A stretch of 64,000 nucleotides of DNA from Ruegeria atlantica. Lineage in GTDB: Bacteria; Pseudomonadota; Alphaproteobacteria; Rhodobacterales; Rhodobacteraceae. The stretch lies in NCBI RefSeq assembly GCF_013032455.1, contig NZ_WQCF01000010.1, positions 1 through 64,000 of the forward strand. Direction: 5' to 3'. How positions within the stretch are numbered: the stretch's first letter is position 1; every line of letters begins with the position of its first letter. Positions 1-64,000 of this stretch are shown here, piece by piece. The position numbers and the translations under genes were made by a program. The notes beneath the pieces are model-generated. The model saw only the letters and a list, made by a program, of their open reading frames with translations, had not been told where the DNA came from and ran no database searches.

Positions 1-68
<68 letters not shown>

Positions 69-177
69 AAATAAACTATATAATATCAGATAGTTAGACC
101 TGTAGCGCGCGGAGATTGCTGCGTTTGTAGTTCCAATACCCAGCGCTACTTCGGTGCTACCCGGTGCAACAAAAAAC

Positions 178-288
178 ATGAACCCTAGAAGATTGGAAAC
201 TTGCCGTCATTGTACGCAAGTACTCGCTCAGGACAAAAACCAATGCGGTTGGCCCAAGGAAGAATGTTTACTTGCAATGCTCGAGTAG
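178..288 (+). CDS. Possible small cysteine-rich protein, 36 aa
   Basis: A 36-codon ATG frame lies between the tRNA and the glycosyltransferase. It has a Cys-X2-Cys pair near its start and two more cysteines (CGW, then ECL), an arrangement that could bind one metal ion. No clear ribosome binding site precedes it, and I do not recognise a family. It sits in a lower-GC stretch next to a variant tRNA and may be a remnant of an accessory element. The rest of positions 69-404 shows no other convincing gene. Confidence 0.3.
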   Translation: MNPRRLETCRHCTQVLAQDKNQCGWPKEECLLAMLE

Positions 289-404
289 ATCTCATGATCT
301 GCCTAAGATTGACCAATTTCTTCGCTGTAAGTAATTGGGGCAAATAAAACTCAGTTTTACGGAAAACGGATGAAGCATCGCTGCAAAGTCAATTACTTAA
401 TGGA

Positions 405-1334
405 ATGGTCGCGCCATGCGGATCGTCTCACCTATTGCGCGCGTGGCATTTTCCATTGGATGACGCCTTATGCTCTGTGCAGCCGGCAAACAGAAAACTG
501 TTAAGGGACGTAAAGTCGCGGCCTGATTTGGACGACATTGAAGAACGTGTTGCCTATTACAACAAGTTGTCATTGCACTTTGGTGCCTCCGATGCCCCCC
601 TTGTGTCAGAAATAGAGAGTGAACGAGGTCGATATTTTCTGGATCTCATTGAGCACGCGAAAGGTTTTGGCGCGGATCGTCGGCTGAACTATCTTTTCGG
701 TGACATCAAACTGGTCCCACCCGTGCCGAAGATTGTCAAATCGAGACCGATCTCCGACTCCAATGAAAATTCCGTAGTCCTCAATCTGAACAAGAACAGG
801 CATTTTTCGTGGACGCCCGACCCTATTCCATTTCGTGACAAAAAGCCGGCAGCAGTTTGGCGCGGGACGGCGCGAACAAAGGCTCGCCGAATTCTGGCGG
901 ATAAGTTTTATGATCACCCTGAATTCGGTATCGGCCACACGGGCAAAGAAGTTAGCGGTCGTCGGCCCAAGGGCGCTTTGACACATGGGCAGCAAAAGCA
1001 GTTCAAATATTTCATTTCTCTTGAGGGCAATGAAGTCGCCACGAACCTAACATGGGGTATGGCATCGAATATGTTGGTGATGTCGCCTCGGCTGCACTAC
1101 GAAACTTGGTTCATGGAAGGGCGGTTACAACCGGACAAGCACTTTGTCTTGTTGCGCGACGATTTCAGCGATCTTGAAGACAAAGTTGCATATTATAATG
1201 ACAACCCGGAAGCGGCAGAGGCCATAATATCCGAGGCCCATAGGTGGCTTGACCAATTCTCAGACCCATTGAAGGAGAGAATGATAGGTGCCAGAGTGCT
1301 GCAGAAGTATTTCCTCCTGTCCGGCCAGATTTGA
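405..1334 (+). CDS. GT90-family (LpsA/CAP10-like) glycosyltransferase, probably 5'-frameshifted
   Basis: The 309-aa frame matches the glycosyltransferase 90 / lipopolysaccharide A family. It has the family-typical stretch around FKYFISLEGNEVATNL (about residues 203-218), then the MASNMLVMSP and HFVLLRDDFSDL blocks, and a C-terminal helix. Such enzymes add sugars to lipopolysaccharide or capsule at the cytoplasmic face. The first 29 or so residues do not look family-like. In another frame, an ATG at 370 opens a reading that gives RLTYCARGIF followed by HWMTP, which resembles the usual N-terminus and runs into a stop at 499-501. A one-base deletion near 480-492 would join the two parts. The locus is therefore either a pseudogene or translated from an internal start. 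Base composition is lower in G+C than the genes from 3 kb onward. Confidence 0.7.
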   Translation: MVAPCGSSHLLRAWHFPLDDALCSVQPANRKLLRDVKSRPDLDDIEERVAYYNKLSLHFGASDAPLVSEIESERGRYFLDLIEHAKGFGADRRLNYLFGDIKLVPPVPKIVKSRPISDSNENSVVLNLNKNRHFSWTPDPIPFRDKKPAAVWRGTARTKARRILADKFYDHPEFGIGHTGKEVSGRRPKGALTHGQQKQFKYFISLEGNEVATNLTWGMASNMLVMSPRLHYETWFMEGRLQPDKHFVLLRDDFSDLEDKVAYYNDNPEAAEAIISEAHRWLDQFSDPLKERMIGARVLQKYFLLSGQI

Positions 1335-1514
1335 CGTACCAGATTGCCACCAAAGACATTAGAGATGTTCCGTGCGAGTTGGGACTAAGAAGATAAATAG
1401 AAACACCTTTAAATCGTAGGTTTATTCCCAATTTTCAACACAAGTAGCGCATAGCCGAGGCATTGCGGGTCCCCAAACCTAATCCAGACCATCACTGGAT
1501 CTGGAGAATGGACT

Positions 1515-2036
1515 ATGCCAACTTTCGTCAACTGTATTTTCAAAACACAAGTTAATGTTTGGAGCGTGCTTACCGGTTCGACCCATTGGTTTTTGGCTAT
1601 CGTCTGGGTCTTAGCTGTATTGAGTTGGACGCTTTTTGTACCCTTACGCGCGGACGCTCAGCAGTTCTACATCATTGGCAACGACCGTGGTGGTTATTTG
1701 CATGATCGCCTAAACGAACTTGAGGAACTGAAGCGAAATGGTGTTCAGGTCGAAATTCGTGGGCGCGTCTGTTATTCCACTTGCACAATGTTTCTGGGGT
1801 TGCCCGAGACTTGTGTAAGTCCAGATACAATTTTTGGGTTTCACGGCCCGTCGCGCAGTGGCCGCCGCCTGAACGAAGAAGATTTTGATTACTTTAGTCA
1901 GATTATGGCCGACCACTACCCGGAACCTCTGAAAACTTGGTTCATGAAAAAAGCCCGCAATCGAATCAATGGCGTATTCAAGGTAAAAGGCAGCGAGCTA
2001 ATACGAATGGGTGTGACCGCTTGCCAAACCGCCTGA
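1515..2036 (+). CDS. Exported ClpP/COG3904-like protein of unknown function
   Basis: The 173-aa protein has a hydrophobic export or anchor segment at about residues 25-45 ending near an ADAQQ signal-peptidase-like site. A compact domain follows with the core RVCYSTCTMFLGLP (about 84-97) and FGFHGPS (about 107-113). This resembles periplasmic ClpP/crotonase-fold proteins in which a Ser within CxSxC and a downstream His form a protease-like site. Here the candidates are Ser88 and His110. Cys86, Cys90 and Cys100 could form disulfides. The ATG at 1515 lies 8 bases after CTGGAG, which favours it over the ATG at 1508 in another frame. Substrate and role are unknown. It stands alone between the GT90 gene and a phosphatase. 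Confidence 0.6.
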   Translation: MPTFVNCIFKTQVNVWSVLTGSTHWFLAIVWVLAVLSWTLFVPLRADAQQFYIIGNDRGGYLHDRLNELEELKRNGVQVEIRGRVCYSTCTMFLGLPETCVSPDTIFGFHGPSRSGRRLNEEDFDYFSQIMADHYPEPLKTWFMKKARNRINGVFKVKGSELIRMGVTACQTA

Positions 2037-2149
2037 GCCAGGTATTGCCCAGAGTTCAGCCCAAAGGTAACACTTGTTGAACTGACATCAGAACCGTACT
2101 GCGGACAACAGTTTGCATCGCGGCCAACTGAGCAGGAGACCAGCCTATT

Positions 2150-2881
2150 GTGTTTACCTCGCTTTTCAAACGTTTTCGGCAGCGCGGCTCTTTCCTGCCG
2201 CCGAACCCGGACAGTCCACTTTACGTAATCGGTGACGTTCACGGCTGCATATATCAACTGGAAAAGCTTTTGGCCTTGGCCCCGCAGGATCATCGCATTG
2301 TTTTGGTAGGTGACTATGTGGACCGAGGGGAGCATAGCGCAGAGGTATTGCGCCTGATTAGCGCGCGCTCTGATCTGACTTGCCTAAAAGGCAATCATGA
2401 AGAGATGATGCTGCGCTTTCTGAAAGACCCAAGGGAGCAGGGGGCCCGTTGGTTGCGCTATGGCGGGCTTCAAACTTTGGCATCGTTCGGCGTGCGCGGG
2501 GTCCGGGCCGAGATGGGCGGGGATGAGTTGACAGACTGTAGAGACAGAATCCAAGAGGCTATTGGTGACCCGTTGTGCGCATGGATGGAAGAGCTAAGCA
2601 CTTGGGTCCTCTCCGGTAACATTCTTGTGGCACACGCTGCCGCCGATCCCGAGATTCCGGCTGACCAACAATCTGACGATACTCTTATCTGGGGCCATCC
2701 GTCGTTCCAATCCAAGGTCCGGCGCGATGGCGTGTGGGTCGTTCATGGCCATACAATCGTCGATACCGCCCGCGCGCGGCAGGGACGGATTTCCATTGAT
2801 ACCGGTGCTTTTGCAACAGGAGTAATGAGCGCGGTTTGCCTCGATGGAGCCGAACCCAGGTTTCTGACCGCACAAGCCTGA
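2150..2881 (+). CDS. PP1-like serine/threonine protein phosphatase (metallophosphoesterase)
   Basis: The 243-aa protein carries the full calcineurin-like metallophosphatase set: GDVHG at 28-32, GDYVDRG at 54-60, GNHEE at 81-85, then VAHAA and VHGHT near the C-terminus. These residues hold two metal ions and activate water for phosphoester hydrolysis. Length and motif spacing fit bacterial PrpA/PphA-type protein phosphatases and the related diadenosine tetraphosphatases. There is no signal peptide, so it acts in the cytoplasm. Translation seems to begin at GTG 2150, preceded by AGGAG at 2134-2138. The nearby BY-kinase at 10.7 kb uses tyrosine and would usually pair with a different phosphatase class, so a functional link is only a guess. 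Confidence 0.85.
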   Translation: MFTSLFKRFRQRGSFLPPNPDSPLYVIGDVHGCIYQLEKLLALAPQDHRIVLVGDYVDRGEHSAEVLRLISARSDLTCLKGNHEEMMLRFLKDPREQGARWLRYGGLQTLASFGVRGVRAEMGGDELTDCRDRIQEAIGDPLCAWMEELSTWVLSGNILVAHAAADPEIPADQQSDDTLIWGHPSFQSKVRRDGVWVVHGHTIVDTARARQGRISIDTGAFATGVMSAVCLDGAEPRFLTAQA

Positions 2882-3020
2882 ACTTCGTAGCCCGGTGCTG
2901 TCAGCTTTGATGTGGCGTGGTGGCGTGGCTTCGTTATTCTTGGTAAATCACCGCAATACCTTGCCACGGTACTTTGCTTTTAATAGGACTTTTCTAAATA
3001 GATCGGATGTCGAGCTTACT

Positions 3021-4469
3021 ATGTTGATTACTCCCATTCTCCTGTGCGGAGGGTCTGGCACGCGTCTCTGGCCGTTATCCCGAAAGAGTTATCCCAAGCA
3101 ATTTGTTCCCCTTGTTGGGGAGGAGACTCTTTTTCAGGCGTCTGCGCGTCGGTTGTCGGGCGGGTCTGATGGCTTAGACTTTGCGTCACCTGTGGTTCTG
3201 ACCAATTCTGATTTTCGATTTATCGTAGTGGAACAGTTGCAAGCCGTTGGAACTGACCCCGGTGCCATTTTGATTGAGCCCGAAGGGCGCAACACTGCGC
3301 CTGCGATATTGGCAGCTGCGCTGCGCGTTGCGGCCAAGGACCCAGGCGCGATCCTTCTGGTTGCTCCTTCCGACCATGTTGTGCCTGATACAGCGGCTTT
3401 TCATGAGGCGATCGCCCGCGGGCTTGAGGCTGTGGCGCAAGGGCAATTGGTAACGTTCGGGATTACCCCGACACACCCGGAAACTGCTTATGGCTATCTT
3501 GAACTGACGCATGCGGCAGGTAAAGACAGCGCTCCTGTTCCGCTGAAACAATTTGTTGAAAAACCGGATTTGGCGCGGGCAACTGAGATGCTGGAGGCCG
3601 GAAATTTCAAGTGGAATGCGGGGATTTTCCTGTTCCGCGCCTCGGACATGATTGCCGCTTTCCAGGCACATGCACCCGCGCTGATAGCACCGGTAGAAGC
3701 GGCAGTTCAAACAGCCACGCCTGATCTGGGCTTTTTGCGTCTGAACCCGGAACCCTGGGCACAGGCCGAAGATATCTCGATCGACTATGCCGTTATGGAA
3801 AAGGCGACGAACCTATCGGTTGTTCCCTTTGATGCAGCTTGGTCCGATCTGGGCGGCTGGGATGCGGTCTGGCGCGAAAGCGGGCCGGATTCCGATGGCG
3901 TCGTGACCAGCGGCGGCGCGACAGCGATTGAGTGTCAGAATACGCTTTTGCGGTCGGACAGCGATCAGATGGAGCTTGTTGGGATCGGACTGGAAAACAT
4001 TATCGCCGTGGCGATGAACGATGCCGTTTTGGTGGCGAATTCCACACGCGCGCAAGACGTCAAAAAGGCTGTGGCGGCGCTGAAGGCCAAGGGCGCCTCT
4101 CAGGCCACCGATTTCCCCAAAGATCACCGCCCATGGGGATGGTTCGAAAGTCTTGTGGTTGGTGACCGGTTCCAGGTGAAGCGCATCCAAGTTCATCCCG
4201 GTGCCTCGCTGAGCCTGCAGAGCCATGTGCACCGATCGGAACACTGGATCGTTGTTGAGGGCACGGCCCGTGTGACCATCGACGATCATCAACAATTGGT
4301 GACGGAAAACCAGTCGGTCTATATTCCCGTAGGGGCCACCCACCGGATGGAGAACCCCGGCAAGGTCCCGATGGTGTTGATCGAGGTTCAGACGGGCACG
4401 TATTTAGGCGAGGACGATATTGTTCGATATGAGGACAAATACGCACGTGGTCAGGGAGCCAAAGGCTGA
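3021..4469 (+). CDS. manC: Mannose-1-phosphate guanylyltransferase / mannose-6-phosphate isomerase
   Basis: The 482-aa protein has the nucleotidyltransferase domain in the N-terminal two thirds, with the GGSGTRLWPLSRKSYPKQF signature at residues 8-26 and FVEKPD. A type II phosphomannose isomerase cupin follows in the last 130 residues (RPWGWFE, QSHVHRSEHW, VYIPVGATHRMEN). It makes GDP-mannose for exopolysaccharide. The frame is open upstream to 2895, but the family begins at MLITPILLCGG, so the ATG at 3021 is chosen. A strong intrinsic terminator follows. The neighbouring ugd supplies UDP-glucuronate, so this side of the locus is sugar-nucleotide supply. Confidence 0.95.
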   Translation: MLITPILLCGGSGTRLWPLSRKSYPKQFVPLVGEETLFQASARRLSGGSDGLDFASPVVLTNSDFRFIVVEQLQAVGTDPGAILIEPEGRNTAPAILAAALRVAAKDPGAILLVAPSDHVVPDTAAFHEAIARGLEAVAQGQLVTFGITPTHPETAYGYLELTHAAGKDSAPVPLKQFVEKPDLARATEMLEAGNFKWNAGIFLFRASDMIAAFQAHAPALIAPVEAAVQTATPDLGFLRLNPEPWAQAEDISIDYAVMEKATNLSVVPFDAAWSDLGGWDAVWRESGPDSDGVVTSGGATAIECQNTLLRSDSDQMELVGIGLENIIAVAMNDAVLVANSTRAQDVKKAVAALKAKGASQATDFPKDHRPWGWFESLVVGDRFQVKRIQVHPGASLSLQSHVHRSEHWIVVEGTARVTIDDHQQLVTENQSVYIPVGATHRMENPGKVPMVLIEVQTGTYLGEDDIVRYEDKYARGQGAKG

Positions 4470-4500
4470 TAACCGGTGCAAGTATGAATAGACGTGCAAC

Positions 4501-4528
4501 AAGGCCCCTGTTTGAAGGGGCCTTTTTT
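4501..4528. terminator. Bidirectional intrinsic terminator between manC and ugd
   Basis: An 8-bp perfect stem (AAGGCCCC with GGGGCCTT, 8-base loop) is followed by a T run on the plus strand and preceded by an A-rich start. It lies between the convergent manC and ugd genes. Confidence 0.9.
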
Positions 4529-4576
4529 GATTTGGGCCGATGGCGTTTGCCGTGCGCAACTTTTGACAGGTTTGTT

Positions 4577-5743
4577 CTAATCTGCGCCGAACAGGTCTCG
4601 GGTAAAGACCTTGTCGCTTACATCCTTAATCTCGTCCGCCAGGCGGTTGGCAACAATCAGGTCAGCTTTCTGTTTGAAGGTTTCCAGATCGCGGATCACA
4701 GGTGAGTGGAAGAAGTGGTCCTCATTAAACACCGGCTCGTAGACGATGACCTGAATGCCCTTGGCCTTGATCCGTTTCATGATGCCCTGGATCGAGCTTT
4801 GGCGGAAATTGTCGCTGCCTTCCTTCATGACCAGCCTGTAGATGCCTACTGTTTTTGGTCCTCTCATCAAGATTTGATCGCTCAGGAAATCCTTGCGGGT
4901 GCGGTTGGCGTCGACGATGGCGCGGATCAGGTTTTGCGGTACGTGGCTGTAATTGGCCAACAGTTGCTTGGTGTCCTTGGGTAGGCAATAGCCACCATAG
5001 CCGAACGACGGGTTATTATAGTGGGCACCGATGCGCGGATCGAGGCTGACACCTTCGATGATCTGACGCGAATCCATGCCACCGGACAGCGAATAGCTGT
5101 CGAGCTCGTTGAAGAATGCCACCCGCATAGCGAGGTAGGTATTGGCGAACAGCTTGATTGCTTCGGCTTCATCCGTATCGGTGAACAACACCGGCACGTC
5201 CTTGTCCACGGCACCTTCCAACAGCAGATCAGCAAAGACCTTCGCCCGGTCCGAGCGTTCTCCGACGATAATCCGACTAGGGTGCAGGTTATCGTACAGC
5301 GCCTGCCCTTCGCGAAGGAATTCCGGAGAGAAGATGACATTTTCGGTTCCGAGACGCTTGCGCGCGTCGGCCACAAAGCCGACCGGAATGGTTGACTTGA
5401 TGACGATCACAGCGTCGGGGTTCAGCGCAGTAGCTTGTTCAATCACCGCATCGACCGAGCTGGTATCAAAATAGTTGCTGCGCGGATCGTAATTTGTGGG
5501 GGTGGCCACGATCACGAAATCCGCGCCCTGAAATGCGGTCTCGGCATCGGTTGTAGCTTTCAGATCGAGTGTACGGTTGGCCAGGAAATCCTCGATCTCG
5601 GTATCCTGGATCGGGCTTTGGCGCTGGTTGATCAGGGCTACACGTTCCGCGGAAATGTCCAAGGCAACCACTTCGTGATTTTGTGCCAACAGGACCGCAT
5701 TGGACAATCCCACATATCCGATCCCGGCTATCGCAATCTTCAT
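4577..5743 (-). CDS. ugd: UDP-glucose 6-dehydrogenase
   Basis: The 388-aa protein starts [20 protein letters not shown] with the NAD-binding glycine loop. It carries the catalytic cysteine motif [14 protein letters not shown] and the conserved TPTNYD and FSPEFLREG blocks. Length equals the usual Ugd length. It oxidises UDP-glucose to UDP-glucuronate, a precursor for acidic exopolysaccharides. The frame is open to 6037, but the family start is the ATG at 5743. It is the last gene of the minus-strand export cluster, 122 bases after the Wza-like gene. A small hairpin (GCCCT/AGGGC, 5833-5847) lies in that gap, so expression may be partly independent. Confidence 0.95.
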
Positions 5744-5865
5744 ATTACAGTTCCTTGTGTCTTCAGGGTCCGTGCATTCGGAGTGAACATAACCATGTTT
5801 TTGCAGACTGATAAGCTGCGTGTGACATCTTGGCCCTGCGCTAGGGCGGATTGAAATTGTTCGGT

Positions 5866-7281
5866 TCAGTTCACGGCAGCGTTGACCGGTGTTGTTATGA
5901 GGGATGGTGTGATTTGGCTGATGGTGCGGCCCCATCGTGTGACAGGGTTTTCCGCGATGAATATGATGTCGTTGTCGCGCAGTTCGAATTGTGCTGCAAG
6001 GGTGAGTTGCGCAGCATTGCGGGTGTCGAGGTGCCATGCGGTGACGGCTCCGAACTCGCGGGGGTCTTCTGAGGCACGCAGAACGTAGACCTCAGAGGCA
6101 TCGCCGGTCTCTTTGGCGATACCGCCACCAGAGCCGTAGAGCGCATCGGCCAGGGTTGCATTTTGGTTGAAGGGCAAGGGGTAGCGGCCCTGGGTGCGGA
6201 CCTCGCCCGACAGATAGACGTAGTCGCGGTCGATGGCGTCCAGTTCGATGGACTGGAGAAAGTTGTCGCGGCGCTCGTCCAGGTCGGCGCGGCGCAGGTT
6301 GATGGCAGTGTTCAGTTCCTGCAGCGCGGTCTGGCGGCCCTCCAGCACGGTCTCGCGCAGGGCGATCTGCTGGGCAAAGTAGCGCTCGGCGCGGTCGAGG
6401 TCATAGTCGCTGTCGACAAAGACCGAGTCATCGGCGATCAGGTTGAGGTTCTGCAGTTCGGTGCGGGCATAGAGGTCTTCCAGTGGGATCTGGTAGACGT
6501 TTCCTTTTCGGTAAATGCGCACTGATGTATTGTCGATATCACGGACCGAAACCGAGCCCGCCTCCGACAGCGCCTCGCCCAGGGTCAGCCGGGTCAGGGT
6601 GATGGGTTGCAAGCCGGGCCGACCGACGGCGCCGCCGACCGAGACGCGGCGGGAATTGAACTCGGCAATCTCGAGGCTGAAGGTGGGGTCTATCTGGTTC
6701 TCGACCAGGCGCTGGAACAGCTGCGCCTCGGCCTCATCGACGGTCAGATCAACTAGGCGGATGCGGCCGACATCGGGGATGTTGATGGATCCGTCATCCT
6801 GCACGGTATAGCCGTTGCGGCTGTTCTGCGCGGCCAGCAGGCCCGACAGCTCTCCGGTGGTGCCTTGGGTGGAGGGTGTTGACAGCACCAGCACATCGCC
6901 GATGCCGATAGTATAGGGGCCGGGATTGACCTGCGGCGGTGGGTCAAGCCGCAGCCCATCGCGCGATCCGTTCTGGGTAGACGGTGCCTCGGGCAAAGGG
7001 CCAGTGCCGCGCAAGCTGGCGGTGGAGCCGGAACCGCCCGACAGATCAAACACCGAGGGCAAGGTCTTGGGCGCATAAGGCGAGCGGTTGGCCACCATCA
7101 CGGTTTCGGGCGTCACGGGCACGACGCGAACCTTGCCGGCATCCGACACGCCTGCGCTCACCGACGGGCTGCGATAGATGGTCGAGCATCCGGCGATCAG
7201 GCCGCTCAGGGCCAATGCACTCAGGAGAAGGGGAATATGGCGCACGCGCTGGCCTCCGCTGTTCAAAATCTTAACTCTCAT
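5866..7281 (-). CDS. Wza-type polysaccharide export lipoprotein (SLBB domains)
   Basis: The 471-aa protein has a signal peptide with lipobox LIAGC (Cys32). A polysaccharide-export domain starts at about residue 120 ([17 protein letters not shown]) and is followed by two SLBB-like beta-grasp repeats ([17 protein letters not shown] and [15 protein letters not shown]). This is the outer-membrane auxiliary channel that passes capsule or exopolysaccharide to the surface. The ATG at 7281 is preceded by AAAGGTGGT and overlaps the end of the yjbF-like gene by 11 bases, which suggests translational coupling. It belongs to the minus-strand unit yjbH-yjbF-wza and probably works with the BY-kinase at 10.7 kb. 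Confidence 0.9.
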
Positions 7282-7912
7282 CGGGCACCACCTTTATGAC
7301 CATGTTGCCCAGGAAATCGCCGGTCCATTGCGAGGACTGGACGATGCGGCCGGTGCTGTCCTGCACCCAGTAAATGTTGGTGAACTGCTGGGCCAGCCCA
7401 TAACAGTCTTCCTGCTGTTTTTGCGTGGCGACGGGGGTGCCCTGCAAAACAACGGTGTCGGGACCCAGCGGGGTGATCCGACATCTGTAGGCGTGCAGCT
7501 CGATCTCGTCATCACCGTTGAGAAAGCTGTGGAACCGCTCGGCGTAGCCCAAACCTCCGGTTAGGATCAGATCAACGCTCTGGCGCAGATCCGACCCGGA
7601 CATGCCGCCGCCGAAGCCGATGGCCGAGGTCAGCATACCCCGCTCCATCGTGATGGTGGCCCCGTCCGCGGTCAGCCAGGTCTGTACACCGTCACGTTCT
7701 GTCTCCAGCAGCATGACACCGGCAAGATCGTGTTTGGGAAAGCCGACCTCAAGCCGAGGCGGGATCGGGCGGCGCGCAGCCAACGCCTCGGCGCGGGGGT
7801 GAAACCGGGGCGCGCTGGGAAACAGCGTGCCTTTCAGCAGATCGACATCTTCCTGCACTTCGCCGCAGGAGATCAGCAACAGGGCCAGCAGGGCGGTGCG
7901 CAGGGCCGTCAT
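7271..7912 (-). CDS. yjbF: YjbF/GfcB-like group-4-capsule lipoprotein
   Basis: The 213-aa protein begins MTALRTALLALLLISCGE, a lipoprotein signal with Cys16. It continues with a mature domain typical of the YjbF family (MERGMLTSAIGFGGGMSGSD, WVQDSTGRIVQSSQWTGD). YjbF proteins accompany YjbH in exopolysaccharide or capsule secretion loci and sit in the periplasm or outer membrane; the exact role is not known. The reading frame is open upstream to 8071, but the lipoprotein start at 7912 overlaps the yjbH stop by 4 bases (ATGA), which fits tight coupling. Confidence 0.85.
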   Translation of the reverse strand: MTALRTALLALLLISCGEVQEDVDLLKGTLFPSAPRFHPRAEALAARRPIPPRLEVGFPKHDLAGVMLLETERDGVQTWLTADGATITMERGMLTSAIGFGGGMSGSDLRQSVDLILTGGLGYAERFHSFLNGDDEIELHAYRCRITPLGPDTVVLQGTPVATQKQQEDCYGLAQQFTNIYWVQDSTGRIVQSSQWTGDFLGNMVIKVVPDES

Positions 7913-10002
7913 CGCCAGAACCTCCCCCAACCGCGGGACAGGTTCTGCGCCCGCGCCTCGCGGGTCACGCCGTAAAGCCGATTGCGCATGCTCAGCCGTG
8001 CGCCGCCGTCCCGCAGGACCGGGCGGATAGTTTGGGCGAGCTTGTTGCGCGACGGGCGCCCGGTCAGCCATGAGACGGGGATTTCCAGCCGGATGCCCTT
8101 GTCGAACGAGCCCTCACCGAATTCCTCGGAACTGACATTGGTCAAGGTGAAGAAAGCGCCGACCTTGAAGCCGTTGGTGAACTCGCGATCCAGCGCAAAG
8201 GTGGCGCCGTAGTCGCCGGCCAGATAGCGCCCGACATCGACCTGCGCGTGATACTCGCCGGGCAGATCGTAATAGGCCGAGGCGTGCCCGGTGGCGACAG
8301 TGTAATTCTGAAAGCCAAACAGCACGTCAAAGTCGCGCTGCGCCACGTAATTGGCCTCAACGCCAAGGGCCAGGCGGCTGTCGGTGGGATACCAGAGCAG
8401 CTCGGTCGAGAGCCCGCCGAACATGGTCTCGAGATAGCCCAGCGTGGTGCGGGCATAAAGATTGGTGCCGGGTCGCCACAGGTACTCGGCGGTCAGGTGC
8501 TCGATCCGCAGGTTGGATTCGCGGGCATAGATTGCCCAGTCCGAGCGCACATGCGGCAGCGGTGAATCCGAAACACGGGTGCTGTCATCCAGCGTGCTGA
8601 AGATCGGCAGCCGCAGGCCGGTGGACAGGGTAAAGCCGGGCGTCAGGGTGTAATCCAGCCCCAGCGCGGCCCCAACCTCGTACCGTAGCGGATCATCAGG
8701 GTCGAAGAACGAGAAGTTCAGATAGGGCCCGAACCGGTAGGAAAAATGCGGGAAGGCGTCGGTGAGGATGCCGCCATCGACCAGCGGAATGGTGTCCGAG
8801 ACCTCGGCTCGGGCAAAGCTGCGCCAGGCATTGTCGGGATCGTGTTCCAGCTCATAGAGGTCGTCACGGTTGACGCGTACCGCGCTGAGCGGCACGCCGC
8901 GCGACATCAGCGCGATGTTGAACTGTTCGGTCTGCGGCGGTTCCTCGTTGGCCAGCACGCGGGCGGTGCGTCCCAGCGCCTGGGCGGCTTGGCCATAGCG
9001 GGTGTTCTCGACCCCGACCTGAACAGTGTCGCTGCTGTCCGACAGGTAGACCAGCCGCAGCCCTTCCTGATCTAGCGCGCGCTGCAACCGGCCGCGGATG
9101 TCGCTTTGGGTGCGGTCCGCGGCGGCGGCAACCTGCGATCTGGGCCGCAGTGGCGGCGGCGCGGCGCCCTGCCCACCGGGGGTCACCGCTTTGCGCGGGT
9201 TGATGAAATAGCTGAAAGTCAGCCCCAGCGTGGTGCCATAGAGGTAGGATGTGGTTAGCTGCGTGCCGTTCTTGAACCGGTATTGTACCCCGAAATTGAT
9301 CGGCGAGTGGATGTCGAATCCGATATTGTCGCCTTCGGCGGTGTAGAGATCGGGGGAATACTCGGCCAGAAATGTCAGCCGGTCGTTTTGCTGCCAGCTG
9401 GCGCCGCCGAACAGGGCTGCGTCACCGCGAAACCAGTTGCCGAAATCCAGCTGGCCGGTTTCCCCGTCATTCGAGGAAGGCCGGGTCTCGAAACGGTCGC
9501 CGAAGATGCCCAGCGGGTTCGCAAACGCGCCGCGTCCGGCCATGCGTCCCCAGCCGATGCCGCCGGTCAGTTTGAACCGGTCGTGAAAGGTCTTTGTGGC
9601 CACGAAATACTCTGCGGCATAGACGCCGGTGCCGCCGAAATCGCGCAGCCCCATCACGATGGCCGGGCCGTGTTTGCTTTCTTCGCGCAACCGGAAATGG
9701 AAGTCGAAGCTGCGGTCGTAGCGGTCGCCGACCGCACCGTCGAACCCCTTGATATAGGCATAGCGGAAACTGCCAAGCGCCCAGGGCAGCATCTGGAAGG
9801 TCATGGTGCCTCGCGCGGTGTCCCGGAATCCTGCGGCAGTGAAGGCCAGGGTACCATCCTCGAACATCTCGGCGGTTGGGATCTCGAGCAGACCAGGCGT
9901 GCCATAAGTTGAGACTGACTGCGCCTCTGCGATGCCTGCCGCCCCCGCGCATACCAGTGCCAATAGATTGTTCCGCCGGGCTGTTGCTGCTCGATTTTTC
10001 AC
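7909..10002 (-). CDS. yjbH: YjbH/GfcD-like outer-membrane exopolysaccharide protein
   Basis: The 697-aa protein has a signal peptide (cleavage near AGIAEAQS) and is a YjbH-domain protein. The N-terminal part holds the YGTPGLLEIPTAEMFEDG start and alternating beta strands, and a long C-terminal part looks like an outer-membrane beta barrel. YjbH proteins are thought to help export or modify extracellular polysaccharide. It opens the minus-strand operon yjbH-yjbF-wza. Its start faces the start of the yjbE-like gene across 337 AT-rich bases, so the two units probably share regulation. Confidence 0.88.
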   Translation of the reverse strand: MKNRAATARRNNLLALVCAGAAGIAEAQSVSTYGTPGLLEIPTAEMFEDGTLAFTAAGFRDTARGTMTFQMLPWALGSFRYAYIKGFDGAVGDRYDRSFDFHFRLREESKHGPAIVMGLRDFGGTGVYAAEYFVATKTFHDRFKLTGGIGWGRMAGRGAFANPLGIFGDRFETRPSSNDGETGQLDFGNWFRGDAALFGGASWQQNDRLTFLAEYSPDLYTAEGDNIGFDIHSPINFGVQYRFKNGTQLTTSYLYGTTLGLTFSYFINPRKAVTPGGQGAAPPPLRPRSQVAAAADRTQSDIRGRLQRALDQEGLRLVYLSDSSDTVQVGVENTRYGQAAQALGRTARVLANEEPPQTEQFNIALMSRGVPLSAVRVNRDDLYELEHDPDNAWRSFARAEVSDTIPLVDGGILTDAFPHFSYRFGPYLNFSFFDPDDPLRYEVGAALGLDYTLTPGFTLSTGLRLPIFSTLDDSTRVSDSPLPHVRSDWAIYARESNLRIEHLTAEYLWRPGTNLYARTTLGYLETMFGGLSTELLWYPTDSRLALGVEANYVAQRDFDVLFGFQNYTVATGHASAYYDLPGEYHAQVDVGRYLAGDYGATFALDREFTNGFKVGAFFTLTNVSSEEFGEGSFDKGIRLEIPVSWLTGRPSRNKLAQTIRPVLRDGGARLSMRNRLYGVTREARAQNLSRGWGRFWR

Positions 10003-10339
10003 GTCATTTATCGCTTCCTGCCTTGCGCCTGACTAGCGGCTTTTGCGGAAGACATCTTGTTCCAAATCACCACCGATAAATGTTCTGAATAGGTGTGGCA
10101 CTTGTGCAATCTAAGCGGGTATCGTTTTCAATTTTTTTGCTTATTTATTGGCAGCATAGTGCGTTAAGAATGGTCCGTAACAAGGTTGAGTGAATTGATA
10201 TCTTGCGAGAGATACTATTTTTCAAATAACTGAATTAACGTGATTTTAAAAGAAAACTTCAAATCTCTCACCGATGTGGCATTCTCAGATTCGGATGGGA
10301 TAGATAGAGTTCAGCAACTCTAGTTATAGGAGATTAACG
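10003..10339. promoter_or_regulatory. AT-rich divergent promoter region, yjbH / yjbE
   Basis: The 337 bases hold no gene. The segment is markedly richer in A+T than its flanks and separates two divergent transcription units. A short inverted repeat, TATCT-(6)-AGATA, lies at 10199-10214. GTTATAGGAG at 10322-10331 serves as ribosome binding site for the yjbE-like gene. No experimentally known site is recognised. Confidence 0.5.
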
Positions 10340-10585
10340 ATGATCAGAACGACCCTTTTGATGCTTGTCGTTTCAACCAGCAGCGTGTCCGCGCAGAGCG
10401 TTGCCGAAAATGCGACCGCGACACAGGGTAACGGGGGCGCGGCGGAGGAGGCAGCAGCAGCCGGTGTGACCGGGTTTGTTCCGCTCGTGGCCCCGGCGCT
10501 TGGTGTGGTTGCAGCCGCCGCAGGTGTGGCCATTGCTGGCGGCGGTGGTGGCGATGCCACCAACAGCACGGTCAGCACCAACTAG
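10340..10585 (+). CDS. YjbE/GfcA-like small exported Gly/Ala-rich protein
   Basis: The 81-aa protein has a signal peptide (MIRTTLLMLVVSTSSVSAQS) and a low-complexity mature part. That part contains a hydrophobic stretch GVVAAAAGVAIAGGGGGD and ends in a Thr/Ser/Asn tail. This matches the size and texture of E. coli YjbE/GfcA, the small partner of YjbF, YjbG and YjbH. It is transcribed divergently from yjbH here, whereas the E. coli genes form one operon. Function is unknown. Assignment rests on composition and context more than on specific residues. Confidence 0.6.
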   Translation: MIRTTLLMLVVSTSSVSAQSVAENATATQGNGGAAEEAAAAGVTGFVPLVAPALGVVAAAAGVAIAGGGGGDATNSTVSTN

Positions 10586-10606
10586 GCCTCGGGCTTTGAA
10601 CCCCAA

Positions 10607-10638
10607 AAGAAAAAGCGCGCCATTCAGGCGCCCTTTCT
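10607..10638. terminator. Imperfect bidirectional terminator hairpin
   Basis: An imperfect stem, AGAAAAAGCGCGCC against GGCGCCCTTTCT with a short loop, lies between the convergent yjbE-like and BY-kinase genes. It has A-rich and T-rich flanks on both strands. Confidence 0.6.
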
Positions 10639-10657
10639 TCTGCACCGATGCTCGTAT

Positions 10658-12793
10658 TTAATTGGTGTAATAGCTGCTTGCGTAAATGCCGTAGGAATAG
10701 CCGTAATGTTCGGCGCTGCGGGGGTTGATCTGGCCCAGAATAAGGCCGGTAAAGCGCTGGTTGTCGGTATGGAACAGGCGCATGGTCTCGGCAACATCCT
10801 GTTCGGACGTGCCGTTCCACTTGGTCGTCAGCAACACCGCATCCGCGCTGCGCGCGATCAGGCGCGCGTCAGACACCAGCAGGGTTGGCGGCGTGTCGAT
10901 AAGGATGATGTCGTAGATTTGGCGCATGTCTTCCAGAAATTGCCGGAACCGATCCGAGGCGAACAGATCCGCCGCATTGGCCGAGGTCTTCTCGCCAACC
11001 ATAACGTCACAACCCAGCAGCGGTTCTTGAAAGATGGCGTCCTGCGCCGCTAGCTCTCCGGAAAGAACCGACACGATCCCTTTTTGCGGCACGTCCTGCA
11101 GCTGCGCTGTCATGGTCAAGCGCCGGATATCACCCTCGACCAACAGGACCCGCTTGCCGATTCCAACAAAGTTCTGCGCCAGTGCCAATGTGTTCGTGGT
11201 TTTACCCTCACCCGGCAAGGATGACGTGATCACCACGACCTGCGGCGGGTGGTCCACATTGGACAGCATCAGCGAGGTGCGCAGGTTGCGCACCGCCTCA
11301 GCGGTGGCCGAAGAGGGCTTGTCGGCGAGATACTCCAGAACCTTGCGGTGCCCGCGGCCTGGAAATATCGGGATCTGACCCAGAACGCTGTAGCCGGTTT
11401 TGCGCTCCAGTTCCTGCGCGGACCGAAAACCTTTATTTCGTGCCTCGATCAACAGCACGATCGCCGCGCCCAGCAAAACGCCCAGAATGGCCGAAACTGC
11501 GAGGATCAGGGACTTTTTTGGCTCGGACGGGATGCTGGGGATCACTGCACGCGACAATTGTCGGCTGTCGGCTTTCTGAATGCCTTCCTGCGCCGATGTT
11601 TCTTTCAGTCGGGCCAGGAAATACTCATACAGCAACCGCACCGCTTCGGCCTCGCGTGCAAGTTGCTGCAGTGTGATCAGGTCTGCACTTTGCTGCGCGA
11701 TCTGCTGGCGCAGTTCTTCGGCAGAGTGCGTCAAGGCCTGAACCTGTTGCGCCGCCCGCTGGGCTTCAATTTCTTTGTGCGCCGTCAGGCGCTGAAAGGC
11801 GGCGTCAAAGGCGGCTACGCCACCGCCGGTGTTTTCGATCCTTGCGAAAAGGCGGTGCAATTGCGGGTCCTGGCTGACCTCGGCCTGCGCCGCGCGGCTA
11901 TCGGCCATGCTAAGGGCGTCAAACCGTGCCTGTGCCGTTGCGCGGTTCGTCTCGGCCGCCACGCGGCGTTCGCGCAGATCCTTCAGCTGAACCTCCTGCA
12001 CTTGCAGAGCTTCAGGAGAGATCAAGGCCGTTTTCGAGTTGAACTCATTGATCTTCGCCTCGGCGGCTTCCAGTTCGATCTGCAGCTCGGCAACCCGGTC
12101 GGTCAACCAAGCAGTCGCCTGTTCGGTTGCTTCGAATTTCACTTCGATCTGGTTCAGGACGTACAGTTCGACAATGGTGTCCGCGATCTGGGCCGATTTT
12201 TGCGCCGCTTCTGTCTCGACCGTCACAGTGAACACCAGGCTCTGCGGTATGTTGCGCACCGATATCTTCCGCAGCAGGGCAGAGATCACATCGTCACGGG
12301 TCAGCTGTTTGGTCAGCGCCTCGGGCGCTGGTTCAGTGCTGGTCTGAATCCCGAACAGAGATTGAACAAACTGCTTTGTCCCGCTGAGCGCTGAGGCTGG
12401 CTGAAGCGCGGCGTTGAACTCCGGATCGGATACCAGATCCAGCCGGTCTACAACCTTGCCCATCAGGCCGCGAGATTTTAGTACCTCCAGCTCGGAATAG
12501 ACTTCCGCCGTATCGCCAGCCAGACCGCCAACCACGCTTTGCAGATTCACAACGCTGGACTGATCAGTTTCCAGCATGACCACAGCGGTGGATTTGTACA
12601 ACGGCACCGCGGCAACAAAGGCGTAATATGCCCCGAACACAATCGCCACGGCGGTGGACAATGCAATGATCCACTTGCCGCGCCACAAAGTATCCAGCAG
12701 CGCGACCAGATCAACCGCGTCGCCTTCGGGGGTGTCTGAGGTCGTTGGCCGCGCCGTCATCAACGGCGCTGTGTGTATCGGAGATTGCTTCAT
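10658..12793 (-). CDS. BY-kinase / polysaccharide co-polymerase (Wzc/ExoP-like)
   Basis: The protein is 711 aa from the ATG at 12793; an in-frame ATG at 12829 would add 12 residues. Order of parts: cytoplasmic N-terminus, first membrane segment (about 42-60), Wzz domain with long periplasmic coiled coils (about 220-395), second membrane segment (about 428-448), then the kinase domain. The kinase has Walker A PGEGKTTN (about 527-534), the A' strand [10 protein letters not shown] and Walker B IILIDTPP. The tail carries six tyrosines in 13 residues ([14 protein letters not shown]), the usual autophosphorylation cluster. Such proteins control chain length and export through Wza. It lies just downstream of the ExoY-like gene on the same strand. 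Confidence 0.93.
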
Positions 12794-12889
12794 AGCGAGC
12801 TTAAGATTCCAAATGTTCAGCACACGCATAACGCGTGTAATTTCGTTCTATACAGTCCCCATAATCGAGAAAAAAGAGCCGCAAATCCG

Positions 12890-13576
12890 CTACCGCCCCG
12901 TTCGCAAAACCAATATGTGAAACGTGCGAACAATGATCTTAAGGTCCATGACAAAGTTGCGTTGGGTAAGATAGTCGACATCCATTGCTACCCGTTCGCC
13001 ATAGGTGACTTCGTTGCGCCCCGAGACCTGCCACAATCCGGTGATCCCCGGTTTTTGCACCAGATAGGCTGACGCTGAACTGCCGTATTTGACCAGTTCT
13101 GTGGCTACAACAGGGCGCGGTCCGACAAAGCTCATCTCACCCTTCAGCACGTTCCAGATTTGCGGAAGTTCGTCCAAGCTGGTCTCGCGCAATAGACGAC
13201 CTAGTTGGTTGATCCTGGGATCGTGGATCAGCTTGTGATCGCGGTCCCATTCCGCCGCTGCCTCGGGGTGGGCGTCCAGATAACTTTGCAATCGCGACTC
13301 GGCATCTACGACCATGCTGCGAATCTTCCAACATTTAAATGGTTTAGCGTCTTTCCCCACACGGGTATGGCCAAAAAATCCCGGCCCCCCATCCTGACGT
13401 ACGAGGCACCACAAAACCAAAACTACTGGTATCACAGCAGGCAACAGCAGAATCGCGAGGACAATGTCAAAAACGCGCTTTCCCGCTCGGGAATACAGGC
13501 CAAAGGGCTCTGCTATTTCGCTAGACGTTTTCGTTGAACTGTTTTTTAAAGTTATGGAGGAAGTGAAATCCAACAT
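12890..13576 (-). CDS. ExoY/WbaP-type undecaprenyl-phosphate sugar phosphotransferase
   Basis: The 228-aa protein has one N-terminal membrane segment (about 34-56) and the bacterial sugar transferase domain: KRVFDIVLAILLLP, KCWKIRSMV, RLLRETSLDELPQIWNVLKG, MSFVGPRP and the terminal DLKIIVRTF block. It starts polysaccharide repeat-unit synthesis by moving a sugar phosphate onto undecaprenyl phosphate at the inner membrane. The short form without extra membrane helices resembles ExoY. It leads a two-gene minus-strand unit with the BY-kinase, 96 bases apart. Confidence 0.93.
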   Translation of the reverse strand: MLDFTSSITLKNSSTKTSSEIAEPFGLYSRAGKRVFDIVLAILLLPAVIPVVLVLWCLVRQDGGPGFFGHTRVGKDAKPFKCWKIRSMVVDAESRLQSYLDAHPEAAAEWDRDHKLIHDPRINQLGRLLRETSLDELPQIWNVLKGEMSFVGPRPVVATELVKYGSSASAYLVQKPGITGLWQVSGRNEVTYGERVAMDVDYLTQRNFVMDLKIIVRTFHILVLRTGR

Positions 13577-14015
13577 CAGAAGTATCCAGCAACCTCACCG
13601 CAACTGTACTTGGAAGAAGTACTTCAGCGGGACATCGGATATGCTCCAATCGTAAACAAAAGCTTAAGATCGAAAGTGACTCTTCGGATAGGTTGCTCCG
13701 CACCTCTGCAACTGCTGTTCTGTAATCGCATTCGCGTAAGGCGCTTAAATTTCTTCAATTTGCAAATTACACCTATAGGTAGATCAGTGATAAGCGGCTG
13801 AAGGGTTGAGTTTCGAAGGAAGCGGATGAAGTTTCGACCGACGCCACCTTACGTCTGTCCCATGGCGAATTGCCTAACTTGCCCTTAGGTCGTCGCGCCC
13901 GTTCACAATCTAGTGTTGCAACGATCAAAATGATCTGGATGATCGGATGCACCACGGTCGCAGCACGCGGTCAGCCGTCGCAATGACGGCGCTAACAATA
14001 ATTGGGGAGAAATAA
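13577..14015. other. Non-coding spacer between exopolysaccharide and peptide-ABC loci
   Basis: These 439 bases separate divergent genes and contain only short frames without family-like content. The last part has GGGGAGAAA at 14003-14011, the ribosome binding site for the binding-protein gene at 14016. No terminator or RNA gene could be identified. Confidence 0.5.
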
Positions 14016-15596
14016 ATGAAGCTAAGAAATCTGATGATTGCCGCCAGTGCGACGGCACTGATGGCGGCTGGCGCATCGGCTGAAACCCTGCGCTGGGCGC
14101 GGGCTGGTGATGCGCTGACACTGGATCCGCACTCGCAAAACGAAGGTCCGTCACACACCATTCGCCACCAGATGTACGAACCGCTGATCATCCGCGACGT
14201 GACCGGCGCGTTTGAGCCTGCACTGGCGACCGAGTGGGGTCCCAAGGCCGACGATCCGAACGTTTGGGTTTTCAAACTGCGTGAGGGCGTAAAGTTCCAC
14301 GACGGTGCGGATTTCAACGCCGAAGACGTGGTGTTCAGCTTTGAGCGCGCCAAGCAGCCGAATTCCGACATGAAAGAGCTGATCGGTTCGATCACCGAAG
14401 TGCGTGCGGTTGACGATTACACCGTCGAGATTGTCACGGATGGTCCGAACCCGATCCTGCCGTCGAACCTGACCAACCTGTTCATTCTGGACAAGGGTTG
14501 GGCCGAGGCGAATGACACAGTCAATGTTCAGGATTTCGAAGGCGGCGAAATCACCTATGCCACCACCAATGCCAACGGTACGGGGCCCTATATCCTTCAA
14601 AGCCGCGAGCCTGACGTCAAGACGGTGATGGTGCGCAACGACAATTATTGGGGCATTGACCAGTTCCCGATGGAAGTGACCGAGATTGTCTATACCCCGA
14701 TCCAGAACGCTGCGACCCGCGTGGCCGCGATGCTGTCGGGTGAGGTGAACTTCCTGCAGGATATGCCAGTGCAGGACATTGAACGCGTCAATGGTGCCGA
14801 TGGTCTGATGGTTAAGCAGGCTCCGCAGAACCGCGTGATCTTCTTTGGTATGAATCAGGGGGCTGATGACATCGAAGCGGACAACGTTGATGGCAAGAAC
14901 CCTCTGGCTGATGTGCGTGTGCGTCAGGCGATGTCGATGGCGATCAACCGTGATGCGATCAAGCAGATCGTGATGCGCGGCCAGTCGCAGCCTGCAGGCA
15001 TGATCGCTCCGCCCTTCGTGAACGGCTGGACCGCTGAGATGGATGGTGAGTCCTCCACCGATCTCGAAAAGGCCAAGGAACTGATGGCCGAGGCAGGTTA
15101 CGGCGATGGCTTCTCGCTTCGGCTAGACTGCCCGAATGATCGCTACATCAACGACGAAGCGATCTGTCAGGCGGCCGTTGGTATGCTGGGCCAGATTGGC
15201 GTGACTGTAAATCTGGACGCCAAGCCCAAGGCGCAGCACTTCCCGCTGATCACCGATGGCAAGACAGACTTCTACATGCTGGGTTGGGGTGTGCCGACAT
15301 ATGACTCGGAATACATTTTCAACTTCCTTGTGCATGGGCGCGAGGACGATATCGGCACATGGAACGGCACCGGCTATCAGGACGATGCGCTGGACGAAAA
15401 GATCAAATCGCTTGCCTCGAATACCGATCTTGATGCTCGGAATGCCGACATCGCCGATATCTGGCGTGTGGTGCAGGACGAAGCGCTTTACATCCCCATT
15501 CACCACCAGGTTCTGAATTGGGGCATGGCCGAAGGTGTGGGCATCGAAGTGGATGCCGAAGACCAGCCCAAGGTCAAATACTTCACGATGAACTGA
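14016..15596 (+). CDS. ABC transporter substrate-binding protein, peptide family (SBP_bac_5), copy 1
   Basis: The 526-aa protein has a clean signal peptide (cleavage near ASA-ET). A family 5 solute-binding fold follows: LTLDPHSQNEG, FKLREGVKFHDGADF, DVVFSFERA, and the C-terminal DEALYIPIHH. It captures an oligopeptide or similar ligand in the periplasm and delivers it to the permeases encoded at 17.3-19.3 kb. It shares long blocks with copy 2, for example CPNDRYINDEAICQA, so the pair arose by tandem duplication. An intrinsic terminator after its stop would raise the level of this first gene relative to the rest, a common feature of binding-protein genes. Confidence 0.93.
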   Translation: MKLRNLMIAASATALMAAGASAETLRWARAGDALTLDPHSQNEGPSHTIRHQMYEPLIIRDVTGAFEPALATEWGPKADDPNVWVFKLREGVKFHDGADFNAEDVVFSFERAKQPNSDMKELIGSITEVRAVDDYTVEIVTDGPNPILPSNLTNLFILDKGWAEANDTVNVQDFEGGEITYATTNANGTGPYILQSREPDVKTVMVRNDNYWGIDQFPMEVTEIVYTPIQNAATRVAAMLSGEVNFLQDMPVQDIERVNGADGLMVKQAPQNRVIFFGMNQGADDIEADNVDGKNPLADVRVRQAMSMAINRDAIKQIVMRGQSQPAGMIAPPFVNGWTAEMDGESSTDLEKAKELMAEAGYGDGFSLRLDCPNDRYINDEAICQAAVGMLGQIGVTVNLDAKPKAQHFPLITDGKTDFYMLGWGVPTYDSEYIFNFLVHGREDDIGTWNGTGYQDDALDEKIKSLASNTDLDARNADIADIWRVVQDEALYIPIHHQVLNWGMAEGVGIEVDAEDQPKVKYFTMN

Positions 15597-15616
15597 AGTA
15601 ACTAGTTCAGTGACTT

Positions 15617-15647
15617 GGCAGGGCGCGATCTTCACGCCCTGCCTTTT
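15617..15647 (+). terminator. Intrinsic terminator / attenuator after first binding protein
   Basis: A perfect 9-bp stem (GGCAGGGCG with CGCCCTGCC, 9-base loop) is followed by TTTT. It sits between two binding-protein genes of one apparent operon, so partial read-through is likely. Confidence 0.85.
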
Positions 15648-15698
15648 GCGTTATCCTTCAACACCGCCCCTGTGCGGGACACTCACGGAGATTTCGCC

Positions 15699-17264
15699 AT
15701 GATCCTTAGAAACAGTGCCATTGGTCTGGCAATGTTGGCTGCAACCAGCGTACTTGCCGCCGAGTTCAAATGGGCCTCGACCACCGATCCGCAGACGATG
15801 GACCCGCACGCAGTTAACTCGGCCCCGGTTCTGGGTTTTCTCAATAACGTCTACGAAGGGCTTGTCCGCCGCGACAAACACATGCAGGTCGAACCAGCAC
15901 TGGCGGTCAGTTGGGAGCCGATCGGCGATGGTGAAGGCTGGCGTTTCAACCTGCGTGAAGGCGTAACCTTCCATGATGGCAGCACATTTGACTCTCAGGA
16001 CGTACTGTTCAGCTACCAGCGCGCCTCGGGCGAGGCCGCCGATACCCGCAGCTGGTTCGCACCGATCAGCGAGGTGATCGTGGTCGATGACTACACGGTC
16101 GACTTTATGACCACCGCGCCGAACCCTCTGTTTCCGTCGTCCATCGCCAACTGGATGATCATGGATCAGGGCTGGGCTGAGGCCAATGATGCCGTCGTTC
16201 CGGACAAAGAGGCCGGTAATTACGCCACGCTGAATGCCAACGGCACTGGCGCATTCAAAATCACAGCGCGTGAGCCCGGTTTGCGCACGGTTGTGGAGCC
16301 ATTTAACGACTGGTGGGGTGAACCAGAACACAACATTACCCGCGCTGAGTTTACGCCGATTCAGAACCCGGCTACCGCCGTCGCGGCGCTGTTGTCCGGC
16401 GATGTTGACATGATCAACCCGGTGCCGATTCAGGACGTGGCGCGCCTGCAAGGCAACGATGAGGTGGATGTCATTCAGGGGATCGAGGCGCGCGTTATCA
16501 TGCTGGGGTTTGATCATCAGGCGGAAACGCTGAAATACACTGATGATGCGGGTAAACCCAACCCGTTCCGCGATCCGCGCGTGCGCAAAGCCGTGGCGCA
16601 GGCGGTCAATGTTGATGCCATTCTTGCCACTATCATGCGCGGCAATGCCGAGGCGGCCTCGCAATTGGTCAGCCCTGCAATGAGCGGCTATTCCTCGGCC
16701 CATGCTGATCGCCCAGCCTACGATGTCGAGGCCGCCAAGGCATTGTTGGCTGAAGCGGGGTATGCAGACGGCTTTTCCTTCGGATTGAAATGTCCAAATG
16801 ACCGCTATCTGAATGATGAGGCCGTCTGTCAGGCTGTGGTTTCTATGTTGGCCCAGGTCGGTATCACGGCCGAATTGGACGCCATGCCCGTGCGCAATTA
16901 CTGGCCCGAACTGCGCGAGGACAATTACGACATGTACTTGTTGGGCTGGAGCCCCGGCACATTCGATGCTGAACATCCGGTGCGGTTCCTTGTGGCGACA
17001 CCCAATGAGGAAAAGAAACTGGGCAGCTGGAATTTCGGTGGCTTCTCGAATGCGCGGGTGGATGAGTTGTTGCCGGTGATCCAGTCGGAATTGGATGAGG
17101 CCAAACGTCAGGCCATGCTGGACGAGGTCACGCAGATCATTCAGGACGAGCAGGTCTATGTACCGCTCTACGTGCAGCCCTTGGTCTGGGGTGCGCGCAG
17201 CAATGTCGATCTGACGCAGCGCCCGGACAACTTCTTTCTGCTGCGCTGGGTAACGGTGAACTGA
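15699..17264 (+). CDS. ABC transporter substrate-binding protein, peptide family (SBP_bac_5), copy 2
   Basis: The 521-aa protein starts at the ATG at 15699, preceded by CGGAG with 8-base spacing; the frame is open to 15615. The signal peptide ends near VLAAEF. The mature part is a family 5 binding fold (TMDPHAVNS, FNLREGVTFHDGSTF, EQVYVPLYVQP). It is clearly paralogous to copy 1, including the CPNDRY-NDEA-CQA block and the LGW motif near residue 415, but the two differ over much of their length. Two binding proteins for one permease set suggest two related ligands. Confidence 0.93.
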   Translation: MILRNSAIGLAMLAATSVLAAEFKWASTTDPQTMDPHAVNSAPVLGFLNNVYEGLVRRDKHMQVEPALAVSWEPIGDGEGWRFNLREGVTFHDGSTFDSQDVLFSYQRASGEAADTRSWFAPISEVIVVDDYTVDFMTTAPNPLFPSSIANWMIMDQGWAEANDAVVPDKEAGNYATLNANGTGAFKITAREPGLRTVVEPFNDWWGEPEHNITRAEFTPIQNPATAVAALLSGDVDMINPVPIQDVARLQGNDEVDVIQGIEARVIMLGFDHQAETLKYTDDAGKPNPFRDPRVRKAVAQAVNVDAILATIMRGNAEAASQLVSPAMSGYSSAHADRPAYDVEAAKALLAEAGYADGFSFGLKCPNDRYLNDEAVCQAVVSMLAQVGITAELDAMPVRNYWPELREDNYDMYLLGWSPGTFDAEHPVRFLVATPNEEKKLGSWNFGGFSNARVDELLPVIQSELDEAKRQAMLDEVTQIIQDEQVYVPLYVQPLVWGARSNVDLTQRPDNFFLLRWVTVN

Positions 17265-17295
17265 TGGAACGTCGCGTCTGTCTGTTAGCGATACC

Positions 17296-17311
17296 TTGAC
17301 CATCTGGTCAA
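17296..17311. promoter_or_regulatory. Perfect palindrome, possible operator
   Basis: TTGACCA-TC-TGGTCAA is a perfect inverted repeat in the 83-base gap between the second binding protein and the first permease gene. Size and symmetry resemble GntR-type operators, but a short mRNA hairpin is equally possible. No regulator gene lies nearby. Confidence 0.4.
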
Positions 17312-17347
17312 AGCCAGCCTAGAGAGACCGATCAACGAGGGAAACGA

Positions 17348-18325
17348 ATGTTCGCATATATCGTCCGAAGGATGTTCCAATCCGTGATCGTGTTGCTGGT
17401 CGTGGGTCTGGTCGCATTTTCGATGTTCCGTTTTGTCGGCGATCCGATCGACAACATGCTGGGGCAGGAACGCACACAGGCCGACATTGACCGGCTGCGC
17501 GGTGAGCTTGGATTGGATAAGCCTTTCCCGGTTCAGTACTTCAAGTTCTTGCAAGGCGCAGTGCAGGGCAATTTCGGCGTTTCGTATCGCCAAGGGCGCC
17601 CGGTCTCAACGATTATTGCCGAACGCGCGCCCGCAACGCTGGAACTGGCCTTTGTCTCGGGCTTTCTGGCCATAACCATGGGTATCGCGCTGGGTGTGTT
17701 TACGGCTATCCGGCGACGAGGGGTCGCGGCGAACATCATCATGACCGTGTCGCTAATTGGGGTGTCGCTGCCAACGTTCCTGATCGGGATATTGCTGATC
17801 TACATTTTTTCGGTCGAACTGGACCTTCTCCCCAGCTTCGGGAGGGGTGAAACCGTTATGCTTGGCAATTGGTCAACAGGCTTCCTGACGGCCTCGGGGC
17901 TGAAGGCGCTGATCCTTCCGGCGATCACGCTGGGCCTGTATCAGATGACGCTGATCATGCGGTTGGTGCGGTCGGAAATGCTTGAGGTGCTGCGCGCCGA
18001 TTACGTCCGGTTCGCCCGCGCCCGAGGGTTGTCAGACCGGGTGATCAATTTCCGCCACGCGCTGAAAAACACTCTGGTGCCGGTGATCACCATTACCGGT
18101 TTGCAACTGGGCTCGATCATCGCTTTTGCCATCATCACCGAGACGGTGTTCCAGTGGCCGGGCGTCGGTCTGTTGTTCATCAACGCGATCCAGTTTGTCG
18201 ATATCCCTGTTATGGCCGCCTATCTGATGCTGATCTCGGTCATGTTCGTGTCGATCAACCTGATTGTCGATCTTCTTTACTATGCCATTGACCCGCGCCT
18301 GCGTGTCGACGCGAGGGCCACATGA
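17348..18325 (+). CDS. Dipeptide/oligopeptide ABC permease, DppB-type
   Basis: The 325-aa inner-membrane protein has six predicted membrane segments, beginning MFAYIVRRMFQSVIVLLVVGLV. The EAA-type cytoplasmic loop reads EVLRADYVRFARARGLSDR. Both features are usual for the DppB/OppB subunit. The last codons overlap the next permease gene by 4 bases (ATGA). Together with the DppC-like subunit it forms the translocation channel for ligands brought by the two preceding binding proteins. Confidence 0.93.
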   Translation: MFAYIVRRMFQSVIVLLVVGLVAFSMFRFVGDPIDNMLGQERTQADIDRLRGELGLDKPFPVQYFKFLQGAVQGNFGVSYRQGRPVSTIIAERAPATLELAFVSGFLAITMGIALGVFTAIRRRGVAANIIMTVSLIGVSLPTFLIGILLIYIFSVELDLLPSFGRGETVMLGNWSTGFLTASGLKALILPAITLGLYQMTLIMRLVRSEMLEVLRADYVRFARARGLSDRVINFRHALKNTLVPVITITGLQLGSIIAFAIITETVFQWPGVGLLFINAIQFVDIPVMAAYLMLISVMFVSINLIVDLLYYAIDPRLRVDARAT

Positions 18326-19272
18326 CCGATATTCTCGATACTCCAAAAGCCCCCGAAAAATCGCGGTTCGCCAAGTTCTGGGACAGCGACTTTGCATGGT
18401 CCTTCCGGCACTCGCCAGTGGCGATCATCGCGACTCTGGTCGTGGCCATTCTGGTGCTGTCTGCGATCTTTGCGCCGCTCATTGCGCCCTATAACCCGTT
18501 CGACCCGGCCTCGCTGAACCTGATGAACGGATTTACGCCTCCGGGCACACCCAACGCCTTCACGCAGGAAACCTTCCTTCTGGGCACCGACGATCAGGGG
18601 CGTGACGTGTTTTCAACCATCCTTTACGGGATGCGGATTTCCCTGTTCGTGGGGGCCGCGGCGGTGCTGCTGGCTTTGATCATCGGCATCGTCCTTGGGT
18701 TGGTCGCGGCTTATTTCGGCGGCTGGATCGAGACGGTGATCATGCGGGTTGCCGATGTGCAGCTGACCTTCCCGGCTATTCTGGTCGCCATGCTGATCTT
18801 TGGCATCGCAAAGGGCGTCACCCCGCCCGAATACCGCGATGAGATGGCGATCTACGTCCTGATTGTCGCCATTGCGCTGTCCGACTGGGTTCAATTTGCC
18901 CGTGTGGTTCGCGGCGCGGCGCTGGTTGAGAAGAACAAAGAATACGTCCAGGCCGCCCGCCTGATCGGGCGCGGGTCGTTCCCGATCATGTTCCGCCACA
19001 TCCTGCCCAACGTCCTCAGCCCGGTTCTGGTCATCGCCACGATCTCATTGGCACTAGCGATCATTGCCGAGGCGACGCTGAGCTTCCTTGGCGTGGGCGC
19101 ACCCCCGACCCAGCCCTCGCTGGGTACGCTGATCCGCATCGGGCAGGGTTTCCTGTTCTCGGGTGAGTGGTGGATTCTGTTCTTCCCGGCCTGCACTCTG
19201 TTGGCGCTGGCCCTGTCTGTTAACCTGCTGGGCGACTGGCTGCGCGATGCGCTGAACCCCAAGCTGCGGTGA
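18322..19272 (+). CDS. Dipeptide/oligopeptide ABC permease, DppC-type
   Basis: The 316-aa protein has a cytoplasmic N-terminal tail, an OppC-type N-terminal membrane segment, the LGTDDQGRDVFSTILYGMRIS motif typical of DppC, and the EAA loop EYVQAARLIGRGS. It pairs with the overlapping DppB-like subunit. Four bases separate its stop from the ATPase gene, so all three are one translational unit. Confidence 0.93.
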   Translation: MTDILDTPKAPEKSRFAKFWDSDFAWSFRHSPVAIIATLVVAILVLSAIFAPLIAPYNPFDPASLNLMNGFTPPGTPNAFTQETFLLGTDDQGRDVFSTILYGMRISLFVGAAAVLLALIIGIVLGLVAAYFGGWIETVIMRVADVQLTFPAILVAMLIFGIAKGVTPPEYRDEMAIYVLIVAIALSDWVQFARVVRGAALVEKNKEYVQAARLIGRGSFPIMFRHILPNVLSPVLVIATISLALAIIAEATLSFLGVGAPPTQPSLGTLIRIGQGFLFSGEWWILFFPACTLLALALSVNLLGDWLRDALNPKLR

Positions 19273-19276
19273 TTTC

Positions 19277-20986
19277 ATGAGCCTTCTGACGATCAATGAC
19301 CTGACGGTCGAATTCCCCACCCGCCGCAAACTGTTCACCGCTGTGGATCATGTGGACCTGTCGGTTGAGCCGGGTGAAATCCACGGGTTGGTGGGCGAAT
19401 CCGGTGCCGGTAAATCCACCATCGGTGCCGCGATCATGGGGCTGCTGGACCGCCCCGGCCGGATTGCCAGCGGTATGATCAAACTCAGCGGTGATCAAAT
19501 CAGCGGTCTGGATGCCGAAGCGATGCGTGGTCTGCGCGGCAAGAAAATCTCGATGATCTTTCAGGATCCGCTGACCTCGCTGAACCCGCTGTTCACAGTG
19601 CGCGAGCAACTGGTCGAGACCATTCAGGCGCATTTGGGTGGGTCGGACGCCGAGGCGAACAAACGTGCCCGCGACCTGATCGATCGGGTAGGGATTCCCG
19701 ATCCCGACACGCGGCTGGATCAGTACCCGCACCAGTTCTCGGGCGGGATGCGGCAGCGGGTAGTGATCGCGTTGGCATTGTGTACCGAGCCCGACGTGAT
19801 CATCGCGGATGAGCCAACCACGGCGTTGGATGTGTCGGTTCAGGCGCAGATTCTGGACCTGATCAAGGAATTGGCGACCGAACGACAGGTGGGCGTCATC
19901 CTAATCACCCACGACATGGGGGTAATCGCCGACACCACCGACAAGGTGACGGTGATGTATGCGGGTAAGGTGGTCGAAACCGGCCCGACCGCGCAGGTCA
20001 TGGGCCAGCCCAGCCATGAATACACCAAGTCGCTGATCGCCGCCGTACCGCGCCCGACGCTAAAGCTGCACCGCTTTCCGCAGATCAGCTATGGCGGGCG
20101 CGAGACGCGCTTTGCGATCGAGGACATGGCGCGGCACTGGCCCAAGGTTGACAACGACACCAGCAAGCCCGTGTTCGAAATCCGCAACCTGACCAAGAAA
20201 TTCCTGCAAAAGCGCGGGCTTCTGCCGTGGGACCGCACATATTTCACAGCTGTTGACGATGTCAGCTTTGATATCCGCGCAGGCGAGGTGTTTGGCGTCG
20301 TGGGCGAATCCGGTTCGGGCAAGTCAACCGTCGCACGGATGATTGCGGGGCTGTACCCGGTCGATGGCGGCAGCATCACGTTTCAGGGGCAGGTGGTCAG
20401 CGATCTGACCAACAAGGCCGCGCAGGATGCCTATCGCAAGAACATCCAGATGATCTTTCAGGACCCGTATTCCTCGCTCAACCCCCGAATGCGGGTGGAC
20501 GATATCGTGGCCGAGCCAATCCGACATCACCGGCTGATGGAGGGTGCTGATATCAAGCGCCGCGTTGATGAGCTGTTGGATCAGGTCGGGCTGGGCCATG
20601 AAGCCGGAATGAAATACCCGCATGAATTCTCGGGCGGGCAGCGTCAGCGCATTTCGATAGCTCGTGCTTTGGCGACGCAGCCGCGGTTTCTGATCTGTGA
20701 CGAGCCGACCAGCGCGCTGGATGTGTCCATTCAGGCGCAGATTCTGAACATCCTGAAGGACCTGCAGGAACATTTGGGCCTGACTCTGCTGTTTATCAGC
20801 CACGATCTGCCGGTGGTGCGCCAGATGTGTGACCGTGTCGCAGTGATGAAGCAGGGCAAGGTGGTCGAGTTGCAGGACACCAACGACCTGTTTGCCAACC
20901 CGCAAACGGATTACGCGCGTGAATTGCTGCGGTTGATGCCCAAGCTGGATGATCTGTCGACCGAAGGGTTGAGCCCCGAGATTTGA
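19277..20986 (+). CDS. Fused double ATP-binding subunit of the peptide ABC importer (DppD-DppF)
   Basis: The 569-aa protein joins two ABC ATPase domains. The first has Walker A GESGAGKST (about 39-47) and signature FSGGMRQRV. The second has Walker A GESGSGKST (about 344-352) and signature FSGGQRQRIS. Walker B and switch histidine are intact in both (VIIADEPTTALD with LITHD; LICDEPTSALD with FISHD). Between them lies the oligopeptide-family linker, but the usual cysteine-rich iron-sulfur segment of single DppD/DppF proteins is not apparent. One gene thus supplies both ATPase halves, as in GsiA-type systems. It ends the importer operon. Confidence 0.93.
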   Translation: MSLLTINDLTVEFPTRRKLFTAVDHVDLSVEPGEIHGLVGESGAGKSTIGAAIMGLLDRPGRIASGMIKLSGDQISGLDAEAMRGLRGKKISMIFQDPLTSLNPLFTVREQLVETIQAHLGGSDAEANKRARDLIDRVGIPDPDTRLDQYPHQFSGGMRQRVVIALALCTEPDVIIADEPTTALDVSVQAQILDLIKELATERQVGVILITHDMGVIADTTDKVTVMYAGKVVETGPTAQVMGQPSHEYTKSLIAAVPRPTLKLHRFPQISYGGRETRFAIEDMARHWPKVDNDTSKPVFEIRNLTKKFLQKRGLLPWDRTYFTAVDDVSFDIRAGEVFGVVGESGSGKSTVARMIAGLYPVDGGSITFQGQVVSDLTNKAAQDAYRKNIQMIFQDPYSSLNPRMRVDDIVAEPIRHHRLMEGADIKRRVDELLDQVGLGHEAGMKYPHEFSGGQRQRISIARALATQPRFLICDEPTSALDVSIQAQILNILKDLQEHLGLTLLFISHDLPVVRQMCDRVAVMKQGKVVELQDTNDLFANPQTDYARELLRLMPKLDDLSTEGLSPEI

Positions 20987-21103
20987 TGCCGCAATTTCGG
21001 GCATTTGCGCGAACATAAGTATTAATTTTGTTAAGCATTGCAGACTCATGCGGGTCTGTTGTGCTAGGACTGTTGCTGAAGTTGGGGGCTTCAGAGGGGC
21101 GAC

Positions 21104-24100
21104 ATGTCTCAGGATATAAGAGACTGGCTGAGCGTACTCGGACTATCTGACTACGCGCAAGCCTTTTTGGATAACAAAATTGATTTCGCTATTTTGCCCG
21201 ATCTGACGGGCGAAGACCTGATCGAAATCGGAGTAACCGCTGTAGGCGACCGCCGCAGGCTGCTGCGCGCGATTGCCGAGCTTGAAACTGTCGAAGCTGT
21301 TCAACCCTATGAGCCCGAAACCCCTTTGGAACCTGCCAAACGGCAGGTCACGGTCATGTTCGCCGACCTCACCGGTTTTACGAAACTGACCAGTGAACTG
21401 GATGCCGAGGACATGCACGCGTTGTTGAACGCGTTTTTCGCCAAGGTCGACCATGTGGTCGAAAAGTTCGGTGGCCGCATCGACAAACATATCGGTGACG
21501 CCGTGATGGCGGTGTTCGGCGCGCCGATCTCTCATACCAATGACACCGAACGGGCGGCGCGGGCGGCGCTGGAAATCCACTCGGTGCTGCCCGGCCTGAA
21601 CCCGCCGGTATCCTGCCATATCGGCATTGCCTCGGGGCAGGTGATTGCCAGCACGACGGGCAGCCAGGCGCACACGGAGTACACGGTGACCGGCGATGGC
21701 GTGAACCTGGCGTCGCGCATCACCGACATGGCGGTGCCTGGTGAAACTCTGGTGTCACACGACATTCAGCGTGCGTTAGGGCCGCTATTTGTTGGTGAGT
21801 CCATGGGTGAAAAGGCGATCAAGGGACTGACCGAACCCGTCGAGCTATGGCGGCTGGACCGCATGGCCCGCAACATCCGGTCTCGGCGGCACCGCTTTGT
21901 CGGGCGCGAACGGGAAATGTCGCTGTTCTCGGCCACGTTCGACAGGTGCCAGCAACATGGCAAGGGTGAAGTTCACATCATTCTGGGTGAGCCGGGGATC
22001 GGTAAGACGCACCTGTCCGAGCAGGTGGCCGAAATGGCTGCTGGGTTAGGTTACTCGATCCACAACGGCGTGGTCATGGATTTCGGTACGCGCGAGGGGC
22101 ATTCGGCCATTCAATCCGTTGCCCGCAGCATTCTGGGGCTCGAGCCGATGGCTGATGCGGCCACCTGCGCCGAAATGGCGAAACAGGCGGTTGGAAAGGG
22201 CTGGGTCTCGCCCTCGAATGCGGCCCATCTGAACGCGCTGCTTGAGCTTGAACAGGACCCGGGTCTGGCCGAAGTATACGCGGTTATGGATAACGCAACG
22301 CGTTTGCGTGGACGACGTCAGGTGATTGACGAACTGATCGAGGCGCGCAGTCGCGAAGCGCCGATGCTAATCCAGATTGAAGATATTCACTGGGCGGCGC
22401 CCGAAATCCTGACCGCCTGCGCTCATATCGCCGCAACTACGCGCGATCTGCCTTGTGTGCTGCTGATGACCAGCCGGGTCGAAGGCGACCCGATCGACCG
22501 CGAATGGCAGATGAGCACCGATGGGGCGCTGATCTCAAAACTGGAGCTGGCTCCGATGGGCGACGAACAGGCCCGCAAGCTGGTCGAGGAGTTCACCGGC
22601 ATTGATCCAGAGTTACTGGATGCCTGTGTGAAGCGCGCCGGAGGTAATCCGCTGTTCCTGGAACAGCTTCTGCGCAATATCGACGTGCTGAAACGGGAAT
22701 CCGTTCCGGGCAGCATTCAAGGCATTGTGCAGTCGCGGCTGGACGCGCTGGACCGACCAAGCCGGTCGGCGATTCAGGCGGCATCTGTATTGGGGCAGAG
22801 GTTTTCACCCGATGTGTTGAACTTTTTACTGGGTGAGGGGCATCTGGATGTCTCGACCTTGATTCGAACGGCCCTGATCCGCGAGGCCGGTAGCGATCTG
22901 ATGTTTGCTCACGCGCTGATCCGCGACGGGTCTTACGCAACGCTGGTGAAATCGGAACGTGCGCGGTTACACCGGCAGGCTGCGAAATGGTTTGAAGATC
23001 GCGACGCAACTCTGCGGGCACAACACCTTGATCGGGCCGGTGCCACCAATGCTGCGCAAGCCTATCTGGAAGCGGCCGAGAAACTGATCCAGGCTTTTCA
23101 GTTTGATGAGGCCAGCCCCCTGATCGAGCGGGCACTGGAATTGCCTGCTCCCTCTGGTGTGCGGTTTGGTTTGCTGTGTGCCCGTGGCGAAACCCATCGG
23201 TTGCAGGGTTTGTCAGATGACGCGCTCCGCGAGTTTAAGGAGGCTGCCGAGCTTGCCGATACAGATGAACAGATCAGCCGGGCGCATATCGGATTGGCGC
23301 AAGCCGCACGGCAGGCAAGTCTGTACAGCGAGGCGCTGGAAAGCCTTGATCAGGCTGAGGTCGCAGCAGAACGCAGCGGGTCAGAGCGTGACGTTGCACA
23401 GATCAATTACGTGCGGGGTAACATCTATTTCCCGCTGGGTCGGGTCGAAGATGCGCTGCGCAGCAACGAAAAGGCTCTGACACTGGCGCGCAAACTTGAA
23501 TCGGCGCGGCTGGAGGTCGGGGCGCTGAGCGGGTTTGGCGATGCCAATTTCATGAACGCGACGATGCGCACGGCGGCCAAGTTCTACACACAGGCCGTGG
23601 AACGTGCCCGAGAAAAGGGTCTGGTCCGTGATCTGGCTGCGAACCTCCATAACCTCAGCGTAGCGCGCAGCTACACCGGCGATGTGGCGCAGGGGAAGCG
23701 GGACGCGGAGGAAGCCATCGAGGTTTCACAGAAATACTTCGCCTTTGTGCCGGAATGCGTGGCCCAGACTTGTCTGGGCGTGGCGCATACGTTTCTGGGG
23801 GAACTGGATCAGGCGCTGGAAACCTTTGCCATTTCCGCGGACATCGCCAACCGTGTGGGCGCCAAGCGACTTGAGGCGCAGGCTCTTGAGCATCTGGCCC
23901 GTACGCAGGTCTATGCCGGGCAACTGGATCAGGCCCGAAAAACTGGACGACACGCGGTTGAAATCGCACTGGAACATGGTCGGAATTTTGTGGGACCCAA
24001 AGCCTTGTCTGCATTGGCAATGGCCGAAACAGACCCGGACGTTCAGGACCGTCACCTGAAGCTGGGAATGCAGATCATTTCCGAAGGCTGCGTGGGCCAT

Positions 24101-24367
24101 AGCCATCTGCATTTCTACCCCGATGCCATTGCCGTCATGTTAGGGCGGCAGGAATGGGACAGGGCCTCCGAATATGCAGAAGCTTTGGCCAAATTCACCG
24201 CGGATGAACCCCTGCTGATGGTCGATCTGTCCATTCAGCAGGCGCGGGTGCTGGCCGAATGTGGCGGCTGGGGCATACCCGTGATCGCGCATGAAGGGTT
24301 CGAGCAACTTGGCGCCCGGTTCCGCAAGATGGGAATCACGCAGACGTTGGTCGGGCGACTGGACTAG
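21104..24367 (+). CDS. SAM-domain class III adenylate cyclase with AAA/NACHT-like ATPase and TPR array
   Basis: The 1087-aa protein is soluble. Residues 1-62 form a SAM domain (WLSVLGLSDYAQAFLDNKID). Residues 80-250 are a class III cyclase catalytic domain with both metal aspartates (Asp88 in FADLTGFT, Asp132 in GDAVMAVFG). It also has the adenine-selecting Lys128 and Asp198 and the transition-state Asn201/Arg205 in VNLASR. Residues 265-600 are a signalling ATPase (GREREM, P-loop GEPGIGKT at 295-302, IQIEDIHWA). The C-terminal third is helical TPR-type repeat. All catalytic residues are present, so cyclic AMP synthesis is predicted, gated by the ATPase-TPR sensor. The channel-like gene follows 16 bases later. 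Confidence 0.9.
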   Translation: MSQDIRDWLSVLGLSDYAQAFLDNKIDFAILPDLTGEDLIEIGVTAVGDRRRLLRAIAELETVEAVQPYEPETPLEPAKRQVTVMFADLTGFTKLTSELDAEDMHALLNAFFAKVDHVVEKFGGRIDKHIGDAVMAVFGAPISHTNDTERAARAALEIHSVLPGLNPPVSCHIGIASGQVIASTTGSQAHTEYTVTGDGVNLASRITDMAVPGETLVSHDIQRALGPLFVGESMGEKAIKGLTEPVELWRLDRMARNIRSRRHRFVGREREMSLFSATFDRCQQHGKGEVHIILGEPGIGKTHLSEQVAEMAAGLGYSIHNGVVMDFGTREGHSAIQSVARSILGLEPMADAATCAEMAKQAVGKGWVSPSNAAHLNALLELEQDPGLAEVYAVMDNATRLRGRRQVIDELIEARSREAPMLIQIEDIHWAAPEILTACAHIAATTRDLPCVLLMTSRVEGDPIDREWQMSTDGALISKLELAPMGDEQARKLVEEFTGIDPELLDACVKRAGGNPLFLEQLLRNIDVLKRESVPGSIQGIVQSRLDALDRPSRSAIQAASVLGQRFSPDVLNFLLGEGHLDVSTLIRTALIREAGSDLMFAHALIRDGSYATLVKSERARLHRQAAKWFEDRDATLRAQHLDRAGATNAAQAYLEAAEKLIQAFQFDEASPLIERALELPAPSGVRFGLLCARGETHRLQGLSDDALREFKEAAELADTDEQISRAHIGLAQAARQASLYSEALESLDQAEVAAERSGSERDVAQINYVRGNIYFPLGRVEDALRSNEKALTLARKLESARLEVGALSGFGDANFMNATMRTAAKFYTQAVERAREKGLVRDLAANLHNLSVARSYTGDVAQGKRDAEEAIEVSQKYFAFVPECVAQTCLGVAHTFLGELDQALETFAISADIANRVGAKRLEAQALEHLARTQVYAGQLDQARKTGRHAVEIALEHGRNFVGPKALSALAMAETDPDVQDRHLKLGMQIISEGCVGHSHLHFYPDAIAVMLGRQEWDRASEYAEALAKFTADEPLLMVDLSIQQARVLAECGGWGIPVIAHEGFEQLGARFRKMGITQTLVGRLD

Positions 24368-24383
24368 GCGGGTGAGGAGCAGA

Positions 24384-25547
24384 ATGAGCATCGAAAAGAA
24401 GGTCTGGTGGATTTCGGGTGTCGTGACGCTGATCCTCGCCGTGCTGTTGTTCAATCTGTGGGTGGCGTTGAACCATTTCGAAGAGGATCCGACGCAACTG
24501 CCTGATCAGGCTGCGGTCGATGACTATCTGGCAAAGCTGGGCAATGTGCCTGAATATCAGGTGAAAACCGGTATTTTCATTAAATCCTTCAGCTTTACCG
24601 GCGCAAGCGACGTGTATGTCACCGGCTATGTCTGGCAGCATTACGAGGACGGCGCGCATGACGCGATCAAACCGGTCGACGGTGAGGTTGGGTTCATCCT
24701 GCCCGAAGCCGTGGACGCGGCGAACGGCGTGATCGAAGAGGCCTATCGCATAGATCAGGGTGGCTCGGAACTTATCGGCTGGTATTTCGAGCAAACCTTG
24801 CGCCAAAGCTTTGATTACACCAGTTATCCCTTTGACCACAAAACCGTCTGGGTCCGGTTCTGGCCCAGAGAATTTGAAGTGGCGGTCGCACTAATTCCCG
24901 ATTTCAAATCCTATCCTGCCACCGGCCCAGATGACATTTTCGGTATCGACAACCGCATCGTCATGGGCACGTGGGAGCGTGAGAACACCTATTTCGATTA
25001 TCGGCTGTCGGATTTGGGTACAACGCTGGGCATCCGCGACGCCGAATTCCAGACCAACCTGCCCGAACTGCATTACAACTTTGTCATCAAGCGCAATTTC
25101 GGAAATGCCTTCATCGTTCACATGATCCCGCTGATCGTGGTGACGATGCTGCTGTTTGGGGCGGTGATGACCGTCACCCGCCGCCCCGATCTGGTCGAAC
25201 GGCATGATTTCAGCACCTCAAGCGTGATCGGCACCTGCTCGGTCCTGTTCTTCGTAATTCTGTTGGCGCATGTGCAGCTACGCGAAGGATTTGCCGGATC
25301 GCCTGTGATCTACATGGAATCGTTCTTTTTCCTGATGTATTTCTTGCTGCTTGCGGTGTCGGTGAACACATACCTGTTCGCCTCTGAGGCGGTGCCGTCG
25401 CTGCGCTTTGTTCACTATAAGGACAATCTGATCCCAAAAGCCGCGTTCTGGCCCTTTGTCCTGCTCTGCATGGTGGCGATCACGGCCTATAACCTAAGCC
25501 TCAAGGCTGATCCCGAAGATGAGACCGTGATCGAGGTGCAGAATTAG
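24384..25547 (+). CDS. Pentameric ligand-gated ion channel-like membrane protein
   Basis: The 387-aa protein starts at the ATG at 24384 with GAGGAG before it. It has an N-terminal membrane anchor (8-29), then an outside domain of about 210 residues with FDYTSYPFDHKTVWVRFWP (143-161). That block resembles the FPFD-type loop of Cys-loop receptors. Residues IKRNFGNAFIVHMIP (235-249) resemble the receptor pre-M1/M1 junction with its proline. Four membrane segments follow at about 241-263, 277-298, 307-332 and 352-373, the M1-M4 pattern. The extra N-terminal anchor in place of a cleaved signal is unusual. No database search was possible; a different four-helix sensor family is the main alternative. 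It is cotranscribed with the cyclase, so the two may form a sensing pair. Confidence 0.6.
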   Translation: MSIEKKVWWISGVVTLILAVLLFNLWVALNHFEEDPTQLPDQAAVDDYLAKLGNVPEYQVKTGIFIKSFSFTGASDVYVTGYVWQHYEDGAHDAIKPVDGEVGFILPEAVDAANGVIEEAYRIDQGGSELIGWYFEQTLRQSFDYTSYPFDHKTVWVRFWPREFEVAVALIPDFKSYPATGPDDIFGIDNRIVMGTWERENTYFDYRLSDLGTTLGIRDAEFQTNLPELHYNFVIKRNFGNAFIVHMIPLIVVTMLLFGAVMTVTRRPDLVERHDFSTSSVIGTCSVLFFVILLAHVQLREGFAGSPVIYMESFFFLMYFLLLAVSVNTYLFASEAVPSLRFVHYKDNLIPKAAFWPFVLLCMVAITAYNLSLKADPEDETVIEVQN

Positions 25548-28500
25548 GTGGGCGGCTGAAACCCCGGCTTTGGTGTGCCTGTAGCCATGTCCAACGTGTA
25601 TTCCGCGACGATTCCGGAGCTACCCTCCTCCCACTGATCCAGATATTTGGTGGGATGCGCGATCACGTAAGTGTAGGCTGGCTTCTTCACGCCGTCGATC
25701 AGCACGTTGATCCGCTTGCGGACATATACATTCTCGGGCGAGTTGGGACCGTGATAGCCTTCGAGCTTGTCCAGTTCCTTCATTCCCGTGGATGAGACAC
25801 GATAGACCTCACCCCGAACCGGTGTGCCGCGACCCTTTTGGTCGACCAATGTGGCCATCCGGTGCAGGAATCCGCAATTGGGGTTGTCGCAATGGGGCTC
25901 GTGCGGAACGATCAGGGGCATCGGTTGGCGGGTTGTAGCCTCGCCCACAAAATCATCCAGCACTTCGGCATGGGCGTTGTGATTGGGGAAACCCCGCTTT
26001 AGCGAACCATAGGTAAAGTAAAGATAGGTTTTCTCACGATCCTCGATCAGGTCATCTTCGTCTTCTTCCTCGATCTCGGTCAGGGTATGGGTGTTCGCCC
26101 AATCCTCAAGCATCGCCCGAATTTCTTCCGAGACCTTGGCGTCTCTGGCGCTTTGCAGGAAGTGGATGCAGGAACTGGCGTCGATATCCTTGGCGCCCAG
26201 CAGGATGTTCACCATCTCGGCCGAATTGTTCATCACCGCCACATGCAGGCTGGTAAAGCCGTGATCGTTGGTGGCGTTGACATTAATACCCCGGTCGATC
26301 AGTGCTTGCGCGGCCTCAAGATCGGGCTTGCCTAGGTCCTGACCGTTTTCATGCAGCTCTCCTTCGCCGCCCGCCGCGTAATGCAGCAGCGTGTCGCCAT
26401 TGCTGTCATCCACGATGTCGATCCCAGCCATGCCATTATCGATGGCCTGGAACACGCGGCTCCATTGGGCGAACTCGTCCGAGGCAGCGGCTTCCTGCGC
26501 CCATTTGCAGATATTATGTTCCTGATCGGCCAGTTCTTCAAAGGCTTCGTCCAGAACCTCCATGATTTGATCCGGGGTGGCCATCATACCGATCCCCATC
26601 ATGCCGTTGGACAACCGCCCCTTGCGGGGGCCAACCAGATCAATGCCAAGATCGCGCAGTTTCTCGACATTGTTCTGGGTGGTGACGTTGTTCCACATAT
26701 TCGTGTTGCACGCGGGGCAGAGGATCACCGGCTTGTTCCGGTATTGCCACGCCACAAAGACCGAGGTTAGCAGGTTGTCGGCGATCCCATTGGCGATCTT
26801 GCCCATCGTGTTGCAGGTCACCGGGGCAACGATCACGCAGTCGGCCCAATCGCACAGCGCAAGGTGTGAGGCGCGCAGGGGCATGCCGAATTCGATATAC
26901 CGGAAGTTCCATTCATCATCGTCCCGGTAATAGTCATTGTGCGAGATGCATTTCTCGATACGTTCAGCGCCGAAATCGCGAAAGAACTTTTCGGCTGAGA
27001 CTGATGGGATCAGTTTCACGTTGTGCCCAGCTGCTGTGATGCGTTCGACCAGTTCCGGCACTTTATCGGCGGCTGAAGACCCACAGGCACACAGCAATAC
27101 GTTGCGCTTTTCGGTCGGGGCATCAGTCAGTCCACCCTTGGGATAGCCAAAGATGTTCTTGTCCAAGCTCGGGGATTCATGACGCAGCAAAACGGGAAGC
27201 CCGGCCTCGTGCACACGGTCCTGCAGACGACCTTCAAGGATCATATCGACAATGTCTTTGCGTCGGCCCAGACATTCGCCCTGGAAAAACAAGTAGGGGG
27301 CGGTTTCTTTGCCGGTCAGCACGTTCAGTTGCCGCCGCATCTTCATGACATTGGCACCGTGCCCTTCGATGTCGATCAACTTGACGCTGGTGATGCCGAT
27401 ATTCGCCAGAATACTGCGCAACATGTAGGACCACGGGTCCTCATCCGCGTAAAACAGCACAATCGGGTTGGTCGCGACGATCCGGGCCACGTCGGTGGGG
27501 TCTTCTGGGGGCTCATGCTCCTCGATCACCAGCATGGCGGGGTTCTCCAGATCGCGCAAACCGCGGAAGATATGCCCGCTTGGGGCCTGCCACACCTGCG
27601 AGGTTGCGGGGCTCATGTCCACCACGGTCACCAGATCGGAGTCTTCGTCGTAGGCGATACAGAGGCACCAGAACTCTTCCAGCAAGGCCGTTTCGCGATA
27701 TACATTCTCGGGCGGACGAATGACTTCGAACCCAAGCACGCGGTTAAAGTCGATGTTGATCATCAGGTGGCAGTCATCATCGCTGTTCAGCAAGTGCAAT
27801 TGATCACGAAACCATCGTTCGGGGGTTATCTCCTCGGGGTCAGGTCGCAAGGCGTAACTGTGGAAAGTGCTGCCCAGATGCACATGGGGTGTCTGGCTCA
27901 GATACCGTTGCGCAAGATTGTGCATTTCCTTTGCGGTGGATACGCGGCTGAGAGCGTCGGTGAGATTGGCCTGCGTTGCGATCAGCAGCTTGTCTTCGTC
28001 AACTTGTTCATCCCCAAGGATCGCAAGACTTTCAGCCAGCACTCCCAGCGAGTTCATGTTCGGGCTGGCCCGTCGGAACAGGTTGCGCCGTTTCTTGGGG
28101 TCTTTGGCCAGATACAGGGTGCTGTCCACATAATTGCAGTCCTGTTGCAGCGTTTGCAGGTTGGTCTTGACCGCCTCGCGCGCCGAAAACCGCAGAATGC
28201 CCCGTGACCGCATCGAGGTTCCGTCGCGGTCCGACATCCCAGCCCAAAGGCGATCAATCGTGGTGACCCACAGCTTGCCATATTTCTCGGGGTGTACATC
28301 CATCATATGCACCAAGCCGGTGCTGGGATTACATTTAGCGATGATGGCAAAGTGACCGCCGGGCATGGTTGGATTGCCGTGGGCGACACCAACCTGAAAA
28401 TTCGCCACCAGAATGTCGTTGTCCCCGCCCAGACGGTTGGATTCGTCGATCGCCTCAAGCAGCAATTCGACAGAGGTCGTGGCTTCATCCATGAAGTAAG

Positions 28501-29125
28501 CCTGAACCTGTACCCGATCGCGCAGGCCCTGCGTGTGGATGAAGGTACAGGCGACGTCGTAAAGTTCACCCAGCGAAATGCCGTCATTGACCACGAAAGA
28601 CGTGGGCAGGGCGCATTCGCGGAAGATGTCGTTGACCTCGCAGCTGAACCCCAGCGCCGACATGCTAAGCGCCGCCGCCGTCACGCTGCAGCAGTTGATG
28701 GGTTGCTGAAAGTTCTGAAGATGCACACTGACCAGATCGCCGAACAGGGTGGCGTAGCACCCTTCGCGAATCCTAGTCGGGATTTCGAACCACTGGTTAC
28801 TGGAAAGGTAGGCCAGCTTTGTTCCGGGCGTGGCCAGCGCCTCGAGGCTGACGGGAATGTCGAAAATCTCAAGGTGTTCCTCGTAGAAATAGTCGCCCGT
28901 ATCGGCCGTTGCTAAAACTGTTCCTTCTTGGCGCAACTGAACGACACCGCTGAGGACCACATACATGCCTTTCGATGGCAGAACTGTATCCTCGGCCACC
29001 TCGAAACACTCGAAATGTGGCTGGATATTCGAAGGATCATCTGCTGGTAGGATCTCGTGTATCAGCGCCCAGTCAGCCTTGGTGGGATCATAGGAAATGG
29101 TGTTTTCAATTGGATCTTTAGGCAC
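25544..29125 (-). CDS. Giant fusion: phytochelatin synthase-like, glutaredoxin-like, HFCD flavoprotein, ankyrin, gamma-glutamylcyclotransferase
   Basis: The GTG at 29125, after AGGGGGAAA, gives 1193 aa; the frame is open to a TTG at 29200. Parts in order: cyclic-nucleotide-binding-like fold without the usual Arg (about 20-125). Papain-like phytochelatin synthase domain with Cys145/146, His258 and Asp276 (about 140-315). A degenerate repeat of that fold without the His (about 430-540). A glutaredoxin fold with DPWS where CPYC is usual (553-640). An HFCD flavoprotein decarboxylase with His754 and PACNTNMW (804-811) but no PPC-decarboxylase clamp cysteine (673-860). Two ankyrin repeats (about 905-985). 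A gamma-glutamylcyclotransferase with YGSL (1039-1042) and Glu1122 (1033-1157). No signal peptide, so cytoplasmic. Its stop overlaps the channel-like gene by 4 bases, tail to tail. A role in gamma-glutamyl or glutathione thiol metabolism is inferred, not shown. Confidence 0.85.
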   Translation of the reverse strand: MPKDPIENTISYDPTKADWALIHEILPADDPSNIQPHFECFEVAEDTVLPSKGMYVVLSGVVQLRQEGTVLATADTGDYFYEEHLEIFDIPVSLEALATPGTKLAYLSSNQWFEIPTRIREGCYATLFGDLVSVHLQNFQQPINCCSVTAAALSMSALGFSCEVNDIFRECALPTSFVVNDGISLGELYDVACTFIHTQGLRDRVQVQAYFMDEATTSVELLLEAIDESNRLGGDNDILVANFQVGVAHGNPTMPGGHFAIIAKCNPSTGLVHMMDVHPEKYGKLWVTTIDRLWAGMSDRDGTSMRSRGILRFSAREAVKTNLQTLQQDCNYVDSTLYLAKDPKKRRNLFRRASPNMNSLGVLAESLAILGDEQVDEDKLLIATQANLTDALSRVSTAKEMHNLAQRYLSQTPHVHLGSTFHSYALRPDPEEITPERWFRDQLHLLNSDDDCHLMINIDFNRVLGFEVIRPPENVYRETALLEEFWCLCIAYDEDSDLVTVVDMSPATSQVWQAPSGHIFRGLRDLENPAMLVIEEHEPPEDPTDVARIVATNPIVLFYADEDPWSYMLRSILANIGITSVKLIDIEGHGANVMKMRRQLNVLTGKETAPYLFFQGECLGRRKDIVDMILEGRLQDRVHEAGLPVLLRHESPSLDKNIFGYPKGGLTDAPTEKRNVLLCACGSSAADKVPELVERITAAGHNVKLIPSVSAEKFFRDFGAERIEKCISHNDYYRDDDEWNFRYIEFGMPLRASHLALCDWADCVIVAPVTCNTMGKIANGIADNLLTSVFVAWQYRNKPVILCPACNTNMWNNVTTQNNVEKLRDLGIDLVGPRKGRLSNGMMGIGMMATPDQIMEVLDEAFEELADQEHNICKWAQEAAASDEFAQWSRVFQAIDNGMAGIDIVDDSNGDTLLHYAAGGEGELHENGQDLGKPDLEAAQALIDRGINVNATNDHGFTSLHVAVMNNSAEMVNILLGAKDIDASSCIHFLQSARDAKVSEEIRAMLEDWANTHTLTEIEEEDEDDLIEDREKTYLYFTYGSLKRGFPNHNAHAEVLDDFVGEATTRQPMPLIVPHEPHCDNPNCGFLHRMATLVDQKGRGTPVRGEVYRVSSTGMKELDKLEGYHGPNSPENVYVRKRINVLIDGVKKPAYTYVIAHPTKYLDQWEEGSSGIVAEYTLDMATGTPKPGFQPPT

Positions 29126-29200
29126 GTCTGTTTCCCCCTGAACTTCAACGTTAATTTGGTCAAAGAACCAACGCTGAAATGTGTTGCAGGCGTCAGGCAA

Positions 29201-29552
29201 TGTTCGGTCAAACTAATTTCCAAGACCGGCCCGACGGGGCATTCTGCGCTGGCCGGGCCGAACGGCCGCAGGAATTGGTGCGAACAAATTGGCCCAATTG
29301 ATTGCACCGTATCGTATTCGGGCGCAAAAATCACCGATGGTCTTGTTTTGATTAAATGAGTTCCACGTCCCTTGTGATTTTGGGTAATGACCGTCGTGTC
29401 GAACATGCTTTGGTTGCCTCAAGGAGAGAATGCGACGACATGACGGATAGTTCGTCATAATGACGTAACTTCCCGCGTTTTCGTCAAGAATACCCCTGCA
29501 GATCGAACAGCCCACCCCTCATACTTTCCTTAAACGAAAGAGGAGGCGCGTT
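29201..29552. promoter_or_regulatory. Divergent promoter region before the lysine dehydrogenase gene
   Basis: These 352 bases lie between divergent genes and code for no convincing protein. ATGACG-(7)-CGTCAT forms an inverted repeat at 29440-29458, followed at once by another TGACG. This could be an operator for the lysine catabolic pair, for example of the Lrp/AsnC type, but no regulator is adjacent. GAGGAGG at 29540-29546 is the ribosome binding site of the next gene. Confidence 0.4.
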
Positions 29553-30659
29553 TTGAGCTGGAACATTTGTGTCATAGGCGCAGGCAAGATCGGTCAGATG
29601 ATCGCCAGCCTGCTACAAGGATCGTCGAACTATTCGGTTACAGTGGCTGATCGCGATCTGGCGGCGTTGTCTGTGCTGAACAAGCAGGGGATCGCGACCC
29701 GGCAGATTGATGTGGGGGATGAGGCGCAGCTGACCCAGGGACTGGTTGGATTCGATGCTGTGATCTCGGCGGCTCCGTTCTTTCTGACACCGAAGATTGC
29801 CAAAGCCGCCAAGACGGCGGGCGCGCATTACTTTGACCTGACCGAAGATGTTGCGGCCACCAATGCCGTGCGTGAATTGGCCAAGGACAGTGATACTGCC
29901 TATATGCCGCAATGTGGTCTGGCACCGGGGTTCGTTGGCATTGCGGGTGCATCGCTGGCGGCTGAATTCGACGAATTGGACAGTCTGCATATGCGGGTAG
30001 GGGCATTGCCGCTCTACCCCACCAATGCGTTGAAATACAACCTGACTTGGTCCACGGACGGGCTGATCAATGAGTACTGCAACCCGTGCGATGCCATCGT
30101 GAACGGTGAGCGTGTGAAAACCGCGGCGTTGGAAGACTATGAGGTGCTGGGCCACGATGGCGTGGAGTACGAATGCTTCAACACGTCCGGCGGGCTGGGC
30201 ACTTTGCCGGAAACGCTTGAGGGCAAGGCGCGGGCGGTGTCCTATCGCTCGATCCGCTATCCGGGCCATTGCGATATCCTGAAGCTGCTGCTCAAGGATC
30301 TGGGGCTGGAACGTCGTCGTGACCTGCTGAAGGACATCTTCGAAACGGCGCTGCCGCGTACTGATCAGGATGTTGTGCTGGTTTATTGTACCGCAAAGGG
30401 CATGATCGACGGTGCGCTGCGTGAGAAATCGCTGATCAATAAAAGCTTTGCGCGCACCATCAACGGACAGGTCTGGAGCGCCATTCAGGTCACCACCGCC
30501 GCGGGTGTTCTGGGTGTGGTCGATCTGATGCGCACCGGCGCGCTGCCCGCAAAAGGGTTCGTGCGGCAAGAACAGGTGAACCTGTCCGATTTCCTGAACA
30601 CCGAATTTGGCCGGCTTTATCGCGCCGGTGACGTAACCGAACAGAACAAGGCGGCCTGA
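29553..30659 (+). CDS. Lysine 6-dehydrogenase (saccharopine dehydrogenase-like)
   Basis: The 368-aa protein has an N-terminal Rossmann domain ([17 protein letters not shown]) and the saccharopine dehydrogenase C-terminal fold with [10 protein letters not shown] and [13 protein letters not shown]. The TTG start follows GAGGAGG by about 7 bases. Such proteins in Roseobacters oxidise the epsilon-amino group of L-lysine to 2-aminoadipate 6-semialdehyde using NAD. The aldehyde dehydrogenase 3 bases downstream is the matching next step, which supports a lysine-degrading role over true saccharopine cleavage. Confidence 0.8.
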
Positions 30660-30662
30660 ATT

Positions 30663-32174
30663 ATGAAAGACATCGTTATGACAGCACAAACCACCCTCGC
30701 AAATCTGGACCTGACCGAGGCCGAATTGACGGGGGGAAGCCTGAAAGTGACCTCGCCCATCGACGGTTCTGTGTTGGCCGAAGTTCATGAGACGTCCGCC
30801 GCCGAGATGGAGACTGTCTTTGCCAACGCGAAAGCCGCGTTCAAGGCATGGCGCACCGTTCCCGCCCCGCGTCGGGGTGAGTTGATCCGCCTGCTGGGCG
30901 AAGAACTGCGCGCTGCCAAGGACGATCTGGGTGCGCTGGTCAGCTGGGAGGCAGGTAAGATCACGTCGGAAGGTTTGGGCGAAGTGCAGGAGATGATCGA
31001 CATCTGCGACTTTGCCGTAGGCCTGTCGCGGCAGCTTTATGGCCTGACAATCGCCTCCGAACGTCCCGGCCACCGGATGATGGAGACCTGGCATCCAGCA
31101 GGTCCGGTCGGTGTGATCTCGGCCTTCAATTTCCCCGTCGCCGTCTGGTCGTGGAATGCGGCGCTGGCATTGGTCTGCGGCGATCCGGTGATCTGGAAAC
31201 CATCCGAAAAAACCCCACTGACCGCGATGGCCTGCCAAAAGATCTTCGAACGCGCGCTGGCTCGGTTTGGCGACGCGCCCGATCACCTGTTGCAAACCCT
31301 GATCGGAGGTGCCGCGCTGGGCGAGGCGCTGGTGGCCAGCGAGGATGTGCCGGTGATCTCGGCCACAGGCTCGACACGCATGGGCCGCGCGGTAGCTCCC
31401 ATCGTAGCGCAGCGGTTCGGCAAATGCATTCTGGAACTGGGCGGCAACAACGCGATGATCGTTGGCCCTTCGGCGGATCTGGAAATGGCAGTGCGGGCGA
31501 TTGTGTTCTCGGCTGTGGGCACCGCTGGACAACGCTGCACCACGCTGCGCCGTCTGATCGTGCACAATTCGATCCGCGAAGAATTGGTGAGCCGTCTGAA
31601 AAAGGCCTATGCAGGTCTGCCCATCGGTAATCCACTGGTTGACGGAACATTGGTTGGCCCGCTGGTAGACGAGGCTTCGGGTGCAGCAATGGCCGCTTCG
31701 CTAGAGGCCGCCAAAGTCGAAGGCGGCACCGTGTTTGGTGGTAATCGCGTGACCGAGGGCGTCCCGGCAGGCGTGTATATGGAGCCCGCCATTGTTGAGA
31801 TGCCCGACCAGACTGCGGTGGTGAAAACCGAAACCTTTGCCCCGATCCTTTACGTCATGGGCTATGACGATTTCGACGATGCGCTTGAGCTTCAGAACGA
31901 CGTGCCGCAGGGCCTGTCGTCCTGCGTATTCACCCTGAATATGCGCGAAGCCGAGCAGTTCCTGACCGCAGCCGGATCTGATTGCGGCATCGCCAATGTC
32001 AATATTGGGCCGTCAGGGGCCGAAATCGGTGGCGCGTTTGGTGGTGAAAAGGAAACCGGAGGCGGGCGCGAAAGCGGCTCGGACGCGTGGAAAGCCTATA
32101 TGCGCAGGCAGACCAACACGGTGAACTACTCTGACGAACTGCCGTTGGCCCAAGGCGTGAAGTTCGACATTTGA
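30663..32174 (+). CDS. amaB: 2-aminoadipate 6-semialdehyde dehydrogenase (ALDH7 family)
   Basis: The 503-aa protein is an antiquitin-type aldehyde dehydrogenase. It carries the cofactor motif FNFPVAVWSWN, catalytic Glu in LELGGNN, catalytic Cys in GTAGQRCTT, and the ALDH7 C-terminal signature GGGRESGSDAWKAYMRR. It oxidises aminoadipate semialdehyde, or its cyclic imine form, to 2-aminoadipate. Only 3 bases separate it from the lysine dehydrogenase gene, so the two act in series. A second in-frame ATG at 30678 is a possible start. Confidence 0.92.
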   Translation: MKDIVMTAQTTLANLDLTEAELTGGSLKVTSPIDGSVLAEVHETSAAEMETVFANAKAAFKAWRTVPAPRRGELIRLLGEELRAAKDDLGALVSWEAGKITSEGLGEVQEMIDICDFAVGLSRQLYGLTIASERPGHRMMETWHPAGPVGVISAFNFPVAVWSWNAALALVCGDPVIWKPSEKTPLTAMACQKIFERALARFGDAPDHLLQTLIGGAALGEALVASEDVPVISATGSTRMGRAVAPIVAQRFGKCILELGGNNAMIVGPSADLEMAVRAIVFSAVGTAGQRCTTLRRLIVHNSIREELVSRLKKAYAGLPIGNPLVDGTLVGPLVDEASGAAMAASLEAAKVEGGTVFGGNRVTEGVPAGVYMEPAIVEMPDQTAVVKTETFAPILYVMGYDDFDDALELQNDVPQGLSSCVFTLNMREAEQFLTAAGSDCGIANVNIGPSGAEIGGAFGGEKETGGGRESGSDAWKAYMRRQTNTVNYSDELPLAQGVKFDI

Positions 32175-32183
32175 TCGAACAAC

Positions 32184-32209
32184 CCGGCGGCGCCCGATGG
32201 TGCCGCCGG
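32184..32209. terminator. GC-rich hairpin between convergent genes
   Basis: An 11-bp stem (CCGGCGGCGCC with GGTGCCGCCGG, one G-T pair, 4-base loop) lies between the convergent amaB and GT14 genes. There is no T run, so termination would be weak or factor-assisted. Confidence 0.5.
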
Positions 32210-32210
32210 A

Positions 32211-33788
32211 TCAGTCCGCAAACAGGTAGTCCAGTTGCATGACGACCTGTGCAGTGTCGGGTGAGACGCCAAGAAATTCGGAAATGACGATTTCGTTCTC
32301 AGCCTTGGAGTTGCCTTCCCGGATACGCAGATACCCGTCGAGCCCGGCCCCCCGGATCAGTTCGGATTCGTAAGCCAGTGAGTTGCGCAGGGCGGGTACA
32401 AGCCGCGCAACGGTATCTGTCGGGCTGTTCTCACCGGCCAGTCCAACCCGGCGCGCGTGGCCGATCAGGTAGTCATCGGAATACTCGCAGTCGATCTCCA
32501 GCACATGGGCCTTGGCTTGGTCCGAGCAGAAATCCTGAATGATATCCAGATTGGCGGGATCCACGCAGATCACCAACCTGTCTGTCCGGAAATGATCGAA
32601 CAACATCCGCACCACCGCGCGCCGGTGACGAGACCGTTTAAGCAGAGTCGTCTCAATCCCACCGAGATCGGGCAGCGGGGTTTCTTCTTCGTTGAACAGG
32701 TATTCGACACAGGGAATATCGGTTTCGGACACGATCTGATCGACCAATCGCTTGGCGACGTGCCATTTCTTACAGGCAATGATGAAAATCTCGCGTTCGG
32801 GACCAAGTGTATTGCCCGCTTCCCAGAACCGTTGCCCAAAGCGGCGACCGACACGCCCGCGCCCGGTCAGGAAACCATAAAGATTGCGACCCTCGTTCGA
32901 GATTTTAAACTCGACCCCTTCACTGGCATAGAGTTTGCCCAGACGTTCTTTCAACTCATGCGCTTCGGGGCTGATTTTGCGGGCAAACAGATAATCCTGC
33001 CCCAGTAGCATGTCGTAGTGATCGTTGTAGAACGTGACCGGCATCCCGTAATCCGAAAACATCAGGAAAGTAGGCGTGCGGTTCTCGATCTCAAGCTTCG
33101 GGATCAGGTGCCGGACAAGGGTTTGAAAGAACGTTTCGTCGGGGATCCATGTGGTCGAGAAAAAGCGTTTCACATCGGGGCGCTGTTGTAGGAAGTCGAG
33201 GATCATCTCGACCGTGCGGCGGCGCAGGCACCACCACTGACTGCCGATCATGACCTGAATATCCTTTGGTATGTCTCGTGTCAGGCCAAAGCGTTTCTGC
33301 AGGTCGTATGAGGCATAGAACAGTTTGCTCTGGGTGCGTTCGTTGAAGAAATGACGATAGATCAACCGATCTTCTTTCATCCCGGTCTTGATCCAGTTGC
33401 TGGCAAAGAAATCGTGGCTTTCGACGAAATCCTTGTCGTTCTGGTCCAGAAACCAATGGGCGTATTCGGCTGTCTTGATGGCCATACAGTCGCCAGACAG
33501 CATGTAGAAATGTGTGGCTCGTGGAAATGCGTCCACGGCGGCCTTCTGGGCGTTCAGCGTTGCCTGTACCAGAGACCATCCGCCCCATCCGCATTTGATA
33601 CGTTTGGCCGCAAATGCCACATTGGGATTGTCTTTCAGAGCGGCGCGAATGCGGTCATAAGCCTCTGCATTGGCGCGCGCATCAAAGTGAATTGCCATAC
33701 AGTCGCCTGCGGCGGTCAATTGCTCGGCCTGCGCGATGATCGCGTCAGGATCTTTATGGCACAATAGAATATAGGCAATTTTTGCCAT
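32211..33788 (-). CDS. GT14-like (beta-1,6-GlcNAc transferase type) glycosyltransferase with extra C-terminal domain
   Basis: The 525-aa protein begins MAKIAYILLCHKDPDAIIAQ. Residues 1-240 match the core-2/I-branching family (IHFDARANAEAYDRI, KCGWGGWSLVQATLNA, FYMLSGDCMAIK, GSQWWCLRRRTVE, WIPDETFFQTL). The second half (about 300-525) is a separate domain that I do not recognise. It would add a branching sugar to a glycan in the cytoplasm. The frame is open to 33971, but the family start is the ATG at 33788. It is divergent from a sulfotransferase gene; such pairs point to a sulfated, branched surface glycan. Confidence 0.82.
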   Translation of the reverse strand: MAKIAYILLCHKDPDAIIAQAEQLTAAGDCMAIHFDARANAEAYDRIRAALKDNPNVAFAAKRIKCGWGGWSLVQATLNAQKAAVDAFPRATHFYMLSGDCMAIKTAEYAHWFLDQNDKDFVESHDFFASNWIKTGMKEDRLIYRHFFNERTQSKLFYASYDLQKRFGLTRDIPKDIQVMIGSQWWCLRRRTVEMILDFLQQRPDVKRFFSTTWIPDETFFQTLVRHLIPKLEIENRTPTFLMFSDYGMPVTFYNDHYDMLLGQDYLFARKISPEAHELKERLGKLYASEGVEFKISNEGRNLYGFLTGRGRVGRRFGQRFWEAGNTLGPEREIFIIACKKWHVAKRLVDQIVSETDIPCVEYLFNEEETPLPDLGGIETTLLKRSRHRRAVVRMLFDHFRTDRLVICVDPANLDIIQDFCSDQAKAHVLEIDCEYSDDYLIGHARRVGLAGENSPTDTVARLVPALRNSLAYESELIRGAGLDGYLRIREGNSKAENEIVISEFLGVSPDTAQVVMQLDYLFAD

Positions 33789-33930
33789 TATGTTTCTTCG
33801 ACATCCGTTTCTGCCTGATTCCAAACGTGATACTGAGGATGAGCGATTGAATAAACAGAATATTTTTGGTTCTGTGTGTGCAAAAGCGATTGTGTTTATT
33901 GAGTTCTGATCCGTTAAGGAGGCGCAGCAT

Positions 33931-34749
33931 ATGGGTTTTCCCGGCACATGGATGACCGAAAGTGAAAGCATGGTTTACCGTGTCGTGCCGAAATGCGCCT
34001 GTTCGACCATTGGGCAAATCATGTATTTTTCCGATCACGGGCAATTCTATGATGGCGATATCCACGATGCTCAGAATGGGATGCACAAATGGGCCTTTGG
34101 CGACAGCCAAGACCCGATTTCGGAAAATGTGCGTAACCACAGCTCTTATTCCTTCACCTGCGTGCGCAATCCCTACACCCGGATTCTGAGTTCGTTTTTT
34201 GACAAAATCTGCGGCATTCAGCGTAACGGTAAGCGTTATCGTGGTAACCTGGTGCCGACACTGATCTACAATTATGGGATCGAAGTAGGCGGAGATGACG
34301 GCAAAAGCGACTTTGACCAGATCGCCAGTTTCCGTCGGTTCCTGTTATTCTCCCGGGACACGATCCGGTGGCGCAGGCCGATGGACCCCGACATTCACTG
34401 GTCGGCAATGTCAGGCCACGTGTCCACCTTCATCGTGAATGGTGGGCGGTATGACCGCATCTTTTGGACCGAACAATTCAATGATGGGATGCAGGGTGTA
34501 TTGGACAATCTGGACACACCGCATGCCGTGAACCTGTCAGAGATTCCTCGGTTCAACGAGTCCGAAGGCCATGGCCCCAAGCGCGCGCATCCGGTTGAGG
34601 ATTACTTCGACGATCTGTCGATGCATTTGGTGTATGAAATTTACAAACAGGATTTTGATCTGTTCCGGTACGATTTCGAAAATCCTGCAAACAAGATGCC
34701 GATTGGCGAAATTGATCTGGACGAAGTTCACGCCAAGTTGGGTGACTGA
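33931..34749 (+). CDS. Sulfotransferase family 2-like protein (glycan sulfotransferase)
   Basis: The 272-aa protein shows the PAPS-binding loop VPKCACST (19-26) and the 3'-phosphate motif CVRNPYTRILSSF (about 76-88), both typical of carbohydrate sulfotransferases. No membrane segment or signal is present, so it would act in the cytoplasm on lipid-linked or soluble glycan. AAGGAGG at 33916-33922 precedes the ATG. The divergent GT14 gene makes sulfation of a branched polysaccharide the simplest reading. Confidence 0.82.
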   Translation: MGFPGTWMTESESMVYRVVPKCACSTIGQIMYFSDHGQFYDGDIHDAQNGMHKWAFGDSQDPISENVRNHSSYSFTCVRNPYTRILSSFFDKICGIQRNGKRYRGNLVPTLIYNYGIEVGGDDGKSDFDQIASFRRFLLFSRDTIRWRRPMDPDIHWSAMSGHVSTFIVNGGRYDRIFWTEQFNDGMQGVLDNLDTPHAVNLSEIPRFNESEGHGPKRAHPVEDYFDDLSMHLVYEIYKQDFDLFRYDFENPANKMPIGEIDLDEVHAKLGD

Positions 34750-34811
34750 TCCGCAAGGCAGATACTCCCGCCCATCGTCAATGTCTCTGACGAGATATCT
34801 CCTCTGGTTGG

Positions 34812-34842
34812 GCCCGGCGCCGCGCAATGCGCGGCGCCGGGC
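34812..34842. terminator. Perfect 14-bp GC-only hairpin
   Basis: GCCCGGCGCCGCGC and its exact complement are separated by AAT. The stem contains only G-C pairs. It lies between the convergent sulfotransferase and ilvD genes and lacks a T run on either strand, so it may block transcription or stabilise both mRNA ends. Confidence 0.6.
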
Positions 34843-34945
34843 TCAAGTTCAAACATAGTATCGGCGAAACCGATGGTGTGTTTCGGACGCGGGAGCGTTT
34901 TCTGATTTGGAAAGGTAGGCTTTGGAACCTGCCTACCTCGACAGG

Positions 34946-36778
34946 TTAGACCTGACGCACAGCCCCTTTTGCCGCGCTGGTGGTCAGCTTGGCATAGGCC
35001 TTGAGCGCCGTGGACACCTTGCGTTTGCGCGGTTCGGCTGGTGCCCAACCTTTTTCGTCCTGCTCCTCGCGACGCGCTGCCAGTTCTTCGTCGGACACGG
35101 CAAGATGGATGGAGCGGTTGGGGATGTCGATCTCGATCTTGTCGCCCTGACGCACCAAACCGATCTCGCCACCCTCGGCGGCCTCTGGTGAAACGTGGCC
35201 GATCGACAGGCCCGAGGTGCCACCCGAGAAACGGCCGTCGGTCAGCAGCGCACAGGCCTTACCTAGCCCTTTGGATTTCAGATACGAGGTGGGGTACAGC
35301 ATTTCCTGCATGCCCGGGCCGCCACGCGGGCCTTCGTAGCGGATTACCACCACGTCGCCCTCTTTGACCTTGCCGGTCAGAATGTCGTTTACGGCTTGAT
35401 CCTGGCTTTCGCAGACATAGGCCGAACCGGCGAAGGTCAGGCTATTGGCATCCACACCTGCAGTTTTCACGATGCAGCCGTCACGAGCGATGTTGCCAAA
35501 CAGAACCGCCAAACCGCCGTCCTGGCTGAACGCGTGTTCCTTGGAGCGGATCACGCCGCCTTCACGGTCGATGTCCAATTCCTTGTATCGGTTCGACTGG
35601 CTGAACGCCTGCGTGGTGCGCACGCCACCCGGGGCGGCCTTGAACAGCTCCTGCGCCTTGGGGTTGTTGGCGACCTTGATGTCCCAGTTGGCGATTGCCT
35701 CGCCCATGGTGCCGGAGTGTACCGTGCCGCAATCGTCATGCAGCAACCCGGCGCGGCTGAGTTCACCGAGGATCGAGAAGATGCCGCCAGCACGGTGGAC
35801 GTCCTCCATATGCACGTTTTCGGTGTTTGGCGCGACTTTGCACAGACAAGGCACTTTGCGGCTGAGCCGGTCCATATCCGCCATGGTGAAATGCACCTCG
35901 CCCTCATGCGCGATGGCCAGAAGGTGCAGAACGGTGTTGGTCGAGCCGCCCATGGCGATGTCGAGGCTCATCGCGTTCTCGAAGGCTTCGAAGGTGGCGA
36001 TCTCGCGGGGCAGGAAACCCTTTTCGTTCAGATCATAGTGGCGTTTGGTGATCTCGACGATCCGGCGACCGGCTTCAAGGAACAGCTCTTTGCGATCCGC
36101 GTGGGTGGCCAGCGTCGAACCGTTGCCCGGCAGTGCCAGACCCAGTGCCTCGGCCAGACAGTTCATCGAGTTGGCGGTGAACATGCCCGAGCACGATCCA
36201 CAAGTGGGGCAGGCGTTTTCCTCGATATGCTGCACCTGTTCGTCGGTGTACTTGTCATCTGCCGCTGCAACCATCGCATCCACAAGGTCGATCTTCTTGA
36301 CGTCCAGATCGGTGATGTCGATCTTGCCGGCCTCCATCGGCCCGCCCGAGACAAAGATGGCCGGAATGTTCAGACGCATCGCAGCCATCAGCATGCCGGG
36401 GGTGATCTTGTCGCAGTTCGAGATGCAGACCATCGCGTCGGCGCAGTGGGCGTTGACCATGTATTCCACCGAATCCGCGATCACCTCGCGCGAGGGCAGC
36501 GAATACAGCATCCCGTCATGGCCCATGGCGATGCCGTCATCCACCGCGATGGTGTTGAACTCTTTGGCAACGCCGCCTGCGGCTTCGACTTCGCGCGCGA
36601 CCATCTGGCCCAAGTCCTTCAGGTGCACATGGCCGGGGACGAACTGGGTGAAAGAGTTGACGATAGCGATGATCGGCTTGCCGAAGTCGCTCTCAGTCAT
36701 GCCGGTGGCGCGCCACAGGCCACGGGCACCGGCCATGTTGCGGCCATGGGTGGAGGTTCTGGATCGGTACATTGGCAT
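34946..36778 (-). CDS. ilvD: Dihydroxy-acid dehydratase
   Basis: The 610-aa protein has the family motifs [28 protein letters not shown] and [17 protein letters not shown], with iron-sulfur ligand cysteines in place. It dehydrates dihydroxy acids in valine and isoleucine synthesis. Length is that of the IlvD family. Its upstream side holds a strong palindrome shared with the divergent XRE-cupin regulator gene, which may control it. Confidence 0.95.
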
Positions 36779-36824
36779 GATGCTGTTTCCCTTTTGCCCC
36801 GGTTGCGATATTCGGGATGCGTAC

Positions 36825-36857
36825 GTTATAGCGCACGTACCACATGTGCGCTATAAC
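36825..36857. promoter_or_regulatory. 12-bp inverted repeat operator between ilvD and XRE-cupin gene
   Basis: GTTATAGCGCAC and its exact complement GTGCGCTATAAC are separated by 9 bases, in the 107-base gap between divergent genes. The right arm lies 28 bases before the regulator start at 36886. Autoregulation by the XRE protein is the likely use. Confidence 0.7.
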
Positions 36858-36885
36858 GCACAAGAGGATTCGAAAGACGATTGAT

Positions 36886-37449
36886 ATGGCACCGGAAGAC
36901 ATAACGCTGAAACTACGGGATGTACGCGCGGCTGCAGGGCTGAGCCTGTCCAAGGTTGCTGAAATGACCGGCGTCAGCAAAGCCATGCTGGGCCAGATCG
37001 AGCGTGGTGAATCCAGCCCGACCATCGCGACGCTGTGGAAGATTGCCAAAGGATTCCAGCTGCCGCTCAGTGCGCTGATCGGATCGGCGGCGCTGCGCGA
37101 CACTGCTACGCCGGACGTGTTCCGCACCGTGACCTTTCCCGGCAGCATCGAGGTCAAGATCGTCTTTCCCTTTGATCCCGCCCTGAGGGCCGAAACCTTC
37201 CACGTCGATCTTGCGCCGAACCAGAGCCACGAATCCGCTGCCCATGCCACCGGCGTGACCGAGGAGGTCTTTGTTCTGAACGGCTCGCTCGAGATTCTAC
37301 GGGATGGCGAATGGGTGCCGCTGCAGGCTGGGCAGGGACTGAGGTTTGCGGCGGACCTGCCGCATGGCTACCGCGCGGGCGAAAAAGGCGCGGCGTTTCT
37401 GAACATGCATCATTATGCACAGCTTGATGCGCTGGCCGCGATTGGCTGA
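36886..37449 (+). CDS. XRE-family transcriptional regulator with C-terminal cupin
   Basis: The protein is 187 aa from the ATG at 36886. An in-frame ATG at 36844 lies inside the palindromic operator and is rejected. Residues 7-60 are a helix-turn-helix of the XRE type (LSLSKVAEMTGVSKAMLGQIE). Residues 100-180 form a cupin (HESAAHATGVTEEVFVLNGS, LPHGYRAGEKG), a likely ligand-binding domain. The gene is divergent from ilvD across a strong inverted repeat and 4 bases before a small membrane protein gene. It probably represses its own unit, and ilvD may be a second target. Confidence 0.88.
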   Translation: MAPEDITLKLRDVRAAAGLSLSKVAEMTGVSKAMLGQIERGESSPTIATLWKIAKGFQLPLSALIGSAALRDTATPDVFRTVTFPGSIEVKIVFPFDPALRAETFHVDLAPNQSHESAAHATGVTEEVFVLNGSLEILRDGEWVPLQAGQGLRFAADLPHGYRAGEKGAAFLNMHHYAQLDALAAIG

Positions 37450-37453
37450 GACC

Positions 37454-37723
37454 ATGGCCGCGTTTCTCAATAATTTGACACTGGCCGATGCCATCGGGTC
37501 TTTCGGGGCTCTGATTGTTGTAGCCGCCTATTTCGCTACTCAGATGCGGATGATGAATTCCGAGGACCTGGCCTTTCCGGTGCTAAACCTCGCCGGGTCG
37601 GTTCTGATTGTTTACTCGCTGCTGCAGAATTTCAATCTGGCCTCGATGCTGATCGAGGGGTTCTGGATTTTGATCAGCTTGATCGGGATCGTCCAGTTTT
37701 TCCGACTGAGAAGCACGCGATAG
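37454..37723 (+). CDS. Small membrane protein, CBU_0592-like
   Basis: The 89-aa protein starts MAAFLNNLTLADAIGSFG and has three closely packed hydrophobic helices (about 14-32, 41-60, 63-80). This layout matches the small CBU_0592-type membrane proteins of unknown function. It starts 4 bases after the regulator stop, so it is probably cotranscribed and under the same control. Confidence 0.65.
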   Translation: MAAFLNNLTLADAIGSFGALIVVAAYFATQMRMMNSEDLAFPVLNLAGSVLIVYSLLQNFNLASMLIEGFWILISLIGIVQFFRLRSTR

Positions 37724-37801
37724 CCCCGTAAGACCCCTTCCAGTCTTGAACCCGCATGTCCGCACGTATAGGGACAGATCAAGCGCTTTGGGGAGGCTTT
37801 G

Positions 37802-38656
37802 ATGAAGGACGATCCGAAAACCCTCGTTTCAACCGAATGGCTTGCAGCTCATATCAAGGATCCGGACCTGCGAATTCTGGATGGGTCCTGGTATCTGCCG
37901 CAACAGGGGCGGGACGCCAAGGCGGAATATGACGCGGCGCACATTCCGGGCGCGCGCTTTTTCGATATTGATGAAATTTCCGACCTGCGCTCGGATCTGC
38001 CACATATGGCGCCTCCGGTTGAAAAGTTCATGTCGCGGATGCGGGCAATGGGCGTAGGAGACGGTCATCAGGTTGTGGTCTATGATGGTGCCGGGCTGAT
38101 GTCCGCCGCGCGTGTCTGGTGGCTGTTCCGCCTGATGGGGCAGGAAAACATCGGCGTTCTGGATGGTGGGCTACCAAAGTGGCAGGCCGAGGGTCGAGAG
38201 ATCGAAGATCTGCCCCCTGTCATCCGCGACCGCCACATGACGGTGCGCGTGCAGAACCATTTGGTGCGGGATGTGACACAGGTCGCAGCCGCCGCCAAGC
38301 TGGCTGATCATGAGATCATCGATGCCCGTTCTGCCGGTCGCTTTGTCGGAACCGAGCCGGAACCGCGTGAAGGGCTGCGCTCGGGCCGTATTCCGGGATC
38401 GCGCAACGTGCCTTTTGGTGAACTGCTGAACAAGAACGGTACCATGAAATCGCCCGACGACTGCCGTGCTGTGTTCGAGGCCGCAGGTGTGGACCTTTCA
38501 AAACCCGCCATCACCTCTTGCGGGTCGGGTGTGACAGCCGCAATCCTCAGCCTTGCGCTTGAGCGCATGGGCAAGAAAGATCATTCGCTTTATGACGGCT
38601 CCTGGGCCGAATGGGGTGCCTTCCCGACCCTGCCCGTCGCAACCGGAGAGAACTGA
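37802..38656 (+). CDS. sseA: 3-mercaptopyruvate sulfurtransferase
   Basis: The 284-aa protein has two rhodanese domains; the second bears the catalytic loop CGSGVTAA with Cys240, the mercaptopyruvate type rather than the thiosulfate type. DGSWYLP near the N-terminus and the linker IPGARFFDIDEI are also typical. It moves sulfur from 3-mercaptopyruvate to thiol acceptors or cyanide. GGGGAGG at 37790-37796 sets the ATG at 37802. Its stop overlaps the start of the aminotransferase gene by one base (TGATG), and aspartate-type aminotransferases can make mercaptopyruvate from cysteine, so the two may form a cysteine-degrading pair. Confidence 0.9.
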   Translation: MKDDPKTLVSTEWLAAHIKDPDLRILDGSWYLPQQGRDAKAEYDAAHIPGARFFDIDEISDLRSDLPHMAPPVEKFMSRMRAMGVGDGHQVVVYDGAGLMSAARVWWLFRLMGQENIGVLDGGLPKWQAEGREIEDLPPVIRDRHMTVRVQNHLVRDVTQVAAAAKLADHEIIDARSAGRFVGTEPEPREGLRSGRIPGSRNVPFGELLNKNGTMKSPDDCRAVFEAAGVDLSKPAITSCGSGVTAAILSLALERMGKKDHSLYDGSWAEWGAFPTLPVATGEN

Positions 38657-39840
38657 TGTTCGAACATCTCAAACCGCAGCCCGCCGACAAGATTCTGGCG
38701 CTGATGCAAATGTACCGCGACGATCCGCGCGATCAAAAGATCGATCTGGGTGTCGGTGTCTATAAGAATGCCGAGGGCGTGACCCCGGTGATGCGCGCGG
38801 TAAAAGCCGCCGAACAGCGCATTTGGGAAGAACAGGAAAGCAAGGCCTATACAGGTCTGGCGGGTGATCCGGCATATTCGGACGCCATGATCAGCCTGAT
38901 CCTGGGTACCTCCGTGGCACGGGGAAACATTGCCGCCGTGGCGACTCCGGGCGGCACCGGTGCCTGCCGCCAGGCGTTTGAGATGATCCGCATGGCCAAC
39001 CCCTCGGCGCGCGTGTTCGTGTCGAATCCGACTTGGCCGAACCACTTGTCGATCCTGAACTATCTGGGGATGGAGACGGTCCAGTATCGTTACTTCGATG
39101 GCGAGACCCGTGGCGTCGATTTTGACGGTATGGTCGAGGATCTAAAAACCGCCAAGGCGGGCGACGTGGTTCTGCTGCATGGCTGCTGTCACAACCCGAC
39201 CGGTGCCAACCTGAATATGGTACAGTGGCAGGAGGTCGTGGACCTGATTAACGCGCAAGGCCTCGTGGCGATGATCGACATTGCCTATCAAGGCTTTGGC
39301 GACGGCCTGGAAGAGGACGCGCAGGGTGCGCGTCTGGTGGCCTCATCCGTCAAGGAATGCCTGATCGCGGCGTCCTGTTCCAAGAATTTCGGAGTCTACC
39401 GCGAGCGTACCGGCCTGCTGATGGCTATCAGCGCCGACGCCGGACAGACTGCTCTGAACCAAGCCACGCTGGCGTTTCTGAACCGCCAGAACTACTCGTT
39501 CCCGCCGGATCACGGTGCGCGGGTTGTGACCACGATCTTGACTGACGACGCGCTGCGCGCTGATTGGGCCGCTGAACTGGAAGAGGTGCGCCTGTCCATG
39601 CTGGGTCTGCGTCAGCAACTGGCCGATGAATTGCAGCGCTTGACCGGCTCGGATCGGTTTGGCTTTGTGGCACAGCATCGTGGCATGTTCTCGCGTCTGG
39701 GTGCTGCGCCCGAACTGGTCGAAAAGCTGCGCGCTGATCACGGCATTTACATGGTCGGTGACAGCCGCCTGAACATCGCCGGTCTGAACGCGACCACTGT
39801 TCCGATTCTGGCGAAGGCAATTGTCGACGTCGGTGTCTGA
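38656..39840 (+). CDS. Class I aromatic/aspartate aminotransferase
   Basis: The 394-aa protein begins MFEHLKPQPADKILALMQMY, with the E. coli AspC/TyrB-type motifs DLGVGVYKN, HNPTGAN and the PLP lysine in SCSKNFGVYRER. It transfers amino groups between aspartate or aromatic amino acids and 2-oxoglutarate. Translation is coupled to sseA by a TGATG overlap. A strong terminator follows. Sequence alone does not separate the AspC and TyrB roles. Confidence 0.9.
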   Translation: MFEHLKPQPADKILALMQMYRDDPRDQKIDLGVGVYKNAEGVTPVMRAVKAAEQRIWEEQESKAYTGLAGDPAYSDAMISLILGTSVARGNIAAVATPGGTGACRQAFEMIRMANPSARVFVSNPTWPNHLSILNYLGMETVQYRYFDGETRGVDFDGMVEDLKTAKAGDVVLLHGCCHNPTGANLNMVQWQEVVDLINAQGLVAMIDIAYQGFGDGLEEDAQGARLVASSVKECLIAASCSKNFGVYRERTGLLMAISADAGQTALNQATLAFLNRQNYSFPPDHGARVVTTILTDDALRADWAAELEEVRLSMLGLRQQLADELQRLTGSDRFGFVAQHRGMFSRLGAAPELVEKLRADHGIYMVGDSRLNIAGLNATTVPILAKAIVDVGV

Positions 39841-39860
39841 ACCAATCAGTGAACAAAAGA

Positions 39861-39890
39861 AAACCCGGGCGCAAACGCCCGGGTTTTTTT
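39861..39890. terminator. Bidirectional intrinsic terminator, aminotransferase / amtB
   Basis: An 11-bp stem (AAACCCGGGCG with CGCCCGGGTTT, 4-base loop) leads into a run of T on the plus strand, with A-rich sequence on the other side. It serves the two convergent genes. Confidence 0.92.
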
Positions 39891-39907
39891 GTTGGATGGG
39901 TTGCGGC

Positions 39908-41233
<1,326 letters not shown>

Positions 41234-41266
41234 GTGTCTTCCTCGAATGCTAGTGAGTGGCGGCGC

Positions 41267-41605
41267 TTAGAGCGCCTCTTCGTTGGTTTCCCCGGTCCGC
41301 ACGCGCATGGCCTGCTCGACGTCGAGGACGAAAATCTTGCCGTCGCCGATCTTTCCGGTTTTGGCAGTTGTGGTGATGGTTTCGACGATCTGGTCGGCCA
41401 TCGCGGCTGGCACCACGATTTCCAGTTTGATCTTGGGTACGAAGTTAACGGCGTACTCGGCGCCGCGATAAATCTCGGTGTGACCCGACTGCGAGCCAAA
41501 GCCCTTAATTTCGGTCACCATCATGCCGCGTATGCCTGCGTCGGTCAGTGCTTCGCGCACCTCCTCAAGCTTGAACGGCTTGATAGTCGCAATGATCAGT
41601 TTCAC
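41267..41605 (-). CDS. glnK: PII nitrogen regulatory protein
   Basis: The protein is 112 aa, the standard PII length, from the GTG at 41605 preceded by GAGGGGA. It has MKLIIATIKPFKLEEVREAL, the T-loop with Tyr51 in YRGAEYAVNF, and the C-terminal IGDGKIFVLDVEQAMRVRTGE signature. It senses 2-oxoglutarate and ATP/ADP and controls AmtB. The genetic link to amtB supports the GlnK name over GlnB. Confidence 0.95.
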   Translation of the reverse strand: MKLIIATIKPFKLEEVREALTDAGIRGMMVTEIKGFGSQSGHTEIYRGAEYAVNFVPKIKLEIVVPAAMADQIVETITTTAKTGKIGDGKIFVLDVEQAMRVRTGETNEEAL

Positions 41606-41651
41606 GTCTTTCCCCTCTTCTGCTTCGGCATGGCCGGTATTTTGCACATGC

Positions 41652-41667
41652 AGAAAAAAGCGTGCCT
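41652..41667 (-). promoter_or_regulatory. Candidate sigma-54-like promoter of glnK-amtB
   Basis: On the minus strand AGGCACG is followed after 4 bases by TTTCT, near the TGGCACG-N4-TTGCT consensus but with a changed -12 base. About 60 bases further upstream, TGCACAA occurs twice (41723-41729 and 41734-41740). Nitrogen control by NtrC would fit the genes, but the match is incomplete. Confidence 0.25.
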
Positions 41668-41862
41668 GAGGTCAGTAAGGAACGATTCACAGGGTCGAAT
41701 GTTGGGGTAAACAGGGCCGAGGTGCACAATTTTTGCACAAATTAACGTATTCGATTAAAAATTGAGCAATGCGGAGAGGCCGCATACGGGAAAATCATAC
41801 CTCTACTTCACACGCACGACAGGGTATGGTGCGTCAAAACGAAAACCGGGCAGAGTTTGAGC

Positions 41863-44046
41863 ATGACTGAGTCCAGGCGCCGCAAGACACCTCTAGTTGC
41901 GGATAAAAGATACCCGTCGAAAGGGCGCAAACCCAAGACGACAAAACGTACGGCGAAACCCGCGGGTAAGAAGGCGGCCGCGCGTAAAACGACGACTCGC
42001 AAGACGACGCGGAAGAAGACCCGTAAGAAATCTGGTGGCAACGGGGGTGGGTTTTTTCGCCGCCTGTTCCATTGGATCTGGCGTTTGATTTGGCGCATCA
42101 CATGGCGTGTGGGTGCGGTCGTCGGCATACTGCTCGCTTTGGCGGTCGGGGTTGTCTACACCACGCTGCCCGATGTTGATGCCCTGTTGGATGGCCGTGC
42201 GCGTGGTTCGGTCACCTTGTTGGACCGCGATGGCAAAGTGTTCGCTTGGCGCGGAGATCAGTTCGGTGGTGTAATTACCGCGGACACAGTCTCACCCCAT
42301 CTCAAGAATGCTGTCGTTGCCACCGAGGATAAGCGGTTCTACCGCCATTTCGGTGTCAGCCCCCGTGGTGTCGCCAGCGCCGTGCGTATTAACCTGAGCG
42401 AAGGGCGCGGGCCGCTGTCCGGTCACGGAGGCTCGACCATTACCCAGCAGACGGCCAAGCTGCTGTGTCTGGGGGTTCCTTATGTGCCCAGCGAATGGGA
42501 CTCCGAGGCCGCCTATGAATCCGATTGCCGTCAAGGCTCGCTTTGGCGCAAGGCCAAAGAGGCGGTCTACGCGATGGCGATGGAGGTGAAATACTCCAAG
42601 GACGAGATTCTAACCATCTATCTGAACCGGGCCTTCCTGGGTGCGGGTGCGCGCGGCTTTGAGGCTGCGAGCCAACGGTATTTTGGCATTTCCGCAGCCG
42701 AGGTGAACCCGTCTCAGGCGGCTATGCTGGCCGGTCTTCTGGTGGCACCGACACGATATGCGCCGACGAACAACCTGCAACGGTCGCAGGATCGGGCGCG
42801 GCTGGTCATCGGGCTGATGGAGGCGCAGGGCTATCTGACAGCCTCGCAGGCCAGCAAGGCGCGCGGCAACCCGGCGCAGCTGTCCGAGGCCGCGGCCGCC
42901 CGGGCCGGGGGATATTTCGCCGATTGGGTCATCACCGAACTGCCCAGCTTTTTCGGCTCCGACACCACCGATGATGTGGTGATCCGTACCACATTGGACC
43001 AGCGCCTTCAGAAATCGGCAGAAGAGGCGCTGAAATACATTTTTCAGGAAAAGGTGCGCGAAGGCTCTAAGGCGCAGGCCGCGATTGTCGTGATGTCAGC
43101 CGATGGTGCCGTGCGGGCCATGGTCGGCGGTCGCAAGACGCGGGTATCGGGCGCGTTTAACCGGGCCACACAGGCGCTGCGTCAGACCGGGTCGTCCTTC
43201 AAGCCGTTCGTATATGCGACGGCGCTGGAACTGGGGTATTCGCCGCTGGATACGGTGATGGACGAACCCTATTGCATCAATATCCCCGGATCCGGGCAGT
43301 GGTGCCCCAAGAACTATACCAATAAGTATTATGGCCGGGTCACGCTGGCAGATGCGCTGAAGAATTCGCTGAACATCCCAGCGGTGAAAGTGGCCGAGGT
43401 CGCCGGGCTGGACAATGTCCGCACTGTGGCAAGTGAGTTTGGCATCGAAAGCGATCTGGCCGAAGGCCCAGCGCTGGCGCTTGGCGCTTCGGAAAGCACA
43501 CTGATCGAGATGACCGGGGCCTATGCGGGTATCCTGAACGGTGGCTCGGCGGTGGAGCCTTATGGTCTGACCGAGCTGAAGCTTCTGGGCGATGATGCCC
43601 CTCTGATGGTGACGACCACGGGTATTGGCGAGCGGGTGATCAACGACAAGGCGGCCAAGCAACTGACCTGGATGATGGAGCGCGTGGTGTCCGAGGGTAC
43701 TGGTGGACGGGCTCAGTTGCCGGGATGGCAGGTGGCGGGTAAGACCGGCACGACTCAGGCGGCGCGTGATGCGTGGTTTATCGGGTTTACTGCGGATTAT
43801 GTTGCCGGTGTCTGGATGGGCTATGACGACAACACACCTCTGTCCGGAGTGACCGGTGGTGGCCTGCCCGCCGAAATCTGGAAGGAAACCATGCTGCGTG
43901 TGACCGAAGGGATGACTCCGACGCCGCTGCCGATGCTGGCACCTGATCCGCCGCAACGGACCGCCCAGCCGCAAAGGCAGCGCCGACGTCAGGGCGGGTT
44001 CGAGAACGCCATCAATAATTTGCTGAATAATATTTTCGGCAACTGA
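41863..44046 (+). CDS. Bifunctional penicillin-binding protein (class A PBP, PBP1A/1B family)
   Basis: The 727-aa protein has a very basic N-terminal tail of about 60 residues rich in Lys/Arg/Thr, one membrane segment (about 82-102), and a GT51 transglycosylase domain (AVVATEDKRFYRHFGV, GGSTITQQTAK, EILTIYLNRAFLGAG). A transpeptidase domain follows with RQTGSSFKPF (active Ser), SLN and KTGTTQ. It polymerises and cross-links peptidoglycan in the periplasm. The ATG at 41863 is preferred over a TTG at 41857. The tail ends in a Gln/Arg-rich segment. A terminator follows. Confidence 0.93.
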   Translation: MTESRRRKTPLVADKRYPSKGRKPKTTKRTAKPAGKKAAARKTTTRKTTRKKTRKKSGGNGGGFFRRLFHWIWRLIWRITWRVGAVVGILLALAVGVVYTTLPDVDALLDGRARGSVTLLDRDGKVFAWRGDQFGGVITADTVSPHLKNAVVATEDKRFYRHFGVSPRGVASAVRINLSEGRGPLSGHGGSTITQQTAKLLCLGVPYVPSEWDSEAAYESDCRQGSLWRKAKEAVYAMAMEVKYSKDEILTIYLNRAFLGAGARGFEAASQRYFGISAAEVNPSQAAMLAGLLVAPTRYAPTNNLQRSQDRARLVIGLMEAQGYLTASQASKARGNPAQLSEAAAARAGGYFADWVITELPSFFGSDTTDDVVIRTTLDQRLQKSAEEALKYIFQEKVREGSKAQAAIVVMSADGAVRAMVGGRKTRVSGAFNRATQALRQTGSSFKPFVYATALELGYSPLDTVMDEPYCINIPGSGQWCPKNYTNKYYGRVTLADALKNSLNIPAVKVAEVAGLDNVRTVASEFGIESDLAEGPALALGASESTLIEMTGAYAGILNGGSAVEPYGLTELKLLGDDAPLMVTTTGIGERVINDKAAKQLTWMMERVVSEGTGGRAQLPGWQVAGKTGTTQAARDAWFIGFTADYVAGVWMGYDDNTPLSGVTGGGLPAEIWKETMLRVTEGMTPTPLPMLAPDPPQRTAQPQRQRRRQGGFENAINNLLNNIFGN

Positions 44047-44054
44047 AGCACAAA

Positions 44055-44084
44055 AAAAAGGCGGTGTACCGACACCGCCTTTTT
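44055..44084. terminator. Bidirectional intrinsic terminator, PBP / leuB
   Basis: A 13-bp stem (AAAAAGGCGGTGT with ACACCGCCTTTTT, 4-base loop) with A and T runs on both ends lies between convergent genes. Confidence 0.93.
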
Positions 44085-44104
44085 CGTTGAAATCAGAGGT
44101 CCGA

Positions 44105-45208
44105 TTAGAGGCTGCTGTCCAGCGCCGCCAGAATCGCGTCACCCATCTCGGTGGTCGAGACCGGGGTCACGCCCTCATCGGCCAGAAGATCACCGGTGCG
44201 GACACCGTCCGCCAGAACCTTCTCGATCGCGGCTTCCAGACGGTCTGCTTCTTCGCCCTGATCAAAGCTGTAGCGCAGCGCCATGGCAAAGCTGAGGATA
44301 CAGGCAATCGGGTTGGCCTTGCCCTGACCCGTGATATCGGGGGCCGAGCCGTGCACGGGCTCGTACATCGCCTTGGGGCGGCCATTGGCCATCGGTGCGC
44401 CCAGAGACGCCGAGGGCAGCATGCCCAGCGAACCGGTCAGCATCGCGGCACAATCCGACAGGATGTCGCCGAACAGGTTGTCGGTCAGGATCACGTCAAA
44501 CTGCTTGGGCGCGCGCACCAACTGCATCGCGCCGTTATCGGCATACATATGGCTCAGCTCAACCTCAGGGTAATCCTTCGCCACGCGTTCCACGACCTCG
44601 CGCCACAGAATGCCCGATTCCATCACATTGGCCTTCTCCATCGAGCAGACCTTTTTGTTCCGGCGCATCGCCAGTTCAAAGGCCGAGCGCGCAGCGCGTT
44701 CGATCTCGGATTCGGTGTAGCGCTGGGTGTTGATACCCACGCGTTCATTACCTTCTTCGAAGATACCGCGCGGCTCGCCGAAATAGACGCCCGAGGTCAG
44801 CTCGCGCACGATCATGATGTCCAGACCGGCGACGATGTCTTTTTTCAGCGACGAGAAATCCGCCAGCGCGTCAAAGCACTGTGCCGGGCGCAGGTTGGAA
44901 TACAGGTCCATTTCCTTGCGCAGGCGCAGCAGGCCGCGCTCGGGCTTGAGGCTGAAATCCAGATCGTCGTATTTCGGACCACCGACCGCGCCCAGCAGAA
45001 CAGCGTCCACTTCTTGCGCCTTGGCCATGGTCTCATCCGATAGCGGTTTTCCGTGCGCATCATAGGCGGCGCCACCGACTAGATCCTCGCTCACGTCAAA
45101 GTGAAGGCCGCGCTTTTCGCCGAACCAATTGATGATTCTGCGCACTTCTGCCATGACTTCCGGGCCAATTCCGTCTCCGGGCAGGATGAGGAGCGAGGGG
45201 TTGGACAT
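44105..45208 (-). CDS. leuB: 3-isopropylmalate dehydrogenase
   Basis: The 367-aa protein starts [19 protein letters not shown] after AAGGAGA. It shows the family blocks FGEPRGI, the [15 protein letters not shown] region with metal aspartates, and [10 protein letters not shown]. It oxidises 3-isopropylmalate in leucine synthesis. It is separated from leuD by about 3 kb of unrelated genes, all but one on the same strand. Confidence 0.95.
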
Positions 45209-45299
45209 GAACGGTCTCCTTGCGTTTCGTCGCAAAGGCCCTAGCGTCTGCGCCGCATCGGGTCAATGAGACGAACCCGCCAATTCACGAGGAAAACAC

Positions 45300-45827
45300 A
45301 TGTTGATACCGGGAAATCCAGTCCCCGCGCTAAAAATCGAAACCGTGGGCCATGGAACGTTCGATCTTGACGCTGACAAGGGCGAGAACGGCACACTGGT
45401 GATTCAGTACCGTGGTCTGCACTGCCCAATCTGTATCAAGCAGATGAAAGAGGTCGAAGCGGCGCTGGACGATTTCGCAGAACTGGGGATCGAGGTGATC
45501 ATGGTCACCACTGACACGGCAGACCGCGCTGCAGAAACGGTCGAAAAGGCCGGGGTATCGCGGTTACGCGTTGGCCATAGTTTGCCAATGGCAACAGCGC
45601 GCGATGACTGGGGACTGCATATCTCGACTGCGCGCGAAGGTAGTGCCGAGCCCGCCCTGTTTGCCGAACCCGGGCATTTCTTCATTTCTCCCGAGCGGAC
45701 GTTGTACTACGCGTGGCAACAGACAACCCCCTTTGCCCGGCCCGCAATGTCCGACATTGTCGGCGGCCTGAAGTTCACTTTGAGCAACAATTATCCGCCA
45801 CGCGGGACATATACCGGCGCGCTTTGA
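45300..45827 (+). CDS. Peroxiredoxin-like (AhpC/TSA) protein
   Basis: The 175-aa protein has the thioredoxin-like fold of the AhpC/TSA group, with a CPIC motif at 42-45 (GLHCPICIKQM) where peroxidatic cysteines sit, and a GHFFISPERTLYYAWQQ strand. There is no signal peptide. The CxxC spacing resembles thiol oxidoreductases more than classic two-Cys peroxiredoxins, so its exact reaction is open. It is divergent from leuB. Confidence 0.75.
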   Translation: MLIPGNPVPALKIETVGHGTFDLDADKGENGTLVIQYRGLHCPICIKQMKEVEAALDDFAELGIEVIMVTTDTADRAAETVEKAGVSRLRVGHSLPMATARDDWGLHISTAREGSAEPALFAEPGHFFISPERTLYYAWQQTTPFARPAMSDIVGGLKFTLSNNYPPRGTYTGAL

Positions 45828-45858
45828 GGGCCATCTTTCAGCCCTTAGTTTAACAAAT

Positions 45859-45888
45859 GTCAGACCCAGCGCATGCAACGGGTCTGAC
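45859..45888. terminator. Hairpin between convergent genes
   Basis: A 9-bp perfect stem (GTCAGACCC with GGGTCTGAC, 12-base loop) lies between the convergent redoxin and phosphatase genes. No T run follows, so its termination role is tentative. Confidence 0.45.
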
Positions 45889-45946
45889 GCAAAGGGTGCG
45901 GAGTGGTCAGCCAGACCGGAGGCAATTGGCGTTGAGATCTGAAGGG

Positions 45947-46990
45947 TCAATTCAAAGGTCTGTCGGGTACGGCCACGTCGACCCAAACCAACCGATGTCT
46001 GCTGGCCTGCGAAGCTGCCTCGTGCAAGGATGTGCCCTCTTCAGGCCAGATTATGCCTGCACCCGTGACCTGCAGCCCGACAGAAGGCAAAACATAGTCC
46101 ACCCGCATTTCCCCCACAGCTTTCCAGTCCACTGTAGTTAGCGCACCAGTGGAATCAGCGGGCATCGGGTCCTGCAGGCGTGGATCGGCCAGCAGGGTCT
46201 GGATTGCTTCTCTACGTCCTTCTCCGCGCTCAGGGTCCAGATTCGCGTCCCCTGCGATCACAAACGGGGCGGTGGGCCTGCGCCCCAGTTTGCCGTCCAG
46301 AACCAAAGACCAGAGGCGGATTTCATCGCGGTTGCGCAGTCCGTTGCGATCTTCCGGCCCGTCAAATACCGGTGGCGCGGCATGAAATGTCATAAGGCTT
46401 AAAACGCCGATAGGCGTGTCTACAGGCACGATCCAATGGGCCAAAGCGGACAGGCGCTGAATGCGCTGAGCGTCTTCCGAAGGGAATGGCCCGTCTTCGG
46501 TGGCTGGCAAATGTGCATCCGGAAGGTCACGCCAGAGTAGCCCGGTGAAGTCCTGCACGTCGGCGGCGTGAATTGGGTAACGCGACAGCACCACAAGCCC
46601 GCCTTGGCCGGTGAAGCGGCCCCAGCCCTGCGCGTCGGCCGGGCCGTAAACTCGCCCGTCTCCATTCAGGTCCAACGACGTTTCAAGACCGGCATTGGGT
46701 TGGGCAGAAAAGTGGTAAGGGTAATCCAACCCAGCCGCTTGCAACCGCCTGACCAGAGCCGTCACGGCCAAACCATCCATATCCCAGTCGATGCCCTGCA
46801 GTGCGAGGATATCAGGATGCGCGGCCACCAACACATCAACAACCGCCTGCACCTGCGCATCACCGCGCCGAATATCGCGCAGCAAAAGGCCTGGCCCGTC
46901 GCGGCTGAGTTCCGTGTTATAGGTGGCGATACGAACTGTTTCTGCCTGCGCTATGACCGGCAGCAACAACAGCAGAAGGATGCGGATCAT
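45947..46990 (-). CDS. Secreted endonuclease/exonuclease/phosphatase-family protein
   Basis: The 347-aa protein has a signal peptide (MIRILLLLLLPVIAQAET) and an EEP fold. Visible motifs are IATYNTEL, LQGIDWD, TFHAAPPVF, IAGDANLDP and the final RHRLVWVDV. The residue usually a metal-binding Glu in the LQEV motif is Gly or Ile here (LQGID), so metal binding may differ. Substrate may be a nucleic acid, phosphoinositide or other phosphoester in the periplasm. The start overlaps the upstream membrane-protein gene by 4 bases. Confidence 0.75.
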   Translation of the reverse strand: MIRILLLLLLPVIAQAETVRIATYNTELSRDGPGLLLRDIRRGDAQVQAVVDVLVAAHPDILALQGIDWDMDGLAVTALVRRLQAAGLDYPYHFSAQPNAGLETSLDLNGDGRVYGPADAQGWGRFTGQGGLVVLSRYPIHAADVQDFTGLLWRDLPDAHLPATEDGPFPSEDAQRIQRLSALAHWIVPVDTPIGVLSLMTFHAAPPVFDGPEDRNGLRNRDEIRLWSLVLDGKLGRRPTAPFVIAGDANLDPERGEGRREAIQTLLADPRLQDPMPADSTGALTTVDWKAVGEMRVDYVLPSVGLQVTGAGIIWPEEGTSLHEAASQASRHRLVWVDVAVPDRPLN

Positions 46991-47835
46991 GCGGCCTGTG
47001 TAGACTCAGCAGTGGAATAAGCGCGGCGTTTTTCGACGATCAGATTTGCGATGCGCAATGTCGCCATACCGCGCATGATCATACTTGCAGGCAGGAACGC
47101 CCAGGCGCTTAAGGTCCAGATCAGGGTCTGAGGATTGCTCAGCGAGATCGGGTTTGCGTAAATTGTCAGCAGTTTGATCAGTGCCGGGATCAGGAATGGC
47201 AGCAACACCCCGATCGAGATGTTCAGGCGCCCGTCACGTTGCAGGCGGTTAACGACGTCACCGCCGTTGGTCGGGTCGAACAGCGGCAGATTCGTCCAGA
47301 CATTAAAAGCACCGTTGCCAGTGGGCCAACCGCGTATCTTTACCGCGTAAGCAAAGCTTGCAATCGTCACCAGCGCCGCTACATAGGCCGCGCTGGCTGA
47401 GATACGGACCAGTTCAATCAGAGACGGGCTGGCATCTGATGGCAGCATCAGGATGATCAGCCGGACCGGCGAGTAAGGGAAGTCGACTATGTTGGCGACA
47501 CCCAGCCCGACGGCGTAAATCGCAGCGGTCAGATCGGTCGGCGCATATATGTTTTTACAGATCAGTGTCAGGAACGTGACCATGGTCATCAGCCCGACAA
47601 AGCGCAGCCGGTTCACAGGCGGTGCGTCGCGGAATTCGATAAAGCTGGGGAAGGCTGAGTTATATTCGGCGAAGGTCAGAAAGAATGCGAGAATGGCGAG
47701 AAAGACGACGATCTCGGTGCCATTCGTTGACGATACGGGCAGGTACAACGCGGGCGTCAGCACCATCAGTGCGACCAATATTCCACGAATCGTCGCCCCA
47801 GTTGTGCGCGCAATCACTATCCGAACCCTTTCCAA
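46987..47835 (-). CDS. Polytopic membrane protein of unknown function
   Basis: The 282-aa protein has about six hydrophobic helices (for example 15-32, 41-56, 79-94, 100-116, 148-166, 208-226) and an Arg/Lys-rich end. I do not recognise a family. Its stop overlaps the start of the secreted phosphatase gene by 4 bases, so the two are translated together. Confidence 0.6.
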   Translation of the reverse strand: MERVRIVIARTTGATIRGILVALMVLTPALYLPVSSTNGTEIVVFLAILAFFLTFAEYNSAFPSFIEFRDAPPVNRLRFVGLMTMVTFLTLICKNIYAPTDLTAAIYAVGLGVANIVDFPYSPVRLIILMLPSDASPSLIELVRISASAAYVAALVTIASFAYAVKIRGWPTGNGAFNVWTNLPLFDPTNGGDVVNRLQRDGRLNISIGVLLPFLIPALIKLLTIYANPISLSNPQTLIWTLSAWAFLPASMIMRGMATLRIANLIVEKRRAYSTAESTQAA

Positions 47836-48147
47836 ACCGGATTAGCCGATTCTTTGCCGACCTAGTTCCAACTTGTGCCCGCCGCGTTTGTTTTTGACGG
47901 TTGCCTCTATATTGCCAACATTGACGATAAGCGGCATTTCGCTCAAGCCAAGGCGCAGAAAACACGCCATTTAGGGCAAAAAGATGGCGCAACTGGTGCG
48001 GTATTGCATCATTTCTGACGCAAATCCGACGTGTATACCAATGTGATGCCTATATGTTGTGGTTTGGTGGTTCCATCACCCAAGAAAGAGAATGGGGCCG
48101 CATTTGCGACCCCATTAGGTTGAGTAATTCAAAACTCTTTCCCAGAA
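47836..48147. other. Spacer with leuD terminator
   Basis: The 312 bases carry no gene I can support. The only clear element is the hairpin near 48091-48116, listed separately. The part near 47836 should hold the promoter and ribosome binding site of the minus-strand membrane-protein gene, but no clear match is seen. Confidence 0.5.
48091..48116 (-). terminator. Terminator hairpin after leuD
   Basis: An 11-bp stem with one mismatch (AATGGGGCCGC against GCGACCCCATT, 4-base loop). On the minus strand it is followed by a T- and C-rich run, as expected after leuD. Confidence 0.7.
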
Positions 48148-48753
48148 TCACACCCAGGGACGAGCTTGGTTCGCGTGATCTTCGAACTTGTCGATGTGGT
48201 GGTCTTTTTCCATTGTCAGGCCGATGTCGTCCAGACCGTTCAGCAGGCAGTGCTTGCGGTGCGGGTCGATGTCGAATTCGATCTCGACACCATCCGACGT
48301 GGTGATCTTTTGATCTTCCAGATGCACGGTCATGCGGGCGTTTTCGCCCTTATGCGCGTCATCCATCAGGATCGCATGATGCTCTTCCTCGACAACGATG
48401 GGCAGGATGCCGTTCTTGAAGCAGTTGTTGAAGAAGATGTCCGCAAAGCTGGTTGAGATCACGACCTTGATGCCGAAATCCTTGATCGCCCAAGGTGCAT
48501 GTTCGCGCGACGAGCCGCAGCCGAAGTTGTCGCCTGCAACCAGAATCTCGGTTTGGCGATAGGCGGGTTTGTTCAGGACAAACTCTTCGTTTTCCTGCCC
48601 GTCGTCGTGATAGCGCATCTCATCAAACAGCACGACGCCAAGGCCGGACCGTTTGATGGTTTTCAGGTGCACTTTTGGGATGATCATATCTGTGTCGATA
48701 TTGATCAGTGGCATTGGGGCGGCCACCCCGTGGACTTTTTCAAACTTTTCCAT
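48148..48753 (-). CDS. leuD: 3-isopropylmalate dehydratase small subunit
   Basis: The 201-aa protein starts [20 protein letters not shown], with [17 protein letters not shown] and [17 protein letters not shown], both standard for LeuD. It completes the aconitase-like isomerase with LeuC. AGGAG precedes the ATG at 48753. An HdeD-type gene is inserted between leuC and leuD, so the two subunits share one transcript but are not adjacent. Confidence 0.95.
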
Positions 48754-48795
48754 GTTCACACTCCTGCGGGAGAGGGCCGCGCCCATGCCCCGCGT

Positions 48796-49350
48796 TTAAG
48801 CTTGTTTCGCTTCTGTAGTTTCGTCTTTGGGGGCGTCCTTGACGAAGAACGCCATGAAGACCAGGCCGAGCCCGTTAAAGATCATCTCGATGCCCAGCAG
48901 GATGCCCAGCAATTGCAGCAGCACAGCCGGTTCTGCGGCGGCAAAACGCCAGATCAGGATCGCCAGAACGATCGACATGATGCCCGAGATCAGCGTCGCC
49001 CAGAAATACTGTGTTCCACGCATCTGGAACGACAGGATCACCCGAGCGATGCCGCCTGCCATGAACAGGATCAGACATACGGTAGCCAATGTGACTGTTC
49101 CCTGCAGCGGGTGATCCAGAAAGGACCAACCGAGGAACAGCATGACAACGCCCATGATGAGCGACAGAATCTTGTTACCGGTTCCCTCGATGGTGAAACC
49201 GCCGACAACTTGCAACGCGCCCGAGATCAGCAGCAACACACCGGTTACCACTGTCACGGCAATCGACGCCACCGCCGGTGCGCCCAGTACAAAGATACCA
49301 AACGCTATCGACAGAAGCCCCAGCAGGAGCCATTTGATCCAGTCACTCAT
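48796..49350 (-). CDS. HdeD/DUF308-family membrane protein
   Basis: The 184-aa protein has six short membrane helices in three pairs (WIKWLLLGLLSIAFGIFVL, GVLLLISGALQVVGGF, ILSLIMGVVMLFLGW and so on), the pattern of HdeD acid-stress membrane proteins. Its role here is unknown. It lies inside the leucine operon, 37 bases after leuC and 42 before leuD. Confidence 0.8.
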   Translation of the reverse strand: MSDWIKWLLLGLLSIAFGIFVLGAPAVASIAVTVVTGVLLLISGALQVVGGFTIEGTGNKILSLIMGVVMLFLGWSFLDHPLQGTVTLATVCLILFMAGGIARVILSFQMRGTQYFWATLISGIMSIVLAILIWRFAAAEPAVLLQLLGILLGIEMIFNGLGLVFMAFFVKDAPKDETTEAKQA

Positions 49351-49387
49351 GTCTTCAATCCCTCAAATATCTAGATATGAGGGCACC

Positions 49388-50791
49388 TTACATCAATTCA
49401 CGGACGTCTGTCAGCCGTCCTGTGAGTGCCGCTGCGGCAGCCATGGCGGGGCTGAGAAGGTGGGTCCGCCCACCGCGACCCTGACGGCCTTCGAAGTTGC
49501 GGTTTGAGGTCGCGGCACAGCGCTCGCCCGGCTGCAACTGGTCGGGGTTCATCGCCAGGCACATCGAACATCCGGCCAGGCGCCATTCGAACCCGGCCTC
49601 TTTGAAGATATCTGCCAGACCTTCTTCTTCGGCCTGAGCGCGGACAAGACCTGAACCCGGCACGACCATGGCGCGCATCCCGTCCTTGATCTTCTTACCT
49701 TTCAAGATCTCAGCCGCGGCGCGCAGGTCTTCGATTCGACCGTTGGTGCAGGATCCGATGAAAACAGTGTCGATTTCCACGTCGCTCAGCTTTTGACCAG
49801 CTTCCAGCCCCATGTATTCGATCGAACGACGGGCCGCGTCGACCTTGCCGCCTTCGAAATCCTCGGGATGCGGTACGGAGGCAGTGATCGGCAGCACGTC
49901 CTCGGGGCTGGTGCCCCAGGTCACGACCGGCGCGATGTCTTCACCACGCAGGGTAATGACCTTGTCGTAATGCGCGCCTTCGTCGGTGTAGAGTGTTTTC
50001 CACCAGTCCATTGCGGCTTCCCACTGAGCCCCTTTCGGTGCATGGGGGCGGCCTTTGACATATTCAAAGGTGGTCTCATCCGGTGCGATCAGACCGGCGC
50101 GGGCGCCGCCTTCGATGGCCATGTTGCAGACGGTCATGCGGCCTTCCATCGACAGATCGCGGATCGCTTCGCCGCAATATTCGATGACATAGCCGGTGCC
50201 GCCGGCGGTCCCAGTTTCACCGATCACGGCCAGAGTGATATCCTTGGCGGTCACGCCCGGCTGCAATTTACCGGTGATCTCGACCTTCATGTTCTTGGAC
50301 TTCTTCTGGATCAGCGTCTGGGTGGCCAGAACGTGCTCAACCTCGGACGTGCCGATGCCGTGCGCCAAAGCGCCAAACGCGCCGTGGGTGGCGGTGTGGC
50401 TGTCGCCGCAAACAACGGTCATGCCGGGCAGGGTCCAGCCTTGCTCAGGGCCAACGATGTGCACGATGCCCTGACGGACGTCATTCACCGGGTAATAGTG
50501 AATACCGAAATCCTTGGCGTTCTTGTCCAGTGCTTCGACCTGAATGCGTGATTCCGGGTTCTCGATTCCGTTCACGCGATCAGGCGTGGTGGGCACGTTG
50601 TGATCGGGCACGGCGATGGTCTTTTCCGGGGCGCGCACCTTGCGGCCCGCCATGCGCAGGCCTTCGAACGCCTGCGGGCTGGTTACTTCGTGCACCAGGT
50701 GGCGGTCGATATACAGCAGGCAGGTGCCATCGTCGGCTTCATGCGCGACATGGGCATCCCAGATCTTGTCATAGAGTGTTTTGGGGGACAT
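49388..50791 (-). CDS. leuC: 3-isopropylmalate dehydratase large subunit
   Basis: The 467-aa protein shows the aconitase-family iron-sulfur ligands in FIGSCTNGR and [11 protein letters not shown], as well as [21 protein letters not shown] and [11 protein letters not shown]. With LeuD it isomerises 2-isopropylmalate to 3-isopropylmalate. It opens the minus-strand leucine unit. The leader region upstream contains a short open frame that may be a regulatory peptide. Confidence 0.95.
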
Positions 50792-50844
50792 TGGTCCTCT
50801 CCCGTATTTAAATGAGAAATAGCTGGCGAGTGGCTGGACGCGCC

Positions 50845-50943
50845 TTATAGGCGGGCCAGAACCGTGCGGGCGGCCCCAAAGAACCGTTCACGCAGGCGCG
50901 TGCGGTCTTGCAATGTTGGTGCAGGGGCCAATGTGAGTCTCAT
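50845..50943 (-). CDS. Possible 32-aa leader peptide upstream of leuC
   Basis: An ATG frame of 32 codons ends 53 bases before leuC. The product is rich in Leu (6) and Arg (7). No clear ribosome binding site and no run of Leu codons is seen, so classical attenuation is not well supported. It is reported as a candidate only. Confidence 0.25.
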
Positions 50944-51033
50944 GCGCACCAGATATATCGGGCTTTGCCGTCAATCAAGGTTCAAAACCGCGGCAGGGTT
51001 GCATCGCCCTGCGCAGGTGTTCAAGTTGGCGAT

Positions 51034-52386
51034 ATGAATAAAGACCTTATCCCCAGCTCGCTGTCGGACCTCTACGACAACATGGTCGCGAGCTTTTCCG
51101 AGCAATTTGCAGAACTTGTCGAGCTGATCGTGACGCCGGGATGGCGACAACACCAGCTTTTCATCATTCTGGTCCTGTGGGCAGTGGCCTATGTTCTGAA
51201 TCTGGTGACCCAAGGACGATGGGAGGCCTGGGCCCGGGCGCGCACCGGCTGGCCCAAGTGGCGGCTGCGCGTTCTGGTGCAGCTGATGCAGCGACTGACG
51301 CTGGTCTATTTCGTGGTGATCTCATGGGCACTGTATCTGTTGATGCAGCAGGTCACATGGCCTTCACGCAGCTACATAATCGGCGTGGTTGCGACTCTGG
51401 CGCTGGCGTGGCTGGCTATTGCGTTGGTTGCGAGGCTGGTGCGTAACCGGACACTGCGGAAGATATTCAAGTGGGTCATGTGGATCTACGCAACACTGGT
51501 TGCCTTGAATCTGACCGACGACGTGGCCGGTTTTCTGGACGGGGTGGCGATTTCCATAGGTGATCTGCACATCTCGGCGCTGGGTATCATCAAGGCGGTT
51601 TTGCTGATCGGTGTTTTGCTGACATTGGCCCGCATCGGCACCCGTGCGGCTGAACGGGGGTTGCAGAACAATGACGATATCACCCCGTCGATGCAGGTGC
51701 TGCTGGCCAAGGGCATTCAGGTGCTGCTTTACGGCGCGGTGTTCATGGCGGCGATCCGCACGCTGGGCTTTGACCTGACCGGTATCGCGCTGTTGTCTGG
51801 TGCGATTGGTGTGGGTATCGGGTTTGGCCTGCAAAAGGTGGTATCGAACCTGATATCAGGGATCATCATTCTGATGGATCGTTCGATTAAACCCGGCGAT
51901 GTGATCTCGTTGGGTGACACGTTCGGTTGGATCAACGCGCTGGGCGCGCGCTATGTTTCGGTCGTCACGCGGGATGGGCGGGAATATCTGATCCCAAACG
52001 AGGATCTGATCACCAATCAGGTGGTGAACTGGTCGCATTCAGACAAATTTGTTCGGCTTGATCTGAATTTCGGCACCAGCTATGGCGATGACCCCCATAA
52101 GGTACGCGCCACTGCGGTCCGATCCGTGAAAACAGTCGCTCGGGTGCTGAGCGGAGGCTCACATGAACCTGTCTGTCACATTATCGGTTTTGGCGACAGT
52201 AGTGTTGACTACGTTTTGCGGTTCTGGATCAGCGATCCGACCAAGGGGCTGACCAATATCCGGGGCAATGTCTATCTGGCTTTGTGGGACGCGTTTCAGG
52301 AAGAAGATATCTCATTGCCCTTCCCGCAGCGCGAGGTGCGCATACTGCCCGAAGACGCAGACGCGCAACAACTCGCCAAAGAGTGA
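51034..52386 (+). CDS. MscS-family mechanosensitive channel
   Basis: The 450-aa protein starts MNKDLIPSSLSDLYDNMVAS. Several membrane helices are followed by the MscS pore helix and beta domain: GIGFGLQKVVSNLISGIIILMD with the glycine-rich pore line, IKPGDVISLGDTFGWI, and RDGREYLIPNEDLITNQV. The C-terminal vestibule is complete. It releases solutes on osmotic downshock at the inner membrane. The frame is open to 50908; the ATG at 51034 is the family-like start. Confidence 0.9.
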   Translation: MNKDLIPSSLSDLYDNMVASFSEQFAELVELIVTPGWRQHQLFIILVLWAVAYVLNLVTQGRWEAWARARTGWPKWRLRVLVQLMQRLTLVYFVVISWALYLLMQQVTWPSRSYIIGVVATLALAWLAIALVARLVRNRTLRKIFKWVMWIYATLVALNLTDDVAGFLDGVAISIGDLHISALGIIKAVLLIGVLLTLARIGTRAAERGLQNNDDITPSMQVLLAKGIQVLLYGAVFMAAIRTLGFDLTGIALLSGAIGVGIGFGLQKVVSNLISGIIILMDRSIKPGDVISLGDTFGWINALGARYVSVVTRDGREYLIPNEDLITNQVVNWSHSDKFVRLDLNFGTSYGDDPHKVRATAVRSVKTVARVLSGGSHEPVCHIIGFGDSSVDYVLRFWISDPTKGLTNIRGNVYLALWDAFQEEDISLPFPQREVRILPEDADAQQLAKE

Positions 52387-52425
52387 GCCTGCATCACCGC
52401 CAGAAACTGCCTGTTCATTGAATTG

Positions 52426-52454
52426 TTGCAATCCCCTTGCTACCTTAATAATAC
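52426..52454 (+). promoter_or_regulatory. Candidate sigma-70 promoter for rsfS
   Basis: TTGCAA, a 17-base spacer and TAATAC lie in the gap after mscS, about 40 bases before the AAAGGAGG ribosome binding site. A short GC palindrome (CCCCGGCGCCGGGG) follows at once and would fall in the 5' leader. Confidence 0.5.
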
Positions 52455-52495
52455 CCCGGCGCCGGGGTTCTGGCGGCGCGCAGCAAAGGAGGACT

Positions 52496-52552
52496 ATGTT
52501 CTGTCTCTACATACCCAGGCGGGTTTGCCCGCCGATGATCGGGCCAGTGTAA
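52496..52552 (+). CDS. Possible 18-aa upstream peptide coupled to rsfS
   Basis: AAAGGAGG at 52485-52492 is the only strong ribosome binding site here and it points at the ATG at 52496, 3 bases away. That frame reads MFCLYIPRRVCPPMIGPV and stops with TAATG, overlapping the rsfS ATG. The same site could instead serve a CTG start for rsfS at 52501 in the other frame. Confidence 0.35.
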   Translation: MFCLYIPRRVCPPMIGPV

Positions 52553-52911
52553 TGGCTCACTCTCAGTCAATCAGCGACAAGCTGCTTGAACGTATCCTTT
52601 CCTCACTTTCCGATGACAAGGCCGAAGACGTCGTGCAGATCAACCTGCAGGGCAAATCCTCGGTTGCGGATCACATGGTGATTGCCTCGGGTCGGTCGAC
52701 CCGTCAGGTCTCGGCCATGGCAGAAAAGCTGACGGATCGCATCAAGCAGGAATTCGGTTTCACCTCGAAGGTCGAAGGCAAGGATGCCGGCGACTGGGTG
52801 TTGATCGATACGGGCGACGTGATCGTCCATATCTTCCGCCCCGAAGTGCGTGAATTCTATCAGCTGGAAAAGATGTGGCTGCCTCAGGGCGGCAGCGCCT
52901 CGGCCAACTGA
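52552..52911 (+). CDS. rsfS: Ribosome silencing factor
   Basis: From the ATG at 52552 the protein has 119 aa; the family core is DDKAEDVVQINLQGKSSVADHMVIASG, GDWVLIDTGDVIVHIF and REFYQLEKMW. It binds ribosomal protein L14 and keeps the subunits apart when nutrients are low. No ribosome binding site sits directly before this ATG. Translation may depend on the overlapping 18-codon frame upstream or start earlier at CTG 52501. It is followed by rlmH, a common neighbour. Confidence 0.92.
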   Translation: MAHSQSISDKLLERILSSLSDDKAEDVVQINLQGKSSVADHMVIASGRSTRQVSAMAEKLTDRIKQEFGFTSKVEGKDAGDWVLIDTGDVIVHIFRPEVREFYQLEKMWLPQGGSASAN

Positions 52912-52955
52912 GGCGCCATCCCGGCCTGCATTAACAGGTCGGAGGCGAGAGATAT

Positions 52956-53426
52956 ATGCGTATCAGCATTTGTGCGGTCGGGCGATTGCGTGCCGGACCG
53001 GAGAAGACCCTGCTTGACGATTATCTGACACGATTTGACCGGACCGGGCGTGGCTTGGGCCTTGGTCCAGCACGGGTGATCGAGGTTGAGGGCAAGAAAA
53101 ACGCAGGGATGGGCGCCGAGGCCGCCCTGCTGCGCAAAGCGCTGCCTAAAGGCGCGGTGATCTGTACGCTGGATGAGCGGGGGCGTGTTATGTCCTCACC
53201 TGATTTTGCCAAGAAACTGGGCTTCTGGCGCGACGCCGGGCGGCAGGATCTGGCGCTGATCATTGGCGGAGCCGACGGGTTAGACCCTAGTCTGCGCGCC
53301 GAGGCCGACTTTTCCATCTCATTCGGGTCGATGGTCTGGCCCCATATGCTGGTCCGTGTGATGCTGGCCGAGCAACTTTACCGGGCCGCAACCATCCTGT
53401 CGGGCGGCCCCTATCACCGGGTCTGA
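52956..53426 (+). CDS. rlmH: 23S rRNA (pseudouridine1915-N3)-methyltransferase
   Basis: The 156-aa protein matches RlmH in length and motifs: [12 protein letters not shown] and the knotted C-terminus [27 protein letters not shown]. It methylates pseudouridine 1915 in the 70S ribosome. One base separates its stop from the flavodoxin-like gene. Confidence 0.95.
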
Positions 53427-53427
53427 C

Positions 53428-53913
53428 ATGGCGCAGCTTTTGATCGTTTACCATTCGCGCACTGGCGGAGCCCGGCAGATGGCCGAAGCGGCGGCCGCGG
53501 CAGGGAGTGACGAAGCCGATGTTGTGTTAAAAACCGCAGATCAGGCCGGGCCCGAGGATTTGCTGGCCGCAGATGGCTATATCTTCTGTGCGCCTGAGAA
53601 TCTGGCGGCCATTTCGGGGCTGATGAAGGAATTCTTCGACCGTTCGTATTATCCCGTCTTGGGCAGAATCGAAGGCCGCCCTTATGCGCAAATGATCTGC
53701 GCCGGGTCCGATGGAGAAAACGCGGCGCGCCAGACCGCCCGCATCGCCACTGGTTGGCGGCTGAAAGAGGTTCAACCGCCGCTGATCCTCTGCACCCATG
53801 CGCAGACGCCCGAGGCGATACTGGCCGAAAAGACCATTCCCGAGGAGCAGCTTGAGCAATGCCGCGAGATTGGTGCAGCGATGGCCGCAGGGCTTAGCAT
53901 GGGCGTGTTCTGA
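53428..53913 (+). CDS. Flavodoxin/NAD(P)H-FMN reductase-like protein
   Basis: The 161-aa protein has a flavodoxin fold: the phosphate loop is YHSRTGGARQMAEAA (8-22), then the FMN strand GYIFCAPENLAAISGLMKEFFDR and AGSDGENAARQ. It likely binds FMN and carries electrons or reduces a quinone or flavin. It is translated right behind rlmH. Confidence 0.8.
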   Translation: MAQLLIVYHSRTGGARQMAEAAAAAGSDEADVVLKTADQAGPEDLLAADGYIFCAPENLAAISGLMKEFFDRSYYPVLGRIEGRPYAQMICAGSDGENAARQTARIATGWRLKEVQPPLILCTHAQTPEAILAEKTIPEEQLEQCREIGAAMAAGLSMGVF

Positions 53914-53916
53914 GCT

Positions 53917-54264
53917 TCAGTTCAGACCCACAACCGTGGTGCCTTCGTTCCAGCCATCGACATTGCAGCGCGCCTGAATCTGGACCTGCGTGAGGCCCTC
54001 GGGAACCACAACGCCACTTAGCGAACGGGTGAATGGTTGCTCATTTTCATGCGGATGATGCAGCACGCGCATGCCCAGTTCATTGCCATCCATATCCAAC
54101 ACGCGCCAACCATCGGCATAATGATCCCAGCCAGTATCAGGGTGCCGGATCGTCACATCAAATCGCCATGTATCGCCGCTCTGACGGGCAGAGACATTTT
54201 CGATCACTGCAGGATCGGCAAAAGCGGGGCTGGCTAACAGGGTGCCGAGAATCAGATATCGCAT
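53917..54264 (-). CDS. Small secreted protein of unknown function
   Basis: The 115-aa protein has a short signal peptide (MRYLILGTLLASPAFA) and a compact beta-rich mature domain (WRFDVTIRHPDTGWDHYADGW, ending in CNVDGWNEGTTVVGL). I do not recognise a named family. An ATG at 54300 would overlap the stop of the upstream gene (TGATG) and give a longer signal. It is the second gene of a two-gene minus-strand unit. Confidence 0.65.
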   Translation of the reverse strand: MRYLILGTLLASPAFADPAVIENVSARQSGDTWRFDVTIRHPDTGWDHYADGWRVLDMDGNELGMRVLHHPHENEQPFTRSLSGVVVPEGLTQVQIQARCNVDGWNEGTTVVGLN

Positions 54265-54299
54265 AAAGAGACCATAGGCGGCGAAGCGGGGCATCGCCA

Positions 54300-55010
54300 T
54301 CACGACTCTGTGTTGGGTGGCAGGGTCAGCAATACCGAACGTGAATGAGACGCAAATTCCCGCCGATACAGTACGCCGAAGGTGACGAGGGTGCCGATGA
54401 TCAGTGCCACGGGCCCCAGAATCCACGTGACCGACGCCAGCGCGAAATAGGTCGCGCGTAAGGCGCGATTGAAACTGCGTGCTGCTGTGACACAGATCTC
54501 GGCCGCTTGCGCAGCACGGGGATAGGCCTGCGGGTCTTCCGAATCGTTTGGCACGGCAGCCATCAGCACCCCGCAATAGCCGAACAGGCGATGCGCCCAA
54601 ACATATTTCAAAAACGCATTGGACAGAAATGCCAGCACGACCAGAATCTTAATCTCCCAGACCAGCGCCGGGGCGCTGCCGATGGCCAGATCCTGCGCCA
54701 CCCCGGCCAGACGTTCAGTATTGCCCAGCAAAGCCAGCCCGCCACCAATGGCAATCATTGTGGTCGAGGCGAAAAACGTGCTGCCCTGCCGCATGCTGGC
54801 CACCATTTGCGCGTCGAACATGCGCGGTTGACGCGTCACCATCTCGCGCATCCAGTCGCGACGGAAATCATCCATCATCATCGTAACAGATTTCCGGTTA
54901 GGTGAAGGGTTGTCGATCCGCCACCCGATCCCCTGCCAGGCAAAGAACAGCAACAGAATGGCGGCATAGTCGAGCGGTGAAAACACCAGGGCGCGTTCGA
55001 TCCAGGTCAT
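54300..55010 (-). CDS. DUF599-family membrane protein
   Basis: The 236-aa protein has four membrane helices (about 13-29, 79-97, 117-135, 193-214) and the DUF599 features MREMVTRQPRMFDAQM and a YVWAHRLFGYCGVLMAAVP helix. Function is unknown. It is divergent from glcD, and the intervening operator could act on both. Confidence 0.75.
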   Translation of the reverse strand: MTWIERALVFSPLDYAAILLLFFAWQGIGWRIDNPSPNRKSVTMMMDDFRRDWMREMVTRQPRMFDAQMVASMRQGSTFFASTTMIAIGGGLALLGNTERLAGVAQDLAIGSAPALVWEIKILVVLAFLSNAFLKYVWAHRLFGYCGVLMAAVPNDSEDPQAYPRAAQAAEICVTAARSFNRALRATYFALASVTWILGPVALIIGTLVTFGVLYRREFASHSRSVLLTLPPNTES

Positions 55011-55056
55011 GGTCGTGACACTACGTGTGGATGAGGGAACTTGCCAGATAGAGAAA

Positions 55057-55077
55057 TTGGTAATAATAATTTACCAA
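55057..55077. promoter_or_regulatory. GntR-like operator before glcD
   Basis: TTGGTAA and its exact complement TTACCAA are separated by 7 bases, ending 13 bases before the glcD start. The TTGGT...ACCAA form resembles operators of FadR-type GntR regulators such as GlcC, PdhR or LldR. The regulator gene is not in this window. Confidence 0.65.
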
Positions 55078-55090
55078 AAGGGGGTTCGCC

Positions 55091-56539
55091 ATGGACATGC
55101 CAACACCAAACCCTGACATCCTTCGACGCAAAGCTGAAGTTTTGCGCCGGTTGTTGCAGGTTTTGCCGGAAGATGCGGTGATTCATGACCCGGCAGAGAC
55201 GCGCGCCTATGAGTGCGACGCGTTGACAGCCTATCGCTGCCCTCCGATGCTGGCGGTCCTGCCGTCCAGCACACAGCAGGTCTCGGACGTGCTGCGTATC
55301 TGCCATGAAGAAGGTGTGCCTGTGGTTCCACGCGGGTCTGGCACGTCGCTGGCGGGCGGGGCGCTGCCGACTGCGGATTGTGTCATTCTGGGAATTGCCC
55401 GGATGAACGAGGTGCTGGAGACCGATTATGATAACCGCTTCATCCGTGTTCAGACCGGCCGCACCAACCTGAGCGTGACCGGTGCGGTCGAGGAAGAGGA
55501 CTTTTTCTACGCGCCCGATCCGTCCTCGCAATTGGCCTGTGCGATTGCGGGCAATATCGCCATGAACTCGGGCGGGGCGCATTGTCTGAAATATGGTGTG
55601 ACCACCAACAACCTGATGGGCGTGAAGATGGTCCTGATGGATGGCAGCGTCGTCGAGATTGGTGGCGCGCATTTGGATGCGGGTGGTCTGGACCTGCTGG
55701 GTGTCATCTGCGGGTCCGAAGGGCAGTTGGGCGTGGTGACCGAGGCCACGCTGCGCATTCTGCGCAAGCCCGAAGGGGCGCGGCCCGTTCTAATGGGTTT
55801 CGATGACAACGAGGTCGCGGGACAATGTGTGTCCGACATCATCAAGTCGGGCATCCTGCCGGTGGCGATCGAGTTCATGGACACGCTCTGCATCAAGGCT
55901 TGCGAGAATTTCGCCCATGCGGGGTATCCGGATTGCCACGCGTTGTTGATTGTCGAGGTCGAAGGCTCGGAGGCTGAAATCGACGATCAACTGTCGAAGA
56001 TCATCGAGATTGCCAAGCGTCATAACCCAGTTGAACTGCGCGAGAGCCAGTCGGATGAGGAAAGCGCCAAAATCTGGTTGGGTCGGAAATCGGCCTTTGG
56101 GGCGATGGGGCAGATGAACGATTATATGTGCTTGGATGGCACGATCCCCGTGACTTCGCTTCCCGAAGTCCTGCGCCGGATCGGAGAGTTGAGTGAAGAA
56201 TATGGCCTGCCTGTCGGAAACGTATTCCACGCAGGCGACGGCAATATGCATCCGTTGATCCTGTTTGATGCCAACAAACCCGGCGATCTTGAGAAATGCG
56301 AGGCGTTTGGTGCCGACATCCTGAAGCTTTGTGTGGATGTGGGTGGCTGCCTGACCGGCGAGCATGGGGTGGGTATCGAAAAGCGGGATTTGATGTCTCA
56401 TCAATACGCGCCTGAGGATCTCGAGGCGCAGATGGCCGTCAAGGATGTGTTTGATCCGAACTGGTTGCTGAACCCTGCCAAAGTTTTCCCTCTTGATGTA
56501 TCCGAATCCCGTCGGGAAGTGCGGGTTGCTGCGGAATAG
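55091..56539 (+). CDS. glcD: Glycolate oxidase FAD subunit
   Basis: The 482-aa protein has an FAD-binding PCMH domain (PRGSGTSLAGGALPT, SSQLACAIAGNIAMNSGG) and the FAD-linked oxidase C-terminus (NVFHAGDGNMHPLILFD, GVGIEKRDLM). With GlcE and GlcF it oxidises glycolate to glyoxylate at the membrane. A GntR-like operator sits just upstream. Spacing to glcE is 25 bases. Confidence 0.95.
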   Translation: MDMPTPNPDILRRKAEVLRRLLQVLPEDAVIHDPAETRAYECDALTAYRCPPMLAVLPSSTQQVSDVLRICHEEGVPVVPRGSGTSLAGGALPTADCVILGIARMNEVLETDYDNRFIRVQTGRTNLSVTGAVEEEDFFYAPDPSSQLACAIAGNIAMNSGGAHCLKYGVTTNNLMGVKMVLMDGSVVEIGGAHLDAGGLDLLGVICGSEGQLGVVTEATLRILRKPEGARPVLMGFDDNEVAGQCVSDIIKSGILPVAIEFMDTLCIKACENFAHAGYPDCHALLIVEVEGSEAEIDDQLSKIIEIAKRHNPVELRESQSDEESAKIWLGRKSAFGAMGQMNDYMCLDGTIPVTSLPEVLRRIGELSEEYGLPVGNVFHAGDGNMHPLILFDANKPGDLEKCEAFGADILKLCVDVGGCLTGEHGVGIEKRDLMSHQYAPEDLEAQMAVKDVFDPNWLLNPAKVFPLDVSESRREVRVAAE

Positions 56540-56564
56540 CAGGCTCTAACAAAGAAGAATGACG

Positions 56565-57665
56565 ATGAAACCTGAGACAGAGGCCGAACTGGCCGAGATG
56601 GTGGCGGGGCTGACGGAACCGGTGTGGATTGCCGGTGGCGGTACACGCGGAGTGGATGGGCCGGAGACCACGCTCGGGACCTCGGGGTTGAGCGGAATTA
56701 CCCTCTATGAGCCCGGTGCTCTGACCTTGGTGGCTAAAGCGGGTACGCCCGTGAGCGAGATCGAGGCCGCATTGGAGGCCGAAGGGCAGCAACTGGCGTT
56801 TGAACCGATGGACAACCGGGGTTTGCTAGGCACCAGCGGCACGCCGACCATTGGTGGTGTTGTGGCGGCCAATATCTCGGGTCCGCGCCGCATCCAGGCC
56901 GGGGCGTGCCGCGATTTTCTGTTGGGTGTTCGATATGTCGACGGTACTGGACAGGTCATCAAGAACGGCGGCCGGGTAATGAAGAATGTCACCGGCTACG
57001 ATCTGGTCAAACTCATGGCCGGATCCTGGGGAACGCTCGGAATCTTGACCGAAGTCTCGCTGAAAGTACTGCCTAAGCCCGAGGCGATGTCGACATTGGC
57101 CATTCAGGTGGCGGATATCGAGACAGCGGTTCAGGCCATGTCTGCAGCGCTGGGTTCTCCGTACGAGGTCAGCGGTGCCGCATACAACCCACAGGACAGT
57201 TGTACCTATCTGCGGGTCGAAGGGTTTTCGAAATCGGTGGCTTATCGAACCGATCAGTTGAAATCAGCACTGTCAGGATTTGGTGAGATCATCGAGACCC
57301 AAGACCCATCCAACCTGTGGCAGGCACTGCGCGATGTTGGCCCGTTTCGTGGCACTGATGGCGATGTCTGGCGGGTATCGGTCAAACCAAGCGATGCACC
57401 TGCGATCGCTGCGCGGTTGCAGGCAGACCAGCTTTTGTTCGATTGGGGCGGAGGCTTGATTTGGGTACAGGTTCCCAGCGGCACCGATCTGCGCGCCCGA
57501 TTGGGGATGTTTGATGGTCACGCGACGCTGGTGCGGGCTGATGTGCAGACTACCGAAGCTCTGGGTCGCTTTCAGCCTGAGATGGCCGGAGTTCAGGCTC
57601 TAACAAAAGGAATTCGACAACGTTTTGACCCGCGCGGTATCTTTAATCCGGGGCTGATGGGATAG
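56565..57665 (+). CDS. glcE: Glycolate oxidase FAD-binding subunit
   Basis: The 366-aa protein has the first FAD-binding domain (GGTRGVDG, LLGTSGTPTIGGVVAANISG, KNVTGYDLVKLMAGSWGTLGI) but is shorter than GlcD, as expected for GlcE. AAGAAG favours the ATG at 56565 over 56559. It lies between glcD and glcF in one operon. Confidence 0.93.
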   Translation: MKPETEAELAEMVAGLTEPVWIAGGGTRGVDGPETTLGTSGLSGITLYEPGALTLVAKAGTPVSEIEAALEAEGQQLAFEPMDNRGLLGTSGTPTIGGVVAANISGPRRIQAGACRDFLLGVRYVDGTGQVIKNGGRVMKNVTGYDLVKLMAGSWGTLGILTEVSLKVLPKPEAMSTLAIQVADIETAVQAMSAALGSPYEVSGAAYNPQDSCTYLRVEGFSKSVAYRTDQLKSALSGFGEIIETQDPSNLWQALRDVGPFRGTDGDVWRVSVKPSDAPAIAARLQADQLLFDWGGGLIWVQVPSGTDLRARLGMFDGHATLVRADVQTTEALGRFQPEMAGVQALTKGIRQRFDPRGIFNPGLMG

Positions 57666-57669
57666 GTCG

Positions 57670-58992
57670 ATGCAAACGACATTCACTGAAGAACAACTGC
57701 AGAATCCGGCAATCAAGCGTTCGAATGACATCCTGCGCAGTTGTGTCCATTGCGGGTTTTGCACCGCGACTTGCCCGACTTATCAAGTGCTGGGGGACGA
57801 GTTGGACAGCCCGCGCGGCCGTATCTATCTGATCAAGGACATGCTGGAGAATGAACGGGTTCCAGATGCGAAAACGGTCAAGCATATTGACCGCTGTTTG
57901 TCGTGTCTGGCCTGCATGACGACCTGCCCCTCGGGCGTGCATTACATGCATCTTGTCGACCATGCGCGGGAATACATCGAGGCCAACTACAAGCGCCCCT
58001 TCACGGATCGCGTGCTGCGCTGGGTGCTGGCGAAGATCCTGCCTTATCCGATGAGGTTCCGCTGGGCGCTATTAGGCGCCAAGCTGGGGCGCCCGTTCCG
58101 TTTTTTGATGCCTGATGCACGCCTGCGGGCGATGCTGGACATGGCGCCGAAACACATCCCTCCGGTCAGTCGCAATGATGACCCGCAGAGTTTTGCGCCC
58201 AAGGGACCGCGTACCAAGCGGGTGGCGCTGATGACGGGATGTGCGCAAAAGGCGCTGAACACCGACATCAACGACGCGACGATACGCCTGCTCACGCGGC
58301 TGGGGTGCGAGGTTGTGGTCGCCGAAGGCGCCGGATGCTGTGGCGCGCTGACCCATCACATGGGCAAGGTGCAGGACAGCCACAAAGCGGCAGAGGCCAA
58401 TATCCGAGCCTGGGTTGCCGAGATGGACAACAACGGCCTGGACGCGATCGTCATCAACACCTCAGGCTGTGGCACCACCGTCAAGGATTACGGGCATATG
58501 TTCCGCAATGATCCGCTGGCAGAAGATGCGGCGCGGGTGTCGGGCATAGCGATGGATATCAGCGAGCTATTGGTGCAGCTGGACCTGCCGGAAGGCGCCG
58601 ACAAGGGCTTGACCGTTGCCTATCACGCGGCCTGTTCCCTGCAGCATGGGCAAAAGATCAAAACCCACCCCAAGGACCTGTTGAAGAGGGCCGGTTTTGC
58701 TGTGTTAGAGCCTGCTGACAGCCATTTGTGCTGTGGCAGCGCGGGCACGTATAACCTGATGCAGCCTGAAATCTCGGGCCAGTTGAAACGTCGCAAAGTC
58801 AAAACGCTTGAGGCGAAAAACCCCGATGTGATCGCTGCGGGTAATATCGGGTGTATGATGCAGATCGGATCTGGAACTGACATTCCCGTCCTGCATACGG
58901 TTGAGCTGTTGGACTGGGCCACCGGAGGGCCCAAACCCCGAGCAATGCAGTCGGGGCATTCGTTTGGGTCTGACGTGCCGATACTGAAGTAA
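57670..58992 (+). CDS. glcF: Glycolate oxidase iron-sulfur subunit
   Basis: The 440-aa protein has two 4Fe-4S motifs (Cys25-28-31-35 and Cys76-79-82-86). Two CCG domains follow (EGAGCCGALTHHMG and SHLCCGSAGTYNLMQPE). It passes electrons from the FAD subunits to the quinone pool. It starts 4 bases after glcE. Confidence 0.95.
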   Translation: MQTTFTEEQLQNPAIKRSNDILRSCVHCGFCTATCPTYQVLGDELDSPRGRIYLIKDMLENERVPDAKTVKHIDRCLSCLACMTTCPSGVHYMHLVDHAREYIEANYKRPFTDRVLRWVLAKILPYPMRFRWALLGAKLGRPFRFLMPDARLRAMLDMAPKHIPPVSRNDDPQSFAPKGPRTKRVALMTGCAQKALNTDINDATIRLLTRLGCEVVVAEGAGCCGALTHHMGKVQDSHKAAEANIRAWVAEMDNNGLDAIVINTSGCGTTVKDYGHMFRNDPLAEDAARVSGIAMDISELLVQLDLPEGADKGLTVAYHAACSLQHGQKIKTHPKDLLKRAGFAVLEPADSHLCCGSAGTYNLMQPEISGQLKRRKVKTLEAKNPDVIAAGNIGCMMQIGSGTDIPVLHTVELLDWATGGPKPRAMQSGHSFGSDVPILK

Positions 58993-58999
58993 CCGCCGC

Positions 59000-59017
59000 T
59001 GATGCAGTGGTGCATCA
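59000..59017. terminator. Short hairpin after glcF
   Basis: A 7-bp perfect stem TGATGCA/TGCATCA with a 4-base loop lies 7 bases after the glcF stop. It has no T run, so termination is uncertain. Confidence 0.3.
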
Positions 59018-59110
59018 CTAGCCGACCGAAACAGCATTCAGAGCAGCCGCCCTATTTTCGCCCAACCAAGCCCGTAGAAAGATAGATCAAAAGCAACGTC
59101 GGAGAACCGT

Positions 59111-59902
59111 TTGCGAAACTGGATCAGGGCTTTAGCGTTGGCTGTTATGCCGATGGCCGCGATGGCGCAGGATACCGGGCTGAAAAGTCTGGACACTACG
59201 GATGCCGGGCGCGCCTGGATGGCTGTGGGCCGTCTGGATATCAACGGGGCCGGGTTTTGTACCGGTACGCTGATTTCGCCGACTTTGGTCCTGACCGCTG
59301 CACACTGTCTGTTTGACAAGGCGACCGGACAGAGGATTGATCTGTCTGAGGTCGAGTTTCTTGCGGCGTGGCGTCTGGGCCGTGCGTCAGCTTATCGGGC
59401 TGCGCGCCAGGCCGTCATTCACCCGAACTATAGCTATGAACACGAAACCTCGGCCGCGCGGTTGCGCAATGACATTGCCTTGATCGAACTGTGGCAACCC
59501 ATTCGCAACACCGCCATTGTTCCCTTTGACACAGGCAATCGACCGCATCGGGGCGAAGAGGTTGGTGTGGTGTCATACGCGCAAGACCGGGCTGAGGCAC
59601 CTTCGCTGCAAGAGGTCTGCTCGGTCATGACTCGCAGGTCCGAAGTTATGGTGATGTCTTGCGATGTCGAGTTCGGCTCATCCGGCGCGCCGGTTTTTTC
59701 TTTCGCCGAGGACCGCCCGCGCATCGTGTCTGTGGTGGCGGCCAAAGCTGAATTCAATGGACAGCGCGTCGCCGTTGGCACTCCGGTTGAAGGGTCGTTG
59801 CAGTTGTTGCACGCAGAATTGTCTGCTGGACGCGGGTTCCGTGCTGCACCGCCCAGTGGTGCGACCAGCAGAAACATTGGCGCGAGGTTCATCAAGCCAT
59901 GA
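59111..59902 (+). CDS. Secreted trypsin-like serine protease, copy 1
   Basis: The 263-aa protein has a signal peptide (to about AMAQD) and a chymotrypsin fold with His65 (TAAHC), Asp121 (NDIAL) and Ser191 in GSSGAP where GDSGGP is usual. The Asp before the serine is Ser, but the triad is intact. The start is a TTG at 59111, after GGAG. It overlaps the second protease gene by 4 bases (ATGA). Confidence 0.88.
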   Translation: MRNWIRALALAVMPMAAMAQDTGLKSLDTTDAGRAWMAVGRLDINGAGFCTGTLISPTLVLTAAHCLFDKATGQRIDLSEVEFLAAWRLGRASAYRAARQAVIHPNYSYEHETSAARLRNDIALIELWQPIRNTAIVPFDTGNRPHRGEEVGVVSYAQDRAEAPSLQEVCSVMTRRSEVMVMSCDVEFGSSGAPVFSFAEDRPRIVSVVAAKAEFNGQRVAVGTPVEGSLQLLHAELSAGRGFRAAPPSGATSRNIGARFIKP

Positions 59903-60714
59903 CGCGGTTCTTTCTGGGCATCCTTTTGTGCTTATCGGTTCTGTCGACCACGTCGCATGCCCAAAGCGCCAAGCGCAAGTTGACGGACCGCGAGGACCTC
60001 TATGGTTGGGAAGCTATCGGTCGGCTGGACATAGGCGACCAGGGTTTCTGTACCGGCACATTGATTGCCCGGGATTTGGTTTTGACCGCAGCTCACTGCG
60101 CGGTAGACAAGAGAACGGGTAGGCCATTCGCGCCCGGTAAAGTGACTTTCCGGGCGGGTTTGAGCAACGGTAAGGCTTTGGCTGACCGGAGTGTTGTTCA
60201 AATCGCTGTGCATTCGGATTATGGCAACCACCCGCACCTGTCGGCTGCTTTCGTCCGAGCGGATGTGGCTTTGATGCGACTTGAGCAGCCTATTCCCCAT
60301 TCCGTAGCCGATCCATTTGCCCTTCACAGCGGACGTTTGGCCGGAAATGAGGTCAGTATTGCCTCCTACGGGCGTGGTCGGTCCGAGGCGATCACGCGGG
60401 AACGTTCCTGCCGAATTCTGCAACGGCGTCAGGGGCTGATTACCTTTAACTGCGATATTACCTTTGGGTCATCAGGCTCGGCCCTGCTGGCCCGAAACGG
60501 CCCGCGTTGGCAAATCTTGTCGGTGGTGTCCGCTGTTGGAAACGATGGGCGTCAGAAAGTTGGTTTTGGCATGGAACTGGCCGGTATCGTTGAGGAATTA
60601 AAGGCTGATCTGCGCCGTGACGCGCCCAAGCCGCAGGCGTCAATTCGCCGATTGCAGGTGGGAACTGACAAATCCAGTTCTGGTGCGAAATTCATCTCCT
60701 CTGGCGGGTCTTGA
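59899..60714 (+). CDS. Secreted trypsin-like serine protease, copy 2
   Basis: The 271-aa protein has a signal peptide (to about SHAQS) and triad residues His66 (TAAHC), Asp122 (ADVAL) and Ser192 in GSSGSA. It is a diverged tandem paralogue of the preceding gene and is translationally coupled to it. Both have GSSG in place of GDSG. The stop codon lies inside the -35 element of the hsp20 promoter. Confidence 0.88.
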   Translation: MTRFFLGILLCLSVLSTTSHAQSAKRKLTDREDLYGWEAIGRLDIGDQGFCTGTLIARDLVLTAAHCAVDKRTGRPFAPGKVTFRAGLSNGKALADRSVVQIAVHSDYGNHPHLSAAFVRADVALMRLEQPIPHSVADPFALHSGRLAGNEVSIASYGRGRSEAITRERSCRILQRRQGLITFNCDITFGSSGSALLARNGPRWQILSVVSAVGNDGRQKVGFGMELAGIVEELKADLRRDAPKPQASIRRLQVGTDKSSSGAKFISSGGS

Positions 60715-60738
60715 ACTCGATCAAAATGCTCCCCATGT
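60710..60738 (+). promoter_or_regulatory. Sigma-32 heat-shock promoter of hsp20
   Basis: CTTGAA, a 15-base spacer and CCCCATGT match the E. coli RpoH consensus (CTTGAAA, 11-16, CCCCATNT) almost fully. The -35 element overlaps the stop codon of the second protease gene. Start of the hsp20 frame is about 100 bases downstream. Confidence 0.8.
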
Positions 60739-60836
60739 GAACTGTACCGGGTCGCCAAATACGGGACTCGGCATACTGAACCGCCCGTCCAAATGGAGGG
60801 CAAAACACAGATCGCTCAGACATGAGGATATGACAC

Positions 60837-61304
60837 ATGCGTACATTTGATTTTGCACCGCTGCACCGCGCCACCATTGGTTTCGACCAGATCGCAGACA
60901 TGATGGACCGCGTTTTGACCAATGACGTGGCTCAGCCCAGCTATCCGCCTTACAACATCGAAAAAACAGACGTCGACGCCTACCGCATCTCGGTTGCTGT
61001 CGCCGGTTTTTCGGAAGACGACCTGTCGGTCGAAGTGAAGGAAAACGCGCTGATCGTTGCCGGTAAAAAAGCCGCCGAGGACAAAGAGCGCAGCTACCTG
61101 CACCGTGGCATCGCCACCCGCGCGTTCGAGCGCCGCTTTGCGCTGGCCGATCACGTGCGTGTCACTGGCGCGAATCATGAAAACGGCATGCTGAACATCG
61201 ACCTTAAGCGCGAGGTGCCAGAGGCACTGAAACCGCGCCGGATCGAGATTTCTTCGGCCAAGGCCATCGAAAAGGATGTGGTTGACGCCAAAGCCGTGAA
61301 CTGA
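60837..61304 (+). CDS. Small heat shock protein (Hsp20/IbpA-like)
   Basis: The 155-aa protein has the MRTFDFAPLHRATIGFDQI start typical of class A alphaproteobacterial sHsps, an alpha-crystallin domain (about 35-130), the closing GMLNIDLKREVPE motif, and a C-terminal extension. It holds unfolded proteins for refolding. Transcription is predicted from the sigma-32 promoter at 60710; GAGGA is the ribosome binding site. A strong terminator follows. Confidence 0.93.
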   Translation: MRTFDFAPLHRATIGFDQIADMMDRVLTNDVAQPSYPPYNIEKTDVDAYRISVAVAGFSEDDLSVEVKENALIVAGKKAAEDKERSYLHRGIATRAFERRFALADHVRVTGANHENGMLNIDLKREVPEALKPRRIEISSAKAIEKDVVDAKAVN

Positions 61305-61355
61305 GGCCAAAACACACCGCGATAGTCCCGCCTCTCTGGACTGTCGCAGACTGCA

Positions 61356-61391
61356 CGCCCCGCGCACCTCCAGGCGCGGGGCGTTGTTTTT
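61356..61391 (+). terminator. Intrinsic terminator after hsp20
   Basis: A 10-bp perfect stem (CGCCCCGCGC with GCGCGGGGCG, 8-base loop) is followed by TTGTTTTT. Confidence 0.92.
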
Positions 61392-61498
61392 GCGGCAACA
61401 AGTGGCGGCTATGCGGACAATGCTGCCGTTCGCTATGTGGTTTGGCGGCTTCGTGATAGGATTGCTCGTACTCGACATGCTTTGAGGAGAATTTCACC

Positions 61499-62203
61499 AT
61501 GGGGAGGAAAGTATGTGCAATCATCGGCTTTGGTCCGGGCCTTGGGGTTGCTTACGCTGAGACCTTCAATCAAGCTGGATACAGTCTTGGTCTGCTAAGC
61601 AGGTCGGGCGCGAGATTTAACGGAGAGGAAGCGACCAATACATCGGTTCGAGCCTATGAATGCGACGCGGGCGACCCTGATAACCTTAAGGCGGCTCTGA
61701 CATCCGTTCAAAGCGATCTTGGTCTCATCGACGTCCTAATTTACAACGCAGACCTCGCCCAGTTTGGAGCTTTGGAGGATGTTTCAGAACTCCAGTTCGA
61801 ACAAAGTTGGCGTGTTGGAGCACTGGGTCTATTCGCCGCTGCCAAGGCTTTAGGACCTCAAATGTCCGAACGTGGCTCCGGCGCAATCATCGTATCTGGT
61901 GCCACTGCAGCGCTCCGGGGGAACGTATGGACAACAGCATTTGCCCCCTCGAAGTCTGCCCAGCGCACACTGGCGAACGCGCTCGCCAAGCAACTGGGTC
62001 CGAAAGGCGTACACATTGCGTATTTGGTCATCGACGGCGTAATCGACACGGAAGACACCCGAACGAACTTCGCTCCCAACGAACCCGACGAGTTCTTTAT
62101 CGATCCCCAGCACATTGCAGAAACGGCGTTGATGCTTGCGCATCAAGACAAATCTGCTTGGACGTTCGAACTCGATATTCGGCCATTCGGCGAGAAGTGG
62201 TAA
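61499..62203 (+). CDS. Short-chain dehydrogenase-like protein with Phe in place of catalytic Tyr
   Basis: The 234-aa protein has a Rossmann start GFGPGLGVAYAETF, the NADL variant of the NNAG strand, Ser133 in VSGATAA, and Phe148-X3-Lys152 where SDRs have Tyr-X3-Lys. Without the Tyr, normal carbonyl reduction is doubtful. It may bind cofactor without the usual turnover or act on another substrate. The gene is somewhat lower in G+C than its left neighbours. GAGGAG precedes the ATG. Confidence 0.8.
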   Translation: MGRKVCAIIGFGPGLGVAYAETFNQAGYSLGLLSRSGARFNGEEATNTSVRAYECDAGDPDNLKAALTSVQSDLGLIDVLIYNADLAQFGALEDVSELQFEQSWRVGALGLFAAAKALGPQMSERGSGAIIVSGATAALRGNVWTTAFAPSKSAQRTLANALAKQLGPKGVHIAYLVIDGVIDTEDTRTNFAPNEPDEFFIDPQHIAETALMLAHQDKSAWTFELDIRPFGEKW

Positions 62204-62337
62204 AGGTACGGGCGATCCATTGGCTGCTTAGCGGACAAAGCTGCATTTCAGAGCGTTCTAGGAATTGTTCATTGTCTACCCGCTCGCGATAAGCGAGAAG
62301 TATACCTGCCAGAAACATGCGATAGGTTTATCGGTCA

Positions 62338-63009
62338 ATGAAGCATTTGACGAGAAAAGTTGATGGCCGTAGATACGCCATACTGACTAACCCGCTACCT
62401 ACAGAAATTCAGAACGTCCTTCCAGTTTTCCAATCTGCCTATCAGGAGCTTTGGGAAAACTGGATCGATCTTCAAAAAAATGGCCTAAAAGTCGACGTCG
62501 CGGTCAAAGACGTACATGGATTAACGCCACAGCTAATAGGCGACCATGAAATGGGTGTTGGTAAGTTCCGATTGAAGGCTCTTTACGTTGACTTTCGTCA
62601 GTTCTGGATGCAAAAATCTCCTATTGAATTCAACAAGGTATGCAACCTTCTATATAAGCATACTGAAAGCGATGTCGGTCGTGACACCATCAAAATTCTT
62701 AAGTGCTATTGGAAGAAGGAACCCATTCTATTTGATAAACACTCTGTCTCTTCCAAGGACTTAATAGACGCAGTTTTCAACGGTGAGCTTTTCCATCGAG
62801 ATGAAGGGAAGATAGACAATGTTTCCGGAGGCCATACGATGATTGCTGATGAATTTCTGGCCTCTGCTCTTTTCTTTGCCGTCTATGATAGAATTGCTGT
62901 GCTACAGCGCCTCAATACTCTCCTTTTTTTAGCCTATCAGGGTAAACCGGCAATCGTTCTTTCAGATGCAATTCGATTTTCAGAACCTTACGACGGTCAA
63001 CCTTGGTGA
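62338..63009 (+). CDS. Low-GC orphan protein of unknown function
   Basis: The 223-aa protein (MKHLTRKVDGRRYAILTNPL to FSEPYDGQPW) has no motif I recognise, no signal peptide and no clear membrane helix. It is rich in Lys, Phe and Tyr. Its composition is far more A+T-rich than flanking genes, which points to transfer. No strong ribosome binding site is seen before the ATG. It stands alone with non-coding DNA on both sides. Confidence 0.55.
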   Translation: MKHLTRKVDGRRYAILTNPLPTEIQNVLPVFQSAYQELWENWIDLQKNGLKVDVAVKDVHGLTPQLIGDHEMGVGKFRLKALYVDFRQFWMQKSPIEFNKVCNLLYKHTESDVGRDTIKILKCYWKKEPILFDKHSVSSKDLIDAVFNGELFHRDEGKIDNVSGGHTMIADEFLASALFFAVYDRIAVLQRLNTLLFLAYQGKPAIVLSDAIRFSEPYDGQPW

Positions 63010-63267
63010 CAAGGACAGCGAATCGACGAACGATCTAATTATCTGGAAACGATCCAACCGGTACTCGCTGGGCTAACAGCATGCTGCGTGAGCAAAGCAT
63101 TAGCCCCGCTGATTGGCAGCATTGGGCTCACTGCAGACATTGCCGGTCATCCCAAACGCCCCGACCGAAGTCAGCCCGGGCTGTGTTTCGGCTCCGTCCA
63201 TTGAAAGATGGCAACGCTTTGGATGCGCTTTAGAGGCAAGCGCACCCAAATAAATGGACCGGGTGGA

Positions 63268-64000
63268 TCAGACCGACATGCAGACGTATTTCATCTCAAG
63301 ATAGTCTTCCATGCCGTGATGGCTGCCTTCGCGACCCAGGCCGGATTGTTTGACGCCGCCAAACGGGCCCAACTCGGTCGAGATGATGCCGGTGTTCACG
63401 CCGACGATGCCATACTCCAGCGCTTCGGCCACTTTGTAGACGCGGCTCAGGTCCTTGGCATAGAAATACGAGGCCAGACCAAAGATCGTGTCGTTGGCCA
63501 TGGCGATAACATCGTCCTCATCTTCAAACTTAAACAGTGGTGCCAGCGGACCAAAGGTTTCGTCCTGCGCAACCATCATGTCCTGAGTGACGCCGGTCAC
63601 GATGGTCGGCTGGAAGAAGGTGCCGCCCAGATCATGGGGCAGACCTCCGGTTAGAACCGCGCCGCCCTTGTCGGTCACGTCCTTGATATGCTCTTTGACC
63701 TTTGCCACCGCATCTTCGTTGATCAGCGGGCCGGTGGTGGTGCCTTCGGAAAGGCCGTCGCCGACACTTAGCGCTTCAACGGCGGCTTTCAGTTTGGAGG
63801 CGAACTCATCATAGACACCCGCCTGCACGTAGATTCGGTTGGCGCAGACGCAGGTCTGTCCGTTGTTGCGGAACTTGCACAGCATCGCACCTTCGACGGC
63901 TGCATCCAGATCGGCGTCGTCAAAAACGATGAACGGCGCGTTGCCGCCCAGCTCCATCGAGCATTTCATCACCTGATCCGCAGCCTGACGCAGCAGAATG
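63268..64000 (-). CDS. gabD: Succinate-semialdehyde dehydrogenase-like ALDH, C-terminal part (cut by window end)
   Basis: The visible 244 codons match the C-terminal half of the GabD group: catalytic Glu in MELGGNAPFIVFDDADLD, catalytic Cys in NNGQTCVCANRIYVQ, then ETFGPLAPLF and GGVKQSGLGREGSHHGMEDYLEMKY. The start lies beyond 64000. It oxidises succinate semialdehyde to succinate in 4-aminobutyrate use. The 258-base gap before it has no gene I can support. Confidence 0.9.
   Translation of the reverse strand, partial: ILLRQAADQVMKCSMELGGNAPFIVFDDADLDAAVEGAMLCKFRNNGQTCVCANRIYVQAGVYDEFASKLKAAVEALSVGDGLSEGTTTGPLINEDAVAKVKEHIKDVTDKGGAVLTGGLPHDLGGTFFQPTIVTGVTQDMMVAQDETFGPLAPLFKFEDEDDVIAMANDTIFGLASYFYAKDLSRVYKVAEALEYGIVGVNTGIISTELGPFGGVKQSGLGREGSHHGMEDYLEMKYVCMSV

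Follow-up and report, generated by a model that had tools for sequence, protein, structure and literature searches.

The gene at 25544..29125 on the minus strand of the window (the whole 64,000-nucleotide stretch of Ruegeria atlantica DNA analysed) encodes a fusion enzyme that may act as a single-polypeptide glutathione-processing line, in which deglycylation is followed by oxidative decarboxylation of the cysteine and then by release of 5-oxoproline, a reading to which we assign a probability of about 0.45. The gene is a single open frame with a GTG start at 29125 and specifies 1193 amino acids; GGGGGAAA ends 5 bases ahead of this GTG, and several fusion rows from other genera carry, as judged by eye, an ATG close to its position. 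The frame continues upstream to an in-frame TTG at 29200, which if used would give 1218 amino acids, and residues are numbered here (as P0001) from this TTG, the numbers of an earlier sequence-only reading being lower by 25. Seven domains follow one another in the order cNMP-like domain, phytochelatin synthase (PCS)-like domain, second PCS-like copy, glutaredoxin fold, flavoprotein, ankyrin repeats and gamma-glutamylamine cyclotransferase (GGACT). Four of them (Phytochelatin, Flavoprotein, ankyrin and GGACT) are matched by Pfam above the gathering score, the cNMP and glutaredoxin matches lying below it. The predicted structure of the whole fusion is of moderate quality (pLDDT 72.5, pTM 0.45), and the model of each catalytic domain fits the enzyme expected, that is, NsPCS, AtHAL3a and GGACT. 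The alignments used for structure work comprised 21 of the 39 rows (A1) and 15 rows (A4). The sequence-only reading had placed a PCS-like peptidase, a flavoprotein and a cyclotransferase on one polypeptide, which the single frame and 38 loci elsewhere confirm, but it had missed the cNMP-like N-terminus, the probable second PCS-like copy and the Cys-less glutaredoxin fold.

The 38 loci are 48-92% identical to the fusion and belong mostly to marine bacteria, 26 being from Ruegeria/Silicibacter and 12 from other alpha- and gammaproteobacteria; because many of the Ruegeria rows are near copies, locus counts do not represent independent events. All but two (L030 and L035, cut by contig ends) span at least residues 63-1212, all domains remain joined in the 36 loci with a whole gene, and 303 positions of the query do not vary in any of the rows that reach them (36 or more of 39). 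As the fusion is absent from 18 of 37 genomes of the same genus it is evidently dispensable. A tree comprised 19 of the 39 rows and gave long-branch warnings, and no claim is based on it.

The PCS-like cysteine peptidase domain (28178..28876, minus strand; residues 109-341) matches Pfam Phytochelatin above cut-off (residues 165-334, E 1e-9), and its model aligns with the acyl-enzyme of NsPCS with glutathione (2bu3; Z 17.9, rmsd 2.6, 173 aligned) at 19-23% identity in structural alignments, although the fold alone leaves the reaction unfixed, since a 'P210 CD lyase' (22oc) reaches Z 15.0 too, at 8% identity. The Cys-His-Asp triad, which is that of plant PCS (PMC7586750), is kept in every row reaching it (C171 in 37/37, H283 and D301 in 38/38 each, two rows being excluded for C171 and one for H283 and D301 as cut by contig ends). 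C170 is replaced by Ser in 2 of 37 rows, so C171 is the likely nucleophile; the residues named earlier as Cys145/146, His258 and Asp276 were correct, and correspond to C170/C171, H283 and D301. NsPCS (Alr0975), a glutathione-hydrolysing PCS homologue of Nostoc, has the same fold and triad and converts glutathione to gamma-Glu-Cys and glycine (PMC12065762). It is free-standing, whereas the fusion of 1193 amino acids contains two copies, one that looks active and one that is probably degenerate. Triad, fold and the likeness to NsPCS suggest that the PCS domain would likewise remove glycine from glutathione to leave gamma-Glu-Cys. The same genome encodes a glutathione synthetase (405.7 bits against a cut-off of 299).

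The second step would fall to the HFCD flavoprotein domain (26525..27112, minus strand; residues 697-892), which is PPC-decarboxylase-like, matches Pfam Flavoprotein (residues 700-882, E 1e-27) and has a model close to AtHAL3a with its ene-thiol intermediate (1mvn; Z 22.8, rmsd 2.2, 180 aligned). It shares with AtHAL3a and CoaC the fold, the catalytic His and the PAxNTxMW motif, with H779, N832 and M835 present in 39/39 rows, but differs from them in being fused, in probably acting on gamma-Glu-Cys, and in having Asn865 in all 39 rows at the position of Cys175, the ene-thiol-reducing residue of AtHAL3a. PPC decarboxylases use the His for the oxidative decarboxylation and the Cys for the reduction (PMC4626798). 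Since the reducing Cys is replaced throughout, oxidative decarboxylation (minus 46 Da, yielding an ene-thiol) is expected rather than direct formation of cysteamine; of the losses of 44 or 46 Da previously considered, the latter is thus the likelier. Fold, His and the missing Cys make the domain a candidate HFCD oxidative cysteine decarboxylase, which would convert the N-acyl-cysteine to gamma-Glu-NH-CH=CH-SH with formation of FMNH2. For want of the reducing cysteine this ene-thiol would probably leave the enzyme, unless it is reduced to gamma-glutamyl-cysteamine by some other group; it would be unstable, and no enzyme taking it up is evident. That the domain serves coenzyme A synthesis as an additional PPC decarboxylase is scarcely credible, for although AtHAL3a is its nearest solved fold, the Cys lost here is essential to that reaction and a separate CoaBC that retains the Cys is encoded in the genome.

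The peptidyl-cysteine decarboxylases EpiD, MrsD, TvaF and CypD have the same HFCD fold, and oxidative decarboxylation without reduction is what would be expected of the fusion also. EpiD-type enzymes, like the present flavoprotein, lack the reducing Cys, and the domain has a weak NCBIfam CypD-family score (E 0.016, far below cut-off), so that, in the manner of EpiD or CypD, it could in principle tailor a RiPP, a small precursor peptide losing the carboxyl group of its C-terminal cysteine. We regard this as very improbable: the sequence is closer to PPC decarboxylase, we know of no GGACT or PCS domain acting as a RiPP enzyme, and no precursor peptide was found in 15 loci, where frames of 20-100 amino acids common to at least 3 loci lie only inside or across neighbouring genes (the scan covered 1.2 kb upstream in the 15 loci and 0.3 kb downstream in 14, and shorter or less similar frames would escape it).

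The gamma-glutamylcyclotransferase domain (25568..26035, minus strand; residues 1056-1211) was recognised earlier, and can now be refined, from sequence and model, as nearest to the gamma-glutamylamine type. It matches Pfam GGACT (residues 1061-1187, E 1e-14), the four PDB sequences matching it at E < 0.001 are all GGACT (A2LD1) entries, and its model aligns with 1vkb (Z 17.4, rmsd 2.5, 134 aligned). The YGSL motif and E1147 are kept in 39/39 rows, E1147 matching E82 of human GGACT, the residue named by the E82Q entry 3jud. Fold, catalytic Glu and a YGxLKRGxPNH-like motif are thus shared with A2LD1, from which the domain differs in being fused and in having an insert with invariant Cys1104, Cys1109 and His1113. 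The substrates of GGACT are gamma-glutamylamines (PMC4919911), and a cyclotransferase of this type suits a decarboxylated gamma-glutamyl substrate. In the third step the domain would therefore cyclise the gamma-glutamyl-amine to 5-oxoproline and a free two-carbon aminothiol, which would be aminoethenethiol, giving mercaptoacetaldehyde and ammonia, or cysteamine if reduction intervenes. The triad, the cyclotransferase Glu, the flavoprotein residues and the models leave the three-step order first proposed as the best explanation; a direct route to cysteamine, with the reducing cysteine lost, fails by the known mechanism. If true, this would be a new route of glutathione breakdown to a decarboxylated thiol, with three reactions chained within one protein, in bacteria of the Roseobacter group, which are important in marine sulfur cycling. 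The sequence-only reading knew of no described pathway with this fusion, and our literature searches, judged by titles or abstract openings, likewise gave no description of it among the papers listed (in one search, 15 of 40); gamma-glutamyl-cysteamine is named in 5 papers, in one of them only within the title of a reference, as a prodrug.

The same three domains could instead process glutathione S-conjugates, with the PCS domain deglycylating GS-X, the GGACT domain or another enzyme removing glutamate, and the flavoprotein cleaving the cysteine conjugate, so that a thiol would be attached to, or removed from, a natural product, the role suggested for TdaB/TdaF in the synthesis of tropodithietic acid (TDA). 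This we consider unlikely, as the usual HFCD mechanism requires a free thiol and the GGACT type is ill-suited to a gamma-glutamyl amino acid that retains its carboxylate. PCS proteins do also process S-conjugates (PMC3561135), and the TDA pathway of related bacteria includes the PPC-decarboxylase-like TdaF, and its resistance the ChaC-type TdaR3 (PMC7497051). The pairing of such a flavoprotein with a gamma-glutamyl cyclotransferase recalls the fusion, but TdaF and TdaR3 are encoded by separate genes in another cluster, and TdaR3 is a ChaC-type enzyme. In two loci from Rhodospirillaceae MAGs (L024, L034) the end of a methyltransferase gene lies some 50 bases upstream, yet in the flanking sequence inspected, up to 8 kb, no cluster other than the cyclase and channel genes described below tracks the fusion across genera.

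Returning to the glutathione-processing line, the remaining four domains may bind or regulate. The cNMP-binding-like N-terminal domain (28781..28978, minus strand; residues 75-140) is suggested by an alignment and by a Pfam match below cut-off (E 0.076; 13.4 bits against 27.5), and it lacks the usual arginine of the cNMP-binding motif. The probable degenerate second PCS-like copy (27503..28168, minus strand; residues 345-566) has the helix and strand order of the PCS domain, as judged by eye in the model, without Cys or His at the corresponding positions. A copy is likely but not proven, as only residues 345-566 were matched by hhalign, and weakly (180 columns, E 0.018), shorter stretches such as residues 435-566 (E 0.62-0.66) giving no match to the PCS domain. 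The glutaredoxin fold (27194..27505, minus strand; residues 566-669) matches NCBIfam GRX_euk below cut-off (residues 581-661, E 5e-7), and its model aligns with PfGrx1 (7dit; Z 15.2, rmsd 2.4, 103 aligned). It keeps the cis-Pro of the glutathione site (P635, 39/39 rows), but has DPWS where the active-site Cys of CPxC or CxxS is expected, with D, W and S in 39/39 rows and P in 38/39. The ankyrin repeats (26084..26527, minus strand; residues 892-1039, of which Pfam covers about 925-1008) resemble ORP1 ANK (6iyb; Z 15.2, rmsd 2.0, 123 aligned), and the single PADLOC match of the fusion lies within this stretch (E 1.3e-5). Glutathione may be bound by the pseudo-PCS part and the glutaredoxin fold without Cys, and regulation may fall to the cNMP-like and ankyrin parts. 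Two of the seven domains look catalytically dead, which would fit a sensor too.

In such a glutathione or thiol sensor the dead domains would bind the ligand and the ankyrins a cyclase or channel, catalysis being minor. The probable second PCS copy and the glutaredoxin fold, both without catalytic residues, the cNMP-like and ankyrin parts, and the adjoining cyclase and channel genes, which share with the fusion one set of 19 genomes out of 61, speak for this possibility, which is nevertheless doubtful, since the three catalytic centres are invariant despite an overall identity of about 50%, and neither partner lies nearby in 7 of 39 loci (in four of these the contig stops within or close to the fusion).

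New here are these partner genes of the fusion, which the sequence-only reading had not seen: a SAM-cyclase-ATPase-TPR gene and an unrecognised pentameric channel gene. The channel-like protein (24384..25547, plus strand) is encoded convergently with the fusion, the gene ends overlapping by 4 bases, and has no match in Pfam or NCBIfam. Its model (pLDDT 63.9) predicts an extracellular beta sandwich followed by four transmembrane helices, and all 50 structure matches listed are pentameric ligand-gated ion channels (best Z 13.8, rmsd 6.5, 275 aligned), suggesting a previously unrecognised putative member of this group. Five PDB sequence matches of the channel profile (E 1.4-3.5) were taken as chance. 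Upstream of the channel gene lies a gene (21104..24367, plus strand) for a SAM, class III nucleotide cyclase, AAA ATPase and TPR protein, assigned by Pfam, motifs and co-occurrence. The fusion adjoins both genes in Rhodobacteraceae and Aestuariirhabdus, in three gene orders. Relatives of the SAM-cyclase occur in 55 of 61 genomes and it is not diagnostic by itself, full-length matches of 75-100% identity being confined to the 19 genomes that also hold the fusion and channel (next best 41%). The channel test covered 14 of the 38 locus genomes (the 12 non-Ruegeria genomes, L011 and L013); 8 of the 12 lack the channel, all 8 being MAG or single-cell records and so partly incomplete. Conversely, its profile matches 10 non-own genomes among 397; the six strongest of these do not encode the fusion, and five flanks of channel genes without fusion do not contain the SAM-cyclase.

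In Rhodobacteraceae and Aestuariirhabdus the adjoining channel and cyclase may respond to the product of the processing line or to its disappearance. The amine-gated pentameric channel ELIC of Erwinia chrysanthemi has the same fold and, as here, an adjoining decarboxylase gene, but the present channel matches no Pfam family. Cysteamine is the most potent ELIC agonist (PMC3119659), and GABA is among its likely natural ligands according to the ELIC authors. By analogy, an aminothiol made from glutathione might be a diffusible signal which the channel senses, as ELIC does cysteamine, and the cyclase relays, giving a transmitter-receptor-second-messenger set; we hold this to be improbable, but if true it would show where a bacterial pentameric receptor obtains its natural ligand, a question standing since the cysteamine response of ELIC.

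Beyond these loci, none of 16 viral stretches fitting the search pattern encodes a relative of the fusion, and in a class sample 1 of 384 other genomes, itself without the fusion, weakly matches the PCS profile (E 2.8e-9, 62 positions of a 249-amino-acid frame). An overlapping phylum sample has two weak PCS matches among 397 other genomes. Sixty plasmid records match, none over more than 80% of the query, and the 40 of these listed match in the flavoprotein region, at features named CoaBC, coaC, flavoprotein, or left unnamed.

The fusion gene (25544-29125, minus strand) consists of a single frame of 1,193 residues, and a start at the in-frame TTG at 29200, from which residues are numbered here, would lengthen its product to 1,218 residues (P0001). 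Pfam matches above the curated cut-offs define a phytochelatin synthase (PCS) domain at residues 165-334, a flavoprotein domain at 700-882, ankyrin repeats at approximately 925-1008 and a GGACT-type cyclotransferase domain at 1061-1187; cNMP-binding and glutaredoxin matches fell below the Pfam cut-offs, and the NCBIfam glutaredoxin model matched with an E-value of 5e-7, below its own cut-off. An AlphaFold2 model of the fusion (alignment of 21 rows; pLDDT 72.5, pTM 0.45), which was also compared by Foldseek, aligned in its flavoprotein part with 1mvn, the C175S variant of the PPC decarboxylase AtHAL3a with an ene-thiol (Z 22.8, rmsd 2.2, 180 aligned), in its PCS domain with 2bu3, the NsPCS-glutathione acyl-enzyme (Z 17.9, rmsd 2.6, 173 aligned), and in its cyclotransferase domain with GGACT 1vkb (Z 17.4, rmsd 2.5, 134 aligned), while the glutaredoxin-like part aligned with Plasmodium glutaredoxin 7dit (Z 15.2, rmsd 2.4, 103 aligned) and the ankyrin part with 6iyb (Z 15.2, rmsd 2.0, 123 aligned). 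The four PDB sequence matches of the last domain with E < 0.001 are all GGACT entries. Taken singly, each domain is of a known kind. The helix and strand order of the PCS domain recurs, as judged by eye in the model, in residues 345-566, which gave a weak profile match to that domain (180 columns, E 0.018), shorter stretches giving none; this region has neither Cys nor His where the PCS domain has them, and probably represents a second, inactive copy. The PCS part of the model (residues 153-341, window ~28178-28744) also aligned with 22oc, 'P210 CD lyase' (Z 15.0, rmsd 3.1, 172 aligned, 8% identity).

The fusion is a real, conserved and unusual multi-enzyme. A scan for relatives using one genome per species confirmed 46 of 158 candidate stretches, yielding 38 loci, of which 36 span at least residues 63-1212 and two are broken off by contig ends. 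Ruegeria or Silicibacter account for 26 loci, and the remainder belong to Seohaeicola, Roseovarius, two Rhodobacteraceae MAGs, six SAR116/Rhodospirillaceae/alphaproteobacterial records, a Halieaceae MAG and an Aestuariirhabdus MAG. These relatives are 48% to 92% identical, with 303 invariant query positions, counted among the rows reaching each position. The distribution is uneven: in the relatives set, 19 of 61 genomes carry the fusion, all among the 37 of the same genus, the other 18 of which do not, and no certain case was found in 384 other genomes of the class or 397 of the phylum, samples that overlap. No description of the fusion was found in the literature searched, which includes few subscription journals.

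The sequence-only reading proposed that glutathione is converted to gamma-Glu-Cys, then to a gamma-Glu aminothiol, and finally to 5-oxoproline and a free aminothiol. This order fits the PCS triad, the flavoprotein His and the cyclotransferase Glu; the proposed route has partial support, and its second step was refined. In the PCS domain all 37 rows counted have Cys at position 171, two of them with Ser at 170, and H283 and D301 are present in 38 of 38; Cys, His and Asp form the triad of plant PCS (PMC7586750), and NsPCS converts glutathione to gamma-Glu-Cys and glycine (PMC12065762). In the flavoprotein domain H779, N832 and M835 are invariant (39/39 rows), and Asn865 takes the place of AtHAL3a Cys175 in all 39, unlike the CoaBC of the same genome, which has Cys there. 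As oxidative decarboxylation by PPC decarboxylases needs His and reduction needs Cys (PMC4626798), the flavoprotein would be expected to turn gamma-Glu-Cys into an ene-thiol, 46 Da lighter; the absence of the reducing Cys suggests that the final product may be something other than cysteamine. The GGACT-type domain, with its YGSL motif and E1147 kept in 39 of 39 rows, would then act on the gamma-glutamylamine-type compound supplied by the flavoprotein, gamma-glutamylamines being substrates of GGACT (PMC4919911). Given these kept residues and known substrates, and a glutathione synthetase encoded in the same genome, the three-step order, as predicted from the families concerned, is chemically coherent. 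The strongest rival is the processing of S-conjugates, for which tropodithietic acid biology (PMC7497051) is the model; roles in sensing, CoA synthesis or peptide tailoring are weaker candidates than this, and against the last, precursor-like small frames common to at least three of the 15 loci examined were only those inside or across neighbouring genes.

Elsewhere in the fusion, the glutaredoxin CPxC is replaced by DPWS with the cis-proline retained. The GGACT domain contains an insert with Cys, Cys and His at 1104, 1109 and 1113 (window ~25862-25891) in 39 of 39 rows, in or beside a stretch gapped in the aligned GGACT entries, and these could possibly form a metal site. Saccharopine-dehydrogenase-like and aldehyde-dehydrogenase genes lie beside the fusion (29553-32174); human GGACT handles gamma-glutamyl-lysine, and this lysine link is probably a coincidence. 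In two Rhodospirillaceae MAGs the fusion gene is preceded, at a distance of ~50 bases and in the same orientation, by a class I SAM methyltransferase gene (L024:7020-7847, called by Pfam, and L034:7016-7849, called by its cluster), the place of which is taken at loci L026 and L031 by a methionine-synthase-like gene; methylation of the product is thus conceivable.

Two genes convergent to the fusion represent new, receptor-like and cyclase partners. The first (21104-24367) encodes a protein with SAM, class III cyclase, AAA ATPase and TPR domains, in which the motifs F-x-D, GD and NLASR are kept in the nine rows aligned. The second (24384-25547) encodes a membrane protein of 387 residues matching nothing in Pfam or NCBIfam, which models (15 rows, pLDDT 63.9) as a beta sandwich with four membrane helices; all of the best 50 structural matches listed are pentameric ligand-gated ion channels, the best among them being 6fl9 (Z 13.8, rmsd 6.5, 275 aligned), and the best Foldseek E-value was 4e-12. 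The 19 of 61 genomes with the fusion are exactly those with the channel, and cyclase matches at 75-100% identity lie in these 19 as well, the next best being 41%. Of 39 loci, the window included, 32 have the cyclase near the fusion and 30 have the channel there; one further channel (L011) was found by genome-wide search. The arrangement is convergent in most loci; at L022 fusion, cyclase and channel lie on one strand and at L036 the cyclase precedes the fusion, the nearby cyclase being by far the best match in each genome (709 versus 161 bits and 535 versus 38 bits, respectively). As the genes stay together through rearrangement, they probably work together where linked. Neither partner is near the fusion in seven loci (six SAR116-type, one Halieaceae), in four of which a contig ends within or close to the fusion. 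Genome-wide searches found the channel in four of the 12 non-Ruegeria genomes and not in the other eight, where its absence is uncertain as these are MAG or single-cell records; in the three SAR116-type or Halieaceae genomes searched for the cyclase (L031, L034 and L037) there were no matches beyond domain level. This argues against a general link, and the enzyme seems to serve a role independently of these two genes. The cyclase protein has at least 12 matches in its own genome, and matched the TOMM kinase/cyclase model TIGR03903 with an E-value of 5e-43, far below the cut-off of that model.

The agonists of the channel ELIC are primary amines, cysteamine being the most potent listed (EC50 0.365 mM), and according to its authors its gene is adjoined by a putative amino acid decarboxylase gene and its likely natural ligands include GABA (PMC3119659). 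A channel of the same fold beside a predicted cysteine-decarboxylating enzyme is the same arrangement, and by this analogy an aminothiol may be a ligand of the fusion-linked channel. The channel family is also found without the fusion, these relatives representing a rare, unnamed family of pentameric ligand-gated channels. Those in other Pseudomonadota lie at L087:9368-10516, L088:9328-10518, L089:9396-11855, L090:23-2488 and L091:8215-10440, and some bear extra N-terminal parts. The channel of the Aestuariirhabdus MAG (L022:10695-12866) has a dCache-like sensor domain, and that genome holds a second, partial channel match (G784:C128:72-1010). At L090 a DASS symporter gene with an N-terminal extension adjoins the channel relative.
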